Part shown: one piece after another, positions 1 to 64,000 of the stretch
Numbering within the stretch: the stretch's first letter is position 1
Layout of the letters: each line of letters starts with the position of its first letter
NCBI RefSeq assembly: GCF_000330885.1
Contig: NC_020062.1
Span: forward strand, 318,374-382,373
DNA from: Rhizobium tropici CIAT 899
Lineage (GTDB): Bacteria; Pseudomonadota; Alphaproteobacteria; Rhizobiales; Rhizobiaceae
DNA: 64,000 nt
Direction: 5' to 3'
Position numbers and translations under genes: made by a program
The notes under the pieces: model-generated
The model's input: only the letters and a program-made list of their open reading frames with translations
Databases searched by the model: none
What the model was told of the DNA's origin: nothing

Positions 1-864
1 TTCATTGCTCAGTGCATCGCGGATACGGCCGATTAGCATCGCGCCGCAGATGGCGCCGAAGCCGAAGAAGCCGAGCATGATGCCATAGGTGATTGCGGTG
101 CCATGCACATGATCGCGTGCAACGAGAGGCAGCAAAGCCAGAATGACAATCGCCGTCAGGCCGAAGACGAAGCTGCGGCACATCACCTTGAGCAGGTTCG
201 GGGACATCTGGACGTAGCGAAATCCGGCAGACATTGCGCTGCCGAAAGACTCCCGCGGCAGCGTGTTGCGCACAGGAGCCTTCTTCCAGCGCCATAAGGT
301 GAAGATGAGGGCGAAATAACAGAAGACGTTGAAGAGAAATGCGAAGGCTGCGCCCGCAGCCGCCACGATGACGCCGCCGATCGCCGGCCCGATGCTGCGC
401 ATGAGATTATAGCTCATGCTGTTGAGCGCCACCGCACCCGGCAGATGCTCGCGCGGCACGACATCGCCCATCGAAGCCTGCCATGACGGATTGTGCAGCG
501 CGCCGCCGCAACCGATCAGGAAGGTGAAGCAAAGCAGCAGCCAGGGCGTCAGGGCATTGCTGTAAGACAGGACCGCCAGCGTTGCCGATACGCTGAGCAT
601 CAGCGTCTGCGCGATCAGCATGATCCGTCTTCGGTCGTAATTGTCGGCAAGCGCGCCGGCAGCGAGCGAAAAGATCATGACAGGCAGCGTCGTGGAGGAT
701 TGAACCAGGGCGACCATGCCATGGGAGGTGGCGAGGCTGGTCATCAGCCAGGCAGCCCCCACACCTTCGACCAATCCGCCGAGATTGGAGATGAGTGTTG
801 CCGACCAGAGAGAACGGAATGTCTTGGACTGAAACGCGACGAGCGGGGAGCTTCTCTTGGGCAT
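1..864 (-). CDS. MFS transporter (MFS_3/EntS-like), C-terminus cut by window edge
   Basis: The frame is open from an ATG at 864 to the window edge, giving the first 288 residues of a major facilitator. The N-terminus reads MPKRSSPLVAFQSKTFRSLW, followed by regularly spaced hydrophobic segments. The loop between segments 2 and 3 has the typical MFS motif-A character (GALADNYDRRRIM, near residues 68-80). The start of the protein and its length so far suit the MFS_3 family (enterobactin exporter EntS-like), which usually has about 400-420 residues, so roughly 120 residues lie outside the window. Substrate cannot be read from the sequence; export of a small molecule is the usual role. It is separated from ttuD by about 260 bp and probably forms its own unit. 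Confidence 0.85.
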   Translation of the reverse strand, partial: MPKRSSPLVAFQSKTFRSLWSATLISNLGGLVEGVGAAWLMTSLATSHGMVALVQSSTTLPVMIFSLAAGALADNYDRRRIMLIAQTLMLSVSATLAVLSYSNALTPWLLLCFTFLIGCGGALHNPSWQASMGDVVPREHLPGAVALNSMSYNLMRSIGPAIGGVIVAAAGAAFAFLFNVFCYFALIFTLWRWKKAPVRNTLPRESFGSAMSAGFRYVQMSPNLLKVMCRSFVFGLTAIVILALLPLVARDHVHGTAITYGIMLGFFGFGAICGAMLIGRIRDALSNE

Positions 865-1072
865 GTCGGCTTTTCTTCGCAGGATTGTCTTGCTCGACGG
901 CAAAGCGGACTCGCTCAAAGCGTAGGCACCGCCGAGTCGGTATCAACCCTATAGTGATTTGCTAACTTCCGAAATGATTTTGGAATAATATTCTTGCCAA
1001 TGAAGGCGGAATTGAGCTTTGGTTCAGGCGCTCGTTAAGCCTTGGCGCTATAAACCTCACCCGATTTCGTTG

Positions 1073-1096
1073 ATCAGGCGGCTTTGGCGTCCTGAT
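1073..1096 (-). terminator. Weak hairpin downstream of ttuD
   Basis: Arms ATCAGG and CCTGAT (1073-1078 and 1091-1096) enclose a 12-base loop that can pair two further GC bases. It lies 27 bases past the ttuD stop. There is no U-tract, so it may be a Rho-type end or a 3' stabilising stem. The rest of 865-1123 shows nothing clear. Confidence 0.3.
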
Positions 1097-1123
1097 GATC
1101 CCGATCGCTTGGGTCGCCTGGCC

Positions 1124-2401
1124 TCAATCCAGCGGGTCTAGAAGAATGGCGCGGAAGTCGTTGACGTTGGTGCCGGTTGGTCCTGTAACGAACAGGTCGT
1201 CGACCGCGGCGAAGGCCGACCAGCTGTCGTTGCGCTCCAGGAATTCGGCTGCATCTTTCTCTCGAGCGGCAAGCCGCGAAACGGTGGTGCCGTCGGCAAA
1301 GGCACCGGCATTGTCCTCCGAACCGTCGATACCGTCCGTGTCGGCGGCGAGCGCTGAAATGCCATTCTGGCCGGAGATGGCGCAGGCGAAGGACAGGAGG
1401 AACTCGCTGTTGCGACCGCCTTTGCCCTTGCCCTTGATCGTTACCGTGGTTTCCCCGCCAGACAGAAGAAGCATGGGCTCTTGCGATGCCAGCCCCCGCT
1501 GCAGGATCTTGGCTACGATCGCCGCATGTTGACGACCGACTTCCGATGCTTCGCCCTCGATGGCATCGGAAAGCACGATCGTCTCGACGCCGGCCTTGCG
1601 GGCGACATCGGCAGCAGCATCCAGTGCGATGGCCGCCGAAGCAACGAGCTTCACCTCGTTGCGAGCGAAACGAGGGTCCGGGGGTAGGGGCGGCTCATCC
1701 CTGCCATCTCCGAGATGACGCATGACCGCGTCAGGCAAATCGAGACCATAATGTTCTATGATCGCAAGTGCATTGGCGCGGGTCGTCTCGTCGGCAATGG
1801 TCGGGCCGGAGGCGACCAGGGCGGGGTTGTCGCCGGGAATATCGGAAACGACGAGGGAGACGACCTTTGCCGGATGGGCAAGGGCCGCCAGCCGCCCTCC
1901 TTTGATACGCGAGACCTGCTTGCGCACGGCATTCATGGCGCTGATCGGTGCACCGGAGGCAAGCAAGGCCCGGTTGACGGCGATCTCATCGGCAAGCGTG
2001 AGATCGCCGGCCGGCGCCGGCAACAATGCCGAGCCGCCGCCGCAAATAAGGGCGACGACCAGATCGTCTTCCGAGAGACCGCTGACCGCTGCCATCAACC
2101 GCTCCGCAGCGAGCCGTCCGCTTTCATCCGGGACAGGGTGAGCGGCTTCGAGAACCTCGATACGCTCACACGGCACGGCGTAGCCGTAACGCGTCACAAC
2201 AACGCCGGAGAGCGGTGCATCCCAGAGACGCTCGAAGGTACGCGCCATCTGCGCTGCCCCCTTGCCGGCACCGATCACCACCGTCCGGCCCTTCGGTTTT
2301 TCGGGCAGATGGGCGGCGAGCGCCTTGTCCGGATCGGCAGCCGTAACGGCTGCGTAGAACAGCTTTTCCAGAAAGGCGCGGGGATCGGCGATATCAGGCA
2401 T
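1124..2401 (-). CDS. ttuD: Glycerate 2-kinase type (TtuD/GckA, MOFRL family)
   Basis: This 425-residue protein phosphorylates D-glycerate, the last step of the glyoxylate branch encoded by the genes upstream. The family (DUF4147 N-terminal domain plus MOFRL C-terminal domain) makes 2-phosphoglycerate. Visible landmarks are VVIGAGKGAAQMA near the N-terminus, the glycine loop ICGGGSALLPAP, and in the MOFRL part GKGGRNSEFLL and ADTDGIDGSEDN. I chose the ATG at 2401 because GAGAG lies 5-6 bases upstream; an in-frame GTG at 2413 has no ribosome site. It is the last gene of the gcl-hyi-glxR-ttuD unit, 15 bases after the glxR stop. Pyruvate kinase, which often follows ttuD in rhizobia, is absent here. 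Confidence 0.93.
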   Translation of the reverse strand: MPDIADPRAFLEKLFYAAVTAADPDKALAAHLPEKPKGRTVVIGAGKGAAQMARTFERLWDAPLSGVVVTRYGYAVPCERIEVLEAAHPVPDESGRLAAERLMAAVSGLSEDDLVVALICGGGSALLPAPAGDLTLADEIAVNRALLASGAPISAMNAVRKQVSRIKGGRLAALAHPAKVVSLVVSDIPGDNPALVASGPTIADETTRANALAIIEHYGLDLPDAVMRHLGDGRDEPPLPPDPRFARNEVKLVASAAIALDAAADVARKAGVETIVLSDAIEGEASEVGRQHAAIVAKILQRGLASQEPMLLLSGGETTVTIKGKGKGGRNSEFLLSFACAISGQNGISALAADTDGIDGSEDNAGAFADGTTVSRLAAREKDAAEFLERNDSWSAFAAVDDLFVTGPTGTNVNDFRAILLDPLD

Positions 2402-2416
2402 CGGGTCTCTCACATG

Positions 2417-3301
2417 TTACGCGACGGGATGGTTCGCCATGCGCTCCAGCGCCTTGACGAGACCGGAATGATCGAGCCCGCTATCGCCATTGGCGGCGCA
2501 TTGGTTGAAAAGCTCCTGCGTTGCCGCTGTGTTCGGCAGCGAGACACCGAGAGCCTTGGCGCCCTGCAGCGCGAGGTTCAAATCCTTCTGATGCAGCGAG
2601 ATGCGGAAGCCGGGTTCGAAAGTGCGCTTGATCATGCGCTCGCCATGCACTTCGAGGATGCGCGATGAGGCAAAACCGCCCATCAGGGCCGAGCGCACGC
2701 GGGCCGGATCGGCACCGGCCTTGGAGGCGAAGACGAGTGCCTCGGACACGGCCTCGATCGTCAATGCGACGATGATCTGATTGGCGACCTTGGTGACCTG
2801 GCCATCGCCGCAATCGCCGACGAGCGTGATGTTCTTGCCCATCAGCTGGAAGAGCGGCAGCGCTCGCTCGAAGCTGCTTTCAGAACCGCCGGCCATGATC
2901 GAGAGCGAAGCGTTCTTGGCGCCGACCTCGCCGCCGGAGACGGGCGCGTCGACATATTCGGCGCCGGTCTCGCGAACCTTCCTTGCGAATTCCTTGGTCT
3001 CGATCGGCGAGATCGAGCTCATGTCGATGACGAGCTTGCCCTTGGACAAGCCGTAGGCAACGCCGTTCTCGCCGAAGAGTACATCCTTGACCTCGGGCGT
3101 ATCCGGCAGCATCAGGATGATGGTATCGACGGTTTCCGCGAGCGCCTTCGGCGTTTCGACGAATTGCAGGCCGTTGTCGAGCAGCTCCTGGCGCGGCGGA
3201 ATCGAAAACTTTGATGTGACGACGATGTGGCCGGCATTCTGCAGATGACGCGCCATGGGGGTTCCCATGATGCCGAGGCCGATAAATCCGATATGTGCCA
3301 T
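2417..3301 (-). CDS. glxR: 2-hydroxy-3-oxopropionate (tartronate semialdehyde) reductase
   Basis: The 294-residue protein belongs to the beta-hydroxyacid dehydrogenase family and reduces tartronate semialdehyde to D-glycerate with NAD(P)H. The Rossmann fingerprint GFIGLGIMGTPMA is at residues 5-17. The substrate motif DAPVSGGEVGA is near residue 118, and the catalytic lysine lies in GDGQVTKVANQ near residue 167. Its length matches E. coli GlxR/GarR (about 292-296). It starts 6 bases after the hyi stop and is followed closely by ttuD, so the four genes are surely co-transcribed. Related 3-hydroxyisobutyrate dehydrogenases look similar, but the neighbours gcl and hyi settle the assignment. Confidence 0.93.
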   Translation of the reverse strand: MAHIGFIGLGIMGTPMARHLQNAGHIVVTSKFSIPPRQELLDNGLQFVETPKALAETVDTIILMLPDTPEVKDVLFGENGVAYGLSKGKLVIDMSSISPIETKEFARKVRETGAEYVDAPVSGGEVGAKNASLSIMAGGSESSFERALPLFQLMGKNITLVGDCGDGQVTKVANQIIVALTIEAVSEALVFASKAGADPARVRSALMGGFASSRILEVHGERMIKRTFEPGFRISLHQKDLNLALQGAKALGVSLPNTAATQELFNQCAANGDSGLDHSGLVKALERMANHPVA

Positions 3302-3306
3302 GGTTG

Positions 3307-4122
3307 TTAGCTCCTGATATTGAGAATGGCGGCGCCTTCGGCGTGGCGTCCGGCTGCGGCAAACCAGCCGAGCCCCGCCGCGGTCGTGGTGCGCGGCTTG
3401 TATTCGCAGCCGATCCAGCCGTCGTAGCCGAGCGTATCGAGCGCATTGAAGATGAAGGGGTAGGCGATCTCGCCGGTGCCTGGTTCGTTGCGACCGGGAT
3501 TGTCGGCAAGCTGCACATGGGCAATCTGACCCTGATGCTTCTTGAACGTCCCGATCAGCTCGCCCTCGGTGCGCTGCTGATGATAGAGGTCGTACTGAAT
3601 GAACAGGTTGTCGCTGCCGACCTCGGCGATGATCGAAGCGGCCTGATCCGGCGTGTTGAGGTAGAACCCCGGAATATCGAACCTGTTGATCGGCTCGATC
3701 AGCAGACGGATTCCGTGCTTGCCGAGCTCTTCCGCCGCATATTTGAGGTTGACGACGAAGGTTGTCCGCAGCACCTCATCGGGCACGCCCGCCGGTGCGA
3801 TGCCGGAAAGGCAGTTGACCTGGCTGCAGCCGAGCGCCGTCGCATAGTCGATCGCCGAGGCAACACCGCGGCGGAATTCGTCGATACGGTCGGGCAGGAT
3901 CGCGATCCCCCGCTCGCCGCCGGTCCAGTCGCCGGCGGGCAGATTGTGCAGCACTTGGGTCAGGCCATGACGATCGAGTTCTGCGCGCAGCGCTTCCTTC
4001 GCAAAATCATAGGGAAAGAGATATTCGACGCCCTCGAAGCCCGCCTTGGCGGCCAGCGCGAAGCGATCCAGAAACGGCGCCTCGGTGAAGAGCATGGTGA
4101 GATTGGCCGCAAACTTCGGCAT
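3307..4122 (-). CDS. hyi: Hydroxypyruvate isomerase
   Basis: A 271-residue TIM-barrel protein of the xylose isomerase-like family. It interconverts hydroxypyruvate and tartronate semialdehyde, linking the Gcl product with glycerate formation. The family N-terminus is clear (PKFAANLTMLFTEAPFLDRF), with GFEGVEYLFPYD following. Metal-site glutamate and aspartate/histidine segments are seen at LLIEPINRFDIPGF, IQYDLYHQQ and IAHVQLADNPGRNEPG, and the last strand reads WIGCEYKP. The C-terminus is about a dozen residues longer than E. coli Hyi. The gene lies 12 bases after the gcl stop in the same operon. Confidence 0.92.
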   Translation of the reverse strand: MPKFAANLTMLFTEAPFLDRFALAAKAGFEGVEYLFPYDFAKEALRAELDRHGLTQVLHNLPAGDWTGGERGIAILPDRIDEFRRGVASAIDYATALGCSQVNCLSGIAPAGVPDEVLRTTFVVNLKYAAEELGKHGIRLLIEPINRFDIPGFYLNTPDQAASIIAEVGSDNLFIQYDLYHQQRTEGELIGTFKKHQGQIAHVQLADNPGRNEPGTGEIAYPFIFNALDTLGYDGWIGCEYKPRTTTAAGLGWFAAAGRHAEGAAILNIRS

Positions 4123-4134
4123 GTTATTTCTCCT

Positions 4135-5919
4135 TCAGTCCAGCAGGGCGAGGATTGCGGTTGGGGCATCCTCGCCACGTTCGGCAAGTTCCTCGAACTC
4201 GACGACCGCGTTGATGTCGGCGCCCATGGCGATGTTGGTGACGCGCTCCAGAATGAATTCGATGACGACGGGAACCTGATGCTCCGCCATCAGTTGCTTT
4301 GCGGTCGTGAACGCTTCCTGGAATTCGTTCGGGCTGCGTACCCGGATCGCCTTGCAGCCGAGCCCTTCGGCAACGGCGACATGGTCGACGCCATAGCCCG
4401 GCTCCGCATCGCCGGATGCGTTGATATTGTCGAAGGCGAGGCTGACCTCGAAATCCATGTTGAAGCCGCGCTGGGCCTGGCGGATGAGGCCGAGATAGGA
4501 ATTGTTCACGACCACATGCAGGTAAGGAAGCTTGTGTTGCGCGCCGACCGCAAGCTCCTCGATGAGGAACTGGAAGTCGTAGTCGCCTGATAGCGCAACG
4601 ATCGGGCGGTCCGGATCGGCGGCGCGCACGCCGAGCGCTGCCGGCAGCGTCCAGCCGAGCGGGCCAGCCTGGCCGCAATTGATCCAGTTGCGCGGCTTGT
4701 AGACATGCAGGAACTGCGCGCCGGCGATCTGGCTAAGCCCGATGGTCGAGACATAACAGGTGTCGCGATCGAAAGCCTTGTTCATCTCCTCGTAGACGCG
4801 CTGGGGCTTCAAGGGCGTCTGGTCGAAATGCGTCTTGCGCAGCATGGTGCGCTTGCGGTCGCGGCATTCCTCCGCCCAGGCCGACCAGTCGCGCAGCTCA
4901 CCTGCGGTTTTCCATTCTGTTGCAACGTCGAGGAACAGCTTCAGTGCGGCACCCGCATCCGAGACGATGCCGAAATCGGGCGCAAAGACGCGGCCGATCT
5001 GGGTCGGTTCAATGTCGACATGCACGAAAGTCCGACCCTCGGTGTAGGTGGAGACGTTGCCGGTGTGGCGATTGGCCCAGCGATTGCCGACGCCGAGAAC
5101 GAAGTCGGAGGCGAGCAGTGTGGCATTGCCGTAGCGATGCGAGGTCTGCAGCCCGCACATGCCGGCCATCAGCGGGTGATCGTCGGGGATCGTGCCCCAG
5201 CCCATTAGTGTCGGGATGACCGGAACGCCGGTGATTTCGGCGAATTCGACCAGCAGATCGGAGGCATCGGCATTGATGATGCCACCGCCCGCGACGATCA
5301 GCGGCCGCTCGGCAGCGTTCAGCATGGCGAGCGCCTTTTCGGCTTGTGCCCGCGTCGCCGACGGCCTGTAGGGCTCGAGCGAGGCGTAAGTTTCGATGTC
5401 GAACTCGATCTCGGCGAGCTGGACGTCAACGGGCAGATCGATGAGGACAGGGCCGGGACGGCCCGAGCGCATCGTATGGAACGCCTTTTGGAAGACGTAA
5501 GGGACGAGCGCCGGCTCCATGACGGTAACGGCCCACTTGGTGACGGGGGCCGCGATCTTGGCGATATCAACGGCCTGGAAGTCTTCCTTGTCGAGACGGG
5601 CGCGCGGCGCCTGGCCGGTGATGCAGAGGATCGGGATCGAGTCGGCCGAGGCCGAATAGAGGCCGGTGATCATGTCGGTGCCGGCAGGTCCAGACGTTCC
5701 GATGCACACACCGATATTGCCGGCTCGAGCCCGGGTATAACCCTCGGCCATATGGCTTGCGCCCTCGACGTGGCGGGCCAGCACATGGCGGATCGAGCCG
5801 CGCGCTTTCATCGCCGAGTAGAAGGGGTTGATCGCAGCGCCGGGAACGCCGAAGGCGCAATTGACGCCTTCCTTTTCCAGAACCAGCACTGCGGCATCGA
5901 CTGCTCGCATCTTTGCCAT
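4135..5919 (-). CDS. gcl: Glyoxylate carboligase (tartronate-semialdehyde synthase)
   Basis: The enzyme joins two glyoxylate molecules to tartronate semialdehyde with loss of CO2, using thiamine diphosphate and FAD. It has 594 residues from the ATG at 5919, which follows a strong GGAGGAA 6 bases upstream; a longer frame to 5955 lacks this. With that start, residue 51 is valine in [10 protein letters not shown], exactly where Gcl enzymes carry Val in place of the cofactor-activating Glu of other ThDP enzymes. This separates it from acetolactate synthase. The ThDP-binding segment is [14 protein letters not shown] with the later NNSYLGLI. It is the first gene of the minus-strand unit and is divergent from an IclR regulator. 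Confidence 0.96.
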
Positions 5920-5978
5920 GGGGTTTCCTCCGTTTCTGCATCGAAGGTACCGCATGGGGCAGTGAGTGCAATCATAAA

Positions 5979-6017
5979 ATGGAAATCAATCCCATCATAT
6001 GGAAATAAACATTTTCA
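5979..6017. promoter_or_regulatory. Candidate IclR-family operator between gcl and its regulator
   Basis: The 134-bp divergent intergenic region has two copies of ATGGAAAT 20 bp apart (5979-5986 and 5999-6006). The second belongs to the imperfect palindrome TGGAAATAAACATTTTCA (6000-6017; one mismatch between the arms). IclR-family regulators such as AllR bind similar AT-rich TGGAAA-type palindromes, so this is the natural site for the regulator starting at 6054 to control both itself and gcl. That link is inferred from position and motif. Confidence 0.5.
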
Positions 6018-6053
6018 ACAAATCTGGAACAATCGAAGCGAAGCGGATATGTC

Positions 6054-6941
6054 ATGAAGCCAAAGCGGGTGGCACCAAACTGCGCCACGCGCCTTCGGTC
6101 AAAAGTGAGCGGCATGGCGGAAAATCGGGAAAAGACGAGGGGCAGGCCGGGCCGAAAGCCGGCCGAGAATGCAGCGGCCTCGTCCGTGCAGGTGCTCGAT
6201 CGCAGTCTGAAGCTGCTGGAGCTGGTGGCCGAAGCCGATGGCGCGGTTCTGACCGACCTTGCCGACAGATCGGCCATGGCGCCCTCCACGGTCCACCGGC
6301 TGCTGACCTCTCTCGCCCAGCACGGCATGGTGGCGCATGACGACGAAACCGGCGCCTGGACGATCGGGGTGAAGGCCTTCGAGATCGGAACGGCCTACTT
6401 GCGCTTCCGCAAGCTCGGCACCATCAGCCGGCCGTTTCTCAAGCAGCTGATGGAGGCATCCGGCGAGACCGCCAATATTGCCATCGAAGAAGATGGCGAT
6501 GTCGTCTTCATCTCCCAGGCGGAAAGCCATGCGCCGATGCGCGCCTTCTTCCGCCCTGGCCGGCGCGGACCGATCCATGCTTCGGGTATCGGCAAGGCGA
6601 TCCTTTCCACCTGGGCGGATAGCCAGATAGAGGCTTTGCTCGGGGAGCGTTCGCTCCAGCATTTCACCGATAAAACCCGTGATACGCTGCCCGTGCTGCT
6701 TACGGATATGGCCGAGATCCGCTCGCGCGGCTGGTCGATCGATGATGAGGAGCACACGCTCGGCATGCGATGCGTCGCGGCGCCGATCTTTGATGAATAT
6801 GGCGAGGCCATTGCCGGTATCTCGATTTCAGGGCCGGCCGTGCGGCTGCCGGATGAAAGGGTTGCTGCGCTTGGCCCGGTCGTGCGCGCGGCAGCGGAAG
6901 AGTTGACGAAGGCGATGGGCGGACGGTCTAAGCGAACTTGA
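6054..6941 (+). CDS. IclR-family transcriptional regulator, probable glyoxylate-pathway regulator
   Basis: Up to 295 residues. A basic low-complexity lead is followed by an N-terminal winged helix (SSVQVLDRSLKLLELVAEAD then MAPSTVHRLLTSLAQHGMV) and a C-terminal effector domain of IclR type (GETANIAIEEDGDVVFISQ; HASGIGKAILSTW; RSRGWSIDDEEHTLGMRCVA). Proteins of the AllR/GclR branch bind glyoxylate or related acids, and its divergent position next to gcl suggests the same job here. The start is uncertain: ATG at 6054 gives the long form, while ATG at 6114 (MAENREK) would remove 20 residues that carry no known function. Neither has a strong Shine-Dalgarno sequence. Confidence 0.88.
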   Translation: MKPKRVAPNCATRLRSKVSGMAENREKTRGRPGRKPAENAAASSVQVLDRSLKLLELVAEADGAVLTDLADRSAMAPSTVHRLLTSLAQHGMVAHDDETGAWTIGVKAFEIGTAYLRFRKLGTISRPFLKQLMEASGETANIAIEEDGDVVFISQAESHAPMRAFFRPGRRGPIHASGIGKAILSTWADSQIEALLGERSLQHFTDKTRDTLPVLLTDMAEIRSRGWSIDDEEHTLGMRCVAAPIFDEYGEAIAGISISGPAVRLPDERVAALGPVVRAAAEELTKAMGGRSKRT

Positions 6942-6949
6942 ATGCCTAC

Positions 6950-6978
6950 GCCGCCGTCTCCTATCCGGAGACGACGGC
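6950..6978. terminator. Bidirectional hairpin between convergent iclR gene and guaD
   Basis: Twelve-base arms (6950-6961 and 6967-6978) with one mismatch enclose a 5-base loop. The hairpin sits between the stop of the IclR gene (6941) and the stop of guaD (7004), so it may end transcripts from both sides. No U-tract follows on either strand, so it is not a classical intrinsic terminator. Confidence 0.45.
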
Positions 6979-7003
6979 GCTACCGGTCCGCCACATTTAT
7001 TGA

Positions 7004-8347
7004 TCAGGCGAGCTGCAATTGCTCGCGTACGATCGTGTCCGCTTTCTTGCCCTTGGTCTTCATCGCCCTGCCGGCGACATAGACTTCGGCAACGCAGCGG
7101 TCGTCACCCATGGTCTGCAGGATAAAGAGCTCCTCAGCCAGCGACGTGGCAGTGCGCATGCGGAATTCCATGGCCGACTTGGCGCCGGAATCCAGCACGA
7201 CGATATCGGCATCCGCACCCGCCTGCAGCGAGCCGATCTTTGTTTCCAAACCGAGCGTCAGGGCGTTGCCGCGCGTCATGCGATAGAAGGAATTGAACGG
7301 CGTCAGCCGCTGGCCCTGCAGATGCAGCACCTTGTAGGCCTCGTCCATCGTTTCCAGCATGGAGAAGCTGGTGCCGGCGCCAACGTCGGTCGCAACCGAC
7401 CAGCGCGCGCCGAGCCTGTCGAATTCCGCGGCGTTAAAAAGCCCGGAGCCGAGGAAGAGGTTCGAGGTCGGGCAGAAGACGCCGACCGCGCCGGTTTCGG
7501 CGAGCACCGCGACTTCCCGTTCGCTCATGTGGATGCAATGGCCGAGCAGCATGCGGTCGTTGAGCAGGCTATAGCGGGCGTAGATATCCGTATAGTCCTT
7601 GGCCTCCGGGTAGAGAGAGGTGGCAAAGGCGATCTCGTCGCGATTTTCCGAGAGATGCGTCTGGACGTAGCAGTCCGGATGCTCGGCGACGAGCGCCTTG
7701 CTCATCTCCATCTGCTCAGGCGTCGAGGTGATGGCAAAGCGCGGGCTGATCGCATAAAGCGCGCGTCCGCGTCCGTGCCATTTCTCGATCAGATGCTTCG
7801 TTTCGTCATAGCCGCGCTGCGGCGTATCGCGCAGTGCGTCCGGCGCGTTGCGGTCCATCATCACCTTGCCGCCGATCATCAACATGCCGCGCGCTTCGGC
7901 TGCCGCGAAATAGGCATCGACGCTTTCGGGGTGCACCGAACAATAGGCGACGGCCGTCGTCGTGCCATTGGACAGAAGTTCGTCCATGAAACGGTCCGCC
8001 ACTTCGGCCGCATGGGCAGCGCGGGCAAACTTCTGCTCCTCGACGAAAATATAGGTGTTCAGCCATTCGAGCAGCTGCGCACCATAGGAGGCGATCGCCT
8101 GCGTCTGCGGGAAATGGAGATGTGTGTCGATAAAGCCCGGCAGGATGAGATGCGGGCGGTGATCCGCGATTCCGACGCCGGCATCGGCCAGCCTGCGAAT
8201 GTCGCCATAGACACCGATTTCCACGATCTTGCCATCGCGAACGAAGACAGCGCCGTCTTCGATATAGCGATAGGAGGTGGTATCGTCGATGCCTTTTGGC
8301 TCGGCGAGGAAGGTCAGCACGCGACCACGGATCAGGATTTCAGTCAT
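7004..8347 (-). CDS. guaD: Guanine deaminase
   Basis: This 447-residue amidohydrolase converts guanine to xanthine and ammonia, feeding xanthine dehydrogenase. Metal ligands typical of the family are visible: IDTHLHFPQ (His76 and His78), THLSENRDE, GHCIHMSEREV and the late aspartate in SVATDVGAGTS. The N-terminal strand domain and length match GuaD. The ATG at 8347 overlaps the puuD stop as ATGA, implying translational coupling; a longer open frame to 8566 lies inside puuD and has no support. The chlorohydrolase-like relatives TrzN/AtzA share the fold, but the purine genes around make guanine deaminase the clear choice. Confidence 0.93.
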   Translation of the reverse strand: MTEILIRGRVLTFLAEPKGIDDTTSYRYIEDGAVFVRDGKIVEIGVYGDIRRLADAGVGIADHRPHLILPGFIDTHLHFPQTQAIASYGAQLLEWLNTYIFVEEQKFARAAHAAEVADRFMDELLSNGTTTAVAYCSVHPESVDAYFAAAEARGMLMIGGKVMMDRNAPDALRDTPQRGYDETKHLIEKWHGRGRALYAISPRFAITSTPEQMEMSKALVAEHPDCYVQTHLSENRDEIAFATSLYPEAKDYTDIYARYSLLNDRMLLGHCIHMSEREVAVLAETGAVGVFCPTSNLFLGSGLFNAAEFDRLGARWSVATDVGAGTSFSMLETMDEAYKVLHLQGQRLTPFNSFYRMTRGNALTLGLETKIGSLQAGADADIVVLDSGAKSAMEFRMRTATSLAEELFILQTMGDDRCVAEVYVAGRAMKTKGKKADTIVREQLQLA

Positions 8348-9582
8348 TGGGTCTTCTCCCCATTGATGGCACTTTCGTACCAGGAGACGAGCAGGCGGCG
8401 CTCCTCGTCGGTAATATGCGAGGCGTTGGCCGGCGGCATGGCGTGGCTGCGGCCGGCCTGCAGATAGATTTCGCGGGCATGGGCGGCGATGTCGCGGTCG
8501 GTCTCGAAGACGACGCCCTTCGGCGGAGCGACGATCCCCTCCCAGCTCGGCTCCTTCGCATGGCACATGGAGCAGCGACCCATCACGGTATCGCGAACTT
8601 TGGGGAACGCCTCAGCCGTGACGAAAGGTTGCTGGATTGCGGAGATCTTTGTCACCGGTTCGCCGGTCAGGATCTTCGGCACTGTGGAAAGCCACATGAT
8701 GATGATGAACAGGATGACGGTGGCAAGCCAGGTCCAGGTCGGGTTGCCGGCATTGGCGTGGCGGGTATTGAACCAGTGGCGGATCGTGACGCCCATCAGG
8801 AAGACGAGCGAGGCGATGATCCAGTTGAACTGCGTGCCGAACGCCAGCGGATAGTGGTTCGACAGCATCAGAAACAGCACCGGCAGCGTCAGGTAGTTGT
8901 TATGCGTCGACCGCTGCTTGGCGATCCTGCCGTATTTCGCATCCGGCGTACGCCCGGCAAGCAGGTCGGCGACGACGATCTTCTGGTTCGGGATGATGAT
9001 GAAGAAGACGTTCGCCGACATGATCGTCGCGGTGAAGGCGCCGAGATGCAGGAAGGCGGCGCGGCCGGTAAACAGATGCGTATAGCCCCAGGCCACCGCG
9101 ACCAGAATGAAATAGAGCGCCACCATCAGCCGCGTATTGTCGTTGCCGAAGGGCGATTTGCAGATCAGGTCGTATAGGAGCCAGCCGCCGGCGATCGAGC
9201 AGAGCGAAATGGCGATCGCCACAGGTTTGGAGACGTCAAGCACGGCCGGGTCGATCATGTAGAGGTCTGCGCCGGCATAATAGACGAGACAGAGCATGCC
9301 GAAGCCCGAAAGCCAGGTGACGTAGCTTTCCCATTTGAACCAGACGAGGTGATCAGGCATGTTGGCCGGCGCCACCAGATATTTCTGGATATGGTAGAAG
9401 CCGCCGCCGTGGACCTGCCACTCCTCGCCGTAGGCTCCCGGCGGCAGGGCGGGATGTTTCTTCAGGCCCAGGTCGAGCGCGACGAAATAAAATGACGAAC
9501 CGATCCAGGCGATGGCCGTGATCACGTGCAGCCAGCGGACGGCAAAAGTCAGCCAGTCCCAGGCGATGGCATATTCATACAT
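8344..9582 (-). CDS. puuD: Membrane-bound urate hydroxylase with C-terminal cytochrome c domain
   Basis: The 412-residue protein oxidises urate to 5-hydroxyisourate and is the membrane alternative to soluble uricase. The first 310 residues hold about eight hydrophobic helices (DUF989/urate oxidase N-terminal family; YEYAIAWDWLTFAVRWLHV at the start). The C-terminal domain has a heme c motif CSMCH (Cys337, Cys340, His341) and a likely axial Met382 in HAMPPAN. Electrons should pass to the respiratory chain instead of making hydrogen peroxide. A good ribosome site, GGGAGGAG, precedes the ATG. It is the first gene of puuD-guaD and divergent from a LysR regulator. No soluble uricase is seen in the window. 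Confidence 0.93.
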   Translation of the reverse strand: MYEYAIAWDWLTFAVRWLHVITAIAWIGSSFYFVALDLGLKKHPALPPGAYGEEWQVHGGGFYHIQKYLVAPANMPDHLVWFKWESYVTWLSGFGMLCLVYYAGADLYMIDPAVLDVSKPVAIAISLCSIAGGWLLYDLICKSPFGNDNTRLMVALYFILVAVAWGYTHLFTGRAAFLHLGAFTATIMSANVFFIIIPNQKIVVADLLAGRTPDAKYGRIAKQRSTHNNYLTLPVLFLMLSNHYPLAFGTQFNWIIASLVFLMGVTIRHWFNTRHANAGNPTWTWLATVILFIIIMWLSTVPKILTGEPVTKISAIQQPFVTAEAFPKVRDTVMGRCSMCHAKEPSWEGIVAPPKGVVFETDRDIAAHAREIYLQAGRSHAMPPANASHITDEERRLLVSWYESAINGEKTQ

Positions 9583-9625
9583 GGGAACTCCTCCCGATCT
9601 CTATTGGGAGTGTTTGCCATCGCTC

Positions 9626-9641
9626 GATTTTCTCGAAAATC
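9626..9641. promoter_or_regulatory. Palindrome in the puuD/LysR divergent promoter region
   Basis: GATTTTC-TC-GAAAATC is a perfect 7-2-7 inverted repeat located 44 bp upstream of puuD and 84 bp upstream of the LysR gene. Its position suits an operator for control of both genes. Which protein binds is not known. Confidence 0.4.
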
Positions 9642-9724
9642 CCGGTTAATCCGCCAACACTTTCAAAAAAATCTATAAGATGACCCCTGGTTTGTTCCGC
9701 GTGCCGATGTGGTAGAAAGGTGCC

Positions 9725-10669
9725 ATGTCCTATCTCGATAATGTCCGTGTCTTCGTTCGCGTGGTCGAACTCGGTACCCTTTCGGCGGCAGGGCGCGACC
9801 AGCGCGTCACGCCTGCGGTTGCGAGCAACCGCATCAAGGAACTCGAGCGTCATCTCGGCGTGCGCCTCTTCAACCGCACGACGCGTAAGCTGTCGCCGAC
9901 CGAACATGGCCGCGTCTTCTACGAAAAGGCAGTGAAGATCATCGAGGCTGTCAACGAAGCGGAAGCGGCGATCGCCGATCTCTCACGCAATCCGAAGGGC
10001 TCGCTGAGGATCACGGCGCCGCTCGGCATCGGCCGGCGGCTGATCGCGTCGGGCATTCCGGAGTTTCATGACAAATATCCAGATATCGAGGTGCGCGTCC
10101 GCCTGTCGGACCACAATGTCGATATCCTTGCCGAGGGCGTCGACGTCGCCTTCAAGCTCGGTGTCTTGGAAGATTCCAACCTGCGCATGCGCGGTATCCT
10201 CAACTGCGAGCGGGTGCTGTGCGCTTCGCCGGCCTATCTCGCGCGCCGCGGCGTGCCGCCGAGCGCGGATGCTCTAATTGCCGACAAACACGACTGTCTT
10301 CTGTTGCGCTATCCTGGCTCGAAGGAATATTACTGGACGCTGATGACGGCGGAAGGCCCCCGCAAATTCGAAGTCGCGGGCCCCTATGACAGCGATGACG
10401 GCGACGTGCTCACCCAATGGGCGCTGGAAGACCGCGGCATCATCAACAAGCCGCTGTTCGAGGTGAAGGCCTATCTGAAAGAAGGGCGGCTCGTCGAAAT
10501 CCTGAAGGAGAGCCCTCCGGCTCCGGTTCAGCTTGCGGCCATCTATCCGCACAAGCGTTTCCAGGATCCGAAGGTCCGCCTGATGATCGATTTCATGGCG
10601 GAGCGCTGTCAGCGGCTGATCGGCAAGCTGCTCGAAGATGAGCCTGCCGCTATGGCTACGGGCGGTTAA
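9725..10669 (+). CDS. LysR-family transcriptional regulator, divergent from puuD-guaD
   Basis: A 314-residue LysR-type protein. The N-terminal winged helix-turn-helix covers about residues 1-60 (FVRVVELGTLSAAGRD, then HLGVRLFNRTTRKLSPTEHG) and the effector domain fills the remainder (GSLRITAPLGIGRRLIASGI; VDVAFKLGVLEDSNL). The sequence pattern suits the large CrgA/DsdC-like group of short LysR proteins. AAAGG stands 4 bases before the ATG. Its place opposite puuD-guaD suggests control of purine oxidation, but the effector cannot be told from sequence. The 3' end overlaps the 3' end of xdhC by 14 bases, tail to tail. Confidence 0.9.
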   Translation: MSYLDNVRVFVRVVELGTLSAAGRDQRVTPAVASNRIKELERHLGVRLFNRTTRKLSPTEHGRVFYEKAVKIIEAVNEAEAAIADLSRNPKGSLRITAPLGIGRRLIASGIPEFHDKYPDIEVRVRLSDHNVDILAEGVDVAFKLGVLEDSNLRMRGILNCERVLCASPAYLARRGVPPSADALIADKHDCLLLRYPGSKEYYWTLMTAEGPRKFEVAGPYDSDDGDVLTQWALEDRGIINKPLFEVKAYLKEGRLVEILKESPPAPVQLAAIYPHKRFQDPKVRLMIDFMAERCQRLIGKLLEDEPAAMATGG

Positions 10670-11507
10670 CGCTGCTCGCAAGCCTTGCATGATCCGCCGT
10701 CCAGCTCAGCGCCGCCGTCATGATCTCGGCGGCCGCCAGCGTAGCGATGACGGTCGGACGCTTGTCTTTCACAGCCGTTCCGCCGATCGGGCAGATGAGG
10801 CGATCGAAAAGCTCTGCCTGGCCGCTTTCACGCAACAGCCAGTTGCGGAAGGTGGCGCGCTTCGTCTTGGAGCCGATCATGCCGACATAAGCGGCATCCG
10901 AGCGCTTGAGCGCCTCTGCTGCAATCAGGAAATCGAGTGCGTGGTCATGGGTGAGGATGACGAAGCTGCTGCCGGCCGGCGCGTCGCGGACGACAGCCTC
11001 GGGCATGGCCGTGAGACAGGTCTCGACGCCCGGCAGGTTGGAGGCGACGAGCTCTTCTTCTCGCGTATCGACAAGCACCACGCGCAACGGTGCCAGCGAA
11101 AGCGCCATGGCAAGGGCATCGCCGACATGACCGGCGCCGAAAATATAGACGTGTGGGCGTGCGGCCATCTCGCGATCACTCCGAGCTATGAGATCATTCG
11201 CAAGCCTGGGGCTGAGGGCGGTAAAGGCAAGGCCAACCCGGCCGCCGCAGCACTGGCCGATCTCCGGGCCGAGCGGCACGTTCATCGGCTCTGCCGCAAG
11301 GCCGGAGCGCAGGGCCCGTCGTGCCTGGTCGATCGCCATATATTCCAGTGTGCCGCCGCCGATCGTCGCAAAGATCGCCCGTTCCGATACCAGCATCCAG
11401 GCATCCGCATCGCGCGGCGCGGAACCTGCGACCCCCGTCACCTCCACGAGCATCGATGCCGGTTCGCGGCGCAGGAAATCCCGAATATTTTCACGGGCGG
11501 CAGGCAT
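10656..11507 (-). CDS. xdhC: Xanthine dehydrogenase accessory protein XdhC
   Basis: This 283-residue chaperone loads sulfurated molybdenum cofactor into xanthine dehydrogenase and is not part of the mature enzyme. The N-terminal XdhC/CoxI segment reads ASMLVEVTGVAGSAPRDADAW. The C-terminal half has a Rossmann-like motif (YIFGAGHVGDALAMAL) and the closing segment AYVGMIGSKTKRATFRNWL typical of XdhC. It lies 4 bases after the xdhB stop and ends the hiuH-xdhA-xdhB-xdhC operon. Confidence 0.95.
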   Translation of the reverse strand: MPAARENIRDFLRREPASMLVEVTGVAGSAPRDADAWMLVSERAIFATIGGGTLEYMAIDQARRALRSGLAAEPMNVPLGPEIGQCCGGRVGLAFTALSPRLANDLIARSDREMAARPHVYIFGAGHVGDALAMALSLAPLRVVLVDTREEELVASNLPGVETCLTAMPEAVVRDAPAGSSFVILTHDHALDFLIAAEALKRSDAAYVGMIGSKTKRATFRNWLLRESGQAELFDRLICPIGGTAVKDKRPTVIATLAAAEIMTAALSWTADHARLASSVNRP

Positions 11508-11511
11508 GATC

Positions 11512-13866
11512 TTACTCCTTCTTCGCCGCTTTGAGGCGCTCGATCGCCATCAGCACCCGTTCGGGCGTTGCCGGCGCGTCGAGACGCGGGCAGATCTTGT
11601 GGTCGGCCACACTCGCCACGGCATCCGACAGGGCGTGCAGAACGGCAAGGCCGAGCGGCAGCGGCGGCTCGCCGACCGCCTTGGAACGATGGATCGTCGG
11701 CTCATAGGCCTCCGACCAGTCGGTCAATGTCACATTGAAGATCTTCGGGCGGTCCGATGCAAGCGGGATCTTGTAAGTGGAGGGCGCATGAGTGCGCAGC
11801 CGCCCCTTGCCGTCCCACCAGAGCTCTTCCGTCGTCAGCCAGCCCATGCCTTGAATGAAGCCACCCTCGACCTGGCCGATGTCGATGGCCTTGTTCAGCG
11901 AGCGGCCTGTATCGTGCAGGATATCGGTGCGTTCGACGACATATTCGCCGGTCAGCGTGTCGATCGACACTTCCGAGCAGGCAGCGCCATAAGCATAGTA
12001 GTAGAAGGCATGGCCGCGGCCGGCCTTGCGATCCCAATGGATCTTCGGCGTCTTGTAAAAGCCGGCGGCCGAAAGCTGGACGCGGGCCATATAGGCCTTC
12101 TTGACAAGATCGTCGAAGGACATCTCGCTGTCGCCGATCCGAACGCGGTTGGGCAGGAACGCTACCTGATCGCGGGGAACCTGATGGCTTTCTGCGGCAA
12201 AGGCGATCAGTCGTTCCTTGATCTGGCGCGCGGCGTTTTGCGCCGCCATGCCGTTCAAGTCCGCGCCTGAAGACGCCGCGGTCGGCGAGGTATTCGGCAC
12301 CTTGGCCGTCGTCGTCGCGGTAATCTTCACCCGGTCGAGATCGATCTGGAATTCTTCCGCCACCACCTGCGCCACCTTCAGGTGCAGGCCTTGCCCCATC
12401 TCGGTGCCGCCATGGTTCATGTGCACGGAGCCGTCGCTGTAGACATGCACCAGCGCGCCGGCCTGATTCGATTCCGTCTTGGTGAAGGAGATGCCGAATT
12501 TGACCGGGGTCAGCGCGATGCCGCGCTTGACGATACGGCTCTTGGCGTTGAATTCGGCGATCGCCTTACGGCGCCCGGCGTAATCGGCGCTTTCCTCCAG
12601 TTCCGCAACGATGCGCTGGATGATGCAGTCCTCGACCTTCTGGTGATAGGGGGTGAGGTTGCGTTCGCCTTGAACGCCCATTGCGTCGTAGAAATTCAGC
12701 TTGCGGATGTCGAGCGGATCCTTGCCGACGGCGAAGGCCACCTCGTCGATAACGCGTTCGGCACCTACCATCCCCTGCGGCCCGCCGAATCCGCGGAAGG
12801 CGGTGTTGGAGACGGTGTTGGTATAGAGCGGCGCCGACTTCGCCTGCACATGCGGAAAGAAATAGGCATTGTCGCAATGAAACAGCGCACGATCACCGAC
12901 CGGGCCGGAAAGGTCGGCCGAGAAGCCGGCTCGGAGCGCAAACGTATAGCCTACGGCCAAGATGCGGCCCTCGTCGTCAAAGCCGACATCGTAGTCGATG
13001 GCAAAATCATGCCGCTTGCCGGTCGCGACCATGTCCTCATCGCGGTCGAGCCGGACCTTGACGGCACGCTTCAGCTTTTTGGCGGCAATGGCTGCAATTG
13101 CGGCACACTGGTTTGCCTGCGTTTCCTTGCCGCCGAAGCCGCCACCCATGCGGCGAACCTCGATCGTGACGGCATTGCTCGGCACGCCGAGCGCATGGGC
13201 AACCATATGCTGCGTTTCGCTCGGGCCTTGGGTCGAGCAATAGACGACGACCTCGTCATCCTCGCCGGGCACGGCAAGCGAAACTTGGCCTTCGAGATAG
13301 AAATGATCCTGGCCGCCAAGCCGCATACGGCCCTTCACGCGACGCGGCGCATTCTCAAGGTTCTCCGCCGCATCGCCGCGCTTCAGCGTCAGCGGCGTGA
13401 CCACCTGTCTGTGGGTCGAAACGTCGAGATCCCAGATGTCGATATCGGCAGGCAATTCCTCGTACTCGATCTTTGCCAGCCTTGCGGCGCGGCGAGCCTG
13501 CTCGCGCGTTTCGGCGATCACGCAGAAGATCGGCTGGCCGTGAAACTCGACCTTGCCGGCAGCAAGCACCGGGTCGTCGTTCATGTAGGAGGGCGAGATA
13601 TCGTTGACGCCAGGCACGTCCTCATGGGTCAATACTGCAACGACGCCGGGGGCGGCATGCACTGTTGTCAGATCGATGGATTTCAGGATGCCGTGCGCAA
13701 CGGTGGATAGGCCAAGCCCTGCATGCAGCGTTCCGGTCGGTTCGGTAATGTCGTCGATATAAACGGCGGCGCCGGAAACATGCTTGTGCGCGGAGTCATG
13801 ACGAGGGCTGGTATGAACCCCGCCCACAATGCTTTCGGCCTTGATGTCTGAAGCGTGTTTGTTCAT
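11512..13866 (-). CDS. xdhB: Xanthine dehydrogenase, molybdopterin-binding subunit
   Basis: The 784-residue large subunit holds the molybdenum cofactor and oxidises hypoxanthine and xanthine to urate in the cytoplasm. Conserved segments are GRMRLGGQDHFYLEGQ, the glycine-rich MGGGFGGKETQ, FRGFGGPQGM carrying the substrate-orienting Arg, GGTEMGQGLHLK, and the C-terminal VGEPPLPLG with the catalytic glutamate. Length is typical of bacterial split enzymes. It starts 3 bases after the xdhA stop. The SD sequence is weak (GAGG about 12 bases upstream), consistent with coupling to xdhA. Confidence 0.96.
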   Translation of the reverse strand: MNKHASDIKAESIVGGVHTSPRHDSAHKHVSGAAVYIDDITEPTGTLHAGLGLSTVAHGILKSIDLTTVHAAPGVVAVLTHEDVPGVNDISPSYMNDDPVLAAGKVEFHGQPIFCVIAETREQARRAARLAKIEYEELPADIDIWDLDVSTHRQVVTPLTLKRGDAAENLENAPRRVKGRMRLGGQDHFYLEGQVSLAVPGEDDEVVVYCSTQGPSETQHMVAHALGVPSNAVTIEVRRMGGGFGGKETQANQCAAIAAIAAKKLKRAVKVRLDRDEDMVATGKRHDFAIDYDVGFDDEGRILAVGYTFALRAGFSADLSGPVGDRALFHCDNAYFFPHVQAKSAPLYTNTVSNTAFRGFGGPQGMVGAERVIDEVAFAVGKDPLDIRKLNFYDAMGVQGERNLTPYHQKVEDCIIQRIVAELEESADYAGRRKAIAEFNAKSRIVKRGIALTPVKFGISFTKTESNQAGALVHVYSDGSVHMNHGGTEMGQGLHLKVAQVVAEEFQIDLDRVKITATTTAKVPNTSPTAASSGADLNGMAAQNAARQIKERLIAFAAESHQVPRDQVAFLPNRVRIGDSEMSFDDLVKKAYMARVQLSAAGFYKTPKIHWDRKAGRGHAFYYYAYGAACSEVSIDTLTGEYVVERTDILHDTGRSLNKAIDIGQVEGGFIQGMGWLTTEELWWDGKGRLRTHAPSTYKIPLASDRPKIFNVTLTDWSEAYEPTIHRSKAVGEPPLPLGLAVLHALSDAVASVADHKICPRLDAPATPERVLMAIERLKAAKKE

Positions 13867-13869
13867 GGC

Positions 13870-15354
13870 CTATGCAGCCTCATATCTGGACACCTGAGCG
13901 GGTGCCGCACTGGAGGTCGTTTCCAGGTAGAAACGCAATAGAAGATTCTTCGCCGCGAGCGAACGGTATTCGGCGGTGGCACGCATATCGGTCAGCGGCG
14001 CGTAATCCTCGGCGTATTTTTCCATCGCCGCTTCCACCGTTGTCTCGTTCCAGGGCTGACCGAGCAATGCCTTTTCGACGGCAAAGGCTCGTTTCGGCGT
14101 GGCGGCCATGCCGCCATAGGCGATCCGGATATCGGCGACCATACCGTCGGCTGAAAGTGCCAGACGGAAGGCGCCGAGCGTGGCCGTGATGTCTTCGTCG
14201 CGGCGCTTCGTCACCTTGTAGACGGCGAACATTTCGCCTTTTGCCGGAACCGGAATATGCACGGCTTCGACGAACTCGCCGGGCCCGCGGTCCTGCTTGC
14301 CGTAGGCGATGAAGAAGTCCTCGAGCGGAATGGTGCGCCGGGCGGCGCCCTTGCGTAAGGTCAGCGACGCGTTGAGCGCGATCAAGGCGGGCGGCGTATC
14401 GCCGATCGGCGAACCGTTGGCGATGTTGCCGCCGATCGTTCCCATATTGCGCACCTGCTGGCCGCCGATGCGGGCAATCAGCGGCCCGAGAGCCGCGATA
14501 TGCTCAGACAGCGTCGCGACCGCCTCCGAATAGGTGACGCCGGCGCCGATGGTGATAAGCCCGCCTTTCACCGCGATCGACTTCAACTCCTGCAGCCCGG
14601 CAATGAACACGACCGGCGTGATATCGCGCATGTGCTTGGTGACCCATAGGCCGACATCGGTCGAGCCGGCTACCACGGTTGCCGTCGGCGATGCCTCCAG
14701 AATCGAAGCGAAATCATCAAGGTTCGCGGGCGCTATCAGCCGATTCCGACCCTCGCCGATTTCGACTCGGGCACCGTCGGCAAGAGCCTTCAGCCGCGCA
14801 GTCATGGCTTCGCGCTCGACAAGCAGTGGATCGCTCTCGGTCCCGCCATAGCTGGAAATGGAACGCGCTGCACGCAGAATCGGCTCGTAGCCGGTGCAGC
14901 GACAGAGATTGCCCTGCAGCGCCGTTTCGATCTGCTGATCCGTCGGGTTGGGCGTCTGCATCCAAAGCCCGTAGAGCGACATGACAAAGCCCGGTGTGCA
15001 GAAACCGCATTGCGAACCGTGGAAATCGACCATGGCCTGCTGCACCGGATGCAGGCGGTCGTCGCTGGCTGCCAGATGTTCGACGGTGACGACATGACAG
15101 CCATCGAGCGAGCCGAGAAAGCGAATGCAGGCATTGACCCCTTCATAGACGAGGCCACCTGCCGGTGTCAGCCGTCCCACAAGCACGGTGCAGGCGCCGC
15201 AGTCGCCTTCGGCGCAGCCCTCCTTCGTACCCTTCAAGGAGCGGCAGAGACGCAGCCAGTCGAGCAACGTCTGGTCGGGTGCGACGTCGCTCAGAACGAC
15301 GTCCTCTCCGTTGAGAATGAAACGAAGTTCCGAGCGGATTGTCATGGGCGCCAT
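13870..15354 (-). CDS. xdhA: Xanthine dehydrogenase, small subunit (2Fe-2S and FAD)
   Basis: The 494-residue subunit carries two [2Fe-2S] clusters and FAD and passes electrons from the molybdenum site to NAD+. Cluster cysteines are visible at Cys47, Cys52, Cys55 and Cys76 (plant-ferredoxin type) and at Cys116, Cys119, Cys151 and Cys153 (CGFC and CRC motifs). The FAD domain shows VVAGSTDVGLWVTK and GGNIANGSPIGDTPP. GGGAG lies 7 bases before the ATG at 15354; a second ATG at 15345 would remove three residues. It begins 3 bases after the hiuH stop. Confidence 0.96.
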   Translation of the reverse strand: MAPMTIRSELRFILNGEDVVLSDVAPDQTLLDWLRLCRSLKGTKEGCAEGDCGACTVLVGRLTPAGGLVYEGVNACIRFLGSLDGCHVVTVEHLAASDDRLHPVQQAMVDFHGSQCGFCTPGFVMSLYGLWMQTPNPTDQQIETALQGNLCRCTGYEPILRAARSISSYGGTESDPLLVEREAMTARLKALADGARVEIGEGRNRLIAPANLDDFASILEASPTATVVAGSTDVGLWVTKHMRDITPVVFIAGLQELKSIAVKGGLITIGAGVTYSEAVATLSEHIAALGPLIARIGGQQVRNMGTIGGNIANGSPIGDTPPALIALNASLTLRKGAARRTIPLEDFFIAYGKQDRGPGEFVEAVHIPVPAKGEMFAVYKVTKRRDEDITATLGAFRLALSADGMVADIRIAYGGMAATPKRAFAVEKALLGQPWNETTVEAAMEKYAEDYAPLTDMRATAEYRSLAAKNLLLRFYLETTSSAAPAQVSRYEAA

Positions 15355-15357
15355 GGT

Positions 15358-15723
15358 TCAGCTCCCGCGATAGGTGGAATAGCTGTAGGGCGAAAGGAGG
15401 AGCGGCACATGGTAATGCGCACCTTCATCGGCGAGACCGAAACGGATCGGGATGATGTCGAGAAACATCGGGCCTTCCGATGTGCGACCAAGATAGTCCC
15501 CGGCATGAAAGCGCAGCTCGTAGGTGCCGGTCTTCATGGCTTCGTCAGTCAGCAGCGGCGCATCGCAGCGCCCGTCATCATTGGTCTCGGTAGATTTCAA
15601 GAGGTGCAGTTCATCGCCGTCGATCCGGTAGAGATCGATGCGCAAGCCCTCAGCTGGCTTGCCGCGCGCCGTGTCCAGCACGTGGGTCGTGAGCCGGCCG
15701 GCTCCAGGCGAATGAGGCTGCAT
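15358..15723 (-). CDS. hiuH: 5-hydroxyisourate hydrolase (transthyretin-like)
   Basis: The 121-residue protein hydrolyses 5-hydroxyisourate, the PuuD product, to OHCU. It shows the transthyretin-related fold with [19 protein letters not shown] near the N-terminus (active-site His) and ends with YRGS, the C-terminal signature that separates HIU hydrolases from true transthyretins. GGGAG precedes the ATG by about 8 bases. It is the first gene of the operon with xdhABC. The next enzyme, OHCU decarboxylase (UraD), is not found in the window. Confidence 0.94.
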
Positions 15724-15771
15724 GCTTTATCTCCCGAACGAAGTTCTCGTGTTCCACTATCTGTCAGGCTT

Positions 15772-15826
15772 ATTCCCCTGAAAAGCAGTTGTAACGTTCG
15801 AGACTTTCAAATTTTCCAGGGGGAAT
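15772..15826 (-). promoter_or_regulatory. Possible structured leader of hiuH-xdhABC
   Basis: ATTCCCCTG (15772-15780) can pair with CAGGGGGAAT (15817-15826; one bulged G), enclosing 36 bases. It lies 49 bases before the hiuH start codon and would sit in the 5' untranslated RNA. Xanthine-sensing (NMT1-type) riboswitches are known upstream of purine oxidation genes in proteobacteria, but I cannot confirm the consensus by eye. A DNA operator is the alternative. Confidence 0.3.
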
Positions 15827-15862
15827 GGCGCGCGCGATTTGCGGTTAGACATTGGGTATCGA

Positions 15863-15882
15863 AAACGTTTGGAGGAACGTTT
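15863..15882. promoter_or_regulatory. Inverted repeat AAACGTT-N6-AACGTTT
   Basis: A perfect 7-6-7 inverted repeat lies in the hiuH/allA intergenic region, 140 bp upstream of hiuH. Its size and symmetry suit a dimeric regulator. The binding protein is unknown. Confidence 0.35.
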
Positions 15883-16303
15883 CATACGATGTCGCGGTGG
15901 GACGGATGAGCTCGGCCTGTGCACTTCGCATCCACTGAGGCGGCGAAATACGTGCCGATATCGCGATATGCATTTCATGAAAAGGCAGGTTTCCGTTGGT
16001 CTCGTTGCATGATGGAAATGATGCGTGCGTCGATTTTCGGCTGGCCCTAATGGGTATCGGTTCGAGACGCTTGGCTGCAGAAAAGCCTTGCCGCAGCTAG
16101 CGGGAAACAGATGCCGCGCTCTTCGCGATCAGCGTCGGTAGTGATCGACCATGGAAATAGCCGCGGCATGGCGGCTGCCGGAGTGCCAGCCGCGCTCCGG
16201 TCGATTTCTGCTGTCCGCACCGCGGCTCAAGCATCGAACCCAAGCTAATATCTCGTCGATCGAGGAAGAGGTGATTTCGGAGAATGGAAACGGGAGACCA
16301 TGG

Positions 16304-16789
16304 ATGAAAGTAATCGAAATTCAACCGCTGACGAGAGCCGCATTCGCGCCTTTCGGCGATGTGATCGAAATGGAGGGTGCGCACAGCTACCCCATCAATG
16401 CCGGCAAATGCGTTCGCTATCACGACCTCGCAAAGGTGGAAGCGATCGGCGAGGAGGTGAGAACGATGATTAGCTGGTTGCGCGGCGAGCCCTATGCACT
16501 GCCGTTGGAATTGAAGATGGTCGAGAGGCATCCTCTCGGCAGCCAGGCCTTTGTGCCGCTGTCCGGCCATCCTTTCCTCGTCGTTGCGGCGCCGCAGACG
16601 GACAATGGTCCGGGCGAGCCGATGGCGTTCCGCACCAGGCCCGGGCAGGGGGTCAACATCTGGCGCAACGTCTGGCATGGCATCTTGACGCCCCTTGACG
16701 GCATCTCCGACTTCATCGTCGTCGATCGCGGCGGCAAGGGCGTCAATCTCGAGGAGCATTTCTATGAGGAGACGTTTTTGATCCGCTGA
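16304..16789 (+). CDS. allA: Ureidoglycolate lyase
   Basis: The 161-residue cupin-fold enzyme splits ureidoglycolate into glyoxylate and urea, supplying the substrate of Gcl. Family landmarks are the start MKVIEIQPLTRAAFAPFGDV, MVERHPLGSQAFVPL, the proline and glycine run RPGQGVNIWRNVWHGIL, and the tail NLEEHFYEE. Length matches E. coli AllA (160). The ATG at 16304 follows GGGAG by 7 bases; a longer open frame from 16151 has no support. It is single, divergent from hiuH and followed by a terminator. Confidence 0.93.
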   Translation: MKVIEIQPLTRAAFAPFGDVIEMEGAHSYPINAGKCVRYHDLAKVEAIGEEVRTMISWLRGEPYALPLELKMVERHPLGSQAFVPLSGHPFLVVAAPQTDNGPGEPMAFRTRPGQGVNIWRNVWHGILTPLDGISDFIVVDRGGKGVNLEEHFYEETFLIR

Positions 16790-16817
16790 AAGGAGCTGGG
16801 ACCGGTTTGGATATTGG

Positions 16818-16851
16818 AAGGGGCGCTGCCATCGCAACGCCCCTTATTTGC
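16818..16851 (+). terminator. Intrinsic terminator after allA
   Basis: AAGGGGCG (16818-16825) pairs with CGCCCCTT (16838-16845) and is followed by ATTTGC. It begins 29 bases after the allA stop. The stem is strong and GC-rich; the U-tract is short. Confidence 0.6.
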
Positions 16852-16937
16852 TAGGGCAAATTCCCGTTTTCACCAGCCCAAATGCAGAAAGACCGGGTCA
16901 ACTAAGAGAATGACCCGATCTTGCATTTATACCTGTG

Positions 16938-18230
16938 TCAATCCGCGAAGAAGGCGAAGCGCACGACAAACAGGGCGGCGACGATCTGCGTTGCCGGATG
17001 CAGCATCGACCAGCGGCCGGTGAAGACCTTCACGGCGACATAGGTGATGAAGCCGAAGGCAAGGCCGTTGGCGATCGAATAAGTGAAGGGCATTGCGAGT
17101 GCCGTGATTGCCGCCGGTGCCGCTTCGGTCAGGTCATCCCATTCGATCTCGGTCAGCTCGCGCATCATCAGGCCGGCGACGTAGAGCAGCGCCGGAGCGG
17201 TCGCATAGGCCGGAACGGAAGCTGCGAGCGGCGAGAAGAACAAGGCCGCGATGAAGAGGGCGGCGATCGTGATTGCCGTCAGGCCCGTACGGCCGCCAGC
17301 CTGAACGCCCGAAGCGCTTTCCACGAAGGCCGTCGTGCTGCTGGTGCCCATCAGCGAGCCGGCGACAATGGCGGCGCTGTCGGCAAGCAGAGCCCTGCTC
17401 AACCGGTTCGGCTTTCCTTCCTGGATCAGGTTCGCTCGTTTGGCGATACCAATCAGCGTCCCGGTGGCGTCGAAGACTTCGACAAGCACGAAGACGAGGA
17501 TGATGTGGACCAAGCCGCCATGGAGGGCGCCGACGATGTCGAGCTGCAGGAGGGTCGGCATGATGGATGGCGGCGCCGAAACGATGCCATGAAACTGGCT
17601 GACGCCGAAGATCCAGGAGAGAACGGTGACGGCGAGAATGCCAATGAGGATCGAACCTCTGACCTTCAACGCATCCAGAACGGCGATGATGAAGAAACCG
17701 AGAATTGCGAGAAGAGGGCCGGTCTGCTTCAGGTCGCCGAGGCCGACGAGGGTCACTTTGTTGGCGACGACGATGCCGGCGTTCTTCAGCGCGATGATCG
17801 CCAGGAAGAGACCGATACCCGCGGCAATCGCGCTTCTCAGCGAATGCGGAATGCCGGCAATCAGCCAGCTGCGCACGCCGGTCACCGTCAATAGGACGAA
17901 GATGGAACCGGAAATGAAGACCGCGCCGAGCGCCTGCTGCCAGGTAAAGCCCAGAGCCGAAACCACGGTGAAAGCGAAGAAGGCATTGAGCCCCATGCCA
18001 GGTGCCATGCCGATCGGCCAATTGGCGACGAGGCCCATGACGATCGAACCCAGCGCGGCTGCGAGACAGGTGGCGACAAAGACCGCATTGCGGTCCATGC
18101 CAGTCGTCGACAGAATGTCGGGATTGACGAAGATGATATAGGACATCGTCAGGAACGTCGTCACGCCGGCGATGAGTTCGGTGCGCACGGACGTGCCGTG
18201 CTCACTCAATTTGAAAAGTCGTTCAAGCAT
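16938..18230 (-). CDS. NCS2-type purine permease (AzgA/GhxP-like)
   Basis: A 430-residue membrane protein with about 12-14 hydrophobic segments. The start LERLFKLSEHGTSVRTELIAG and the segments FLTMSYIIFVNPDIL, GLNAFFAFTVV and SSTTAFVESASG are hallmarks of the COG2252 branch (AzgA, GhxP, AdeP), which imports adenine, guanine or hypoxanthine with protons. It fits the surrounding purine breakdown genes as the uptake step, although it is transcribed alone. GGGAGGAA stands just before the ATG. The exact base specificity cannot be read from sequence. Confidence 0.92.
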   Translation of the reverse strand: MLERLFKLSEHGTSVRTELIAGVTTFLTMSYIIFVNPDILSTTGMDRNAVFVATCLAAALGSIVMGLVANWPIGMAPGMGLNAFFAFTVVSALGFTWQQALGAVFISGSIFVLLTVTGVRSWLIAGIPHSLRSAIAAGIGLFLAIIALKNAGIVVANKVTLVGLGDLKQTGPLLAILGFFIIAVLDALKVRGSILIGILAVTVLSWIFGVSQFHGIVSAPPSIMPTLLQLDIVGALHGGLVHIILVFVLVEVFDATGTLIGIAKRANLIQEGKPNRLSRALLADSAAIVAGSLMGTSSTTAFVESASGVQAGGRTGLTAITIAALFIAALFFSPLAASVPAYATAPALLYVAGLMMRELTEIEWDDLTEAAPAAITALAMPFTYSIANGLAFGFITYVAVKVFTGRWSMLHPATQIVAALFVVRFAFFAD

Positions 18231-18360
18231 TGTTCCTCCCTAAGCGTTCCCGACGCTCGTGAAATCATGGGGCTTGCCTCGCATCCCTCCAGATGCGGGC
18301 CGCGAGAAGCGGCTTTCAACGCTTCTTGGCGAGGGGGATTGTGCGCTTTTAATGGCTTTG
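18231..18360 (-). promoter_or_regulatory. Structured 5' leader of the purine permease gene, candidate riboswitch
   Basis: On the minus strand three hairpins follow one another: 18326-18320/18311-18305 (7 bp), 18297-18292/18285-18280 (CGCATC/GATGCG) and 18257-18253/18247-18243 (AGCGT/ACGCT), the last ending 3 bases before the GGGAGGAA ribosome site. A competing pairing, CCTCGC at 18334-18329 with GCGAGG at 18282-18277, shares bases with the second hairpin. Such exclusive pairings are typical of switching leaders. No family match could be made. The remaining 18361-18673 shows nothing further. Confidence 0.3.
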
Positions 18361-18673
18361 CGCGCTAGAGCCGGATTTCCCCGCAATTCGCGAAAGACCT
18401 TCTAGATTTTCAAGCTATTTCGGCGCGAATTTCTTCCGATCTCGGAACCGCCAGCTGATGGTCGAAGCCATCGCTCCGTCCTGAGTAACCGCGCGATGCA
18501 GCGGAGGCCAGAAGAGATGCATGATATCTATCGCGGCAAGGTGAGAAAGCCAAACTATTTCTGTCGGATGGGGAAACCTGCCCAGACGGCGGCCATGGAG
18601 TGACGCGGCGAGCCTTCATATCTAAAATGGAGGCCGACCTAAGTTGTGATGCTAATTCGAACGGAGCGCCCGA

Positions 18674-20326
18674 TCAAAGTTGTCCGGCGCGATATTGATC
18701 GGCAATGTTCCTGCAGGCGCGGATGGTCAGGGCCATCACGGTGAGCGTGGTGCCGGCAATACCGCTGCCTGGAAAGGCGGAAGCATCCGTCACGAGCAGG
18801 TTGGGGACATCCCAGCTCTGACTATGGGCATTGAGGACGGATTCCTTGCTGGAGGTCCCCATGCGTGCGCCGCCGGTTTCGTGGATGGCAGCGCCCATAC
18901 ACATGGTCTTGCGGAACCATGTGCGGAACATGAAGCGGCTGAATGGATCGGCATCGGGAAAGGCGCCACGGCCCATCTCCCTAAGACCGGTGGGCGAGCC
19001 GATGAATTCCAACTCGCCGCCGACGCCGCGCACCATGTCGATCAGCACTTCTTCCTGCCGGCGCAGCAGGGCATGTTCCTCCTCGCCCATAACGCACCGG
19101 ATGTGGGGCACCGGAATCCCCCAGGCATCCTTGCGCCCAGCATCGAGCATGATGCGATTGTCGGCATAGGGCAGCATGCGGCCGAAGCCGAAGAAGGCCA
19201 GCCGCGAAGGCTCGTCATCCGGTGTCGGCGCTCGGCCGATGCTTCCCTGATAGTCGAAATCGTCGCGGCCGGCGTCGCCCTCTCCAAAGCGTGGGACGAA
19301 GATACCGCCGGATGGATTGTAGAAGGGATCGACAGGCGCGGAATCATCGGCCGCCCATCCCTTCGCCTTGGAGAAGGAGCCGAAGGCAAGGCATGGCAGC
19401 TGATCCATGAAATAGCGCCCGAGTGCCCCCGAGCTGTTGCCAAGCCCATGCGGATGGCGAGCGCTGGACGAATTGAGAAGCAGCCGCACGCTTTCGATCG
19501 GCGACGCCGAGAGCACGACGATGGCGGCGCGGGCGGTTTCGACCTTTCCAGTCGCGCGATCGATGAACTCGGCACCTGTCGCCCGGCCGCCGGCATCGTC
19601 GGTGGTAATACGGCGCACGATGGCATCATGGCGGATCGTCAGCCGTCCGGTCGCCAATGCCTCGCGCAGTGGCTTCGGCGTACGCTCGGCATCGGGTGCG
19701 ATATAGCGCCAGGAAACCACATGCCGCTTCGGCCAGCGTTCTTCGACTTCCGTCTTGAAGATTTCTTCGGCCGGCGTCAGCTTTGCCGGATGGGCGTAGA
19801 CGCCGTCGGGCAATGTCTCCACGCCATCCTCGTTGCCATAAAGGCCAAGGCTGGTTTCGACCTCGGCATAAAAGGGCGCGAGCTCGTCATAGGAAACCGG
19901 CCAATCGACACCCTTGCCGGTCTTCGAGCGGATCTTGAAATCATCGTCCGTCCAGCGCAGCAGCACCCGGCCAAAGCTGTGCAGGCGGCCTCCGCCCTGA
20001 CGGCCGCGTATCCACAGGAAGGGCGCATCCTTCGGCGTCGAATACGGGTTCTTGCGATCGTTGACGAAGAAATGGCTGAAGCGCTCGGTAAAGAAGGCGG
20101 CGCGCGCTTGGATGGGCTGGCCCTTCAGCGTGGCGCGTGCACGCTCCCAGATATTGATGCTGCTTGCCGGCGCCTTCTTGCGATTCGGATCGAAATCCTT
20201 CTGGGTCACGGCTGGGCCGGCTTCGAGCAGCAATACCGACAGCCCTTGGGCGGTCAATTCCTTGGCGGCGAAGGAGCCGGCGGCGCCGGAGCCGATTACC
20301 AGCGCGTCGTAGACAGTCTGAGACAT
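18674..20326 (-). CDS. GMC-family FAD oxidoreductase, sugar-operon associated
   Basis: The 550-residue flavoprotein begins with a nucleotide-binding fold (VIGSGAAGSFAAKEL, residues 10-24). It ends with the GMC C-terminal region, including the catalytic-type histidine in HETGGARMG and SWDVPNLLVTDASAFPGSG. The second active-site residue, usually Asn in an NPTLT-like motif, reads GTTLT here, so Asn is replaced by Gly. There is no signal peptide or Tat motif, so it should be cytoplasmic. It lies 30 bases after the sugar ATPase gene and is the last gene of the LacI-controlled operon. Oxidation of an imported sugar or glycoside is inferred. Related enzymes include glycoside 3-oxidases and pyranose oxidases. 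Confidence 0.85.
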   Translation of the reverse strand: MSQTVYDALVIGSGAAGSFAAKELTAQGLSVLLLEAGPAVTQKDFDPNRKKAPASSINIWERARATLKGQPIQARAAFFTERFSHFFVNDRKNPYSTPKDAPFLWIRGRQGGGRLHSFGRVLLRWTDDDFKIRSKTGKGVDWPVSYDELAPFYAEVETSLGLYGNEDGVETLPDGVYAHPAKLTPAEEIFKTEVEERWPKRHVVSWRYIAPDAERTPKPLREALATGRLTIRHDAIVRRITTDDAGGRATGAEFIDRATGKVETARAAIVVLSASPIESVRLLLNSSSARHPHGLGNSSGALGRYFMDQLPCLAFGSFSKAKGWAADDSAPVDPFYNPSGGIFVPRFGEGDAGRDDFDYQGSIGRAPTPDDEPSRLAFFGFGRMLPYADNRIMLDAGRKDAWGIPVPHIRCVMGEEEHALLRRQEEVLIDMVRGVGGELEFIGSPTGLREMGRGAFPDADPFSRFMFRTWFRKTMCMGAAIHETGGARMGTSSKESVLNAHSQSWDVPNLLVTDASAFPGSGIAGTTLTVMALTIRACRNIADQYRAGQL

Positions 20327-20356
20327 GGATAATTTCCGTATGCTGTGAAAGTGGTC

Positions 20357-21439
20357 TTAAAGGCGGGCGCCATCAGCGCCAAAGAGGGAGGCTTTGGCGA
20401 TATCGAGGCCGGGCGTGATCGCCGCACCCGGCTGCAGGGCGGCATCTCCCATGATGCGGTAGGAGAGGCTTTGGCCTGCCCAGTCGAACCACAGCACGGT
20501 ATCGGCGCCCATCGGTTCGACGACCGAGACGGTGCCGGGAATCGTGGACCAACCCGCGTCCGCACCATTCGGCGCGATATGCTCCGGCCGGATGCCGAGC
20601 GTCGCGGGACCTGCCTTGGTGGCGCTGAGGAAAGGATAGCCCGCTAGATCGATGGCAAGCCCGTTGCTTTCGAATACCGGTGCGTTCGCCTTCAAAACAA
20701 TCTCGCCCTCGATAAAGTTCGTCGCCGGTGCTCCGATGAAGCCGGCGACGAAGAGATTGGCGGGGCGATGGTAGATTTCGGACGGGCTGGCGAGCTGCTG
20801 GATCACGCCGTCCTTCATGATGGCGATGCGATCGGCAAGGGTGAGCGCCTCGACCTGATCATGCGTGACATAGATCATCGTGTTGCCGAGGCTCTGGTGC
20901 AGCTTCTTGATCTCGACGCGCAGCTCGCTGCGCAGCTTGGCATCGAGATTGGAGAGCGGCTCGTCGAACAGGAATACGTTGACCTCACGCACAAGGGCGC
21001 GGCCGATGGCGACACGCTGGCGCTGGCCGCCCGACAATTCCGAGGGCCGACGGTCGAGCAGCTTGTCGAGGTGCAGAAGCGAAGCCGTGCGGGCGATGCG
21101 CGCCTCGATCTCAGCCTTGGGAAGACCCGCCACGCGCAGACCGAAGGAGAGATTCTTGCGCACCGACATGCGGGGATAGAGCGCATAGGACTGGAAGACC
21201 ATGCCGATGCCGCGATCCTTCGGTTCTGCCCAGGTGACGTTCTTGTCCGATATCCAGATTTCGCCGTCGCTGATGTCCTGCAGGCCGGCAATGGAGTTGA
21301 GCAGGGTCGACTTTCCGCAGCCGGAGGGCCCGAGCAGCACGAGAAATTCGCGCGGAGCGATGTCGATTGACATCTTGTCGATGACGGTGTGATCGCCATA
21401 GGCGATCTTGAGATCTTTGACCGAGACGGCAGGCTGCAT
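20357..21439 (-). CDS. Carbohydrate ABC transporter, ATP-binding protein (MalK/UgpC type)
   Basis: The 360-residue ATPase has Walker A GPSGCGKST (residues 37-45), the signature LSGGQRQRVAIGRAL, Walker B VFLFDEPLSNLDA and the switch histidine in YVTHDQVEALTLADRI. It carries a C-terminal regulatory (MalK/TOBE-like) domain of about 120 residues, as in carbohydrate importers. I chose the ATG at 21439 with AAGGGG upstream; a longer frame to 21475 would overlap the permease gene. It begins 4 bases after the permease stop and energises the two permeases encoded upstream. Confidence 0.94.
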   Translation of the reverse strand: MQPAVSVKDLKIAYGDHTVIDKMSIDIAPREFLVLLGPSGCGKSTLLNSIAGLQDISDGEIWISDKNVTWAEPKDRGIGMVFQSYALYPRMSVRKNLSFGLRVAGLPKAEIEARIARTASLLHLDKLLDRRPSELSGGQRQRVAIGRALVREVNVFLFDEPLSNLDAKLRSELRVEIKKLHQSLGNTMIYVTHDQVEALTLADRIAIMKDGVIQQLASPSEIYHRPANLFVAGFIGAPATNFIEGEIVLKANAPVFESNGLAIDLAGYPFLSATKAGPATLGIRPEHIAPNGADAGWSTIPGTVSVVEPMGADTVLWFDWAGQSLSYRIMGDAALQPGAAITPGLDIAKASLFGADGARL

Positions 21440-21443
21440 GGCG

Positions 21444-22328
21444 TTACCCCTTGACGGCGCCGGCGGCGACACCACGCAGGAACCAGCGGCCGGAGAAGAA
21501 ATAGATGGCGAGCGGAACGACGGCAGTCAGAATGGTGGCGGCCATGTTCACATTGTAGGCGCGCTCGCCCATGGTGGTGTTGACGATGTTGTTGAGCTGC
21601 ACCGTCATCGGCAGATTGTCGCGCCCGGCAAAGACCAGGCCGATCAGAAAGTCGTTCCAGATGCCGGTAAACTGGAAGATCGAGGCGACGACGATCATCG
21701 GCACCGACATGGGCAGCATGATCTCGATGAAGATCCGCCAGAAGCCGGCGCCGTCGACGCGGGCCGCCTTGCAGAGCTCCTCGGGAATGGCGACGAAATA
21801 GTTGCGGAACAGCAGCGTCACCAGCGGCAGGCCGAAGATCACGTGAACGAGAACCACGCCTGCGACCGAATTATAAAGACTGAGATTGGCGAGCAGCCGC
21901 ACCAGCGGATAGAGGAAAATCTGGTAGGGGATGAGGCCGCCGGCCATCAGAAGCCCAAACAGCAGGTTCGAACCTCTCGGCCGCCAGAAGGAGAGGGCAT
22001 AGCCGTTGATCGCGCCGATGAGGACGGAAATCGCCACGGCCGGCACGGTGATCTTGACCGAATTCCAAAAGCCGATGCGCACACCCAGGCATTGGGTACC
22101 CATGCAGGCGCCCGACCAGGCGGTTTTCCACGCGTTGAAGTCGACGATATCAGGCAAGGCGAAGATGCGGCCCTGGCGGATCTCCTCCATCGACTTCAAC
22201 GAGGTGACGAGCATCGTGTAGAGCGGCAACAGGAAGAAGAGTGCAGACAGGATAAGAAAGGTATAGAGCCCAATTTGGCCGGCCGTCAGCCGTGATGGCT
22301 TGGGCCCCCGAGGGTGAAGAGTCGCCAT
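21444..22328 (-). CDS. Carbohydrate ABC transporter permease (MalG type)
   Basis: The 294-residue inner-membrane permease has six predicted segments and the cytoplasmic coupling motif EELCKAARVDGAGFWRIFIEIMLP-like (EAA loop, near residue 195). The insert GACMGTQCLGVRIGFWNSV between segments 1 and 2 resembles the glucose/mannose-type (GtsC) branch. The ATG at 22328 overlaps the stop of the MalF-type gene by one base (TGATG), so the two are translationally coupled. Confidence 0.92.
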   Translation of the reverse strand: MATLHPRGPKPSRLTAGQIGLYTFLILSALFFLLPLYTMLVTSLKSMEEIRQGRIFALPDIVDFNAWKTAWSGACMGTQCLGVRIGFWNSVKITVPAVAISVLIGAINGYALSFWRPRGSNLLFGLLMAGGLIPYQIFLYPLVRLLANLSLYNSVAGVVLVHVIFGLPLVTLLFRNYFVAIPEELCKAARVDGAGFWRIFIEIMLPMSVPMIVVASIFQFTGIWNDFLIGLVFAGRDNLPMTVQLNNIVNTTMGERAYNVNMAATILTAVVPLAIYFFSGRWFLRGVAAGAVKG

Positions 22329-23215
22329 CAATGTGCTCCTCTTCTTCTGGCGCGCATGGCGAGCGCATAGCGAAATGGTGCAACGGCCATGACGACCGAA
22401 AGCACGAGCACGGTGGCGCCGGCACTCGCAAGGCCGAGGTTCTGGCGCTCGAAGAGATTGTCCATGATGAATTTTGCCGGCACTTCGGTCGAGTAGCCGG
22501 GGCCGCCGCCGGTCTGCGCGACGATGAGGTCATAGGTCTTGATCACGCCCATGGAGAGCAGCATGCCCGATGCGGCAAGCGCAGGTCCAAGCTGCGGCAG
22601 GATGATCGAGGTATAGATGCGCCAGACCGGAATGCCGTCGATCTGCGCTGCTTTCCATTGCTCCTCGCCGATCCCGCGCATGCCTGACAGTGCGATGACC
22701 ATGACGAGGCCAGCACCCTGCCAGACGCCGGCAAAGACCACCGTGTAGATCGCCATGTCGCGATTGACGATCCAGTCGAAGACGAAGCTCTGCCAGCCGA
22801 GCGCCCTGACCGTCGCCTGAATGCCGAAGGTCGGGTTCAGCATCCACTGCCAGATAAGGCCGGTGACCACGAAGGACATGGCATAGGGATAAAGAAAGAT
22901 GGTGCGAAATACGCTCTCGAAGCGGACCTTGCGATCGAGCGCTGCGGCAAGCACGAAGCCGAGAGCAAGGCAGCCGGCGACATAGAGAACGCCGAAGATC
23001 AGCACATTTTCCAGCGATGCCAGCCATCGCGATGTCCGGAACAGCTTGGCATATTGGGCAAAGCCGACATAGTTGGACGACGGGAAGATGGTCGAATCCG
23101 TGAAGGACAGGCGCACCGACCAGACCATGGTGCCGATATAGACGAAGATCGCGGCAATCCATGTCGGAAGCAGGGCAAAGGTCGCAGCAAGGGGACGTCT
23201 GCGCTTGGCTTGCAT
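22328..23215 (-). CDS. Carbohydrate ABC transporter permease (MalF type)
   Basis: The 295-residue permease pairs with the MalG-type protein. Six hydrophobic segments are seen, starting with LAATFALLPTWIAAIFVYIG, and the EAA-type loop reads EEQWKAAQIDGIPVWRIY. The ATG at 23215 has GAGAAAG 7 bases upstream; the extended frame to 23317 has a serine/arginine-rich lead of no protein-like character and was left out. It lies 70 bases after the binding-protein gene in the same operon. Confidence 0.92.
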   Translation of the reverse strand: MQAKRRRPLAATFALLPTWIAAIFVYIGTMVWSVRLSFTDSTIFPSSNYVGFAQYAKLFRTSRWLASLENVLIFGVLYVAGCLALGFVLAAALDRKVRFESVFRTIFLYPYAMSFVVTGLIWQWMLNPTFGIQATVRALGWQSFVFDWIVNRDMAIYTVVFAGVWQGAGLVMVIALSGMRGIGEEQWKAAQIDGIPVWRIYTSIILPQLGPALAASGMLLSMGVIKTYDLIVAQTGGGPGYSTEVPAKFIMDNLFERQNLGLASAGATVLVLSVVMAVAPFRYALAMRARRRGAH

Positions 23216-23285
23216 CAGCAAACTTTCTCGAAAGGATGGGCGGAGCCGATCGACAGGGGACTCAGACGATCGGCTTGCTGGAAGG

Positions 23286-24518
23286 CTATTCGAAGATCGC
23301 GAAGAACTTCTCAGCACCTGAGGCGCTGTCCTCGGACGGATTGGTCCAGAACTCGTCGACGAAGTCGTTGAGGGCGCCGGCCTGCTGCGGCGAAAGGATC
23401 AGAGCCTGATCAGGCACGATCTTGCCGGCTGTCATCAGCTCAAGGCCTTTTTGCGCGCAGACGTCGAGCTTCGATTTGTCGACGTCGGTGCGCATCGGCA
23501 CCGAGCCCTTCTTCAACGAGAATTCAACTTGCACGGCCGGATCCATGGCGACTTCGGCGAGCAGGACCTGTCCCTTTTGTGCGGCCGCGTCGGCGATCTT
23601 CGGGAAGGAGAAGGAGTCGGCGACGTAAACCATGCCCGGCGATTGCGGTACGAGCATGCAGCCATAGTCCTTGCCGAGCTCTTTGCCAGCCGCAACGAAT
23701 TCACCCTTGGCCCAGTCGCCCATGAACTGCACGCCGGCCTTGCCGGTGATGACCATGGCGGTCGCGTCGTTCCAGTTGCGGCCCGCCGCCCCTTCATCGA
23801 CATAGGCGCGGAGCTTGCCGAGGATATCCAGCGTCTTCTTCACGCCTGCCGTCGAGACGTCACCCTTGTCCTTATCGACATAGATCTTGAGGAAGCCGTC
23901 AATGCCGACCTGGGTCAGCAGGATCATGTTGAAGACCTTGGACTCCTGCCAGGATTGGCCACCCCAGGCGACGGGCTGAATGCCGGCGGCTTTCAGCTTG
24001 TCCAGTGCTACGAAGAATTCGTCCCAGCTCTTCGGCTCGTCGCCGACACCGGCCTTGGCGAAGGCATCCTTGGAGTAAAAGACCCAGCTCTCACCATGCG
24101 CGCCGGTCGGAGAGAGGTAGACCTTGCCGTTATAGGAGATGAGGTCGTAGATCGATTTCGGCAGGACATCGGCCCATTTGCCGGTTTTTGCCACATCATC
24201 GATCGGGTTCATAAGTCCCTGACTGACGAAATCGGTGTTGGCAAGGCCGAGCACGGCCTGCTTGGCAGTCGGCGGGTCGCCCGCAACCAGACGGTTCTGA
24301 AAAGCCGCGTCAGCTGCTCCGAAGCCGGCAATGGAAGAGTCTTTCCAGGTGCCACCGCGTTTTTCGAACTCCTGTTTGACGACGCCGAGGGCAGCGGCCT
24401 CGCTGCCTGATGTCCAGGAGGTCATCACCTCGGCCTGCGGCTTGTCTTCCGCATGGGCAGAGGTGGAGGCCGTAACGAGTGCGGCTCCCATCAATAGCAA
24501 TTTCACTGTATTTTTCAT
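23286..24518 (-). CDS. Carbohydrate ABC transporter, periplasmic substrate-binding protein
   Basis: A 410-residue precursor with a clean Sec signal peptide (MKNTVKLLLMGAALVTASTS, cleavage likely after AHA at residue 23). The mature part is a cluster-B (family 1) binding protein with features of the glucose/mannose group: EVMTSWTSGSEAAAL, PPTAKQAVLGLANTDF, AFAKAGVGDEPKSWDEFF and GKAGVQFMGDWAKGEF. Ligand cannot be fixed from sequence; a mono- or disaccharide is expected. AGGTGG stands 5 bases before the ATG. It lies between the isomerase gene and the permease genes. Confidence 0.93.
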   Translation of the reverse strand: MKNTVKLLLMGAALVTASTSAHAEDKPQAEVMTSWTSGSEAAALGVVKQEFEKRGGTWKDSSIAGFGAADAAFQNRLVAGDPPTAKQAVLGLANTDFVSQGLMNPIDDVAKTGKWADVLPKSIYDLISYNGKVYLSPTGAHGESWVFYSKDAFAKAGVGDEPKSWDEFFVALDKLKAAGIQPVAWGGQSWQESKVFNMILLTQVGIDGFLKIYVDKDKGDVSTAGVKKTLDILGKLRAYVDEGAAGRNWNDATAMVITGKAGVQFMGDWAKGEFVAAGKELGKDYGCMLVPQSPGMVYVADSFSFPKIADAAAQKGQVLLAEVAMDPAVQVEFSLKKGSVPMRTDVDKSKLDVCAQKGLELMTAGKIVPDQALILSPQQAGALNDFVDEFWTNPSEDSASGAEKFFAIFE

Positions 24519-24577
24519 CGTTCCACCTCTTCAGGAAAGCCCTCTTGGCGGGGCTATTCGTTTTCGGATTTTTGGTA

Positions 24578-25531
24578 TCAGCGATAGATCGGCAAGAGCG
24601 CCTGTCTGACCAGCGTCAGGCCGTTGGCGATATCGCCGACCGGATCGGGCGCTGCATCCAGCTCGAGAATGGCCCAGCCTTCATAGCCACGGTCACGCAG
24701 TAGTCTGGCCCAGCCCGGCCAGTCGACCCGGCCGAGGCCGAAGCCACAGAAATAGGGGCGATGGCGGTCATGGATATGTTCGTCGATGACCGTGTCGGCG
24801 GGCATCGGACCCAGCGCATCCTTCCAATGGGCGATGATGACGCGCTCATGGTGCCGGTCGACGAGCTGCAGCGGATCGGAGCCCGCAACGATGATGTGCG
24901 CCGTATCCGGGCACATATGCACGTAAGCGGGATCGGTCAGCAGCATCAGCAGATCGACATCGCGCGCTGCCGCGAAGATCGAATGCGCCTCGGTGTGGAG
25001 AGCGAGCCGCACACCCTTGGCGTAGAGGGCGGCACCGAGGCGATTGAGGAAATCGGCAATTTTTCGCGCCTGCTCGAAATCGAAGAATCGCACCGGCTGA
25101 GCGCCGAGCGTCTGGCGAAGCGGCGCACCGATGACCATGACATCGCTGCCGCACGCCTTGAGGAATTCGGCATATTTTTCGGCCTTGTCGATGATGGCGG
25201 CCTGCGCTGATGCCTCGGTGAAATCGCCGGCGGCTTCGAGCTCGGCAAAGAAGCCGCTCGCAAGCGTCAGCCCACGCCTGGAAAGCTCGGCCGCGAACTT
25301 GTCGACCGAACCATAGGTCTTCGTCGCATCCTGCCAGTTGAAGGGCGAGAAGGTCAGCTCCACGCCGGTAACGCCGGAGGCTTGTACGGCATCCAGTATC
25401 CTGTCCCAGAAAGCGCGCGGCTCGTTACGCGATAGCGCGATGATGCCGTCATAATCCTCTACGCCCCAAAATCCGGGGTGGAAAAAGGTGACGAGATCGA
25501 CACCAAAGCGCAGCCGTTCCGTAGAGGTCAT
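24578..25531 (-). CDS. Sugar phosphate isomerase/epimerase-like TIM-barrel protein
   Basis: A protein of about 317 residues in the xylose isomerase-like TIM-barrel family. Metal-site segments include GVELTFSPFNWQD, LALHTEAHSIFAA, MCPDTAHIIVAGSDP, RVIIAHWKDALG and WAILELDAAPDP. It is the first gene of the sugar operon. I prefer the ATG at 25531 (MTSTERLRFGVDLVTFF), which has GGA 7 bases upstream. ATGs at 25543 and 25597 are possible, but the latter sits inside the likely promoter region between the operator and the gene. Reaction unknown; paired with a GMC oxidoreductase it may act on a 3-keto or similar oxidised sugar. Confidence 0.82.
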   Translation of the reverse strand: MTSTERLRFGVDLVTFFHPGFWGVEDYDGIIALSRNEPRAFWDRILDAVQASGVTGVELTFSPFNWQDATKTYGSVDKFAAELSRRGLTLASGFFAELEAAGDFTEASAQAAIIDKAEKYAEFLKACGSDVMVIGAPLRQTLGAQPVRFFDFEQARKIADFLNRLGAALYAKGVRLALHTEAHSIFAAARDVDLLMLLTDPAYVHMCPDTAHIIVAGSDPLQLVDRHHERVIIAHWKDALGPMPADTVIDEHIHDRHRPYFCGFGLGRVDWPGWARLLRDRGYEGWAILELDAAPDPVGDIANGLTLVRQALLPIYR

Positions 25532-25620
25532 GGGACTATCCATTGTTAAGGCATGGAAGATCGCTCGCGGAGCCATGGCCCACGACAAATAATCCATAAT
25601 GATTTCAATGCGCTATAATT

Positions 25621-25634
25621 GGCAAACGTTTGCC
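25621..25634. promoter_or_regulatory. LacI-family operator 1
   Basis: GGCAAACGTTTGCC is a perfect 14-bp palindrome with the central CG of LacI/GalR-family sites. It lies 87 bp upstream of the isomerase start, close to or within the minus-strand promoter. The same core recurs at 25681. Confidence 0.8.
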
Positions 25635-25680
25635 GTGCCTGAATAGTAGACAAGTCGTTTTTTTATGCAAGCGATTTTTG

Positions 25681-25692
25681 GCAAACGTTTGC
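25681..25692. promoter_or_regulatory. LacI-family operator 2
   Basis: GCAAACGTTTGC is a perfect 12-bp palindrome identical to the core of operator 1, with centres 59 bp apart. It lies 60 bp upstream of the regulator start, suggesting autoregulation and possibly looping with operator 1. Confidence 0.78.
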
Positions 25693-25751
25693 TAAACGGC
25701 TGGGATTGCCGTAGCATCCCGTGCGATGGGCATTGGGAAGGGCGCCAAAAG

Positions 25752-26828
25752 GTGAAGAATAACAAGGATCTGCCGGCGGAAGAGCATTCCGGCCCTCTGA
25801 TGGCAGATGTCGCTCGGTTGGCAGGCGTCGCGATCTCCACGGTGAGCCGGGCGCTCGCCAATCCCGGCCGCGTCAACGAAAAGACGCGCGCCAAGATCGA
25901 CGCTGCAGCCAAGCAGCTCGGCTATACGCCCAATGCCATGGCGAGAGGGCTTCGTGTCGGCAAATCCAATGTCGTCATGATCATTCTGCCGGGCTCGCTC
26001 TACTATGGTGTCTCGCAGGTCATTCCCCTGGTTCTGCAGGGGATAAACCGCTCCCTGAGCCAGAATGGCTACCATTTGATGATTGCCAACCTCGATCGCG
26101 ACGAGGCTTCGGAGCGCCATATCCTCGATCTGGCTTTCGGAGGCACGGTGCGTGGCGCCATCATTCTCTCCTCGGATCTGCCGGTCCATGGCGGTCGGTC
26201 ATTGAAGGATTCCGCTCTGCCGATTGTCTCGCTTTTGTTCGACATGAGCCACGCAGCCCTGCCGAGTGTCGTAACCAATGATCGGCAGGCCGTTCGCGAT
26301 GCCACGGCCCAATTGATCGCTCTCGGCCACCGGCGTTTCCTTTATCTTGCCGGTCCCGAGGGCAATTACCATGACCGAGAACGCTATTTGGGTGCCGTTG
26401 AAGCGCTTGTCGCTGCGGGTCTGCCGGAGACGGCGATCGTCAGGTCCGGCGGTAGCCTTGATTATCAGCATGGTTTCCAGATCGGCGTCGCTGCGGCGGC
26501 GGAATTTGCCGATCTCATCTTGAAGCCCACGGCCGTCATTGCCACCAGCGACGACATGGCGATTTCTTTCATGAGCTGCGTTCAACGCATGGGGTGGAAA
26601 ATTCCGGCGGATCTTTCCATTGTGTCCTTCGACGGCGCCCCGGTCTGTGAATATTCGCTGCCGCCGCTGTCGACCATCGAACAGCCGGTCGAGGAAATGG
26701 GTCAGATGGCCGTGAGCTTGCTGATGGAACGGATCGACGCGCTGGATAAGGCAGCGGCCCTTCGTCATGTCATCGAAAGCAAGCTTATTCGGCGCGAAAG
26801 CTTTGGCCCGGCGCCGTCAAATGCTTAG
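25752..26828 (+). CDS. LacI-family transcriptional regulator of the sugar operon
   Basis: A 358-residue LacI/GalR protein. The helix-turn-helix is at residues 17-35 (MADVARLAGVAISTVSRAL), the hinge helix follows as PNAMARGLRVGKSN, and the remainder is a periplasmic-binding-protein-like effector domain (ending QMAVSLLMERID). I chose GTG at 25752 with AAGGG upstream; a longer frame starting at 25665 would place operator 2 inside the coding region and has no ribosome site. It is divergent from the carbohydrate operon, and its two probable operators lie between them. A sugar effector is expected. Confidence 0.9.
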   Translation: MKNNKDLPAEEHSGPLMADVARLAGVAISTVSRALANPGRVNEKTRAKIDAAAKQLGYTPNAMARGLRVGKSNVVMIILPGSLYYGVSQVIPLVLQGINRSLSQNGYHLMIANLDRDEASERHILDLAFGGTVRGAIILSSDLPVHGGRSLKDSALPIVSLLFDMSHAALPSVVTNDRQAVRDATAQLIALGHRRFLYLAGPEGNYHDRERYLGAVEALVAAGLPETAIVRSGGSLDYQHGFQIGVAAAAEFADLILKPTAVIATSDDMAISFMSCVQRMGWKIPADLSIVSFDGAPVCEYSLPPLSTIEQPVEEMGQMAVSLLMERIDALDKAAALRHVIESKLIRRESFGPAPSNA

Positions 26829-26925
26829 GGACAGCTCTGCATTTTTCATCCGGGCGTAAAAGAGCCGCAGCTACAGGGACATCATTATAGTGAATTACAG
26901 CGAGAGCACCGACGTTCTCGCCCGC

Positions 26926-27468
26926 TCACCGTATGATATTCGGAATGGAGCGTTCGATCCGGACATCCAGGCGGATGACACGGGTGCTGAGCATTTGAGA
27001 TTCGCGCAAGGTCTCGAAAACAGGCAGGAAAACCGGACGGATGATGGTAAACCACGAAGCGACATCATCGATACCGGCGCTGACACTTGCGGCCGCGCCG
27101 CTTTCATCCCTGCCAGCGATCAAAAGATTACCGGCCAGTGGCGAGGAGTGCCCCTTCAAATCCGTAACGCTCGAAAGGCCGTCGATAAGACCATTGTTAT
27201 CGGTATAGAGAAGATGCGCATCCTCGATGCTGATAACAGCGACCTTGCTGGCTCTCACCAACTTGCGGATGTACTCGGTATGGTTGCCGGCGGGAAGCAT
27301 CACCGTGCGAATGGTTCCATCAACCGGATTTAAAAGATACGATTTGGCTTCGGGCCGGGAAATTTCTTCAGTTTGCTCTTCGACAAAGCGCGGTTCCAGC
27401 GCAGGGAGGAGTCGCAGCTTTGTTCGCGCTCTCCCCTGGGATCCAGATCGGCCATAGTTATCCGTCAT
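26926..27468 (-). CDS. Hypothetical protein, possible DUF3846-like
   Basis: A 180-residue protein that I do not recognise with certainty. The middle part (about residues 40-125: SYLLNPVDGTIRTVMLPAG, then AHLLYTDNNGLIDG, then SPLAGNLLIAGRDESG) resembles short replicon- and phage-associated proteins with a DUF3846-like pattern, in which a stored value is shown before and after a default state. The N-terminal 35 residues are polar and the C-terminal tail looks disordered. It has no signal peptide or membrane segment. It is transcribed alone between the LacI gene and a LysR gene. GGTGA stands next to the ATG. Confidence 0.6.
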   Translation of the reverse strand: MTDNYGRSGSQGRARTKLRLLPALEPRFVEEQTEEISRPEAKSYLLNPVDGTIRTVMLPAGNHTEYIRKLVRASKVAVISIEDAHLLYTDNNGLIDGLSSVTDLKGHSSPLAGNLLIAGRDESGAAASVSAGIDDVASWFTIIRPVFLPVFETLRESQMLSTRVIRLDVRIERSIPNIIR

Positions 27469-27740
27469 TCACCGTTCCCTTGCCACATCGAGAATTAGCA
27501 TCGGAAGAGACAGGGCCTTATAGGCGCGAGATTATGCAACTTTTGCAAGCATCAAAATTCGCTCGGTGTGTTGCCTTTTCTTCAACGGGAGAGCGGTTCT
27601 CCATCTCCTGCGTTCGAATAATTTCACGGAGATAGTCATGAGACTCGCGGCCTCGCTACATGCCACTTAAGGAAGAGGATGATCAGGGGAAAGTCAGGTG
27701 GCAGTGTGGATAAGCAGTGTCTCGCCTCGATAGGGAACGG

Positions 27741-28685
27741 CTATTCAAACGCATTGGTCGATGTTTTTCCATTTTGAAGAGAAATCTCATCGAGATACTT
27801 CTCAAAGTATCTGCGCGCAATGATTGAAGTCATCGAGAGACTGCGCTTGGGATCGACGATCAGAGAAAGCACCATTGGCGGTAAGTCGTTGTCCGCTATG
27901 CGGGCGTAGTGCAATCCAACTTCTGGGGCGAGAGGCCTGCCGGCTGGCATGGCCGTCACGCCGAAACCGCAGCCCTCACGGACCATGGAGCGCATGAGCG
28001 ACAGGCTATTGGTGGTCAAGATTGGCTGAAAGCGGATGTCGATACGGGCAGCGGCGATATCGACGATATCCCTCAGGTGGCTACTTGTGTCGGGTACAAT
28101 TGTCGGCTTCTTGAAGAATTCGTCTATGGATATGCTGTCGGGCTGTTCAAGGTGGGAATTTCCCGGCAGCATGGCAATGAGATGAAAGTCGGCGGAACGC
28201 GTGACGACGACTCCCGGCAAGGGCAGGGGGCTGAAGGTTAGGCCGAAGTCTGCGCCTCCATCCCTAACCAGCTGCCGCACACGGTCGGAATCCTCCACGG
28301 CGATCGCATTGCGGATACGAGGATGATCCTTCGTGAACCGCGCGATCACTGCGGGCAGGAAATCGGGCACCGCTTCTTGTGACGAGGCTATTTTCACCTC
28401 GCCGCGGCGAAGTCCTTTCAGCTCCTCGATTTCGGATTTGATGCGGGAAAGGTCCTTATTCCATTCCCTATAGCCATTGACGAGCAATTCGCCCGCTGAT
28501 GTCAGTCGCATGCCGCGAGGCAGGCGCTCGAAGAGAGTGACGCCAAACTCCTCCTCGGCGCTGATGAGCTGTTTGTTGATCGCTGAAGCCGATACGTTCA
28601 GCTTTTCGGCGGCCTTTCTGATCGAGCCGTGATTGGCGATCTCGTCGAGGTAATGCGCGAAGCGGGAAAACAGGAGCCTGCTCAT
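27741..28685 (-). CDS. LysR-family transcriptional regulator, divergent from ECF/phosphoribosyltransferase genes
   Basis: A 314-residue LysR-type protein. The DNA-binding helices read HGSIRKAAEKLNVSASAINKQL and EFGVTLFERLPRGMRLTSAGE, followed by a linker helix and a two-lobed effector domain (GEVKIASSQEAVPDFLPAVI; GFGVTAMPAGRPLAPEVG). It is divergent from the first phosphoribosyltransferase gene with 130 bp between the starts, so control of that gene and perhaps the ECF operon is likely. Its effector may be the compound the system imports. That is inference. Confidence 0.88.
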   Translation of the reverse strand: MSRLLFSRFAHYLDEIANHGSIRKAAEKLNVSASAINKQLISAEEEFGVTLFERLPRGMRLTSAGELLVNGYREWNKDLSRIKSEIEELKGLRRGEVKIASSQEAVPDFLPAVIARFTKDHPRIRNAIAVEDSDRVRQLVRDGGADFGLTFSPLPLPGVVVTRSADFHLIAMLPGNSHLEQPDSISIDEFFKKPTIVPDTSSHLRDIVDIAAARIDIRFQPILTTNSLSLMRSMVREGCGFGVTAMPAGRPLAPEVGLHYARIADNDLPPMVLSLIVDPKRSLSMTSIIARRYFEKYLDEISLQNGKTSTNAFE

Positions 28686-28719
28686 TCGGAGCTATACCTC
28701 GTTGAAGAAAAGGAAACAT

Positions 28720-28761
28720 ACCAGACGAATTTTGTTGGTTGTAAAAATCGTGCGATCTGGT
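28720..28761. promoter_or_regulatory. Possible operator in the LysR/phosphoribosyltransferase intergenic region
   Basis: ACCAGA (28720-28725) and TCTGGT (28756-28761) form an inverted repeat with 30 bases between. Widely spaced half-sites are common for LysR tetramers. The arms are short, so this is weak. Confidence 0.25.
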
Positions 28762-28815
28762 GTCTATTAAGACGAGAATTTGAATGCAAACAATGTGCCA
28801 AAAAAGGCCGCAGGC

Positions 28816-29529
28816 ATGTATCTTGAGACTTCTCAAACCTATCGGGTACAGGTTGCGGGCGAAAATTTCAGCCTGCCGATCGTCCGGCTGAGCGAGCGGC
28901 GCGCGATCGCATTGCTGATGGTAATCGATATGGGGATCCGGTTTGGAGATCTCGTCGGCGATGCCCTTGCCCGTCATTTCGCGCAGTTGAAACCCGATAT
29001 TGTCGTCGGCAGCGCTACTTTGGGCGTGCCGGTCGCCATAGAGGTTTCGCGGCGCCTCGGTATCGATCAATATGTCATCTTGCAGAAATCGCCCAAGTTT
29101 CATCTTGCCGACGCCTTGGTCGAGGATGTCCGTTCCATCACGACCGCCGTGCCGCAGCGTCTCCTGCTCGATCGCCGTTCGATAAAGCTGCTTCAAGGCA
29201 GACGCGTCCTTGTTGTCGACGATGTTATCGCAACCGGTTCCAGCATGGCGGCTGCACTGAGGCTGGTGCGCCGTGCAGGCGCAAACATCATTGGCGCCGG
29301 CGCCATTCTGACCGAGGGTCATGCCTGGCGGAATTTGCTGGGCGATGACGCCCGTCTCGTGACCAGCCTGGGACATATTCCACAGTTCGATATTGTCGAT
29401 GGGGTGGCGACGCCCGATATCGTCACCGAAAAGGACGCTTGGACGGATGATCGGGCTTCGCCTGGCAAGAATTTGACGCAGTTCCAGCGAAGACGCGCGG
29501 CAATCCAAAAGAGCGCAGCAGGGATGTAG
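28816..29529 (+). CDS. Phosphoribosyltransferase family protein (paralogue 1)
   Basis: A 237-residue type I phosphoribosyltransferase. The PRPP loop VLVVDDVIATGSS is complete, with the two acidic residues. The upstream segment LKPDIVVGSATLGVPVAIEV and the flexible-loop region QKSPKFHLADAL resemble adenine and xanthine phosphoribosyltransferases. About 60% of some 180 aligned residues match paralogue 2 (32756-33388) without gaps, by eye. A C-terminal tail of about 50 residues is absent from that paralogue. I chose ATG at 28816, with AAAGG 8 bases upstream; TTG at 28780 is possible. It probably traps an imported base as its 5'-phosphoribosyl nucleotide. Confidence 0.83.
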   Translation: MYLETSQTYRVQVAGENFSLPIVRLSERRAIALLMVIDMGIRFGDLVGDALARHFAQLKPDIVVGSATLGVPVAIEVSRRLGIDQYVILQKSPKFHLADALVEDVRSITTAVPQRLLLDRRSIKLLQGRRVLVVDDVIATGSSMAAALRLVRRAGANIIGAGAILTEGHAWRNLLGDDARLVTSLGHIPQFDIVDGVATPDIVTEKDAWTDDRASPGKNLTQFQRRRAAIQKSAAGM

Positions 29530-29973
29530 GCAAGTCGCCGATCCCTAGCATGGCTATCTTGATGCAGCCGGTCCATGATGCGCACGAATAGATTGGCCGA
29601 TCGATGTCCCCTATGCTAGGTCATGTTTATATGCAATCTGAAATGGTTTTTACGAACGGAAACACGCATAGTCACTCAATTCTTGGAAAAGGTTTTTCTG
29701 TGAGCCGGCAATCGATCCCCATTTCGATTTCAATTCGGTTGCTTCGCGATCTTCGTTTCAAAAACTCATCCAAGCCTCTGAAGTTCGAGACGTACTGTAA
29801 CTGAGGTTGGCAGGTGGCGTGTTCACACTGCCTTTCATGATCGGATGGGCGATTATCCGAGCAAGTGCATGCATTATAGATGAAGCGCGTCCCTGCGCTT
29901 GAATGGTCGCGGAGAGCCTCTCAGCCGGTTCTCCGGCAATTTTTGGAAATTACTTTTTAAAGGAACCAAAATC
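29530..29973 (+). other. 444-bp region between phosphoribosyltransferase 1 and the ECF operon
   Basis: No credible coding sequence. The last 165 bases hold a chain of short hairpins described separately at 29809-29937. The preceding 270 bases are somewhat AT-richer and show no clear element. Confidence 0.5.
29809..29937 (+). promoter_or_regulatory. Hairpin-rich leader of the ECF operon, candidate riboswitch
   Basis: Consecutive stems occur at 29809-29813/29828-29832 (GGCAG/CTGCC), 29841-29846/29855-29860 (TCGGAT/ATCCGA), the AAGCGC/GCGCTT pair around 29883-29900, and 29924-29928/29933-29937 (GCCGG/CCGGC followed by AATTTTT). GGAGA at 29911-29915 can instead pair with TCTCC at 29930-29934, which competes with the last stem. 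The gene start is 36 bases further on. No known riboswitch motif was recognised. Confidence 0.3.
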
Positions 29974-30546
29974 ATGCAGCCAGCGAGCATGTCACAAACT
30001 GACGGCAATACACTCTTTCCCATCGTCCTCTCGATCGTTGCGGCAGCCGCGACCGGTGTGCTTTGGGCCTATGCCAATCCGATCCAACTCGTGCCGGGGA
30101 TCATTCAGTGGCGCATTTTCGCCTTCCTGCCGCCAGTGATCGGCATTCTGCTCGGCTGGCGCAGCGGCTTCATCTGCGGCTATCTCGGCACCATTGTCTG
30201 GTCGCTTCTTGCCGGCACGTTCATACCCGCCCATTCGCTTATTGTTGATGGCATCATGGTCGGTCTGACCGGTCTCGTGCCGGGGCTCTTCTTCGATCCT
30301 GCCAAAACGGTCTTCGATCGCGCCACGCTGATCAAGATTGCCGTCGTCTGCCTTGTCATCGGGCTGATCATGGTGGCGGCGGTGTCGGCAAGCCTTGCCT
30401 ATCTCGGCATTTTCCCGTTCTGGTGGGGCTTCGGCTATATCGGCCTGTCCGACATCGTCCCGATGGTCGTCGGCACGCCGCTTCTGATCATCCCGGCGCT
30501 GAAAATTCTGAAGAGTGCTCATCCTTCCGGTTTCAAGCGTTTCTGA
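29974..30546 (+). CDS. ECF transporter S component-like membrane protein
   Basis: A 190-residue hydrophobic protein with about six membrane segments and no soluble domain. Size, topology and its place directly before a double ATPase and a T component mark it as the substrate-binding S component of an ECF importer. Segments include LFPIVLSIVAAAATGVLWAY, FAFLPPVIGILLGWRSGFI and GYIGLSDIVPMVVGTPLLII. I see no similarity to the thiamine, riboflavin or biotin S components that I can defend. The ATG at 29974 has AAAGGA 9 bases upstream; an upstream extension to 29899 is unlikely. Ligand unknown; the phosphoribosyltransferase neighbours suggest a nucleobase. Confidence 0.78.
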   Translation: MQPASMSQTDGNTLFPIVLSIVAAAATGVLWAYANPIQLVPGIIQWRIFAFLPPVIGILLGWRSGFICGYLGTIVWSLLAGTFIPAHSLIVDGIMVGLTGLVPGLFFDPAKTVFDRATLIKIAVVCLVIGLIMVAAVSASLAYLGIFPFWWGFGYIGLSDIVPMVVGTPLLIIPALKILKSAHPSGFKRF

Positions 30547-30565
30547 ACCCGATCTGGATCGACAA

Positions 30566-32089
30566 GTGCTCAATATTGCCAATCTGACGATTGGTTTCGG
30601 CGGCGCCGCACCGGTGTTTGCCGAGACCAATTGCATGCTTGACGAGGGGCAGCGGCTTCTCGTCTGTGGTGAAGCCGGCAGCGGCAAGTCGACGCTGCTC
30701 GGCGTTGCCGCAGGTCTGATCCCACGCCTCATTCCCGTTGCGGAATTCTCCGGGCAGGTGGAACTTGCCGGCCGTCCGCTGCCTTCCCTCACAAAGAGGG
30801 AACTCTTCGACACGATCAGCTTCGTGTCGCAAAATAGCGAAGATCAGCTTTGGGATATCTGCGTCGAGGACGTCATCGCCTTTCCGCTGGAAAACAAGGG
30901 TGTCGAGCGGAGCGTGATCCGGGACCGGCTCACCGAACTGATGACCGAGTTCGGGCTGGAAGCACTGAGCGGCCGTCGGGTTCTGACCCTTTCGGGGGGC
31001 GAACGGCGAATGGTCACCATTGCTGCGGCGATCGTCTCCAGCCCATCGATTCTGGTGCTGGACGAACCGACGACCGGGCTCGATCCGGCCGCACGCGTGC
31101 GGTTGTCAAACATCCTGCGCAAAGTGCTGGACAGCACCCCGACATTGCTGATCTCGGAGCAGGACCCTTTGCCGCTCCGCTCCGTAATAGACAGCATTGC
31201 CTTGTTGCGCCGTGGCGGCATCTCTCCAAGCATGCCGCCGGAGACGGTGCTCAAACAGGATGCCGCATGGGTCGAGGCCGGCATTTTGCCGCCGATGCGC
31301 GGCAGGCCCACGCGGCAGACCGTCGAGCCCGGCCGCTCGCTATTGACCGTTTCGGGATTGGCGAGCCAGCTTTCGCGCTCGCGCGGAGATCCGGTGCTGA
31401 AGGACGTGAGCTTCGATGTCCGGGCCGGAGAAGTGCTGGCGCTTATCGGCCGTAACGGTGCCGGCAAGACGACGCTGTTCAAATCGATCCTCGGGCTGAC
31501 GAAAACCACCTCGGGTTCCATCCTCCTCGACGGGACGAAGGCTGACAATTGGTCGGTCGCCGCGCGAGCCCGCAAGATCGCCTATATCCCCCAAAACATG
31601 CGGCATATCTTGTTCAACATGACCGTGCTCGGTGAGGTGATCTTTGCTATCACCGCGTCGAGCGCATCGTCGAGCGACCCCGCCGTCGTCGCGCGCGCGA
31701 AGGCGGCGCTGGAGCGCTACGCACTTTCCGATCTGGCGGAAGCCAATCCGTTTGCTTTATCGGCCCGCCAGCAGGCGCTGCTGGGGCTTGCCTGCGCCGA
31801 TGCCACCGGCGCACTCGTCGCCATCATCGATGAACCGCTTCTAAGCAGAGACATCAAAGGCCGGCAAATGCTGGAGCTTTTCATCTCTTCGATGCAGTCC
31901 TCGGGCCGCGCCGTGATGCTGATTTCGCACGATCTGGAACTGGTCGACGATCTGGCCACTCGCCTGATGGTCCTCGACAATGGCACGATCGCATTCGAGG
32001 GAGCGCCGGAAGAGGGCTGGAAAAGCAGTCCCTTCCGTTCTCTCGGCTGGCAGGCGCCCTATGATAAGACGGTATGGAGCGTGGCATGA
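30566..32089 (+). CDS. ECF transporter, fused double ATP-binding protein (A-A')
   Basis: One chain of about 507 residues holds two ABC ATPase domains. Domain 1 has Walker A GEAGSGKS (35-42), the ECF-type Q loop SQNSEDQLWD, signature LSGGERRM and Walker B LVLDEPTTGLDP. Domain 2 has Walker A GRNGAGKTT and an aspartate-glutamate Walker B (IIDEPLLSRD), but the signature is degraded to LSARQQ. One of the two nucleotide sites is therefore likely impaired, as in several heterodimeric ABC ATPases. The start is GTG at 30566 with GGA upstream, 20 bases past the S-component stop; GTG at 30515 would overlap it by 32 bases. Confidence 0.87.
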   Translation: MLNIANLTIGFGGAAPVFAETNCMLDEGQRLLVCGEAGSGKSTLLGVAAGLIPRLIPVAEFSGQVELAGRPLPSLTKRELFDTISFVSQNSEDQLWDICVEDVIAFPLENKGVERSVIRDRLTELMTEFGLEALSGRRVLTLSGGERRMVTIAAAIVSSPSILVLDEPTTGLDPAARVRLSNILRKVLDSTPTLLISEQDPLPLRSVIDSIALLRRGGISPSMPPETVLKQDAAWVEAGILPPMRGRPTRQTVEPGRSLLTVSGLASQLSRSRGDPVLKDVSFDVRAGEVLALIGRNGAGKTTLFKSILGLTKTTSGSILLDGTKADNWSVAARARKIAYIPQNMRHILFNMTVLGEVIFAITASSASSSDPAVVARAKAALERYALSDLAEANPFALSARQQALLGLACADATGALVAIIDEPLLSRDIKGRQMLELFISSMQSSGRAVMLISHDLELVDDLATRLMVLDNGTIAFEGAPEEGWKSSPFRSLGWQAPYDKTVWSVA

Positions 32090-32766
32090 CGCGGCTTCAT
32101 GAGCTCAATTTCTTTATCAAGCTGGGTGTTGCCTTCATCATCATGCTGGCTGCCTGGTTTGCTCCGGATTGGCGGTTCGGCGTACCTCTTGCGCTTGTCT
32201 GCCTGGTCCTTCTGTGGGGCCTGAGGGTTCCCGGTCTTCGCGGCTACATCAAGGGTGCTGCTTTGCTGACGGGCATGGTCATGGTGAGCTGGATGATAAA
32301 TCTCTGGCTGCAGGGTCTTTCAACGCCGCAGGCCCTGCCTGTCGCGGTGGCGATGGCCGCCAGGCTGGTGACGACAACGGCCGTCTTCTATTTCGTCATG
32401 GAAACAAGCTCGCCGGGCGAAATATTGGCGGCGGCAAGCGCCGCGCGGCTACCCTCCATTGCCACTCTCGTTCTGTCGCTCACCTTCGGCGTCATTCCGA
32501 TGCTGCGCGACGATTTCGAGCGCATTGCGGATGCCCAACGTTCTCGCGGCATGGAGATCGACGATGTCGGCCTGCCGACGAAATTGCGCTTTGCATTGGC
32601 ACGCGGCATCCCGCTGCTCGTTCAGGCGATCCGCATGGCGCATGCCATCTCGTTTTCGCTTACCCTTTACGGGTATGATCTGAAACACAAGCGAACAACC
32701 TGGCGCGAGGTTGGCCTGATGGTCGAGCAGCGCCTTAGCATGAAGGATAAGACCTATGAGCTCTGA
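32086..32766 (+). CDS. ECF transporter transmembrane T component
   Basis: A 226-residue EcfT/CbiQ-type protein with about five membrane segments and a cytoplasmic coupling part holding the charged motif DAQRSRGMEI (the Arg-Gly element that contacts the ATPases). The start HELNFFIKLGVAFIIMLAAW is typical of the family. ATG at 32086 overlaps the ATPase stop as ATGA and has GGAG 6 bases upstream. It couples ATP hydrolysis to the S component. The 3' end overlaps the start of the second phosphoribosyltransferase by 11 bases, so all four genes are one transcript. Confidence 0.88.
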   Translation: MTRLHELNFFIKLGVAFIIMLAAWFAPDWRFGVPLALVCLVLLWGLRVPGLRGYIKGAALLTGMVMVSWMINLWLQGLSTPQALPVAVAMAARLVTTTAVFYFVMETSSPGEILAAASAARLPSIATLVLSLTFGVIPMLRDDFERIADAQRSRGMEIDDVGLPTKLRFALARGIPLLVQAIRMAHAISFSLTLYGYDLKHKRTTWREVGLMVEQRLSMKDKTYEL

Positions 32767-33388
32767 GACCGCCGACCCGAGAACCGGGCAGAACTGGAAG
32801 GTCGACGTCGCCGGCTATACCGTTGATCTGCCTATCGTGGCGATCAAGCCGGATTTTGCCATTTCGCTGATGATGGTCATCGATCTCGGCGTGAGGTTCG
32901 GCGAGCATGTCGGCACCAAGCTCGCCGCCAGATTCGCGTCGCTCAAGCCCGATATCGTGGTCGGCACAGCGACGCTCGGCATTCCCGTCGCCATCGAGGT
33001 CACCCGGGCACTCGGCCTCAACGACTATGTCGTCCTGCAGAAGTCGCCGAAAATCCACTTGGCGAATGCACTGGAACAACGCATCTCCTCCATCACATCC
33101 AAAGGCGAGCAGCGCTTGCTGCTGGACCGCGCCGCAATTCCCCTTCTCAACGGCAAGCGCGTGCTTGTCGTCGACGACGTGGTCGCCTCCGGATCGAGCC
33201 TCAAGGGCTCGCTGGAACTGGTGCGCAAGGCCGGAGCCGAGGTCGTCGGCGTTGGCGTCATTCTGACGGAAGCCCGCGATTGGCGCGAGACGCTGGGATC
33301 CGATTGCGATCTCATTCAGAGCCTCGCCCATATCCCGCAATTCTCCAGGACCGGCAATTCCACTTGGGAGCCGATCCCCGGCACTTGA
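32756..33388 (+). CDS. Phosphoribosyltransferase family protein (paralogue 2)
   Basis: A 210-residue type I phosphoribosyltransferase with PRPP loop VLVVDDVVASGSS, LKPDIVVGTATLGIPVAIEV and QKSPKIHLANAL. It is close to paralogue 1 (about 60% by eye) but ends after HIPQF plus 14 residues. It overlaps the T-component gene by 11 bases and is thus translationally linked to the transporter. This is strong evidence that the imported molecule, or a product of it, is its substrate. Group translocation-like trapping as a nucleotide is the simplest reading. Substrate base not assigned. Confidence 0.87.
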   Translation: MSSETADPRTGQNWKVDVAGYTVDLPIVAIKPDFAISLMMVIDLGVRFGEHVGTKLAARFASLKPDIVVGTATLGIPVAIEVTRALGLNDYVVLQKSPKIHLANALEQRISSITSKGEQRLLLDRAAIPLLNGKRVLVVDDVVASGSSLKGSLELVRKAGAEVVGVGVILTEARDWRETLGSDCDLIQSLAHIPQFSRTGNSTWEPIPGT

Positions 33389-33483
33389 ACTTTCCGCAAC
33401 GACTGGGGCGGTATCTTGGATCGTGGGGTGCTCGTCATCGACCCGAGCAGCCGACTGTTCTACACATGGAATTTCGCACATGA

Positions 33484-33506
33484 TGATCCGGCTTCGGGCC
33501 GGATCA
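33484..33506 (+). terminator. Stable hairpin downstream of the ECF operon
   Basis: TGATCCGGC and GCCGGATCA form a perfect 9-bp stem with a TTCGG loop, a very stable type. It lies 95 bases after the second phosphoribosyltransferase stop. No U-tract follows, so it may protect the 3' end or act with Rho. Nothing else is visible in 33389-33682. Confidence 0.4.
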
Positions 33507-33682
33507 GAAACAGGGCTACGGAGGTGCCAAGGCGGGGATGGCGTAGGTTGAGGCTATTGCTGGCAAACCCGGGATGCAATCATGCGAGCATGGCCCAGCC
33601 ACTTGCTTTTATCAGGCCTTTGTCTTGCTCTGGCTGACGGCGTGGATGCTTCAGATAGCCGAATTATAAAGTGGATGAGGAC

Positions 33683-34303
33683 ATGATTACCGATATCGAG
33701 GACTTCTTTGCCAAAGGATGCGGACGCTGCGAACGTTTTGCGACACCGGACTGTTCCACCAGGCAATGGGTTGACGGTCTGAACGAACTGCGCCGAATCT
33801 GTCTGGAGGCCGGGCTCGTCGAGACGGTGAAATGGGCCCATCCATGCTACATGCACGCGGGTCGTAACATCGTCATCATCGGCGCCTTTCGCGGCGATTT
33901 TCGCCTCACTTTCTTCAACGCGGCGCTGATGAAGGACCCTGAGGGCGTGCTTGAAAAGCAAGGGCAGAATACCCAGCATCCCGATATGATCCGCTTCGTG
34001 AGCAACGCCGCCGTGGCCAAGATGGAGCCCGTCATCCGAGCCTATCTGGAGGAGGCGATGGGATATGCGGAGGCCGGCATCAAGCCTGCAAAAGAGGTGG
34101 GTGAAATTGAATTGCCGGACGAGCTGATCGAGGCGCTGGATTCCGATCCCGAGCTGGCGGAAGCTTTCCACGATCTGACGCCGGGGCGAAAGAAAAGCTA
34201 TGTGATCAACCTCGGCTCCGTGAAGAAATCCGAAACGCGGGCCGCGCGGATTGCCAAGTTTCGCAATCATATTCTTGCCGGGAAGGGCGCGCTGGAGCGC
34301 TAG
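33683..34303 (+). CDS. YdeI/OmpD-associated (OmdA) family protein with DUF1801-like domain
   Basis: A 206-residue soluble protein. The central part (VKWAHPCYMHAGRNIVIIGAFRGDFRLTF split as WAHPCYMHAGRN and GDFRLTFFNAAL) resembles DUF1801. The C-terminal third has the OmdA pattern: ELPDELIEALDSDPELAEAF, then LTPGRKKSYVINL and KSETRAARIAKF. The biochemical role of the family is unknown. ATG at 33683 is preceded by GGATGAGG; GTG at 33671 is a less likely alternative. It is transcribed alone and converges with the glycosyltransferase gene. Confidence 0.85.
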   Translation: MITDIEDFFAKGCGRCERFATPDCSTRQWVDGLNELRRICLEAGLVETVKWAHPCYMHAGRNIVIIGAFRGDFRLTFFNAALMKDPEGVLEKQGQNTQHPDMIRFVSNAAVAKMEPVIRAYLEEAMGYAEAGIKPAKEVGEIELPDELIEALDSDPELAEAFHDLTPGRKKSYVINLGSVKKSETRAARIAKFRNHILAGKGALER

Positions 34304-34371
34304 CCGGCAATTGATGTCTCCTGCTTCTTGATCATCTCATCGATGAGTTCGAGCCGCTGCGCAATCTCAAG

Positions 34372-35931
34372 TCAGTTCGGTTTGGGATAATACCAAGCAT
34401 AACCAAAGTGATAACGATCCGGCTCCTTGCCGTAGTAATAGGGAAGGGCAATGTCCTGCTGCGGCGGCAGTTCTGCCGCCGTCCCGTATTTCGACGTCAG
34501 CCATAGCTGCAGTGCGTTTGGCATGGTTGATTGATGCCCGTCCCGTTCGTTCCAGACCAATAGGACCGGTCCATCGCCTATGACCTGGCGGGTGAGATCC
34601 GACGCAGGATATTCCGTCGATATGACCGATGTGTGCGGCATGTTCACCCGCAGGTTACCGGCCTTGAGCCAGGTCGTCGTGACGACCGCCGAGGGTTGTT
34701 TTCCTTCTGCGGTGACGACCTTATCAACGAAGGTGGCATAGGGCGCGTTCAGATGCTCATAAGAATGGAAAAACCGCGCAAAAACGACACCTCCGGCTAT
34801 GATCAGCGGCAGCGCAATCATCATGACGATGGGTAGATAAAGGAATTTCTTTATATCGGCCTGGCTTTGCTGTCCCGCTGCATCGAGTTTCAGACAGAAG
34901 TAGGCCGGCAGCAGAAACAGGAAGGGGAGCAGCCAGCGGTCGCGAAACTCCGTAAGCGTGATCACTAGTATCAACACCAGCAGGATCGCGACGGTGCTTA
35001 AAAGTATTCTGTCAACGAAATCGCTCCATTCACTTCTGGCCCGCAGCGAACGCAGGAATGATTGACGGAAGAACAGCAGAAAGATCACGCTCGTGGGAGC
35101 AATGATGGCGACGCTCGTCTTTATCAGCTCCAGAAGTCCGAAACCGATATCGGAAAGCTTTCCGCCGGCGCCTTGCTCCGACATGGTTTGGACAGTCGTT
35201 GTCAGGACCCGATCCATGTTGGACACCATCCATATCGCGTGCGGGAGGAACACGAGAACGGCGATTGCGAGCGTCAGCAGGAGGCGCCAGTCCAGGAGCC
35301 TTTTTCGCCCGACCGGATGAAAGAAGGTCGCGATGAGGACACTGCCAATCACCAGAGCGAAATTGTACTTCGTCAGCATGCCGAGCCCGGCCCAAAGCCC
35401 GATCAGCGCGTAGGAGAGGACTGTCGGGCGACGGATGGTGACGATGACGAAATAGATCAACATGAGCACCGCAAGCAGGGTGCCGACGGTATGCGTCAGG
35501 TCTCTCTGCGCCTGCCAGAACATCTGTGGCATCGTCAGGAGCGATAGCGTTCCGACCGCCGCCAGCCTTTTGTCGGCCAAGAGCAATCGCAGAAGCTTGT
35601 AATAGGCGAGATAGACCAGGAAAAGCAGAAGATTCTTCACGATGACGAGCGATGCGACACTCGTGCCGAAAATTTCGAAGATGCCGTACTGAATCCAGTT
35701 GTAGAGCGGCGGCTGGGCGTCGTAGCCCCAGGCGAGCCATTGGCCGACGAGAAACTGCTGCGCTTCGTCGATCCGCAGCGAGCTCGATATGGCAATGCGG
35801 ATGGCTGCCTGGACGATGAAATATATCGCCAGGCTCCAGGTTACCCACCAATATTCGGAGGATGACCTGCTGTCGATTGATGCAGTCTGCTGTCCGGCGC
35901 CGGCAAGACTGTCTTTTCCCAGGGGATTCAT
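34372..35931 (-). CDS. ArnT/GT39-like membrane glycosyltransferase
   Basis: A 519-residue protein with about 11-12 membrane segments in its first 400 residues and a soluble C-terminal part. The first periplasmic loop holds SLRIDEAQQFLVGQWLAWGY then DAQPPLYNWIQY. The acidic and QPPLY elements are those of dolichyl- or undecaprenyl-phosphate-dependent glycosyltransferases (PMT_2 domain, GT39/GT83). It likely transfers a sugar from a lipid-linked donor to an envelope acceptor. ATG at 35931 has GGAG 6 bases upstream, better than the extension to 35976. No envelope biosynthesis neighbours help to fix the acceptor. Confidence 0.85.
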   Translation of the reverse strand: MNPLGKDSLAGAGQQTASIDSRSSSEYWWVTWSLAIYFIVQAAIRIAISSSLRIDEAQQFLVGQWLAWGYDAQPPLYNWIQYGIFEIFGTSVASLVIVKNLLLFLVYLAYYKLLRLLLADKRLAAVGTLSLLTMPQMFWQAQRDLTHTVGTLLAVLMLIYFVIVTIRRPTVLSYALIGLWAGLGMLTKYNFALVIGSVLIATFFHPVGRKRLLDWRLLLTLAIAVLVFLPHAIWMVSNMDRVLTTTVQTMSEQGAGGKLSDIGFGLLELIKTSVAIIAPTSVIFLLFFRQSFLRSLRARSEWSDFVDRILLSTVAILLVLILVITLTEFRDRWLLPFLFLLPAYFCLKLDAAGQQSQADIKKFLYLPIVMMIALPLIIAGGVVFARFFHSYEHLNAPYATFVDKVVTAEGKQPSAVVTTTWLKAGNLRVNMPHTSVISTEYPASDLTRQVIGDGPVLLVWNERDGHQSTMPNALQLWLTSKYGTAAELPPQQDIALPYYYGKEPDRYHFGYAWYYPKPN

Positions 35932-36234
35932 CCGGTTCTCCGTGCGATTGCCAAGATCGTTGCACGGCCATCTCATGGATGGAGCGACAGCACAATCGTT
36001 TTCAGTGGGATTTCTAGGGTTGGCATGTCGAGGATAGATCTAATTCCTCAGATATCGTTCCCGAGCAGCCGGGGTCATTAAAGTATCCTCGTCATTCATT
36101 GCATTCAGCTTTCCGACATCATGCCGGTCGAATTCGCATGGTCAATAATTGACGAGGGCTGCGGGAGTATGAAGGCCACACCCGGCGCCAACAATAAATT
36201 TTCTCTGAATGTTGCCGTAATCTCTTTGAGATCA

Positions 36235-36263
36235 GTTGTCAAACATACCGAATGTATGTATAT
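36235..36263 (+). promoter_or_regulatory. Sigma-70-type promoter for an intergenic RNA
   Basis: GTTGTC, 17 bases, then GTATAT. This fits the rhizobial housekeeping pattern CTTGAC-N17-CTATAT with one mismatch in the -10 box and two in the -35 box. The predicted start is near 36270. Confidence 0.6.
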
Positions 36264-36269
36264 AGAACC

Positions 36270-36441
36270 CAAGCTTGGGCGAGGGGCGCTTTTCAAACTC
36301 CGAGTCCGACCGCCATCCGACACTCTGTGTCGGTAGCCGCAGCCCATCGTTCCAATCCGATGCGGCTGTCCACCCCGATCGGTTGACCTCCGATCAAGAC
36401 GAGAAGGATTCGGCTTTCCCTCCGAATCCTTCTCTTTTTTT
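36270..36441 (+). ncRNA. Candidate trans-acting small RNA, about 170 nt
   Basis: A promoter ends at 36263 and a perfect intrinsic terminator ends at 36441, with no open frame of note on this strand between them. Four stems can form in order: 36317-36323/36327-36333 (CCGACAC/GTGTCGG); AGCCGC and ATCG with CGAT and GCGGCT around 36335-36370; GATCGG/CCGATC around 36378-36396; and the terminator stem. Size and plan suit the abundant rhizobial alpha-r small RNA families (about 80-190 nt), but I cannot assign a family. No + strand gene lies upstream that the terminator could serve; the upstream gene points the other way. Confidence 0.65.
36401..36441 (+). terminator. Strong Rho-independent terminator
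   Basis: A perfect 13-bp stem (GAGAAGGATTCGG, 36401-36413, with CCGAATCCTTCTC, 36422-36434), an 8-base loop and seven T. It is the clearest intrinsic terminator in the window and works only on the + strand. Confidence 0.9.
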
Positions 36442-36848
36442 GAGCTGCTTGGACTTTTGCCTTCTGCATGGACGCGGAAATAGGCTCCGTCTCGAAACAC
36501 TCGATCCTATCGAGTTTGACCCAAGCGAACATGCCCCTCGACTTTATAGAGGTTTACCGTCTGCTGTTCATGCGGCTGGCTGCCGTAATTCCTCGATCTG
36601 CCCGCGGAGCCAGCGATGCGCCGCACTCGATCGCGGCGATACCAGGTCCGGACGAATGGAAAGCTCGGCAGGACGAAGGGCACCTCAGGACATAGACGGA
36701 CGGCAATACGCTCGGCCAGGACATCGCGTTCGCGACGGCGCATTTGAGAGCACTGGCCAGGCCCGCCTGCATCCATTTTAAATGTTGCGGAACCTTTTGC
36801 CATCAAGCGCTTTTCATTTGACGATTTCAGGAACCATGTGGTTGTCAT

Positions 36849-38138
36849 TTGTCACGCTCATCCCCCAACGACCACCAGCAAGCCCGAGCTCTCATCCCAC
36901 TTGGATTTCTGAATTTCTTCATGGCCGATGTTCAGGCGGGCATCGGCCCGTTCCTCGGCGTTTTCCTCGTTGCTCATGGCTGGCAAAGCGGCTCGATCGG
37001 CTCCGTCATGACGATCGGCGGAATTGCGGGGATGGTGATGATGGCCCCTGCCGGAGCTTTCATCGATGAGACCACGCATAAGCGCACATGCGTGATCGTG
37101 CTTGGCATCTGCACTGTCCTCGCCTCGATGATCATATTGGTGTCGCAGCTCTTCTGGGTCGTGGCGCTGTCGCAGGTTGCGACCGCTATTGCCGGCGCCG
37201 CGATCGGGCCAGCGCTTAATGGCATTACTCTCGGCATTGTCCGGCAGGCGGGCTTCAATCGGCAGAATGGTTACAATCAGGCATTCAATCATGCCGGCAA
37301 CCTGATCGGCGCCGGGCTGTCGGGATGGCTCGGCTGGATGTTCGGGCTTACTGCCGTGTTCTGGCTGTCAGCCGTCTTCGGCGTGCTGACTATCATTTCC
37401 GTGTTGATGATCCCATCCGATGCGATCGACGATGATGAAGCGCGTGGCGCGACCCTTGCTGCCGTTGGTCCGATAGAGGAAACGGAGCCTCCCAGACACC
37501 GAAAACCGAGCGGCTTCAGGGTGCTCGCAGAATCGAAGCCGCTGCTGATCCTGGCTGGCGCGCTTGCATTGTTTCATCTTGGCAACGGCGCGATGTTGCC
37601 ATTGTTCGGGCTGGCTGTCGTCTCCGCCGGTCAGGCCGATCCCGCGGGCTTCGTCGCGCTGACGGTGGTGGTGGCGCAGGGCATCATGATCATCACTTCT
37701 CTGATCGCGATGCATATGGCGGAAAGAAGAGGGCAATGGCTCGTGCTGCTGGTTTCGTTCGCCTCCTTGCCGATCCGCGGCTTCGTGGCGGCGCATCTGA
37801 TTACGTCCTGGGGTGTCTATCCCGTTCAGGTTCTCGATGGTATCGGCGCGGGCTTGCAAAGCGTTGCCGTGCCGACGCTCGTCGCCCGCATCCTGAACGG
37901 AACCGGCCGTATCAATGTCGGCCAGGGTGTCGTTATGACCATGCAAGGGGTCGGCGCATCCCTGAGCCCGGCGATCGGCGGCTGGCTGGCGCAGGAGATC
38001 GGTTACAGTCTGATGTTCATGATCCTCGGCAGCTTTGCGCTCGGGTCGATTGCGCTTTGGGTAGGGTTTCATGGGGTGCTGCGCGTGGCCGCTTCCGCGC
38101 CGGGGCGACCTCAGGGCGTCGTGTTCTCAGGCGATTGA
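36849..38138 (+). CDS. MFS transporter
   Basis: A 429-residue major facilitator with 12 hydrophobic segments. The N-terminal half has LGFLNFFMADVQAGIGPFLG and the motif-A-like loop APAGAFIDETTHKR. A polar central loop lies at about residues 180-220. The whole resembles the YfcJ/YhhS-like group of drug or metabolite exporters with a FMADVQAGIGPF signature. The start is unsure: the first in-frame candidate after a stop is TTG at 36849 without a clear ribosome site, and the next ATG (36921) would remove the start of segment 1. Substrate unknown. Converges with the YigZ-type gene. Confidence 0.83.
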   Translation: MSRSSPNDHQQARALIPLGFLNFFMADVQAGIGPFLGVFLVAHGWQSGSIGSVMTIGGIAGMVMMAPAGAFIDETTHKRTCVIVLGICTVLASMIILVSQLFWVVALSQVATAIAGAAIGPALNGITLGIVRQAGFNRQNGYNQAFNHAGNLIGAGLSGWLGWMFGLTAVFWLSAVFGVLTIISVLMIPSDAIDDDEARGATLAAVGPIEETEPPRHRKPSGFRVLAESKPLLILAGALALFHLGNGAMLPLFGLAVVSAGQADPAGFVALTVVVAQGIMIITSLIAMHMAERRGQWLVLLVSFASLPIRGFVAAHLITSWGVYPVQVLDGIGAGLQSVAVPTLVARILNGTGRINVGQGVVMTMQGVGASLSPAIGGWLAQEIGYSLMFMILGSFALGSIALWVGFHGVLRVAASAPGRPQGVVFSGD

Positions 38139-38207
38139 TTGCCTATCTCCGCCCTATTGCGGGGCCAGGAAAGCGTCATCCTTTGGGCATATCCCTGAGC
38201 GCTCCGA

Positions 38208-38792
38208 TCAATCGAGTTTTACCGTGGCGCGGCCGCTCGTGAGATCCCGAATAGTGTCAAAAACCTGTTCGGCGAGCGACGCGGCTATGGTCACGCTGAG
38301 CAGAGCTCCGGATTCGGTGAAACGCTCTTCCAGAACCTGCACGCCGGCCTCGGTATGAAGTTTCGCTTTTACGAGAGCGAGGTGCGAAAACTGCACATCG
38401 ATCGTTGCTGCGATGGTTGGAAGTATTTCTCTTTTCTCCATGCCTTGCAGACATTGCGCGGCAGTGCCGCCATAGGCGCGGATCAGTCCGCCTGCACCCA
38501 AAAGAGTGCCGCCGAACCAGCGTGTCACGACGACGGCGACCATATCCAATTCGAAGCCATCGATGGCCTGGAGGATCGGCTTGCCGGCCGTGCCGCTCGG
38601 CTCGCCATCATCGCTGAAGCGATAGTTCTGTCCGATACGCCAGGCCCAGCAATTGTGATTGGCATCTGTGACAGAGCGCTGCGCGACAAACGCCTTTGCT
38701 GCCTCGGTATCGGCGATCGGAGCTGCCGTCGCAACGAACCGGCTTCGCTTGATTTCCTGATTGGCGGTGGCGATCGAAACAAGCTCAAACAT
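38208..38792 (-). CDS. YigZ/IMPACT family protein
   Basis: A 194-residue protein of the YigZ family: N-terminal IMPACT (UPF0029) domain with IKRSRFVATAAPI, the signature DANHNCWAWRIG, SDDGEPSGTAGKPIL and VVVTRWFGGTLLGAGGLIRAYG, then a C-terminal DUF1949 domain. The eukaryotic relative regulates the kinase Gcn2; the bacterial function is still unclear, and nucleic acid or ribosome binding has been proposed. ATG at 38792 has AGAGG just upstream; the open frame continues to 38978 but that lead has no family match. Confidence 0.9.
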   Translation of the reverse strand: MFELVSIATANQEIKRSRFVATAAPIADTEAAKAFVAQRSVTDANHNCWAWRIGQNYRFSDDGEPSGTAGKPILQAIDGFELDMVAVVVTRWFGGTLLGAGGLIRAYGGTAAQCLQGMEKREILPTIAATIDVQFSHLALVKAKLHTEAGVQVLEERFTESGALLSVTIAASLAEQVFDTIRDLTSGRATVKLD

Positions 38793-39295
38793 ATCGCCTC
38801 TTAGCCAATTTCGTGCACGCTGCGAAGAGGCAGTTGCCGCCGCCCGAAAAGACATGCGGTGGCGCGCGGCGAGGTAAAAATGATGAGCATAGCCGTGGAA
38901 AGTATCCAAGGTCTTCGATGGCGTAGCCGAAGCTCGTTGAGCATGATCCAGGCGGGGAAAGCTCTGCCTCATTTGCATGAGGCAGAGCAGAGAGCCTTAT
39001 CGGCGCCTCGTGCGAAACTTTGTTGGGGGCGCAAGTATTCGCACGCACACAGTGTACAACGGCTAGCTGAAACGTAGCTGAGGCTCTGAAGCTCCATGAT
39101 CTCAGGTCTTCGACCTAAAATCCGAATTCGCCTTGAAATCAAGGCGATAGAACGGGAGATCGCCCGAAAGCCATCCACACTTTCTAGCATTTTGATTTAG
39201 CCGCGAGTCTCATGCACTCGCAGCCGCCGAGGCGGTCGACGTCACGTCGGCGACGTCGATTCCCCGGCCGTGAGAGGCAGGATGGAACTCTGTGA
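38793..39295. other. 503-bp intergenic region between yigZ-like gene and prc
   Basis: No credible gene. It contains a perfect 12-bp stem at 38961-38988 (separate entry) and a 9-2-9 palindrome TCGCCTTGA-AA-TCAAGGCGA at 39128-39147. Nothing else can be supported. Confidence 0.5.
38961..38988 (-). terminator. Perfect stem-loop, possible end of a minus-strand transcript
   Basis: GCTCTGCCTCAT and ATGAGGCAGAGC form a 12-bp stem with a 4-base loop. On the minus strand TTTCCCC follows. It lies 308 bases after the prc stop, so it may end a long prc 3' region or an unseen minus-strand RNA. Confidence 0.4.
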
Positions 39296-41392
39296 CTACT
39301 TTGCCGCGGCCCTGGACATGCCGGCCTGGAGGTCAGCCTCATCGGCAACGATGGAGGCCGCCTCGTTCTGCAGGATATCCTTTGCGTTCTTGCGGGCCTT
39401 CTCGATGGCGATATCGGCGCTCAAGCTGCGCTCATTGGCCTGCAGGCCATCATCCTCGCCGGTATCGATGCCATCATTCGCCTGCCCGCGCGCCTTGATG
39501 CGGTTTGCCTGGGCGGTCAGCTCGTTGCGGCGTTCGGCTTCGTTGAGGGAGATGACCTTCTTGTCGCGCTGCTCTTTCAGCGTGGTGACGTCTTCCATGA
39601 AGCGCTTATATTCCGGATCATCCTTCACTCGCGCGTCATGACGGCTTTGCAGCTGCGGCAGCAGCGCCTGGAGGTCACCCCAGGGCTTGTAGTTCGCAGG
39701 CTTCACCTGCGTCCAAGGCAGCGCGTTGTCGTAGCTGGATTCGCCGAAGGCTTTGAGGTCCGAAATTCCGGGCAGGCTGATATCCGGCGTCACGCCGCGC
39801 AACTGCGTCGTACCGCCGTTGACGCGGAAGAATTGAGCGACGGTCAGTTTCAGCTCGCCGAATTTCGGTTTCTGATTGTGGGCCACCTGATCGAGATTAA
39901 CAACGGTTTGCACCGTGCCCTTGCCGAAGCTCGGTTCGCCGATGATCACGCCGCGACCGTAATCCTGGATCGCTGCGGCGAAGATCTCGGAGGCCGATGC
40001 CGAGCCGCGATTGATCAGCACGCCGACCGGGCCGGTCCAGGCCGGAGTGGCAAGATCATCGCTCTCGACCTCCACCTCGCCGCCCGCATCGCGCTGCTGG
40101 ACGACAGGACCCTTGCCGACGAAGAGCCCCGTCAGGTCGATCGCTTCCGACAGCGAGCCGCCGCCATTATTGCGCAGGTCGATCAGGACGCCGTCGACCT
40201 TCTCCTGCTTCAACTCGCCGAGAAGCTTGGCGACATCGCGGCTGGCGCTGCGGTAATCCTTGTCGCCCTTGCGCCGGGCTTCGAAATCCTCATAGAAAGC
40301 CGGCAGAGTGATCACGCCGATCCTGCGCGTCGTGTTGCCGTCCTTCACGGACAGGATCGTCTGCTTGGCGGCCTGTTTGTCGAGGCTGATCTTGTCACGG
40401 ACGAGACTGATGACGTGATGCTTGCCGTCCGGCCCGGCATCAGAAGGCAAAATGTCGAGGCGCACGACCGAACCCTTAGCGCCGCGTATCATCTGCACGA
40501 TTTCATCGAGCCGCGTGCCGACGACTTCCTTGATCGGGCCGTTCTCGCCTTGACCGACACCGATGATGCGGTCACCGACCGCAAGCTTGCCGGACAATTG
40601 CGCCGGGCCGCCGGCAACCAGTTCGCGGATCGTCGTATAGTCGTCCCTTTCCTGCAGCACCGCGCCGATACCGACCAGGGAAAGTTTCATCGAAATATCG
40701 AATTCCGCCGAGGCGGTCGCGCCGAAATAGTCGGTGTGCGGATCGACTGACGTCGTATAGGCGTCCATGAACGTCTGAAAGACATCGTCGTTCTTGTATT
40801 TATAGGCGCGCTCCAGCGAGTTTTCGTAACGCTTGTCCAGCGTATCGCGAATGGCGGCATCATCCTTGCCGGCAAGCTTCAGGCGCAGCCAGTCGTTCTT
40901 GACGCGTTTGCGCCAGAGATCATCGCTTTCAGCTTCGGTTTGTGGCCAAGGCTCCTTGTCACGCGCAAGCGCGTAGTCTTCCTTGGCGGTAAAGTCCAGC
41001 TTCTGGTTGAGCAGGCTGCGCGCATAGGTCATGCGATCGACGACGCGCTGCTCGTAGACGTTGAAGATGGAAAACGGGATATTCAGGTCTTCCTGATTGA
41101 TGGCGTCATCGATCTTGGTGCTGCCCGCCATGAACTTGTCGATATCGCTTTGCAGGAAGATGACACGATCCGGATCGAGGGACTTGATGAAGCGATTCAT
41201 GATCCTGGCAGACAGGACGTCGTCGAGCGGAACGGGCTTGTAGTGGAAGCGCTGCAGAAATTGCGCCGTCAAATGAGCGGCCTGTGCCTGCTGTGGCAGC
41301 GGTGTCAAAACTGGCGGTGAACCGGCTTCCAGAGCATATGCCGATGACGCAAATGCCAGGAACAGGCAGAAGAAACCATATTTCGTACGCAT
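39296..41392 (-). CDS. prc: Carboxy-terminal (tail-specific) protease Prc
   Basis: The 698-residue periplasmic protease removes C-terminal tails or unfolded proteins. It has a Sec signal peptide (FFCLFLAFASSAYA), an N-terminal helical domain, a PDZ domain (about residues 230-300, GPAQLSGKLAVGDRIIGVG) and the S41 catalytic core with serine in NRGSASASEIFAAA and lysine in EPSFGKGTVQ. A C-terminal DUF3340-like domain ends the chain. Length is close to E. coli Prc (682) and far above the shorter CtpA type. ATG at 41392 is used; TTG at 41395 adds one residue. Confidence 0.93.
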   Translation of the reverse strand: MRTKYGFFCLFLAFASSAYALEAGSPPVLTPLPQQAQAAHLTAQFLQRFHYKPVPLDDVLSARIMNRFIKSLDPDRVIFLQSDIDKFMAGSTKIDDAINQEDLNIPFSIFNVYEQRVVDRMTYARSLLNQKLDFTAKEDYALARDKEPWPQTEAESDDLWRKRVKNDWLRLKLAGKDDAAIRDTLDKRYENSLERAYKYKNDDVFQTFMDAYTTSVDPHTDYFGATASAEFDISMKLSLVGIGAVLQERDDYTTIRELVAGGPAQLSGKLAVGDRIIGVGQGENGPIKEVVGTRLDEIVQMIRGAKGSVVRLDILPSDAGPDGKHHVISLVRDKISLDKQAAKQTILSVKDGNTTRRIGVITLPAFYEDFEARRKGDKDYRSASRDVAKLLGELKQEKVDGVLIDLRNNGGGSLSEAIDLTGLFVGKGPVVQQRDAGGEVEVESDDLATPAWTGPVGVLINRGSASASEIFAAAIQDYGRGVIIGEPSFGKGTVQTVVNLDQVAHNQKPKFGELKLTVAQFFRVNGGTTQLRGVTPDISLPGISDLKAFGESSYDNALPWTQVKPANYKPWGDLQALLPQLQSRHDARVKDDPEYKRFMEDVTTLKEQRDKKVISLNEAERRNELTAQANRIKARGQANDGIDTGEDDGLQANERSLSADIAIEKARKNAKDILQNEAASIVADEADLQAGMSRAAAK

Positions 41393-41936
41393 CAAGTCTT
41401 GGCCCGATTCTCAACGTTAAATGTTCAATCTATAATCTAGGTGGAACAATTATGGTTTTTTGGCAACCGGACAGATGCTTTCCGTCGGGAAAGATTCTCG
41501 AAACATTTGCGTTACGCGAGTGCGAGGATCGTCAACACATCCGCAAATACGAAGCTGGATCTACCGGATTCGACCTTGAGGTGCCGTAGAAGATGCTGCG
41601 CGAAACGTTTCTTGGCCATGCCGAGGTCCGTGTATCGTCTTTGAATCTTGAGGGTCGGAGGATCTTTCCTAGATCTCGCGACGGGCAATGTACGATAACG
41701 GAAGGGATCGCGAAAACGGTATTCGCCCCGGGCGCGCCTTCATCGCAGTAGGCGCAGGCCATCAGGCCGAAAAGTTTCGCGTCGGTAACGCGTGCGCTTC
41801 CTCTCGCATAGCAGGGAGGCGCGTGTCATGCGGATTGGATATGGCAGCCGGTACGGCTTTAACGAATTGTGGAAGAAGACCCGGAGGGAAACCAGGTCTT
41901 CTTCCGTCTCTGATCGGAGGTCTAGTTCAGATCAGA
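41393..41936. other. 544-bp intergenic region between prc and the porin gene
   Basis: I see no supported protein gene. Short frames on both strands lack ribosome sites and family character. The porin 3' hairpin lies at 41871-41905, and the AT-rich bases just before prc (41405-41460) probably contain its promoter. Confidence 0.5.
41871..41905 (-). terminator. Hairpin after the porin gene
   Basis: GGAAGAAGACC (41871-41881) pairs perfectly with GGTCTTCTTCC (41895-41905) around a 13-base loop. It begins 31 bases after the porin stop. A U-tract is missing, but the stem is strong and well placed to end or protect a highly expressed mRNA. Confidence 0.55.
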
Positions 41937-42986
41937 TTAGAAGCTGCGCTCGAAGCGGAGAACGCCAGCCCACTGGTCCTGATTGATGGAGTCCCAGTTG
42001 GTGTAGGTGACTTCCGGCTCGATGAGCAGGTTCTTGACCGGCTTCCACTTGACGTTCGTGGTTGCCGAGAAGGTCTTGTTGTCGGTGTAGGCGAGCTGGA
42101 GGTTCCACTTCAGCTTTTCGTTGACCGGAACGCCAACGCCGCCCCAGACGGCCCAGTCGCCCCAGCTCTGGCCGATCGAATCGCCATTGGCATACTTGTT
42201 GAGCTTGTCGCCGTCGGTGTTCCAGCCGCCCATCAAGAAGGCGTCGAATACGCCGAAGTCAGCGTCTACGCGAGCCTTGATGGCGCCTTCTTCGACGATC
42301 GAGTCATAACCGCCAACGATCTTGAAGCCCCATGCGCCAGCCTTGTAGCCAACACCGGCAACAACGTCAGGCAGGTAGTGGTTGGTGCTGTCTTCGCCGT
42401 TTGCGCCAGTTGCACCCTTACCGGAGTTCGAGTCTTCGACCGAGATCACAGCCGTGAAACCGTTGCCGGCGTCGTAGTTGTAGGTGATCTGGTTCAGTTC
42501 GTACGGGCCATCACCGATCACGTCGTCGTTGATGACGTCGCCGGCATAGCCGGTGAAGACGTTGAACTGCGAGTCTTCCTTACCAACGGTGAAGCCGCCG
42601 AGGCTGATGCTGGCGTGCAGCAGGTTGGTAGCCGTTGCGCCGCCGTCATTCCAGTCCCAACGCAGCTCGGTGTTGGTCTTCAGCGGGCCGTATTCGGTGT
42701 CGGTTGCCGTCTGCAGCTGCAGCTCAGCACGAGTGTGCCAGAGAGTGCCATTGTGGCTGTCTGGGCTGTAGGCGTCGTACCACTTGCCTTCGGTACGAAC
42801 CTTACCGCCGATCTTGAGGCAGGTTTCCGTGCCTGGAATGAAGAAGTAGCCAGCACCGTAGGCGTCGCAGATGCGAACGTATTCCAGCGGCTCGGGCTCA
42901 GCAGCGACGATCGCGTCAGCCGCGTGGGCACCGGATACTGCTGCCAGCGCAGCAGCGGAGCCGAGAAGAAGGCTCTTGATATTCAT
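41937..42986 (-). CDS. Rhizobial outer-membrane porin (RopA/Omp2b type)
   Basis: A 349-residue precursor with a signal peptide (MNIKSLLLGSAAALAAVSGA, cleaved near AHA) and a beta-barrel rich in alternating polar and aromatic residues, ending in F (FERSF), as needed for outer-membrane insertion. The N-terminal mature segment EYVRICDAYGAGYFFIPGTE then TCLKIGGKVR is the hallmark of the alphaproteobacterial porin family (PF02530), with two cysteines. Codon use is that of a strongly expressed gene, and GGAGAAAAA precedes the ATG. It forms general diffusion pores. Followed by a hairpin; preceded by a long AT-rich region. Confidence 0.95.
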   Translation of the reverse strand: MNIKSLLLGSAAALAAVSGAHAADAIVAAEPEPLEYVRICDAYGAGYFFIPGTETCLKIGGKVRTEGKWYDAYSPDSHNGTLWHTRAELQLQTATDTEYGPLKTNTELRWDWNDGGATATNLLHASISLGGFTVGKEDSQFNVFTGYAGDVINDDVIGDGPYELNQITYNYDAGNGFTAVISVEDSNSGKGATGANGEDSTNHYLPDVVAGVGYKAGAWGFKIVGGYDSIVEEGAIKARVDADFGVFDAFLMGGWNTDGDKLNKYANGDSIGQSWGDWAVWGGVGVPVNEKLKWNLQLAYTDNKTFSATTNVKWKPVKNLLIEPEVTYTNWDSINQDQWAGVLRFERSF

Positions 42987-43630
42987 TTTTTCTCCAATCG
43001 ATTTGCCGGATCGGAACGTAGCCGGAGGTTTTCCACCACGTTCATCAATTAGGCGTTCCCTCTAACCGAAAGCCCGAAAGACTTTCGTGGTGGCACGCTA
43101 GCGGGGCTTTTGACGCATCGGAATAGAATAATTCGAAGTTATAAAGTAATTATCGTCATAAATTCGTCAAAGATGCAAAAATACACCATAAAATCACGCG
43201 ATCTTAGTATGTATATGAAGTATATTAGAAACCTATACGTAATAAACGTACAAAATGTATGTTAATAATCGAAAATTCCGCAAAAATAGTAAGTAAAGAA
43301 TACAAACTATACCATAATTACTGAGGTGTGGGGGCAGGGCGAATCCTGATGCAATCTCACTCAAGTCAGTTAGAGGGATTGCAGAAGGATCGGAGATCGT
43401 GGTCTACGACCTGTCAATCTGCTGGTGGAGAGGCGAAAGTGCCGCTCGGCAGTGCGCCTGAAGCCGAACTTGGCCGCAGGCCACCTGCGCTCGGGCAATA
43501 CTTCAGCAGCTGATGTCCCCCCGCCAAATGACTGGATTGCGAGACCGGCGCGATTGTGAGACCGTCCGGCCCGCAAGGTTTTCAGCCGTGCAGAATGCTT
43601 TGAAGCCGCCGAAGCAGGTCCCTCTGTGCG
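42987..43630 (-). promoter_or_regulatory. 644-bp intergenic region upstream of the porin, with an AT-rich core
   Basis: No protein gene is supported. From about 43110 to 43325 the sequence is far richer in A and T than anything else in the window, with many TATAT and AATTA tracts. This is typical of a strong promoter with upstream AT-rich binding sites, likely for the porin gene. The remainder (43330-43630) shows nothing clear. Confidence 0.45.
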
Positions 43631-45118
43631 TTAATGGGCTTCCGCGGGGACAAATGGAACTTCCGCGCCTTTGGCATCGTAAAGCTTGCCATTCAGGAAA
43701 TAATCGCCGTCATGCAGGCCGGCAATGTCCTGATAGCGGATCAGACGTTCCGTTCCCGCAGCGAAGACCGATTGCTGATCCGAGTTTCCGGTCGTCAGGT
43801 GGTTGAACAGGAGGTTCAGCATGATCGCCATCAATGCCGCCGAGCTGATACCGGAGTGGAAGATGGTGATGACCCATGCGGGAAAATGCTCATAGAAGCC
43901 AGGCGACGCGATCGGGATCATGCCGAAGCCGATCGAGGTCGCCACGATGATGAGATTCATGTTGTTCTCATAGTCGACCTTGGCGAGTGTGCGGATACCA
44001 CTTGCCGCGACCGTCCCGAAGAGGACGAGCCCCGCCCCGCCGAGGACGGAGCTCGGAACGGCAGCGACGATGCGGCCGACGATCGGCAGCAAGCCGAGGG
44101 CGACGAGAAAAAGGCCGCTGGTCGCCACGACAAATCGGCTCTTGATGCCGGTCACGGCCACAAGGCCGACATTCTGGGCAAAGGCGCTCTGCGTGAAGGA
44201 GCCGACGACCGGGGCGAGGATGCTGGACAGCATATCGGCGCGCAAGCTGTCGCCGAGCCGGCGCGCATCGACCTTGGTGCCGACGATCTCGCCGACAGCG
44301 AGAATATCCGCCGAGGTTTCGACCAGTGTCACCATGATGACGATGCACATCGAGATGATCGCCGCCATATCGAACACGGGATAGCCAAAATGGAATATCT
44401 GCGGCAGGGCGACAAGCGGCCCGTTCATCACCCGCGAGAAGTCGGCAATGCCGGCTGCATAGGCGATCCCCGTACCGATGATGATGGCGAGCAGGATCGA
44501 AAGCCTGGATATGGTGGCGCTCCCCAGCTTGCTGAGCAATAGCACGATCAAGAGTGTTGCGGCGGCGAGCAGGACATTGGCCTGGCTGCCGAAATCCGGT
44601 GCATTCCTTGTGCCGCCCATGGCCCAGCCCGCTGCGACCGGCATGAGGGTGAGGCCAATGGTTGTTATGACGATGCCGGTTACGATCGGCGGGAAGAAGC
44701 GCGTGATGCGCGAAAAGACGGGCGTGATGAGGAGCCCGATGAAGGACGCCGCAATGACCGCGCCGAGAACGGCCTGGATGCCACCATGTCCGGTAATGGC
44801 AATCATCGTCGCGACGCCGGAAAAGGATACGCCCTGTACGAGGGGAAGGCGGCTCCCGAAAAATGGTATCCCGATCGTCTGCAGGATGGTCGCGAGACCG
44901 CCGGCAAACAGCGATGCCGTTACGAGCAGACCGACATCGGCCGGTGTCAGGCCCGATGCCTGGCCGATGATCAGCGGGACTGCGACGATGCCGCCATACA
45001 TGGTCAGGACATGCTGAAGGCCATAAGCCAGATTGGCGCCAAGGTTGAGCTTTTCATCTTCGGGGGACGGGCGTGCGGTATTTTCCTCTGCTGCTATTGC
45101 CAAGGTAATCTCCTCCAT
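43631..45118 (-). CDS. NCS2 xanthine/uracil/urate permease
   Basis: A 495-residue nucleobase:cation symporter of the UraA/XanQ branch. The hallmark GLQHVLTMYGGIVAVPLIIG opens the membrane part. PLVQGVSFSGVATM, FPPIVTGIVITTIGLTLMPV, the SADILAVGEIVG segment and TQSAFAQNVGLVAVTGIKSR (substrate motif with Gln and Asn) follow. The QNVGLVAVTGIKSR stretch suits xanthine or urate transporters more than uracil ones. ATG at 45118 is used; GTG at 45157 would add 13 residues and swallow the GGAGGAAA sequence. It stands alone but fits the purine theme of the window. Confidence 0.9.
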   Translation of the reverse strand: MEEITLAIAAEENTARPSPEDEKLNLGANLAYGLQHVLTMYGGIVAVPLIIGQASGLTPADVGLLVTASLFAGGLATILQTIGIPFFGSRLPLVQGVSFSGVATMIAITGHGGIQAVLGAVIAASFIGLLITPVFSRITRFFPPIVTGIVITTIGLTLMPVAAGWAMGGTRNAPDFGSQANVLLAAATLLIVLLLSKLGSATISRLSILLAIIIGTGIAYAAGIADFSRVMNGPLVALPQIFHFGYPVFDMAAIISMCIVIMVTLVETSADILAVGEIVGTKVDARRLGDSLRADMLSSILAPVVGSFTQSAFAQNVGLVAVTGIKSRFVVATSGLFLVALGLLPIVGRIVAAVPSSVLGGAGLVLFGTVAASGIRTLAKVDYENNMNLIIVATSIGFGMIPIASPGFYEHFPAWVITIFHSGISSAALMAIMLNLLFNHLTTGNSDQQSVFAAGTERLIRYQDIAGLHDGDYFLNGKLYDAKGAEVPFVPAEAH

Positions 45119-45424
45119 ACCTTTGCGTTTCTCGTTTCCTCCAAACGAGCGTTGCACGTTACGGTGTGTGTCGTCTCATGACTTTATAGAAAAATGCGAA
45201 ACACCTTATCTGAAGCTCGCATCCCTTTTCATGGAAAGACTGCAGTCCCTGTGAACGTTCGAAAATGACGGATCTCTATTCAGCTGAAATCGGACGAAAA
45301 CTCATCTGCCTCCGCATCGTCCCGCGGGCTTATGCAGCTGCCGAAACCGATTCAGTCTCGGGAAAGAATAGACGTGCAGAGCCTATATTGGATTTTCGAT
45401 TCGAATATCGTTCAGAAGATTTGG

Positions 45425-45730
45425 ATGAATTATATGAGTGAATACCAAAATAAGGCCGTCAGGATGCTGGCATCGACTGTAGGCGATGAGTCTCTGATGG
45501 ATTTGAATGATCGCAGAGATGCGTTTCTGTGCCGCGCTCTGGAGCTTTATTTTGCCGCTGGCGGCACCGAAGCGGCTATCAAGCCGATGGTTGAGAAAGT
45601 CTATTCGAAGAACAAGCCGCGCGTGGATATAGCCGTCGGCGATGTGCTCTATAAATTGGCCGGCATCGGTCACGCATGCGATATTGATATCATACAGGCA
45701 GGTTACAATAAGCTCGATGATGCCAAGTAG
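45425..45730 (+). CDS. Small hypothetical protein, faintly MazG-like
   Basis: A protein of about 101 residues that I cannot name with confidence. The C-terminal half (VDIAVGDVLYKLAGIGHACD then IDIIQAGYNKL) resembles the second helix pair of MazG-like nucleotide pyrophosphatases (ExGDVLxxLA pattern), but the metal-binding glutamate is alanine here, so enzymatic activity is doubtful. AGAAGA lies 7 bases before the ATG at 45425; ATG at 45434 is equally possible. No membrane segment. It stands alone between the permease and the ThDP enzyme. Confidence 0.55.
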   Translation: MNYMSEYQNKAVRMLASTVGDESLMDLNDRRDAFLCRALELYFAAGGTEAAIKPMVEKVYSKNKPRVDIAVGDVLYKLAGIGHACDIDIIQAGYNKLDDAK

Positions 45731-46100
45731 ACATTTGTCGGCGAGGAGCATCATCTTCCCCGATAGGACGGGGCAAGTTCCTTCCTTGGCCATATGAATT
45801 TTGCGAACGAGCCCGTTCGCCTTTGTGGATGCCTCGGGTTTGCCCGGACAGCAACATTGCCGTCTCTGTGCCTGCGTCCCTTATACCACGCCGGGATGAC
45901 GCCGCATCATCGGCCTGAAGCGACGCATGCTGAAATCGCCACATTTATCCATGCGTGAATTGTGCGCAACATACGACAATGAAGCGATTATCTTGTATTA
46001 ACAAGGGGAACTCGTCTCCAAATCGCGCACCTCTTGCATGACCTTCCTGATATTCTGAGCATCAACGATCTGACGCGCTGCGGGAGGGGAAAATACTTAA
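45731..46100. other. 370-bp intergenic region upstream of the ThDP enzyme
   Basis: No gene is seen. It has the hairpin listed at 45803-45820 and a palindrome CTTGT-ATTA-ACAAG at 45992-46005 located 95 bp before the ThDP gene, a possible operator. Confidence 0.45.
45803..45820 (+). terminator. Possible terminator after the small MazG-like gene
   Basis: GCGAACG (45803-45809) pairs with CGTTCGC (45814-45820) around a 4-base loop and is followed by CTTTGT. It begins 72 bases after the stop. The U-tract is poor. Confidence 0.35.
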
Positions 46101-47729
46101 ATGACCGACAATGCGATCTATGTATACCAGTCGATCGCGAGGGCGATTCGCGATCACGATGTTGGCACGATGTTCGGTCTCATGGGGGATGCCAATCTCT
46201 TTATTATCGACCATTATGTGCGCGGATGCGGCGGCCGTTTCGTGCCGGCAGCGCATGAGGGTAGTTCGGTCCTGATGGCGCTTGCCTATGCCCACGTCGC
46301 AGGCAGGGTGGGCGTGGCGAGCGTGACCCACGGTCCGGCTTTGACCAATTGCGTCACCGCGCTCACTGAAGGCGCCCGCGGTTCCATCCCCATGGTGCTC
46401 CTGGCGGGCGACACGCCGGTCGTCAACCCGCACCATCTGCAAAGCATCGACCAGCGCGAGGTCGTCAAGGCCACCGGCGCCGGCTTCGAGCAGATGCGCT
46501 CACCGGAAACTGCAACCCGGGACGTTGCCCGCGCTTTTTACCGTGCGCGGGTCGAGCGGCGTCCGATCGTCTTGAACATGCCGGCCGATTTCATGTGGTG
46601 CGAACAGGCTCACGAGCGGGCTGTCTTCGAAGTCTTCGATGCTCCCGGATATGTGCCCGAGGGTGACGCGCTGGACAGGGCCATCGGCATGATCGCTTCG
46701 GCAAAGCGTCCGCTCATCCTCGCAGGTGGCGGGGCTTGTGGTGCGCGCGATCAGCTGATCCGGCTGGCGGATCGGCTGGAGGCTCCGCTTGCGACGACCT
46801 TAAAAGCAAAGGGGCTCTTCGGCGGCCATCCCTATAATATGGACATTTTCGGCACGCTCAGCACGCCTACCGCCTATGACCTGATTGCCAAGACGGATTG
46901 CCTGATCTGTTTCGGAGCGGGGTTGCATGATTTCACTACCGACCGGGGCAAGCTCTTGAAGGGCAAGCGCATCGTCCAGATCGATATGGATGCGCGCGCC
47001 ATCGGCAAGAACATTCATCCGGATGCAGCCCTGGTAGCCGATGCAGGATTGACGGCAGACAATTTCGTTCATTGGCTGGACGAGGCGGAAATTCCGCCGA
47101 GCGGCTTCACGCACGAACTGGATGTCCCCTCGCTCACCACCCACCCATCCGATCAGCGCGGCAAGACGAACACGGGATATGTGAATTACATCTGGGCGCT
47201 CGAGGAGCTGGAAAAAGCTCTGCCGAAGAACAGGGTGCTTGTGACCGACGGCGGTCGTTTCATGACCGAGGTCTGGTGCCGAATTTCCGTCAGCGACCCG
47301 AGGAGCTTCGTGGTGACGGCAAATTTCGGCTCGATCGGCCTTGGGTTGCAGGAAGCAATCGGCGCAAGCGTTGCTGCGCCGGATCGGCCGGTGGTGCTTT
47401 TCACCGGGGATGGCGGTTTCATGATGAGCGGCGTCAACGAGTTCAATACGGCGGTGCGTCTTGGGCAGGACCTGATCGTCATCGTCTGCAATGATTCCGC
47501 CTATGGAGCCGAACATATCCAGTTTCGCGATCGGAAGATGGACCCGGGCCTCACCCTGTTCAACTGGCCCTCGTTTGCTGAGGTCGCGACCGCGCTCGGC
47601 GGTCACGGTATTGCGGTCAGCTCGGCCGACGAGCTTGAAAGCGCCCTGGACGCCATCCGGAATCGCAATCGCCCGGTGCTGATCGAGCTGCGCCTCGATC
47701 CCAATGACGTGCCGCGCATGCGCATCTGA
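46101..47729 (+). CDS. Thiamine diphosphate-dependent enzyme, acetolactate synthase-like, substrate unknown
   Basis: A 542-residue protein with the three ThDP enzyme domains. Glu53 (PAAHEGSSVLMALA) is the cofactor-activating glutamate. The central domain reads RPLILAGGGACGARDQLIRL, and the ThDP motif is FTGDGGFMMSGVNEF with NDSAYG. It is thus a complete, probably active 2-keto acid-processing enzyme, distinct from Gcl in this same window, which has Val at that place. No small regulatory subunit or decarboxylase partner lies nearby, so branched-chain synthesis is unlikely. GGGAGGGG lies 11 bases before the ATG. Benzoylformate decarboxylase- or sulfoacetaldehyde-type activities are possible but unsupported. 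Confidence 0.85.
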   Translation: MTDNAIYVYQSIARAIRDHDVGTMFGLMGDANLFIIDHYVRGCGGRFVPAAHEGSSVLMALAYAHVAGRVGVASVTHGPALTNCVTALTEGARGSIPMVLLAGDTPVVNPHHLQSIDQREVVKATGAGFEQMRSPETATRDVARAFYRARVERRPIVLNMPADFMWCEQAHERAVFEVFDAPGYVPEGDALDRAIGMIASAKRPLILAGGGACGARDQLIRLADRLEAPLATTLKAKGLFGGHPYNMDIFGTLSTPTAYDLIAKTDCLICFGAGLHDFTTDRGKLLKGKRIVQIDMDARAIGKNIHPDAALVADAGLTADNFVHWLDEAEIPPSGFTHELDVPSLTTHPSDQRGKTNTGYVNYIWALEELEKALPKNRVLVTDGGRFMTEVWCRISVSDPRSFVVTANFGSIGLGLQEAIGASVAAPDRPVVLFTGDGGFMMSGVNEFNTAVRLGQDLIVIVCNDSAYGAEHIQFRDRKMDPGLTLFNWPSFAEVATALGGHGIAVSSADELESALDAIRNRNRPVLIELRLDPNDVPRMRI

Positions 47730-48056
47730 CAATCGTCTCCGAGGGCACGAGAGGCAAAACCGCTTTCAGGGCTCAACATGTCGACATCGACTTGGCCAAG
47801 AGCTGTCGTCACCTCATGGCCGAAGGATTTCTTCAGCCGTTCGATGCTTGCTTTTGATTTGCCGCAATCGAATAGTCTTCTGCGAGACGGTATATGTCTC
47901 CAATACCGTCGATCTTGCCGCGGAGGTCGGCGGATTGGCGAAAGTTTCAAGGCGCGCCTTGTCCTCAATGAGCTATGGAATTTCGATGAAATCGAGCGAG
48001 TCGATGTTGAATTCCCTCAGCCTCCGCTCCGGTGTTAATTCAGCAGGTGAGGCATC
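47730..48056. other. 327-bp intergenic region
   Basis: Between the ThDP enzyme and the Pr6Pr gene. I see no gene, strong hairpin or clear promoter here. Confidence 0.4.
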
Positions 48057-48698
48057 GTGGTCGGCTTGATTCGCATCTATCGCTGTCTGCTTGCCCTACT
48101 TGCTTTGTCGGGTATCGCGATCTCATATTTCGCTATCATACCGGGCGTGCATGTTTCTCGGCTGGCCATGACGTTGAATTTCTTCAGCTATTTCACCATT
48201 CAATCCAATCTTCTGCTCGCCTTGACACTACTTTGCACGCAAATCGCGTCGCGCTCGTCGATTGGCCGATGGGCGAGCAAGCCGTCGATCCGAAGCGCCG
48301 TTCTCATTTACGTCGGGATTGCGGGCATCGTTTATGTTTTGATGCTAAGGGACGTTTGGCACCCTCGCGGCTGGCAACTGCTCGGAGACCAGATACTCCA
48401 TTATTGTGTTCCGGTGCTGTATGCCCTGGATTGGATTTTTCTGAGTGAACGCGGTAGGCTTTCCTGGCGCGATGTGCTCTGGTGGTTGGCTTTTCCCGCA
48501 GCCTATTCCGCTTATACGCTTGCGCATGGATATATCTCTCACTTCTACCCATACCCGTTTCTGGACGTTCGCGATATCGGCCTTGAAGCCGTCCTGCTGA
48601 ACATGGGGCTGCTGGCAGCAGCCTTTCTGGTTTTGGGAGGGGTGCTGACTTTTCTCGACTGGGTCAGCACCCGGCAACGGGTCTTTCGGCGCGCATAG
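48057..48698 (+). CDS. Pr6Pr family membrane protein
   Basis: A 213-residue protein with six hydrophobic segments in the Pr6Pr arrangement. Typical pieces are FFSYFTIQSNLLLALTLL in segment 2, LRDVWHPRGWQLLGDQILHY with its histidine and the polar end of segment 4, and PYPFLDV followed by GLEAVLLNMGLL. The function of the family is unknown; it is related to FAR-17a/AIG1-like and androgen-dependent TFPI-regulating membrane hydrolases in eukaryotes. GTG is the start, with AGGTGAGG directly upstream. It stands alone and converges with an MFS gene. Confidence 0.83.
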   Translation: MVGLIRIYRCLLALLALSGIAISYFAIIPGVHVSRLAMTLNFFSYFTIQSNLLLALTLLCTQIASRSSIGRWASKPSIRSAVLIYVGIAGIVYVLMLRDVWHPRGWQLLGDQILHYCVPVLYALDWIFLSERGRLSWRDVLWWLAFPAAYSAYTLAHGYISHFYPYPFLDVRDIGLEAVLLNMGLLAAAFLVLGGVLTFLDWVSTRQRVFRRA

Positions 48699-48750
48699 GC
48701 TGAGGGAATAGGCAATGTTGTCCCGGGGCACATTCGTCACGGAGCAATAT

Positions 48751-48765
48751 GCCGCCGCAGGCGGC
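48751..48765. terminator. Short GC hairpin between convergent genes
   Basis: GCCGCC-GCA-GGCGGC lies between the stops of the Pr6Pr gene (48698) and the MFS gene (48778). The stem is 6 bp with a 3-base loop and no U-tract. It could serve both transcripts. Confidence 0.3.
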
Positions 48766-48777
48766 TCTCCCGTCTCC

Positions 48778-50001
48778 TCATTCGGCCAGCTGCGTAACGG
48801 CGGCCGTGCTGGGGGCTCGTGCGCCGGAAAGGCTTGCCTGGCCGAGCGCCACGACGATGACGGCTGCGATGGTTGCCGCGACTGAAACCCAGAAGCCGTT
48901 GGCGGGGCCGAAACTATCCACCACCCAACCGGAGACGAAGGCGCCGAGTGCCATGCCGATACCGATGCCGGTCATCACCCAGGTCACTCCTTCCGTCAGC
49001 ATGGCCTCCGGCACGCGGCGTTCTATCAGTCCGAAGGCAGTGATGAAGGTCGGTGAAATGGCGACGCCGCTGAGGAAAACGGCAAAAGCGAGCAGCGCGA
49101 CTGAGGTGCCGGCTACAAGAAGCGGCAGGGAGGTGATGGCAAGGATAGTGGCGGCCACCAGCAGCTGACGTTGCAGCGGCATTTTGAGGTTCAGCGCTCC
49201 GATGATGAGGCCGACGATGAAGGAGCCGAGCGCATAGACACCAATGACGATGCTTGCGGCACTCGGTTCGCCGAGCTGCTTGGTGATGGCCACAGCACTG
49301 ACTTCCGCCGTTGCGAAGGTGGCTCCGACGAAGATCAGCGCCAGCGTGATGATCTGGACAGGCCGCTGCCAGATCGCCGAGTGCTGCGGCGCTTCGGCAT
49401 CGATTGCACGAACCTTCGGCTCTGTCGATCTCTGCATCAGGAAGGCTGCCGATCCGAGCGCGAGGAAGATGGTGCTCGCGACCATTCCGGCTTCCGGGAA
49501 CAGTGAGACGGCAAGTCCAACGGAAAGGGATGCGCCGGTGATGTAGACGAGCTCATCGGCTGCCGATTCGAATGCAAAGGCCGTGTTCAACTCAGGCCGG
49601 TCCCGAAAGATCTCCGTCCAGCGCGCGCGTACCAAGGCAGGGATGCTTGGCATGACGGCCGCGAAAAAGGCCGAGGCAAACAGCACCCAGGCCGGCCAGC
49701 CCTGATTCGCCGCGACGACCAGAATGACGAAGGCGACGACCGAGACGATGGTGGCCGGCAAGACAACGGCACTTTGACCGACCCGGTCGACGAAGCGCGA
49801 TATTTGCGGCGAGACGACAGCATTGGTCAGGGCGAAGGTGGCCGAAACCGCGCCGGCCAGCCAATATTCGCCACGCGTCTGCGACAGCATGGCAACGATG
49901 CCGATCGGCGCCATGGCAAGCGGAAGTCGGGCAAGGAAGGCTGCGGCTGAAAAGCCCTTGGCTCCGGGCGCTCGGAAAATCTCTCTATATGGATTGGACA
50001 T
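48778..50001 (-). CDS. MFS transporter, TetR-controlled efflux type
   Basis: A 407-residue major facilitator with 12 hydrophobic segments starting MSNPYREIFRAPGAKGFSAA, a beginning common in actinobacterial and rhizobial MFS_1 proteins. Segments include LPLAMAPIGIVAML and WVMTGIGIGMALGAFVSGWV. No substrate motif is evident. ATG at 50001 has GGGGA 9 bases upstream; the longer frame to 50178 would run through three operators and is rejected. It is divergent from a TetR regulator, the classical arrangement for an inducible exporter. Confidence 0.88.
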   Translation of the reverse strand: MSNPYREIFRAPGAKGFSAAAFLARLPLAMAPIGIVAMLSQTRGEYWLAGAVSATFALTNAVVSPQISRFVDRVGQSAVVLPATIVSVVAFVILVVAANQGWPAWVLFASAFFAAVMPSIPALVRARWTEIFRDRPELNTAFAFESAADELVYITGASLSVGLAVSLFPEAGMVASTIFLALGSAAFLMQRSTEPKVRAIDAEAPQHSAIWQRPVQIITLALIFVGATFATAEVSAVAITKQLGEPSAASIVIGVYALGSFIVGLIIGALNLKMPLQRQLLVAATILAITSLPLLVAGTSVALLAFAVFLSGVAISPTFITAFGLIERRVPEAMLTEGVTWVMTGIGIGMALGAFVSGWVVDSFGPANGFWVSVAATIAAVIVVALGQASLSGARAPSTAAVTQLAE

Positions 50002-50036
50002 CGGAACATTCCCCGAATTGAACGAGATTGCGTACG

Positions 50037-50051
50037 CATACGCGGCGTATG
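50037..50051. promoter_or_regulatory. TetR operator copy 1
   Basis: CATACGC-G-GCGTATG is a perfect 7-1-7 palindrome, 36 bp upstream of the MFS start. It is the best of three copies. Confidence 0.8.
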
Positions 50052-50065
50052 TCAATGGATAATTG

Positions 50066-50080
50066 CATACGTCGCGTATG
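50066..50080. promoter_or_regulatory. TetR operator copy 2
   Basis: CATACGT-C-GCGTATG has one mismatch between the arms. Its centre is 29 bp from copy 1, near the middle of the divergent intergenic region. Confidence 0.75.
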
Positions 50081-50088
50081 TCAACTAA

Positions 50089-50103
50089 TATACGCAGCGT
50101 ATG
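50089..50103. promoter_or_regulatory. TetR operator copy 3
   Basis: TATACGC-A-GCGTATG has one mismatch between the arms. Its centre is 23 bp from copy 2 and 39 bp upstream of the regulator start, so it should mediate autorepression. Confidence 0.75.
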
Positions 50104-50134
50104 CCAATGATTGTGAAGAGCCGACGGAGACGCA

Positions 50135-50728
50135 ATGCGCAAACCTCGCAGTGAAATGATTGCCGAAACGCGAGCCAAGCTGCTGACCGCCGCCCGTAAG
50201 GCATTCGGTAGCGTCGGCTATGCCGAGGCATCGATGGATGACTTTACAGCGGCGGCGGGGCTGACGCGAGGGGCCCTTTACCACCATTTCGGCGACAAGA
50301 AGGGCCTGCTCCAAGCTGTCGTCAGCGAGATCGATGCCGAAATGACCGCAAGGCTCTGTCAGATCTCATCTCGAGCACCGTCACGCTGGCAGGCGTTCGT
50401 CGACGAGAATGTCGGTTACGTCGAGATGGCGCTGGAGCCGGAAATTCAGCGCATCATGTTCCGCGACGGTCCGGCCGTGCTCGGCGAACCCTCCGGATGG
50501 CCGAGCGCCAACGGCTGTATTGCCACGATTACAGAAAGCCTTCGCTGTCTTCGCGAAGACGGTATCATCGTCGATATTGATCCGGAAGCAGGCGCTCGCC
50601 TGATCAATGCGGCGAGCAGCTGCGCGGCGCAATGGATCGCCAATTCGGACGATCCAGAGACGACCTCGAAACGGGCCGTCGGCGCTTTTCGCACCTTTCT
50701 CGAAGGATTGCGGATCGAGAAAGAATGA
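50135..50728 (+). CDS. TetR-family transcriptional regulator
   Basis: A 197-residue TetR protein. The DNA-binding domain covers residues 9-55 (ARKAFGSVGYAEASMDDFTA then AAGLTRGALYHHFGDKKGLL), the classical helix-turn-helix. The remainder is a ligand-binding helical domain of TetR_C type with AQWIANSDDPETTSKRAVGA near the end. It is divergent from the MFS gene, and three CATACGC-type palindromes between them are its probable operators. It should repress both until an exported compound binds. Confidence 0.92.
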   Translation: MRKPRSEMIAETRAKLLTAARKAFGSVGYAEASMDDFTAAAGLTRGALYHHFGDKKGLLQAVVSEIDAEMTARLCQISSRAPSRWQAFVDENVGYVEMALEPEIQRIMFRDGPAVLGEPSGWPSANGCIATITESLRCLREDGIIVDIDPEAGARLINAASSCAAQWIANSDDPETTSKRAVGAFRTFLEGLRIEKE

Positions 50729-50795
50729 TTTGTGTAGCGATGTGACGCCTGAACGACGGTGGCCGTCGAGTTATCGCTTGTCGTCCATTGCGCGA

Positions 50796-51827
50796 TCAGG
50801 TCTTTGCGGCCTTAGCAAAGGTCGGATCGAATGTCTTCTCAAAGGGCACATCGGCATTGGCGAGATCGGGATCGAGCGCCTTCAGGACGCCCATCATGGA
50901 ATTATAGCCTTCCATCGTGACCATGCCGTCCGGTGAATACATTTCCTTGGAATTCTTGAAGGCCTGCATATAGAGGTCGCGATTTCCGAGCAGGTACTCC
51001 TCCGGCACGACGCTGGCGACGTCATCCGGGCTTGCCGACGAGATCCACTTCAATGCCTTCATGAAGGCATTGACCGTCTTTTGCGTGGTGATCGGGTTTT
51101 CCTTGGCAAACTCGCGCTTGATGTAGACCGTTGCGGCCGGGTTCGGGCCGCCGAAGAGCGCACGGGTGCCGGCCTCGGTGCGCGTATCCAGCAGAACATT
51201 GATGTCGCCGTCATATTGCAGTTGCGCAATGACGGGATCGAGATGGGAAAGGCCGTCGATCTGACCGCTCTTGACCGCGGCAACCGCGCCGGCCCCGCCG
51301 CCGACGCCGATCAGCGATGCATCGTCGGTCTTCAGTCCGCTCTTCAACATGGCATATTGGAACATCAGTGCCGTCGAGGAGCCTGGCGCGGTCACGCCGA
51401 TCTTGCGGCCCTTCATGTCCGCCATCGACTTGATCTCGCCGGCGAGATCCTTGCGCATGGCGATAACGATGCCGGGGAAGCGCCCGAGATTGCAGATCGC
51501 GACGATATCCTGCCCCTTGTTCTGCATGCGGATGGTATGTTCATAGGCACCGGCGACGACATCGAGGGAGCCGCCGATCAGGCCTTCGAGCGATTTCGAA
51601 CCGCCGGCGAAATCATTGATGGTGACGTTGAGGCCCTCTTCCTTGAAGAAGCCTTTGCGCTCGGCGATCGTCAGCGGCAGGTAATAGAGCAGCGGCTTGC
51701 CGCCGACGCCGATCAATAGATCCGGCTTTTCCGGTTTCGCATCCTGTGCCGCGGCGGGCAAGATGCCTGCAAGCGATGCGCCGATACCGAAGCTTGCCGT
51801 CCCGATCAGAAATGTCCTGCGTTCCAT
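50796..51827 (-). CDS. ABC transporter substrate-binding protein (NMT1/SsuA-like) with Tat-type signal
   Basis: A 343-residue precursor. The N-terminus ERRTFLIGTASFGIGASLAG has twin arginines followed by a hydrophobic stretch and AAAQD, a likely Tat signal rather than a plain Sec one. The mature part is of the NMT1/THI5-like or SsuA group (YYLPLTIAERKGFFKEEGL; FAGGSKSLEGLIGGSLDVVA; GVTAPGSSTALMF). This group takes nitrate, sulfonates, pyrimidine precursors or aromatic acids, so the ligand is open. AAGGAC lies directly before the ATG. It is the last gene of the operon. Confidence 0.9.
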   Translation of the reverse strand: MERRTFLIGTASFGIGASLAGILPAAAQDAKPEKPDLLIGVGGKPLLYYLPLTIAERKGFFKEEGLNVTINDFAGGSKSLEGLIGGSLDVVAGAYEHTIRMQNKGQDIVAICNLGRFPGIVIAMRKDLAGEIKSMADMKGRKIGVTAPGSSTALMFQYAMLKSGLKTDDASLIGVGGGAGAVAAVKSGQIDGLSHLDPVIAQLQYDGDINVLLDTRTEAGTRALFGGPNPAATVYIKREFAKENPITTQKTVNAFMKALKWISSASPDDVASVVPEEYLLGNRDLYMQAFKNSKEMYSPDGMVTMEGYNSMMGVLKALDPDLANADVPFEKTFDPTFAKAAKT

Positions 51828-51861
51828 GTCCTTGTTCCTCCACTTCGCTGTTCTCAATGCG

Positions 51862-52632
51862 CTATTGGCCGCGCCAGGCGAGCAGGCGCCTTTCGACCAT
51901 CGTCATCACCCAGTCCACGAGCAGGACGAAGGCGGTCAAAACGACCATGCCCGCGAAGACGCCAGTCACGTCAAAGACGCCCTCGGCCTGCTGGATGAGG
52001 TAGCCGAGGCCGGCGGCCGAGCCCAGATATTCGCCGACGACGGCGCCGACGACAGCAAAACCCACCGATGTATGCAGGCTGGAAAACACCCAGGAAAGCG
52101 CGGATGGCAGATAGACATGGCGCAGCAGCTGTCGCTCGTTCATGCCAAGCATGCGGGCGTTGGACAGCACCGGCTGGCTGACTTCCTTGACGCCCTGATA
52201 GACGTTGAAAAAGACGATGAAGAAAACAAGGGTGATGCCGAGCGCGACCTTCGACCAGATACCGAGGCCGAACCACAGCGCGAAGATCGGAGCCAGCACG
52301 ACGCGGGGCAGTGCATTGGCCGCCTTCACGTAAGGGTCGAAGACGGCGGCTATCAGCGGTCGGCGCGCGAACCAGAAGCCGAAGACGATGCCGCCGAAGG
52401 CGCCGAGCAGAAAGGCCAGGATCGATTCCGACAGTGTGATCCAGAGATGATACCAGATCGATCCTGAAGCGAACCATTGAAAGACGCGCTGCGCCACCTT
52501 GAGCGGGTCGGCAAAGAAGAAGGATATGGTTTTCGGATTGCCGAAAAGGCCGGTATTCGTTGCGAGATGCCAGATAGCCAGGATGGCCACGGCCACCAGG
52601 ATTTGCAGCAGGAGAAGGAGAGAACGGTTCAT
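51862..52632 (-). CDS. ABC transporter permease (SsuC/TauC-like)
   Basis: A 256-residue permease with six membrane segments and the EAA-type coupling loop (SNARMLGMNERQLLRHVYLP, near residue 165). The start LLLLLQILVAVAILAIWHLA and the later ALPRVVLAPIFALWFGLG fit the nitrate/taurine/sulfonate family. ATG at 52632 overlaps the ATPase stop as ATGA, so the genes are coupled. Confidence 0.93.
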   Translation of the reverse strand: MNRSLLLLLQILVAVAILAIWHLATNTGLFGNPKTISFFFADPLKVAQRVFQWFASGSIWYHLWITLSESILAFLLGAFGGIVFGFWFARRPLIAAVFDPYVKAANALPRVVLAPIFALWFGLGIWSKVALGITLVFFIVFFNVYQGVKEVSQPVLSNARMLGMNERQLLRHVYLPSALSWVFSSLHTSVGFAVVGAVVGEYLGSAAGLGYLIQQAEGVFDVTGVFAGMVVLTAFVLLVDWVMTMVERRLLAWRGQ

Positions 52633-53447
52633 GCGATCTCTCCGCTGCTCTGGCGATAGGCGGTCATCACCTCATCGCGCAACGCCTGCCAGATATCACG
52701 ATGCAGCCGGTTGAATACGGGATCGTGGCGTATCTCGCCGATATCGCGCGGCCGCTCCAGAGCGACCTTGAAATCGCCGATGATGCGGGATTTCGGACCG
52801 GCCGACATGATGACCACGCGGTCGGCAAGGGCGATCGCCTCATCGAGATCGTGCGTGACGAACATCACGGCTTTGCGGTCCTCGGACCAGAGTTTCAGCA
52901 GGAGGTCGCCCATGATGAGGCGGGTCTGCGCATCGAGCGGACCGAATGGTTCGTCCATCAGCAGCAGCTTGGGATTGCGGATGAGCACCTGAGCGAGGCC
53001 GACGCGCTTGCGCTGGCCGCCCGAGAGCATGCGCGGGAAACGATCGGCAAATGTGGCAAGGCCGACGCGCCCCAGCCAATCCCGCGCAATCCGTCTTGCC
53101 TCGGCTCTATCCGTCCCCGCGATCTCAAGCCCGATCGCAACATTCTCGAGAACCGTTTTCCACGGCATCAGCGAATCCTGCTGGAAGAGATAGCCCGCCT
53201 GTTTATTGATGGATTTCAGCGGCTGACCGAAGACTTCCACCGTGCCGGACGCCGGCGTCAAAAGGCCCGCCGTCGCATTGAGAAGGGTGGATTTGCCGCA
53301 GCCCGTCGGACCGACGATGGCCACGAACTCATGCGCTCCCACCTCCAGATTGGTCGCCGCCACGGCATCGAACCGTGCCTTCCCGGCCATTTCAAAGGAA
53401 ATCGCCATCTGCTTCAGGCTGACCGCCCTCACAGCCTCCATCGTCAT
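52629..53447 (-). CDS. ABC transporter ATP-binding protein (SsuB/TauB-like)
   Basis: A 272-residue ATPase with Walker A GPTGCGKST (about residues 47-55), the SsuB-like Q-loop GYLFQQDSLMPWKTVLENV, signature LSGGQRKRVGLAQVL, Walker B LLLMDEPFGPLDA and the switch FVTHDLDEAIALADRV. It is the first gene of the unit with the permease and the binding protein. ATG at 53447 follows GGAGG-containing sequence; a second ATG at 53441 is in frame. Confidence 0.93.
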   Translation of the reverse strand: MTMEAVRAVSLKQMAISFEMAGKARFDAVAATNLEVGAHEFVAIVGPTGCGKSTLLNATAGLLTPASGTVEVFGQPLKSINKQAGYLFQQDSLMPWKTVLENVAIGLEIAGTDRAEARRIARDWLGRVGLATFADRFPRMLSGGQRKRVGLAQVLIRNPKLLLMDEPFGPLDAQTRLIMGDLLLKLWSEDRKAVMFVTHDLDEAIALADRVVIMSAGPKSRIIGDFKVALERPRDIGEIRHDPVFNRLHRDIWQALRDEVMTAYRQSSGEIA

Positions 53448-53588
53448 GCCCTGCTTTCCTCCCCGATATCCGTCTACCTCCGGCGGCCATCAGGCATTGT
53501 CATGTTCGGCCAACAGATCAAAGCATGCCCGGCCAGTCAATATGCGGATTCGCTCCGCTCCCGCTCTGCTGCAGGGAAAAGATGCGAA

Positions 53589-53613
53589 AGCCCCAGCATT
53601 TATCGCCGGGGCT
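53589..53613 (-). terminator. Terminator after the PfpI gene
   Basis: Read on the minus strand, AGCCCC and GGGGCT enclose an extra GC pair and a 7-base loop, and TTTCGCATCTTTT follows. It starts 28 bases past the PfpI stop. Confidence 0.5.
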
Positions 53614-53640
53614 CGGCAAGTTTCACAAGAGATTGGGCGA

Positions 53641-54198
53641 TCAGGCCGCGCGCCGGTGCCGGCCCTCCTGAACCTCCTCGACAATCTTGTCGACGAAGGC
53701 CGGAAGATCGTCGGGCGACCTGGACGTGATGATACCCTCATCCGTCACGACCTTTTCGTCCTTCCAGTTCGCGCCGGCATTTTTGACATCCGTCTTGATG
53801 GACCAATAGGAGGTTGCGTGGCGTCCCCGCAATGCGTCGGCCTCGACGAGCAGCCAGGGTGCGTGGCATATGGCGGCGACCACCTTGCCGGAATTCAGGA
53901 ACTCGCGGACGACACGCATGGCGTCTCCTTCGAGGCGCAGCTTGTCGGGATTGATCTGGCCGCCCGGCAGCACCAGCGCATCGAACTGGTTCACGTCGAC
54001 ATCCTTGGCCAGGAGATCGACGTCGACGCTGTCGCCCCAATCGGTCTTGTCCCAGCTTTTGATGCTATCCTTCTTCACGGAGGCAATCTTGACGTCGGCG
54101 CCACGCTTCCTGAGTTCGTCGAGCGGAACGCGGAGTTCCGAACGTTCGTAGCCGTCCGTTGCCAGGATGAGGATATGTGCGGAATTGATGGAAGGCAT
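53641..54198 (-). CDS. DJ-1/PfpI family protein (type 1 glutamine amidotransferase-like)
   Basis: A 185-residue protein with the PfpI nucleophile elbow AAICHAPWLLVEA (cysteine near residue 117) and the start HILILATDGYERSELRVPL, including the conserved glutamate. Segments DALVLPGGQINPD and ITSRSPDDLPAFVDKIVEE are typical. Family members act as deglycases or peptidases on damaged proteins in the cytoplasm, and many respond to stress. It is transcribed alone and is divergent from a cupin gene. Confidence 0.92.
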   Translation of the reverse strand: MPSINSAHILILATDGYERSELRVPLDELRKRGADVKIASVKKDSIKSWDKTDWGDSVDVDLLAKDVDVNQFDALVLPGGQINPDKLRLEGDAMRVVREFLNSGKVVAAICHAPWLLVEADALRGRHATSYWSIKTDVKNAGANWKDEKVVTDEGIITSRSPDDLPAFVDKIVEEVQEGRHRRAA

Positions 54199-54331
54199 GA
54201 TCTATCCTTTCGCTGTATCGTTGATCGGATGCCCGTTTCCAAACCCCGGCCGCAGGCAATCGTTCCCCAGTTTCTGTGGGAACCGCAGCGAGATCCGGCG
54301 GTTATGATGGCAATCGACAGGGAGAGAACGG

Positions 54332-54829
54332 ATGGAGCAGGCAATCCAATTCGAGCAGTCCGGCTGGGTTCCCAACAACAGGCGATTTCCGGTAATCGTC
54401 TATCGGCAGGTGCTTGACGGCCTCGACAGGGCAGAGGCTTTCGAACGGCTCTTTCGAACTAATGGGTGGGGCGGCCTCTGGCGAAACGGCGTCTATTCCT
54501 TTCACCATTTTCATTCGAAGGCCCATGAAATATTGGGCGTCGCCGCAGGTCAGGCCCGGCTGATGATCGGCGGACCCGCAGGCAAGGAAATCGCAGTCGA
54601 GGCCGGCGATGCCCTGTTGCTGCCGGCCGGAACCGGCCATTGTCGGCTGGAGGCGAGCAAGGATCTGCTTGTGATCGGCGGCTACCCGCCGGATCAGGAG
54701 GCTGACCTCTGCCGGGAAATGCCAACGGCCGAGCAGCAGGCGATCATCGACGAACTTGGCATACCGGCAAGGGATCCGCTGAAAGGAGAGGCCGGTGGCC
54801 TCCGCTCCCTTTGGCATGGCAAAGCCTAG
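54332..54829 (+). CDS. Cupin-domain protein
   Basis: A 165-residue protein with one cupin barrel. The metal motif is seen as FHHFHSKAHEILGVAAGQA (two or three histidines and a glutamate) and the second as LPAGTGHCRL. The family (annotated as YjlB-like or cupin_2) has no settled function. GGGAG lies before the ATG. It converges with the isoprenylcysteine methyltransferase-like gene with 19 bp between the stops. Confidence 0.85.
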   Translation: MEQAIQFEQSGWVPNNRRFPVIVYRQVLDGLDRAEAFERLFRTNGWGGLWRNGVYSFHHFHSKAHEILGVAAGQARLMIGGPAGKEIAVEAGDALLLPAGTGHCRLEASKDLLVIGGYPPDQEADLCREMPTAEQQAIIDELGIPARDPLKGEAGGLRSLWHGKA

Positions 54830-54848
54830 CGCCAGCCGAAATCGAGCA

Positions 54849-55547
54849 TCACCAGATACCCGGCAGCAACCGGAATCGAACGCGCTTGGAATAGTCGGCA
54901 TAGCCTTCCAACTCGCTATGAAGCAGCGCATCTTCCCAGCTGGTGCGCAGGATCAGCACGGCGCTTGCCCAGCCGGCAGGGATCAAGGCCCACCAGGAAC
55001 CGAGTGCCAGTGCCAGCCCCGCAAATACCAAGATCGCGCTGACATAGCCGGGATGACGCACGTAGGCGTAGGGACCGTCGCTGATGACGTGCTGGCCGCG
55101 TTCGCGCTGGAGGCGCACGCCGGGCTCAAAGAAGCGATTGACCGCCTGAGCCCACGTGGCGAGCGCGATGCCCGCCGCAAGCAGGAGATAACCGAGGATC
55201 ATGATGGAGGATGGCATCATCGACCATTTCATCCTGCCGGCATCCAGGGCTCCGACCGGTATTTCGGCGATCATGCCAAGGAAGATCAGCGAGACCAGGA
55301 TGAGATCCCAGCCTTTGGTTCCGGTCTGGAAGCGGCTGCGCGCTTGGAAGATGACCGGGTTTGCGCGCCGCATGATCAGAAACGCTATTCCATAGCTCAC
55401 CACCAGGAACGCGATGAAGACCCATCCAGGCCGCCAGTCGAGACGACCGGCGGGCAGAAAGATAAGCACGAGCAGCGCCAGCGGCAGGCCGAGCGCGTAG
55501 GATAAGGCCTTCGTGCGGGACATCGGCTCGGGCTCGGTAACAGTCAT
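54849..55547 (-). CDS. ICMT-like membrane methyltransferase
   Basis: A 232-residue membrane protein with about five hydrophobic segments and the C-terminal S-adenosylmethionine-binding signature VISDGPYAYVRHPGYVSAIL followed by RTSWEDALLHSELEGYADY (isoprenylcysteine carboxyl methyltransferase/PEMT family). In bacteria the substrate of this family is seldom known and may be a lipid or small molecule. It could also relate to NnrU-type proteins. Transcribed alone and divergent from the BASS transporter gene. Confidence 0.87.
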   Translation of the reverse strand: MTVTEPEPMSRTKALSYALGLPLALLVLIFLPAGRLDWRPGWVFIAFLVVSYGIAFLIMRRANPVIFQARSRFQTGTKGWDLILVSLIFLGMIAEIPVGALDAGRMKWSMMPSSIMILGYLLLAAGIALATWAQAVNRFFEPGVRLQRERGQHVISDGPYAYVRHPGYVSAILVFAGLALALGSWWALIPAGWASAVLILRTSWEDALLHSELEGYADYSKRVRFRLLPGIW

Positions 55548-55706
55548 GTATTGGCTCCTTGCAGGACAAACCTCCTGCGCTCGTCGATGGCTTCATACCG
55601 TATCGATGATGGAAGTGGACGGATCGGGCGGTTCGAAGCCTTGACATGCGATGCGTCGGGTTTAGACCGGCCGAATATCATTATGCTCCTTCCCCCCGGA
55701 GATTCC

Positions 55707-56654
55707 ATGAAATTCCTGGCATCCTTTTCCGCCTTCGTCGGCAAGACTTTTTCCATATGGGTCATCCTGTTTGCCGTGCTCGGCTTCTTTCTGCCCGATG
55801 TCTTCAAGCAGTTTGCACCCTGGATCGTCGTCCTTCTCGGGATCATCATGTTCGGCATGGGGCTGACGATATCCGTTGACGACTTTCGCGAGCTGGCGCG
55901 TCGTCCCCATGAGGTCGCGATCGGCGTCATCGCACATTTCGGCATCATGCCGGCGCTGGCACTTTTGCTGACCAAGATCATTCCGATGCCGCCGGAAGTC
56001 GCCGCCGGCATCATTCTGGTCGGCTGCTGCCCGGGCGGCACCTCAAGCAATGTCATGACCTATCTTGCTCGTGGCGACGTGGCGCTGTCGGTCGCCTGCA
56101 CGAGTGTGACGACGCTGGCTGCGCCCATCGTCACGCCGTTCCTCGTGTGGATGTTCGCAAGCCAGTATCTGCCCGTCAATGCCTGGTCGATGTTCATCAG
56201 CATCGTGCAGGTCATCATCGTGCCGCTTCTGCTCGGTTTTGTCGCGCAGAAAGCCGTGCCCGGCCTGGTTCGCGCGGCGATCCCTGTTCTGCCTCTCGTC
56301 AGCGTCATCGGCATCGTGCTGATCGTTGCGGCTGTCGTCGGTGCCTCGAAGGCGGCCATCGTGCAGTCCGGCCTGCTGATTTTCGCCGTCGTTATCCTGC
56401 ATAACGGTCTTGGCTATCTCTTCGGCTACTATGCATCGAAAGTGCTCGGACTCAATTTCCACAAGCGCAAGGCGCTGGCTATCGAAGTGGGCATGCAGAA
56501 TTCAGGCCTGGGTGCCGCGCTGGCGACGGCCTATTTCTCGCCGATCGCTGCGGTTCCCAGCGCCATCTTTTCCGTCTGGCACAATATTTCCGGCGCGACC
56601 CTGGCAAACTGGTTTGCCTCGCGCGAAGACGCAGACGCACCGCCGCGTCCCTGA
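55707..56654 (+). CDS. Bile acid:sodium symporter (BASS) family transporter
   Basis: A 315-residue membrane protein with 9-10 hydrophobic segments. Hallmarks are GIIMFGMGLTISVDDFREL, LVGCCPGGTSSNVMTYLARG (sodium-site region) and EVGMQNSGLGAALATAYFS. Bacterial members transport organic acids such as pantoate or pyruvate, and the actual ligand is not evident. ATG at 55707 has GGAG 5 bases upstream; the upstream frame to 55551 includes no membrane segment and was not used. Converges with the phosphopantetheinyl transferase gene. Confidence 0.92.
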   Translation: MKFLASFSAFVGKTFSIWVILFAVLGFFLPDVFKQFAPWIVVLLGIIMFGMGLTISVDDFRELARRPHEVAIGVIAHFGIMPALALLLTKIIPMPPEVAAGIILVGCCPGGTSSNVMTYLARGDVALSVACTSVTTLAAPIVTPFLVWMFASQYLPVNAWSMFISIVQVIIVPLLLGFVAQKAVPGLVRAAIPVLPLVSVIGIVLIVAAVVGASKAAIVQSGLLIFAVVILHNGLGYLFGYYASKVLGLNFHKRKALAIEVGMQNSGLGAALATAYFSPIAAVPSAIFSVWHNISGATLANWFASREDADAPPRP

Positions 56655-56733
56655 AATATCTACGCTTATGGGGAAGGCGCGGTTTCCATCGGTGCCTCTC
56701 CGGCCGAGATGCTCGCAACCGAGGGATCGCCGC

Positions 56734-57351
56734 TCAGCGCATATCCCTGGCAAGGGCACAATAGATAGGCTGATCCGCAGCGCCGGCAAGCCGAGTCACT
56801 GCGAGCGCAATCGGCGGCAGCCGCGACCCGGTGCCAAGATGGATTGTTGCGCCATCGGTGCGGAGGAGGTTCAGCTGCGCCGCCAGATCAGGTTCGTCCA
56901 GCCCGTCGAAAATACCGCGGCCGCTGATCTTCAATGCAGCCTCCTTGGCGACCCAGAGTCGGTAACAGATCTCCAGCGCCGCTGCGCTATCGAGGGCGGC
57001 GACCGCGGCCGCTTCCTTTGGTGAGAAGTGGTCGGCGGCAAAGGCCACCGGATCGAAGCCGTTGATATCTTCGACCTCTATATCGACCCCGACAGCGCTA
57101 TGAGGCGAATAGCCCGCCAGCAGCAGATCGGTGCGATGTGAAAGCGAAACACCCAGCTCGTGATAGGGATGCCTCAGCGCCGGCCGCTCGCTTGGCCGGC
57201 GATAGATGGAAAGATCGTCCCGCTGTGTGGCTTCTCTCAAGGCTGTTTGCGCGATCTGATCACGCTCTGCTCGTCCGTCCGGCATCGGGCGGACAAGGAC
57301 GGCGATCGCATCAGCGACCGCCAGGACAACCTCAAATCGAGGGGCTGTCAT
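56734..57351 (-). CDS. 4'-phosphopantetheinyl transferase (Sfp type)
   Basis: A 205-residue enzyme that moves the phosphopantetheine arm from coenzyme A to the serine of carrier domains. The magnesium and CoA motifs are clear: SAVGVDIEVEDI (about residues 89-100), FSPKEAAAVAAL and the signature RLWVAKEAALKISGRGI. Length and motifs are of the Sfp/EntD kind rather than AcpS. ATG at 57351 is 7 bases after the stop of the NRPS gene, so it belongs to the same transcript and very likely activates its carrier Ser564. A longer frame to 57474 overlaps the NRPS and is unlikely. Confidence 0.92.
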   Translation of the reverse strand: MTAPRFEVVLAVADAIAVLVRPMPDGRAERDQIAQTALREATQRDDLSIYRRPSERPALRHPYHELGVSLSHRTDLLLAGYSPHSAVGVDIEVEDINGFDPVAFAADHFSPKEAAAVAALDSAAALEICYRLWVAKEAALKISGRGIFDGLDEPDLAAQLNLLRTDGATIHLGTGSRLPPIALAVTRLAGAADQPIYCALARDMR

Positions 57352-57358
57352 ACCGCGC

Positions 57359-60300
57359 TCACGCAGCGGCGGGGGGCAGGGCCTCTTTTTCCGAGACCGG
57401 AGCCTGCTCCTGTTCGGCTTGAACCGACTGGGCGGGAGCACCGACCCACGACGTTCCTTGCGGGATGGCCTCACCCTTCATGACCAGGGTCAGCAATCCG
57501 ATCTCGGCGAAATCGCCGACATTGGCCTCGTACAAGACGGTGCTGCCCGAGCCGATGGAGACGCCTTTGCCGATCGTGATGCGGCCGACCTTCATGATGC
57601 GGTCTTCATAGAGATGGGTCTGCGGGCAGGATCCCATATTGAGTACGGCATGATCGCCAATATGGGTGCAATCGAACTCGCAAATATCGGTGCTGTTGAT
57701 CCATGCCCCCTGGCCGATCTTGGCGCCGAAGGGACGGAGCAGCCAGGGCAGGAAAGGCGTGCCACGCAGATAGTCGAGCAGCATCTTGCTGGCGAGCCCG
57801 CCGTAGAAGACCGCGACGGCTTCGGTGCGCATCGCCCACCAGGACCACATCGGCCGGTTCATCGGCTTGTAGATGCCGATGAGCGTCCATTTGAAGGCGA
57901 CGGCGACGAGATAGAGGATACCCGAGGTCGCCAGGCCTGCGGCCATCAGCGTCCAGAAAAGGCTGCCCCAGGCACCATTGTCGATTTCGTTGGCCAGCAT
58001 GTCGGACATTGCAAGCGCCATGACGATCAGGATGGCTGTCGGCAGCGACGTATGCATGGCCTCGAACACGATGCGCACGAGACGCATGCGCAGTGGCGGT
58101 GCATAGGTGGCGGTCGCAGCCGCCTGCAGCCTCTCGCGCGTCGGGAACTGGAAGGCAGGGCTGCCGCACCAGGTTTCACCTGCCTTGACGTGCAGGGAGT
58201 CGGGCAGGCGCGTCTTGATGCCGACGAGTGAATCGCTCTCGATCACGGCACCCTGCGAGATGACGGAGGAGTTGCCGAAGAAGCAGCGATCGCCGGTCTT
58301 CAGGCGCTTGAGCACCATCCAGCCGTTCTGGATTTCCTCATCGCCGAAAATCGTCTCGTCACCGATGAAGTTGTCGCGGCCCATTTCGATCAGATCGTAG
58401 CGGCCGGCGAAGTTAGCCGAGATTTCCGTGCCCTTGCCGATCTTGGCTCCCATCAGGCGGTACCAGTTGCGCATGAAGACGGTGGCGTAGAGTGAATTCA
58501 GCGTTTCGAGCATGGCCTCGGTGGTGAGACCGACAACCCATTTGCGGAAATAGAGATTGCCGAAGATGGAGTAGCGGCCCGGCACGACGCGGGGCAGGAG
58601 CACCCATCTGAGCGCCACGACGACAGCCATGGACACGACGATCAGCAGGAAGGCGGCCGGCCAGGAGAGTGCTGCGATCATTCCCCAGGATAGGGCCTCG
58701 TCGGAGCCGGGAGCGTACATCTGCTGCACGGCGGAGAACAGATAGAAAGCCGGGAAGATCGGCAGCAGGCCGACGACGAGACTCAGATTGTAGGCAACGA
58801 AATAGGCGACGAACTGAAAGACCCGTCCGACGGTCCCAAGCTCCGGATGCGCAGGCATGTCTTCATGCTCGGCATGCCCGGTCTGGCGGGCGGGGGAGCC
58901 GTCCCAGCGGGTGTGGGCTTCGACATGCGTACCGGCGGCGATCGCCGTCAGATCGCCGATGATGGCGCCGTCACCGATCTTCACGTTATGGCCGATGACC
59001 GAGCCATTGCCGACCTGCACGCCTTCGCCGATATCGATCGTGCCGACATGGATCTCATTGCCGATGACTTCGACATTGGCAAGCTTGATCTTGACGCCGA
59101 GGCTGGATCTTGCGCCGATGCGCACAAGATCGATCGCGCCTTCCTCGAATTCGTCGATCATCGCGTCCTTGCCGACCTTGGCGCCAAGGGCGCGCATATA
59201 GACGCGGATAAGCGGCGAACCTTTGAGGAATTTCGGAGCGGTCAGCTGGACGATGCGCTGCATCAGCCAGATGCGGAAATAATAGGTGCCCCAGAGCGGA
59301 TAGACGCCTGGCCTTGTGCGGCCGATGACAAGCCATTTAAGGGCGATAACAACAAGCTTCTCGCCGAGATTGAGCGCGAGGTAGACGCCGCCGAGAATGA
59401 GGATTTCATTCCAGAGCGATGCACCGTCATCGATCAGCAGGATCGAGGCAAGCAGCAGGCCGATCCATTGCAGCGTTGCGATAGCGACGATGAAGGGCAA
59501 TACCACGGCTTGAGCGAGACCGCAGAGAAAACGCCGGCGCAACGGCACCGGTTCGAAATTCTTGCGTTCCTGTCCCGAGGTGCTCTCGGCGCGCTGCTCC
59601 AGGATCGCGGCAATGCCGCGCAGCGTACGGCCGGCATAGACGTCGCGCAGGGCGATGCTGGCGAGCAGCGGGATCTTGCGCACTTCGGAAACAAAGCGGG
59701 CCGCCAGCATGGAATGGCCGCCGAGTTCAGTGAAGAAATCCGCTTCGAAGCCGATGGAGCGCAGTCGAAGCGCCTCGGTCGCGGCCTTCAGCAGCTGTGC
59801 CTCCGTCCATGTGCGCGGCGGCTCTTGTGCCTGGGTCGGCTGGTCGGCCACCAGCGGAATAGCGGCAAGCGTCTTGCGGTCTATCTTGCCGGACGGAAGA
59901 CGCGGCAGAGAGACATGGCTATGCCAGGCGGCGGGCACCATGTAGGGCGGCAGTTTGGCCGCAAGCACAGCGCGGGCCTTGTCGCGATCGAAGCTGCTGC
60001 CCGTGGTAACGATGTGGGCGACCAGCATGTCCTCGCCATCCGGCGGGCGATGCACGACGACGGATGCGGCCTTCACCTCGGGAAGTTCGCCCACGACGGT
60101 TTCGATCTCGCCGAGTTCGATGCGATAGCCGCGAATCTTGACCTGGTCGTCGATGCGCCCGAGGAAATGGAGCTGCCCTTCTTCGTCCATCAGCACGGCG
60201 TCGCCGCTGCGGTAAAGCACCGGATCGTCATGGCCTGCGAAGGGGTTGGCGACGAATTTTGCGGCGGTCAGCTGCGGCAGGTTTCTATAGCCGGCAGCGA

Positions 60301-61402
60301 CACCCGGTCCGCCGATCAGCAATTCGCCGGTGTCACCGCGGGCAACGAGCTGCAGGTTTTCGTCGACGACGTAGGCGGTCGTGTTGGCGATCGGGTGGCC
60401 GATCGTGATCGGCCGGGATGGATCGAGTTCGGCGTAGGTTGCAACCACCGTCGTCTCTGTGGGACCGTAGGTATTGATCAGGCGCCGGCCGGCTTTGGAA
60501 AAGCGGCTGACGATCGCCGGAGGGCAGGCTTCGCCGCCGACGATGATGACGCGCAGGCTTTCGACATCGCGCTCGAGCATAGTGAGCAGGGTCGGCACGG
60601 TGTCGATGACCGTGATCTTTTCCGCTTCTAGTACATCCGCGAGCCTGTCGAGTTCGGCCATGACGGCGGATGTCGCTACTTTCAGCGTCGCACCGACCAG
60701 ATAGGGAACGAATATCTCTTCGAGCGAAAGGTCGAAGGCGACCGAAGCCTGCTGCAGAACGACATCCGATTCAACCATGCCGAGAACGTCGTTACCCGCT
60801 CGCAGATAATGGCAGATGTTCCCGTGCGTGATGACGATGCCCTTCGGCTTGCCGGTGGAGCCGGAAGTGTAGATGGCATAGGCGGGATCGTCGTGCGTGG
60901 CGACGCGCGGCGCGACGCCATCAGCGTCTTCTGCGAGCAGTGTTTTGAGGATCAGGGTCTGGCCGTCGAATTCGGGCGCGAGGGCCGCCTTTTCATCATG
61001 CGTCAGCAGCCATTTCGCACCGCAATCGGCCAGGCTAACCGCCACGCGATCGGCAGGAGCAGACGCATCGAAGGGAATGTAGGCAGCTCCGGCCTTGAGA
61101 ATCGCCAGAAGTGCGACATGTAGCTCAAGGGAGCGCTGGAACCAAAGACCGACGAAATCGCCGGGGCCGATACCGCGACGGCTGAGCGCGCGCGCCGCCT
61201 CGTCGGAGAGCCGGTCCAGTTCGGCATAGGTCATCGCCTGGTCGGTCCCGATCAGGGTCAGTGCCGTCCTGTCGGGGCTGCGGGCAACCGTTGCCTTGAA
61301 GATGTCCACCAGGGTTTCATTGCGGACGAACTCAGGCCGAATGCCGCCTGAGGAGACCGAGAGGCTGGCATTTGGGGTAATCGACGAAATCTGGATAGTC
61401 AT
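57359..61402 (-). CDS. Pls-type non-ribosomal peptide synthetase (poly-amino-acid synthetase-like)
   Basis: A 1347-residue membrane enzyme from ATG 61402. Adenylation domain: residues about 25-515, with A3 YTSGSTGKPKG (178-188), A8 GRIDDQVKIRGYRIELGEIE (415-434) and A10 Lys506. Carrier domain: LGGHSML with Ser564. Then three repeats of a transmembrane pair plus a soluble domain rich in hexapeptide turns (about 630-840, 860-1085 and 1110-1325). There is no condensation, thioesterase or reductase domain. This is the plan of the epsilon-poly-L-lysine synthetase Pls (1319 residues) and the Pls/PosA family. The pocket has Asp224 at the place of Asp235 of GrsA, so an alpha-amino acid is activated. 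Product: an isopeptide homopolymer or short peptide, by inference. Confidence 0.93.
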   Translation of the reverse strand: MTIQISSITPNASLSVSSGGIRPEFVRNETLVDIFKATVARSPDRTALTLIGTDQAMTYAELDRLSDEAARALSRRGIGPGDFVGLWFQRSLELHVALLAILKAGAAYIPFDASAPADRVAVSLADCGAKWLLTHDEKAALAPEFDGQTLILKTLLAEDADGVAPRVATHDDPAYAIYTSGSTGKPKGIVITHGNICHYLRAGNDVLGMVESDVVLQQASVAFDLSLEEIFVPYLVGATLKVATSAVMAELDRLADVLEAEKITVIDTVPTLLTMLERDVESLRVIIVGGEACPPAIVSRFSKAGRRLINTYGPTETTVVATYAELDPSRPITIGHPIANTTAYVVDENLQLVARGDTGELLIGGPGVAAGYRNLPQLTAAKFVANPFAGHDDPVLYRSGDAVLMDEEGQLHFLGRIDDQVKIRGYRIELGEIETVVGELPEVKAASVVVHRPPDGEDMLVAHIVTTGSSFDRDKARAVLAAKLPPYMVPAAWHSHVSLPRLPSGKIDRKTLAAIPLVADQPTQAQEPPRTWTEAQLLKAATEALRLRSIGFEADFFTELGGHSMLAARFVSEVRKIPLLASIALRDVYAGRTLRGIAAILEQRAESTSGQERKNFEPVPLRRRFLCGLAQAVVLPFIVAIATLQWIGLLLASILLIDDGASLWNEILILGGVYLALNLGEKLVVIALKWLVIGRTRPGVYPLWGTYYFRIWLMQRIVQLTAPKFLKGSPLIRVYMRALGAKVGKDAMIDEFEEGAIDLVRIGARSSLGVKIKLANVEVIGNEIHVGTIDIGEGVQVGNGSVIGHNVKIGDGAIIGDLTAIAAGTHVEAHTRWDGSPARQTGHAEHEDMPAHPELGTVGRVFQFVAYFVAYNLSLVVGLLPIFPAFYLFSAVQQMYAPGSDEALSWGMIAALSWPAAFLLIVVSMAVVVALRWVLLPRVVPGRYSIFGNLYFRKWVVGLTTEAMLETLNSLYATVFMRNWYRLMGAKIGKGTEISANFAGRYDLIEMGRDNFIGDETIFGDEEIQNGWMVLKRLKTGDRCFFGNSSVISQGAVIESDSLVGIKTRLPDSLHVKAGETWCGSPAFQFPTRERLQAAATATYAPPLRMRLVRIVFEAMHTSLPTAILIVMALAMSDMLANEIDNGAWGSLFWTLMAAGLATSGILYLVAVAFKWTLIGIYKPMNRPMWSWWAMRTEAVAVFYGGLASKMLLDYLRGTPFLPWLLRPFGAKIGQGAWINSTDICEFDCTHIGDHAVLNMGSCPQTHLYEDRIMKVGRITIGKGVSIGSGSTVLYEANVGDFAEIGLLTLVMKGEAIPQGTSWVGAPAQSVQAEQEQAPVSEKEALPPAAA

Positions 61403-61536
61403 GGTAACTTCTGCGGAACGAAACTCGGCACAATCAGCGTGCCATCTGCCCATGCTTATACACCCTTCAATTTGCAGCTCTCTTACGGGCGTTGTCAGTG
61501 AATTGTAATGTTGGGAAAGCTATGCTTGGTTCGCTG

Positions 61537-61550
61537 CAGGGCGAGCCCTG
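61537..61550. promoter_or_regulatory. Palindrome between the NRPS and the PepSY gene
   Basis: CAGGGC-GA-GCCCTG is a perfect 6-2-6 inverted repeat, 31 bp upstream of the PepSY gene start within the 178-bp divergent region. It may be an operator or a leader hairpin. Confidence 0.3.
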
Positions 61551-61580
61551 TGTGCCATCTCGAAAGAAGGATTGATATCG

Positions 61581-61898
61581 TTGCGCATATTCGGGCGAAG
61601 AGCCGGCTGGCCCCGCTGGCTGTCCGTTCTCTTGGTAGCGGTTCTGCTAAGCTTGCCAGGCATGGAAGCATTGGCTCGTATACATAGCAATGTTCTGGTC
61701 GAAGATGCCGGCAGCTTGCGGCCGCTACGCGACATCTATGCGGTCGTTGCGCGCGAGATGCCGGGAAAGGTGCTGCGAATCAAGCGGGTTCGCCGGGCTG
61801 GGCGTCAGGCCTATGCCGTGCGCGTGTTGAAGCCGGATGGCAAACGTGGTGATATAGTACTCGACGGCGCAACACTTGCCGTGATCGAGAGACGCTGA
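61581..61898 (+). CDS. PepSY domain protein, exported, linked to a two-component system
   Basis: A protein of about 105 residues with an N-terminal membrane or signal segment (WLSVLLVAVLLSLPGMEA) and a C-terminal PepSY-like domain (DIYAVVAREMPGKVLRIKRV then GRQAYAVRVLKPDGKRGDIV). PepSY proteins are periplasmic modulators, often encoded next to PhoPQ-like systems and proteases. TTG at 61581 is preferred, with AAGGA 9 bases upstream; TTG at 61572 would sit directly on that ribosome site. It is 2 bases before the response regulator gene and divergent from the NRPS gene. Confidence 0.8.
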   Translation: MRIFGRRAGWPRWLSVLLVAVLLSLPGMEALARIHSNVLVEDAGSLRPLRDIYAVVAREMPGKVLRIKRVRRAGRQAYAVRVLKPDGKRGDIVLDGATLAVIERR

Positions 61899-61900
61899 GA

Positions 61901-62572
61901 ATGCGCATTCTGATTGCTGAGGATGAGCCCAGTATCGTGGCGGATATGCGCCGCTGCCTGGAGGATCAGCATTATGTCGTCTCGACCGTGAGCAACGGCG
62001 AGGAAGCCTGGTATCGCGGCGATATCGAGCATTTTGATCTCGTCATCCTCGACCTTGGACTTCCTAAGCTTGATGGCCTGACGGTTCTGCGGCGCTGGCG
62101 CGCAGAACGCCGCGGCATGCCTGTCATTATATTGACGGCGCGAGACGGGTGGCGCGACAAGGTCGACGGCATGGATGCGGGTGCCGACGATTATCTGACC
62201 AAACCCTTCCGCATGGAAGAGCTTCTGGCGCGCGTGCGCGCCCTGATGCGCCGCGCCGCCGGACAATCCTCTCCGATCCTTTCCAATGGCGTGCTGGAGC
62301 TCGACACACGCCAGCGTACCGTTTCGTTTCGGGGGCAGCCGGTTCAGGTGACGGCGCTTGAATACAGGCTTCTTGCCTATCTGATGCACAATGCCGGCAC
62401 CGTGCTTTCCCGAACGCAGATCGCCGACAGCATCTATGATGAAGAGACGGAGCTGCTGTCGAACGCACTCGAAGTTGTCGTCGCGCGTCTCAGGCGCAAG
62501 TTCGACGGCACCGTTATCGAGACCCGGCGCGGCCAGGGCTATATCATCCCGCGCGAGGCGCCGCCGTCATGA
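61901..62572 (+). CDS. OmpR/PhoP-family response regulator
   Basis: A 223-residue two-domain regulator. The receiver has the acidic pair in AEDEPS (7-9), phospho-acceptor Asp51 in VILDLGLPKLDG, the T/S position in ILTARDGW and the lysine in YLTKPFRME. The C-terminal domain is a winged helix (LEYRLLAYLMHNAGTVLSRT then NALEVVVARLRRKFDG). The pattern is close to PhoP/QseB regulators. It is flanked by the PepSY gene and its sensor kinase, whose ATG overlaps its stop (ATGA). Confidence 0.94.
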   Translation: MRILIAEDEPSIVADMRRCLEDQHYVVSTVSNGEEAWYRGDIEHFDLVILDLGLPKLDGLTVLRRWRAERRGMPVIILTARDGWRDKVDGMDAGADDYLTKPFRMEELLARVRALMRRAAGQSSPILSNGVLELDTRQRTVSFRGQPVQVTALEYRLLAYLMHNAGTVLSRTQIADSIYDEETELLSNALEVVVARLRRKFDGTVIETRRGQGYIIPREAPPS

Positions 62573-63960
62573 CACCGTTCTCGCTGCGAGGGCGGTTGTT
62601 GCTGGGTTCCGTGGTGGCGATCATCGTTGCAACCTTTCTTGCGGGGGTCGGCATCAACGCCATTTCCGGACTGGCCGTCAGGGCGCTTGCCCTCTCGGAG
62701 ATAGATGAGGAGTTGCGCGTTCTGCTGGCGGCGGTCGACATAAATTCCTCCAATCAACTCTTCCTTGACGACACGCCGACGGATCCCCGCTTCGGCATTC
62801 CGAATGGTGGCTTCTATTGGCAGGTCGGCCGCAACGGCACTGTCGAGCTGCGCTCCCAATCGCTCTGGGAGCAGAACCTGCCATGGCTACGTGCCCGCCC
62901 TCGCGATGCCGGGCGAGCGACGGATATGAAAGGGCCAAACGGCAGCCGTCTTCTTGCCGTCGAGCGATCGATTTCGATCCCCTCGGCCACGGGCGATCAG
63001 ATCGTCGATATCGTCATGGCGCTCGACAACAGCGAGCTTGCGCCGGCGCGCTGGCGCTTCTTCTACGCCATGGCGCCATCTCTTGGCGTGCTTTCAGCCG
63101 CTCTCATCGTGGCTGTCATCGCTTTTCTGCGATACGGGCTACGACCCCTCAATGATCTGCGCGCAGCCCTGATGGCGGTGCAGGAGCGATCGGCACGCAA
63201 GATCACCGGTCAGTTTCCACGCGAAGTCCAGCCGCTCGTGGACGATCTCAACGGGCTGCTCGCATCGCGTGAAACGCAGTTGACACAGGCGCGTGCGCGC
63301 GCCGGCGATCTCGCGCATGGCCTGAAGACGCCACTCGCGGCATTGGAGGCGACGGCGCGCCTTCTGTCGGAAGAGGGCATGTCGGAGCGGGCCGCGGCCA
63401 TCCAGACGGAGGTCAGCCGGATGGAGGCGCAGATCAAGCGAACGCTTGCGCAAACCCGTGCGAGCCTGGCTGCCGCCCATACTGTCGGCGTCATGGACGC
63501 CAGCGCCGATCTTAAGAAGATCATCTCCGTCATGCGGCGGCTGTCGAGCGAGCGCAAGATCGACTTCGAGCTTGTGGCGCCGCCCGAGATGTGGCTGGCG
63601 ATCGACGAGGCGGATTTTGCCGACATTACCGGCAATCTGATCGACAATGCCAGAAAGTGGACGGCCGGCAAGGTGAAGGTCCGTCTGTCGCAGTTGCCCG
63701 AGCTCGAGGGCGTGGAACTGTGTATCGAGGACGACGGTCCGGGTCTGCCGGAGGATGCCGAGATGGCCTTCATTCGCCGCGGCAGGCGGCTGGACGAAAG
63801 CATCGCCGGAACCGGTTTCGGCCTGGCGATCGTCAAGGATCTGGTCGAGGCCTATGACGGCAAGCTGGCGCTCGCCCGCTCCAGCCTTGGCGGATTGTCT
63901 GTCACCGTCAATCTGCCGGTGCGACTGGTCAAGGACAAGCAGGCGGCGCTGGAAAATTAG
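62569..63960 (+). CDS. Sensor histidine kinase (PhoQ/QseC-like)
   Basis: A 463-residue membrane kinase. Segment 1 is at residues 10-33 (LLLGSVVAIIVATFLAGVGI), then a periplasmic domain of about 120 residues, segment 2 near 170-190 (LGVLSAALIVAVIAFL), a HAMP-like linker, dimerisation domain with His250 in DLAHGLKTPLAALE, N-box GNLIDNARKW, and G boxes EDDGPGLP and GTGFGLAIV. The periplasmic loop suggests an envelope signal, such as divalent cations, antimicrobial peptides or pH. Overlaps the response regulator by ATGA. The last 40 bases of the window hold nothing. Confidence 0.93.
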   Translation: MTPFSLRGRLLLGSVVAIIVATFLAGVGINAISGLAVRALALSEIDEELRVLLAAVDINSSNQLFLDDTPTDPRFGIPNGGFYWQVGRNGTVELRSQSLWEQNLPWLRARPRDAGRATDMKGPNGSRLLAVERSISIPSATGDQIVDIVMALDNSELAPARWRFFYAMAPSLGVLSAALIVAVIAFLRYGLRPLNDLRAALMAVQERSARKITGQFPREVQPLVDDLNGLLASRETQLTQARARAGDLAHGLKTPLAALEATARLLSEEGMSERAAAIQTEVSRMEAQIKRTLAQTRASLAAAHTVGVMDASADLKKIISVMRRLSSERKIDFELVAPPEMWLAIDEADFADITGNLIDNARKWTAGKVKVRLSQLPELEGVELCIEDDGPGLPEDAEMAFIRRGRRLDESIAGTGFGLAIVKDLVEAYDGKLALARSSLGGLSVTVNLPVRLVKDKQAALEN

Positions 63961-64000
63961 GTCTGCGGCATTTCCGGCGTAAGATTCTCAGTTTGCGATC

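Follow-up and report, generated by a model that had tools for sequence, protein, structure and literature searches.

The gene at positions 57359 to 61402 of the window (the whole 64,000-nucleotide stretch of Rhizobium tropici CIAT 899 DNA that was analysed) raises the question of what its product, a putative poly-amino-acid synthetase, assembles, and under whose control. The gene lies on chromid pRtrCIAT899c, where its coding strand is the minus strand; stops interrupt the opposite frame across the same interval. An alternative in-frame ATG at 61453 would lengthen the protein to 1,364 residues. The synthetase, its parts and the adjoining gene are located as follows.

57359 to 61402, minus strand: Pls/PosA-family synthetase, 1,347 residues (TIGR02353 and Pfam domains)
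59861 to 61318, minus strand: adenylation domain, residues 29 to 514 (Pfam AMP-binding)
59603 to 59794, minus strand: carrier (PCP) domain, residues 537 to 600, phosphopantetheine site Ser564
57431 to 59515, minus strand: putative C-terminal polymerization region, residues 630 to 1324 (TIGR02353, AlphaFold2 model, conserved columns)
56734 to 57351, minus strand: 4'-phosphopantetheinyl transferase (PPTase), 205 residues (PF01648)

The synthetase gene was found in 22 of 148 genomes of the genus, and its frame was free of internal stops in all 22, with 82 to 100% identity over the C-terminal part. This is not a chance open frame, which is excluded by the full-length conservation in these genomes. 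Public records for Rhizobium sp. CCGE531 and CCGE532 already give the name Pls/PosA family to genes 92.5% identical to it, and plasmid record CP023000 of Rhizobium sp. 11515TR holds a gene that is 96.7% identical. In the relevant parts of the genome announcement for the latter strain (PMC6256449), NRPS clusters are predicted and this gene is not described. The term "peptide synthetase" is absent from the main text of four publications on CIAT 899 (PMC3557214, PMC5936775, PMC4782375, and PMC6436695).

The preliminary description had read the protein as a Pls-type enzyme with one adenylation domain, one carrier domain, and three tandem C-terminal domains of a transmembrane-plus-hexapeptide type, and lacking condensation and thioesterase domains. 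Pfam searches located AMP-binding (residues 35 to 372), AMP-binding_C (432 to 506), PP-binding (537 to 600), and one Hexapep stretch, and detected neither a condensation nor a thioesterase domain at an E value of 0.001. The single carrier domain bears its phosphopantetheine serine, Ser564, in a GGHS sequence, and the single adenylation domain contains five core motifs, which we take to be A3, A5, A7, A8, and A10. The NCBIfam profile TIGR02353 (Pls/PosA family, NRPS_term_dom) matched residues 630 to 1324 over model positions 2 to 695 of 695, with 555 bits for a curated cutoff of 423.1. Hydropathy analysis placed three pairs of membrane helices near residues 623 to 693, 861 to 941, and 1111 to 1177. 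In the AlphaFold2 model of residues 610 to 1347 (pLDDT, 84.9; pTM, 0.86), each of three repeats consists of two long helices, shorter helices, and a β-helix, which amounts to three soluble β-helix parts surrounded by six membrane helices arranged pairwise. Hexapeptide acyltransferases, carbonic anhydrases, and related β-helix proteins were among the matches listed for the C-terminal region by Foldseek and sequence searches. Residues Q1261 and H1263 are invariant across 18 chosen family members, and T1262 is kept in at least 95% of 99 aligned rows. Repeats of a transmembrane pair and a β-helix have likewise been described for the C-terminal region of PosA, the δ-poly-l-ornithine synthetase of Acinetobacter baumannii (Patel & Gulick 2023, PMC10522769).

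These results bear out the proposed architecture and support assignment of the synthetase to the Pls/PosA family, a known family. An ordinary multimodular NRPS or siderophore synthetase was rejected, since both condensation and thioesterase domains are missing and the TIGR02353 cutoff is passed. With the full-length protein as the query, linear gramicidin synthase chains scored highest among PDB sequences, two adenylation domains matching in each; the best solved match over the pocket region was the PosA adenylation domain. No NRPS-like protein known for another, fixed product emerged as the best match, an outcome that the preliminary description had named as refuting its reading. The order of adenylation, carrier, and membrane domains is common to the synthetase, to PosA, and to Pls, the ε-poly-l-lysine synthetase of Streptomyces albulus (adenylation domain, 7wew). 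Identity to the A. baumannii copy that has the printed PosA code is 38% over 98% of the length, and whole-protein identity to a close relative of Pls (L122) is 32%. Such enzymes had been presented as studied mainly in Streptomyces, a statement that no longer applies because Acinetobacter PosA was characterized in 2023, in a report that also lists rhizobia among the carriers of the pocket signature discussed below (PMC10522769).

Adjacency to a phosphopantetheinyl transferase, also proposed from the sequence, is real: the PPTase gene starts 7 bases past the synthetase stop codon and probably shares an operon with it. Among the best 80 of 261 nearest relatives, whose loci were analysed and include 16 from Rhizobium and 2 from Labrys, a PPTase relative adjoins the synthetase in 19, including 14 of the 16 Rhizobium loci; none was found in the other two Rhizobium loci or in either Labrys locus.

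In the mechanism that we propose, the synthetase would act as a membrane-bound single-module NRPS-like enzyme of the Pls/PosA family. The neighbouring PPTase would attach phosphopantetheine to Ser564, and the adenylation domain would activate a single basic amino acid and pass it to the carrier. Polymerization would fall to the C-terminal membrane domain: its three β-helices appear to share the fold of acyl-transferring hexapeptide enzymes, and it could repeatedly form a bond between the residue on the carrier and the side-chain amine of a further residue, with release of a short isopeptide-linked polycation. The synthetase of Rhizobium and Labrys would probably be turned on by the products of three divergent genes, so that this polycation would probably be made under regulation and reside in the envelope or outside the cell. 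We consider this overall reading, with ornithine as the favoured monomer and control by the divergent pair, to be likely. The roles put forward in the preliminary description for such a polymer, as an antimicrobial, a surface coating, or a metal- or phosphate-related polymer, are conjectural. The divergent genes and a candidate regulatory site are the following.

61493 to 61508, minus strand: TTACA-N6-TGACA, an 11-bp direct repeat within the intergenic region that the divergent genes share, candidate site for a regulator
61572 to 61898, plus strand: small exported PepSY-like protein in the FeuN position, divergent from the synthetase
61901 to 62572, plus strand: PhoP/PmrA/FeuP-like response regulator (Response_reg and Trans_reg_C)
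62569 to 63960, plus strand: PhoQ/FeuQ-like sensor histidine kinase (HisKA and HATPase_c)

The domains and gene order are those of a FeuN/FeuP/FeuQ-type arrangement, as the succession of a small exported protein, a PhoP-like regulator, and a PhoQ-like kinase is shared with Sinorhizobium meliloti (described in PMC12714254 and PMC3616915). The small protein has no Pfam match, and the counterpart in Labrys has a sub-cutoff match to PepSY. PmrA, RppA, and PhoP were the best NCBIfam matches of the regulator, each below its own cutoff, and PhoQ was that of the kinase (144 bits for a cutoff of 497); all 25 NCBIfam models listed for the two proteins stay below their cutoffs. A separate FeuN/FeuP/FeuQ-type set is carried by the R. 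tropici chromosome, and the pair in the window is a distinct paralogue of it (51% identity for the regulator and 34% for the kinase). The gene context differs from that of PosA, which is described as a single-gene operon (PMC10522769), whereas the R. tropici gene is accompanied by the PPTase gene and the divergent two-component system.

Divergent linkage of the PepSY-type protein and the regulator/kinase pair to the synthetase was observed in all 18 Rhizobium and Labrys loci and in 0 of the 62 remaining loci among the best 80 of 261. Of 148 genus genomes, the 22 that have the kinase are the same 22 that have the synthetase, and in every one the two genes are about 5 kb apart on the same contig. 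This linkage and co-occurrence are new observations. The co-inheritance comes largely from one clade and involves one block of the genome, and the 22 genomes therefore do not count as 22 independent events. The TTACA-N6-TGACA repeat is invariant in 17 aligned Rhizobium rows and differs letter for letter from the FeuP-type site TTCA-N7-TTCA. The Labrys loci gave it no clear support, since its best alignment was equalled by 8 of 200 shuffles in one (L052) and, in the other (L059), fell off the repeat and was equalled by 101 of 200.

The product might instead be a diffusible antimicrobial or antifungal compound, with the two-component pair a bystander on a shared island, a reading that we regard as possible and somewhat unlikely. 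An antifungal role has been suggested for the PosA polymer (Patel & Gulick 2023, PMC10522769), and the 62 loci devoid of the pair fit a synthetase that does without it. Because the kinase adjoins the synthetase, co-inheritance alone is no proof of a functional link. However, the linkage persists in two Labrys genomes in which the synthetase is only 65% identical and the downstream flank is different, and the pair is retained in two loci (L044 and L046) in which the PPTase relative was not found. Both observations argue against the bystander reading.

The nature of the monomer was approached through the adenylation pocket. A MAFFT alignment gave the code DLEDIGTVVK (D224, L225, E228, D267, I287, G289, T311, V319, V320, and K506); for an A. 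baumannii locus used as a control (L118), it returned DMEHNGTVSK, the PosA code as printed. The signature DLEDIGTV(T/V/I)K had already been printed for an uncharacterized group from Archaea, Rhizobia, and Methylobacterium (Patel & Gulick 2023, PMC10522769), of which the R. tropici synthetase is a member by its identical code. The signature itself is thus not new, and the preliminary description overstated the novelty of the enzyme; the passage of that paper on the group mentions neither the R. tropici gene nor a linked two-component system. What is new is the uniformity of DLED[ILV]G[TS]VVK across all of the best 80 of 261 relatives and the position of this clade beside PosA, with which it groups with a support of 100 in a quick, midpoint-rooted family tree that has PosA on a long branch.

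Compared with the PosA code, the pocket retains the Asp, Glu, and Thr corresponding to D217, E221, and Thr304, the first two of which are essential in PosA (Patel & Gulick 2023, PMC10522769). It does not match the ornithine code: Leu, Asp, Ile, and Val stand where PosA has Met, His, Asn, and Ser, respectively, the last change falling at PosA Ser313, whose replacement by alanine had a 183-fold cost (same report). A search with three aminotransferase queries gave weak matches (22 to 31% identity) in 7 of the best 80 of 261 relatives' loci and none within about 5.7 kb of the synthetase. In two other family members (L123 and L125), by contrast, a Dab aminotransferase adjoins the synthetase, and the difference fits a monomer drawn from primary metabolism. 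The most likely monomer appears to be l-ornithine, at a little short of an even chance; l-lysine is considerably less likely, and the remaining basic amino acids, Dab and Dap among them, together take roughly a third of the weight.

A lysine-polymerizing member of the same family, that is, an ε-polylysine synthetase with a slightly altered pocket, is rather improbable. It would require no supply gene, and 8 of the 10 code positions, including I, G, T, V, V, and K, are those of the ε-polylysine-type controls L122 and L124 (DAESIGTVVK), the first of which served as the proxy for Pls in this comparison (277.8 bits over 157 residues to 7wew). The two departures are Leu for Ala, at the position of PosA M218, and Asp for Ser, and a plain ε-polylysine synthetase was rejected on this basis. 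Bulk at the former position disfavours lysine, as the M218A substitution in PosA increased lysine use nearly 10-fold (Patel & Gulick 2023, PMC10522769), and the bulky Leu of the synthetase therefore argues against this monomer, as does the branching of the DLED clade with PosA, away from the L122/L124 group. The pocket corresponds to neither the characterized lysine code nor the ornithine code, and "polylysine" is therefore not to be assumed.

A substrate that is a larger cation or one forming two hydrogen bonds, arginine for instance, with a product linked otherwise than through side-chain isopeptide bonds or an unprecedented polymer, is improbable. The side chain of arginine offers no ordinary amine to extend, and the synthetase retains the C-terminal columns that PosA-type and lysine-type members have in common. 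In favour of such a substrate, the code contains two further acids beside D224 (E228 and D267), and the added Asp could suit another cation; a Bdellovibrionales homologue with a different unusual code preferred arginine (Patel & Gulick 2023, PMC10522769). A decayed or moonlighting NRPS-like relic, to which the patchy distribution (22 of 148 genus genomes and 3 of 199 sampled family genomes) might point, is very improbable given frames without stops in 22 of 22 genomes, an intact carrier serine and core motifs in the window, and conserved C-terminal columns.

The preferred reading, an isopeptide-linked polycation under the control of the divergent pair, concerns an open, motif-complete Pls/PosA-family member in an easily handled plant symbiont. 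CIAT 899 is a type strain, a nitrogen-fixing symbiont of bean used as an inoculant, and transposon mutants of it exist. Accompanied by a PPTase gene and linked to a sensor-regulator pair, the gene makes the substrate of the DLED clade and the physiological trigger directly testable. Responsiveness to a cationic peptide of the host has been reported for the FeuP/FeuQ type of pair. More speculatively, and with little confidence, the DLED clade may make a polycation from a monomer unreported for the family, controlled in Rhizobium and Labrys by a dedicated FeuP/FeuQ-like pair. If so, the bacterium would make a surface polycation of its own upon envelope or cationic-peptide stress, for example, within nodules.

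In other genera, the flanking clusters that were scanned encode DnaJ, SDR/FabI-like proteins, chorismate synthase, fumarase, a phosphatase, and others; these resemble housekeeping or generic genes and hence carry little information on the function of the synthetase. A protein of 625 to 652 residues, which had no match in Pfam (for L056) or NCBIfam (for L053 and L056), is encoded directly upstream of the synthetase in four loci (L053, L055, L056, and L057).

The synthetase gene, its downstream neighbor, and the divergent genes upstream lie as follows.

57351..56734, minus strand: 4'-phosphopantetheinyl transferase (PPTase), downstream of the synthetase, 7 bases past its stop codon
61402..57359, minus strand: synthetase, 1347 residues; an upstream in-frame ATG is present at 61453
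61572-61898, upstream of and divergent from the synthetase: small exported protein
61901-62572, upstream of and divergent from the synthetase: PhoP/PmrA-like regulator
62569-63960, upstream of and divergent from the synthetase: PhoQ-like kinase

The window sits on the 2,083,197-base replicon pRtrCIAT899c of Rhizobium tropici CIAT 899 (genome total, 6,686,334), a megaplasmid that has been termed a chromid and reported with a chromosome of 3,837,060 and a genome of 6,686,337 (PMC3557214).

Pfam and NCBIfam scans of the synthetase revealed AMP-binding, carrier, and TIGR02353 ("Pls/PosA family non-ribosomal peptide synthetase") domains and neither a condensation nor a thioesterase domain, bearing out the one-adenylation, one-carrier layout of the preliminary description. 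The TIGR02353 search that it had proposed placed the synthetase above the curated NCBIfam cutoff (555 versus 423.1 bits; model positions 2 to 695 of 695), as the sole such protein in this genome, six weaker places being short partial matches. The adjacent PPTase that had been claimed is present on the same strand, and among the best 80 of 261 loci, 19 have a relative of it adjoining the synthetase (14 of 16 Rhizobium loci and 5 labeled Devosia, Hyphomicrobiaceae, or "Rhizobiales"). The synthetase is an uncharacterized member of the known Pls/PosA family and a real and apparently intact one. Its 92.5% identical counterparts in Rhizobium sp. CCGE531 and CCGE532 are already annotated "Pls/PosA family," and Patel and Gulick grouped as unassigned the sequences from Archaea, Rhizobia, and Methylobacterium with the code D L E D I G T V T/V/I K (PMC10522769). 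Among the matches listed from the open-licence literature, no characterized rhizobial product of the family was found. To this we add a clade-wide pocket, kinship with PosA, and coinheritance with a FeuP/FeuQ-like pair.

An AlphaFold2 model of residues 610 to 1347, based on 45 sequences (pLDDT, 84.9; pTM, 0.86), displayed a threefold repeat of two long helices, shorter helices, and a beta-helix, in agreement with the three tandem C-terminal domains originally proposed. PDB matches to this region were hexapeptide acyltransferases, gamma-carbonic anhydrases, and other beta-helix proteins, and none covered the entire region (among the best 60 of 68 matches by profile and the best 50 of 515 by fold). 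Thirty-one C-terminal columns were invariant in 18 family members selected for diversity, including that of the window; one of them contains His1263, which may be catalytic.

The alignment-derived code of the adenylation pocket is D L E D I G T V V K. As a control, the same alignment returned DMEHNGTVSK for the Acinetobacter baumannii locus, matching the PosA code printed in PMC10522769, and it returned DAESIGTVVK for a Streptomyces albulus Pls-like protein (277.8 bits over 157 residues against epsilon-polylysine synthase 7wew). The synthetase pocket resembles the latter, polylysine-type code at eight places, whereas it resembles that of PosA in bulk at the second position; it carries an extra acid, and the position of PosA Ser313 is occupied by Val. 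Mutants of PosA indicated that the Asp and Glu residues are essential and that the second pocket position influences substrate choice (PMC10522769). DLED[ILV]G[TS]VVK was common to all of the best 80 of 261 relatives (36 DLEDIGSVVK, 26 DLEDIGTVVK, 17 DLEDLGTVVK, and 1 DLEDVGTVVK), a consensus that describes the nearest relatives only, all labeled Alphaproteobacteria except for two labeled only "Proteobacteria." Ornithine would be our first choice as the monomer, since the tree places the clade beside PosA (support, 100), Leu replaces Met as the second residue, and searches of the 80 loci for aminotransferases, and for these alone, gave just seven matches, weak and distant from the synthetase (flanks of at least 3 kb upstream in 58 loci and downstream in 73). 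Against ornithine stand the Val residue, the restriction to aminotransferases, and the tree itself, which was quick and midpoint rooted with PosA on a long branch. A Dab aminotransferase adjoins the family members of loci L123 and L125, two further controls in the alignment, with codes DFECLSAVTK and DFECLSVVTK, respectively.

The synthetase C-terminal domain (82 to 100% identity; E value of 1e-100 or better, a cutoff that leaves out remoter family members such as the copy in genome G004) and the kinase (84 to 100%; 1e-90 or better) were each detected in 22 of 148 genomes of the genus. The two sets of genomes were identical, with both genes on one contig about 5 kb apart. In another set of 61 genomes, a close synthetase (87% or more) and a close kinase occurred in the same 6 of 37 same-genus genomes, that of the window included. 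G004, from this set and the same genus, carries a Pls/PosA member with 31% identity and the code DFEALGTVTK; in L138, 5797-12229, this gene is flanked by PPTase-like and aminotransferase-like frames, both below family cutoffs. A family-wide sample gave 3 matching genomes of 199, namely, that of the window and two of another genus (46 to 47%).

A PepSY-type protein, the regulator, and the kinase divergently adjoin the synthetase in 18 of the best 80 of 261 loci, comprising 2 from Labrys and 16 from Rhizobium, the latter including four "Rhizobiales"-labeled isolates (92 to 97% identical). The set was found in none of the remaining 62 loci, which gave just two short regulator matches and one short kinase match (~30%). 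Because Rhizobium groups with Labrys, a member of a different family, in the synthetase tree (support, 100), the regulator-synthetase block was probably gained once and transferred between families; the 22 genomes thus do not represent 22 independent events.

No NCBIfam model reached its cutoff for the regulator or kinase among the matches listed. They are 51% and 34% identical, respectively, to a chromosomal set of the same genome labeled FeuP/FeuQ type by resemblance and gene order. In Sinorhizobium meliloti, the host peptide NCR247 increases FeuP/FeuQ signaling and FeuN restrains FeuQ (PMC12714254); TTCA-N7-TTCA is a candidate FeuP site (PMC3616915). The intergenic region shared by the synthetase and the divergent genes contains TTACA-N6-TGACA, an 11-bp repeat invariant across 17 aligned Rhizobium rows, and a looser form occurs at one other place within the 64-kb window. 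The best alignments of this region with Labrys loci L052 (spanning the repeat) and L059 (away from it) had scores equaled by 8 and 101 of 200 shuffles, respectively, and we therefore claim no conserved regulator site.

In an acid-stress screen of CIAT 899, a transposon mutant marked "AS" was hit in a chromosomal response regulator beside a kinase (RTCIAT899_RS05450/RS05455; PMC5936775), which, by rough locus-tag arithmetic, could be the chromosomal FeuP/FeuQ-type set. A third pair of this type is present on the chromid (L137, G000:C4:219000-223000); upstream of it is encoded a 173-residue exported protein whose end looks PepSY-like by eye. In several relatives, a 625- to 652-residue protein is encoded directly upstream of the synthetase on the same strand (L053:7858-9816, L055:5038-6987, L056:7901-9778, and L057:597-2477); the copies scanned (L053 and L056) had no family match. 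L055, L056, and L057 also have a downstream cluster, whose L056 member is a prolyl-oligopeptidase. On a plasmid of Streptomyces sp. NBC_01527 (L123, 3686-5678), genes for a response regulator and a sensor kinase lie directly upstream of the Pls/PosA gene, which the Dab aminotransferase follows; this may be a second instance of a two-component system linked to such a gene.
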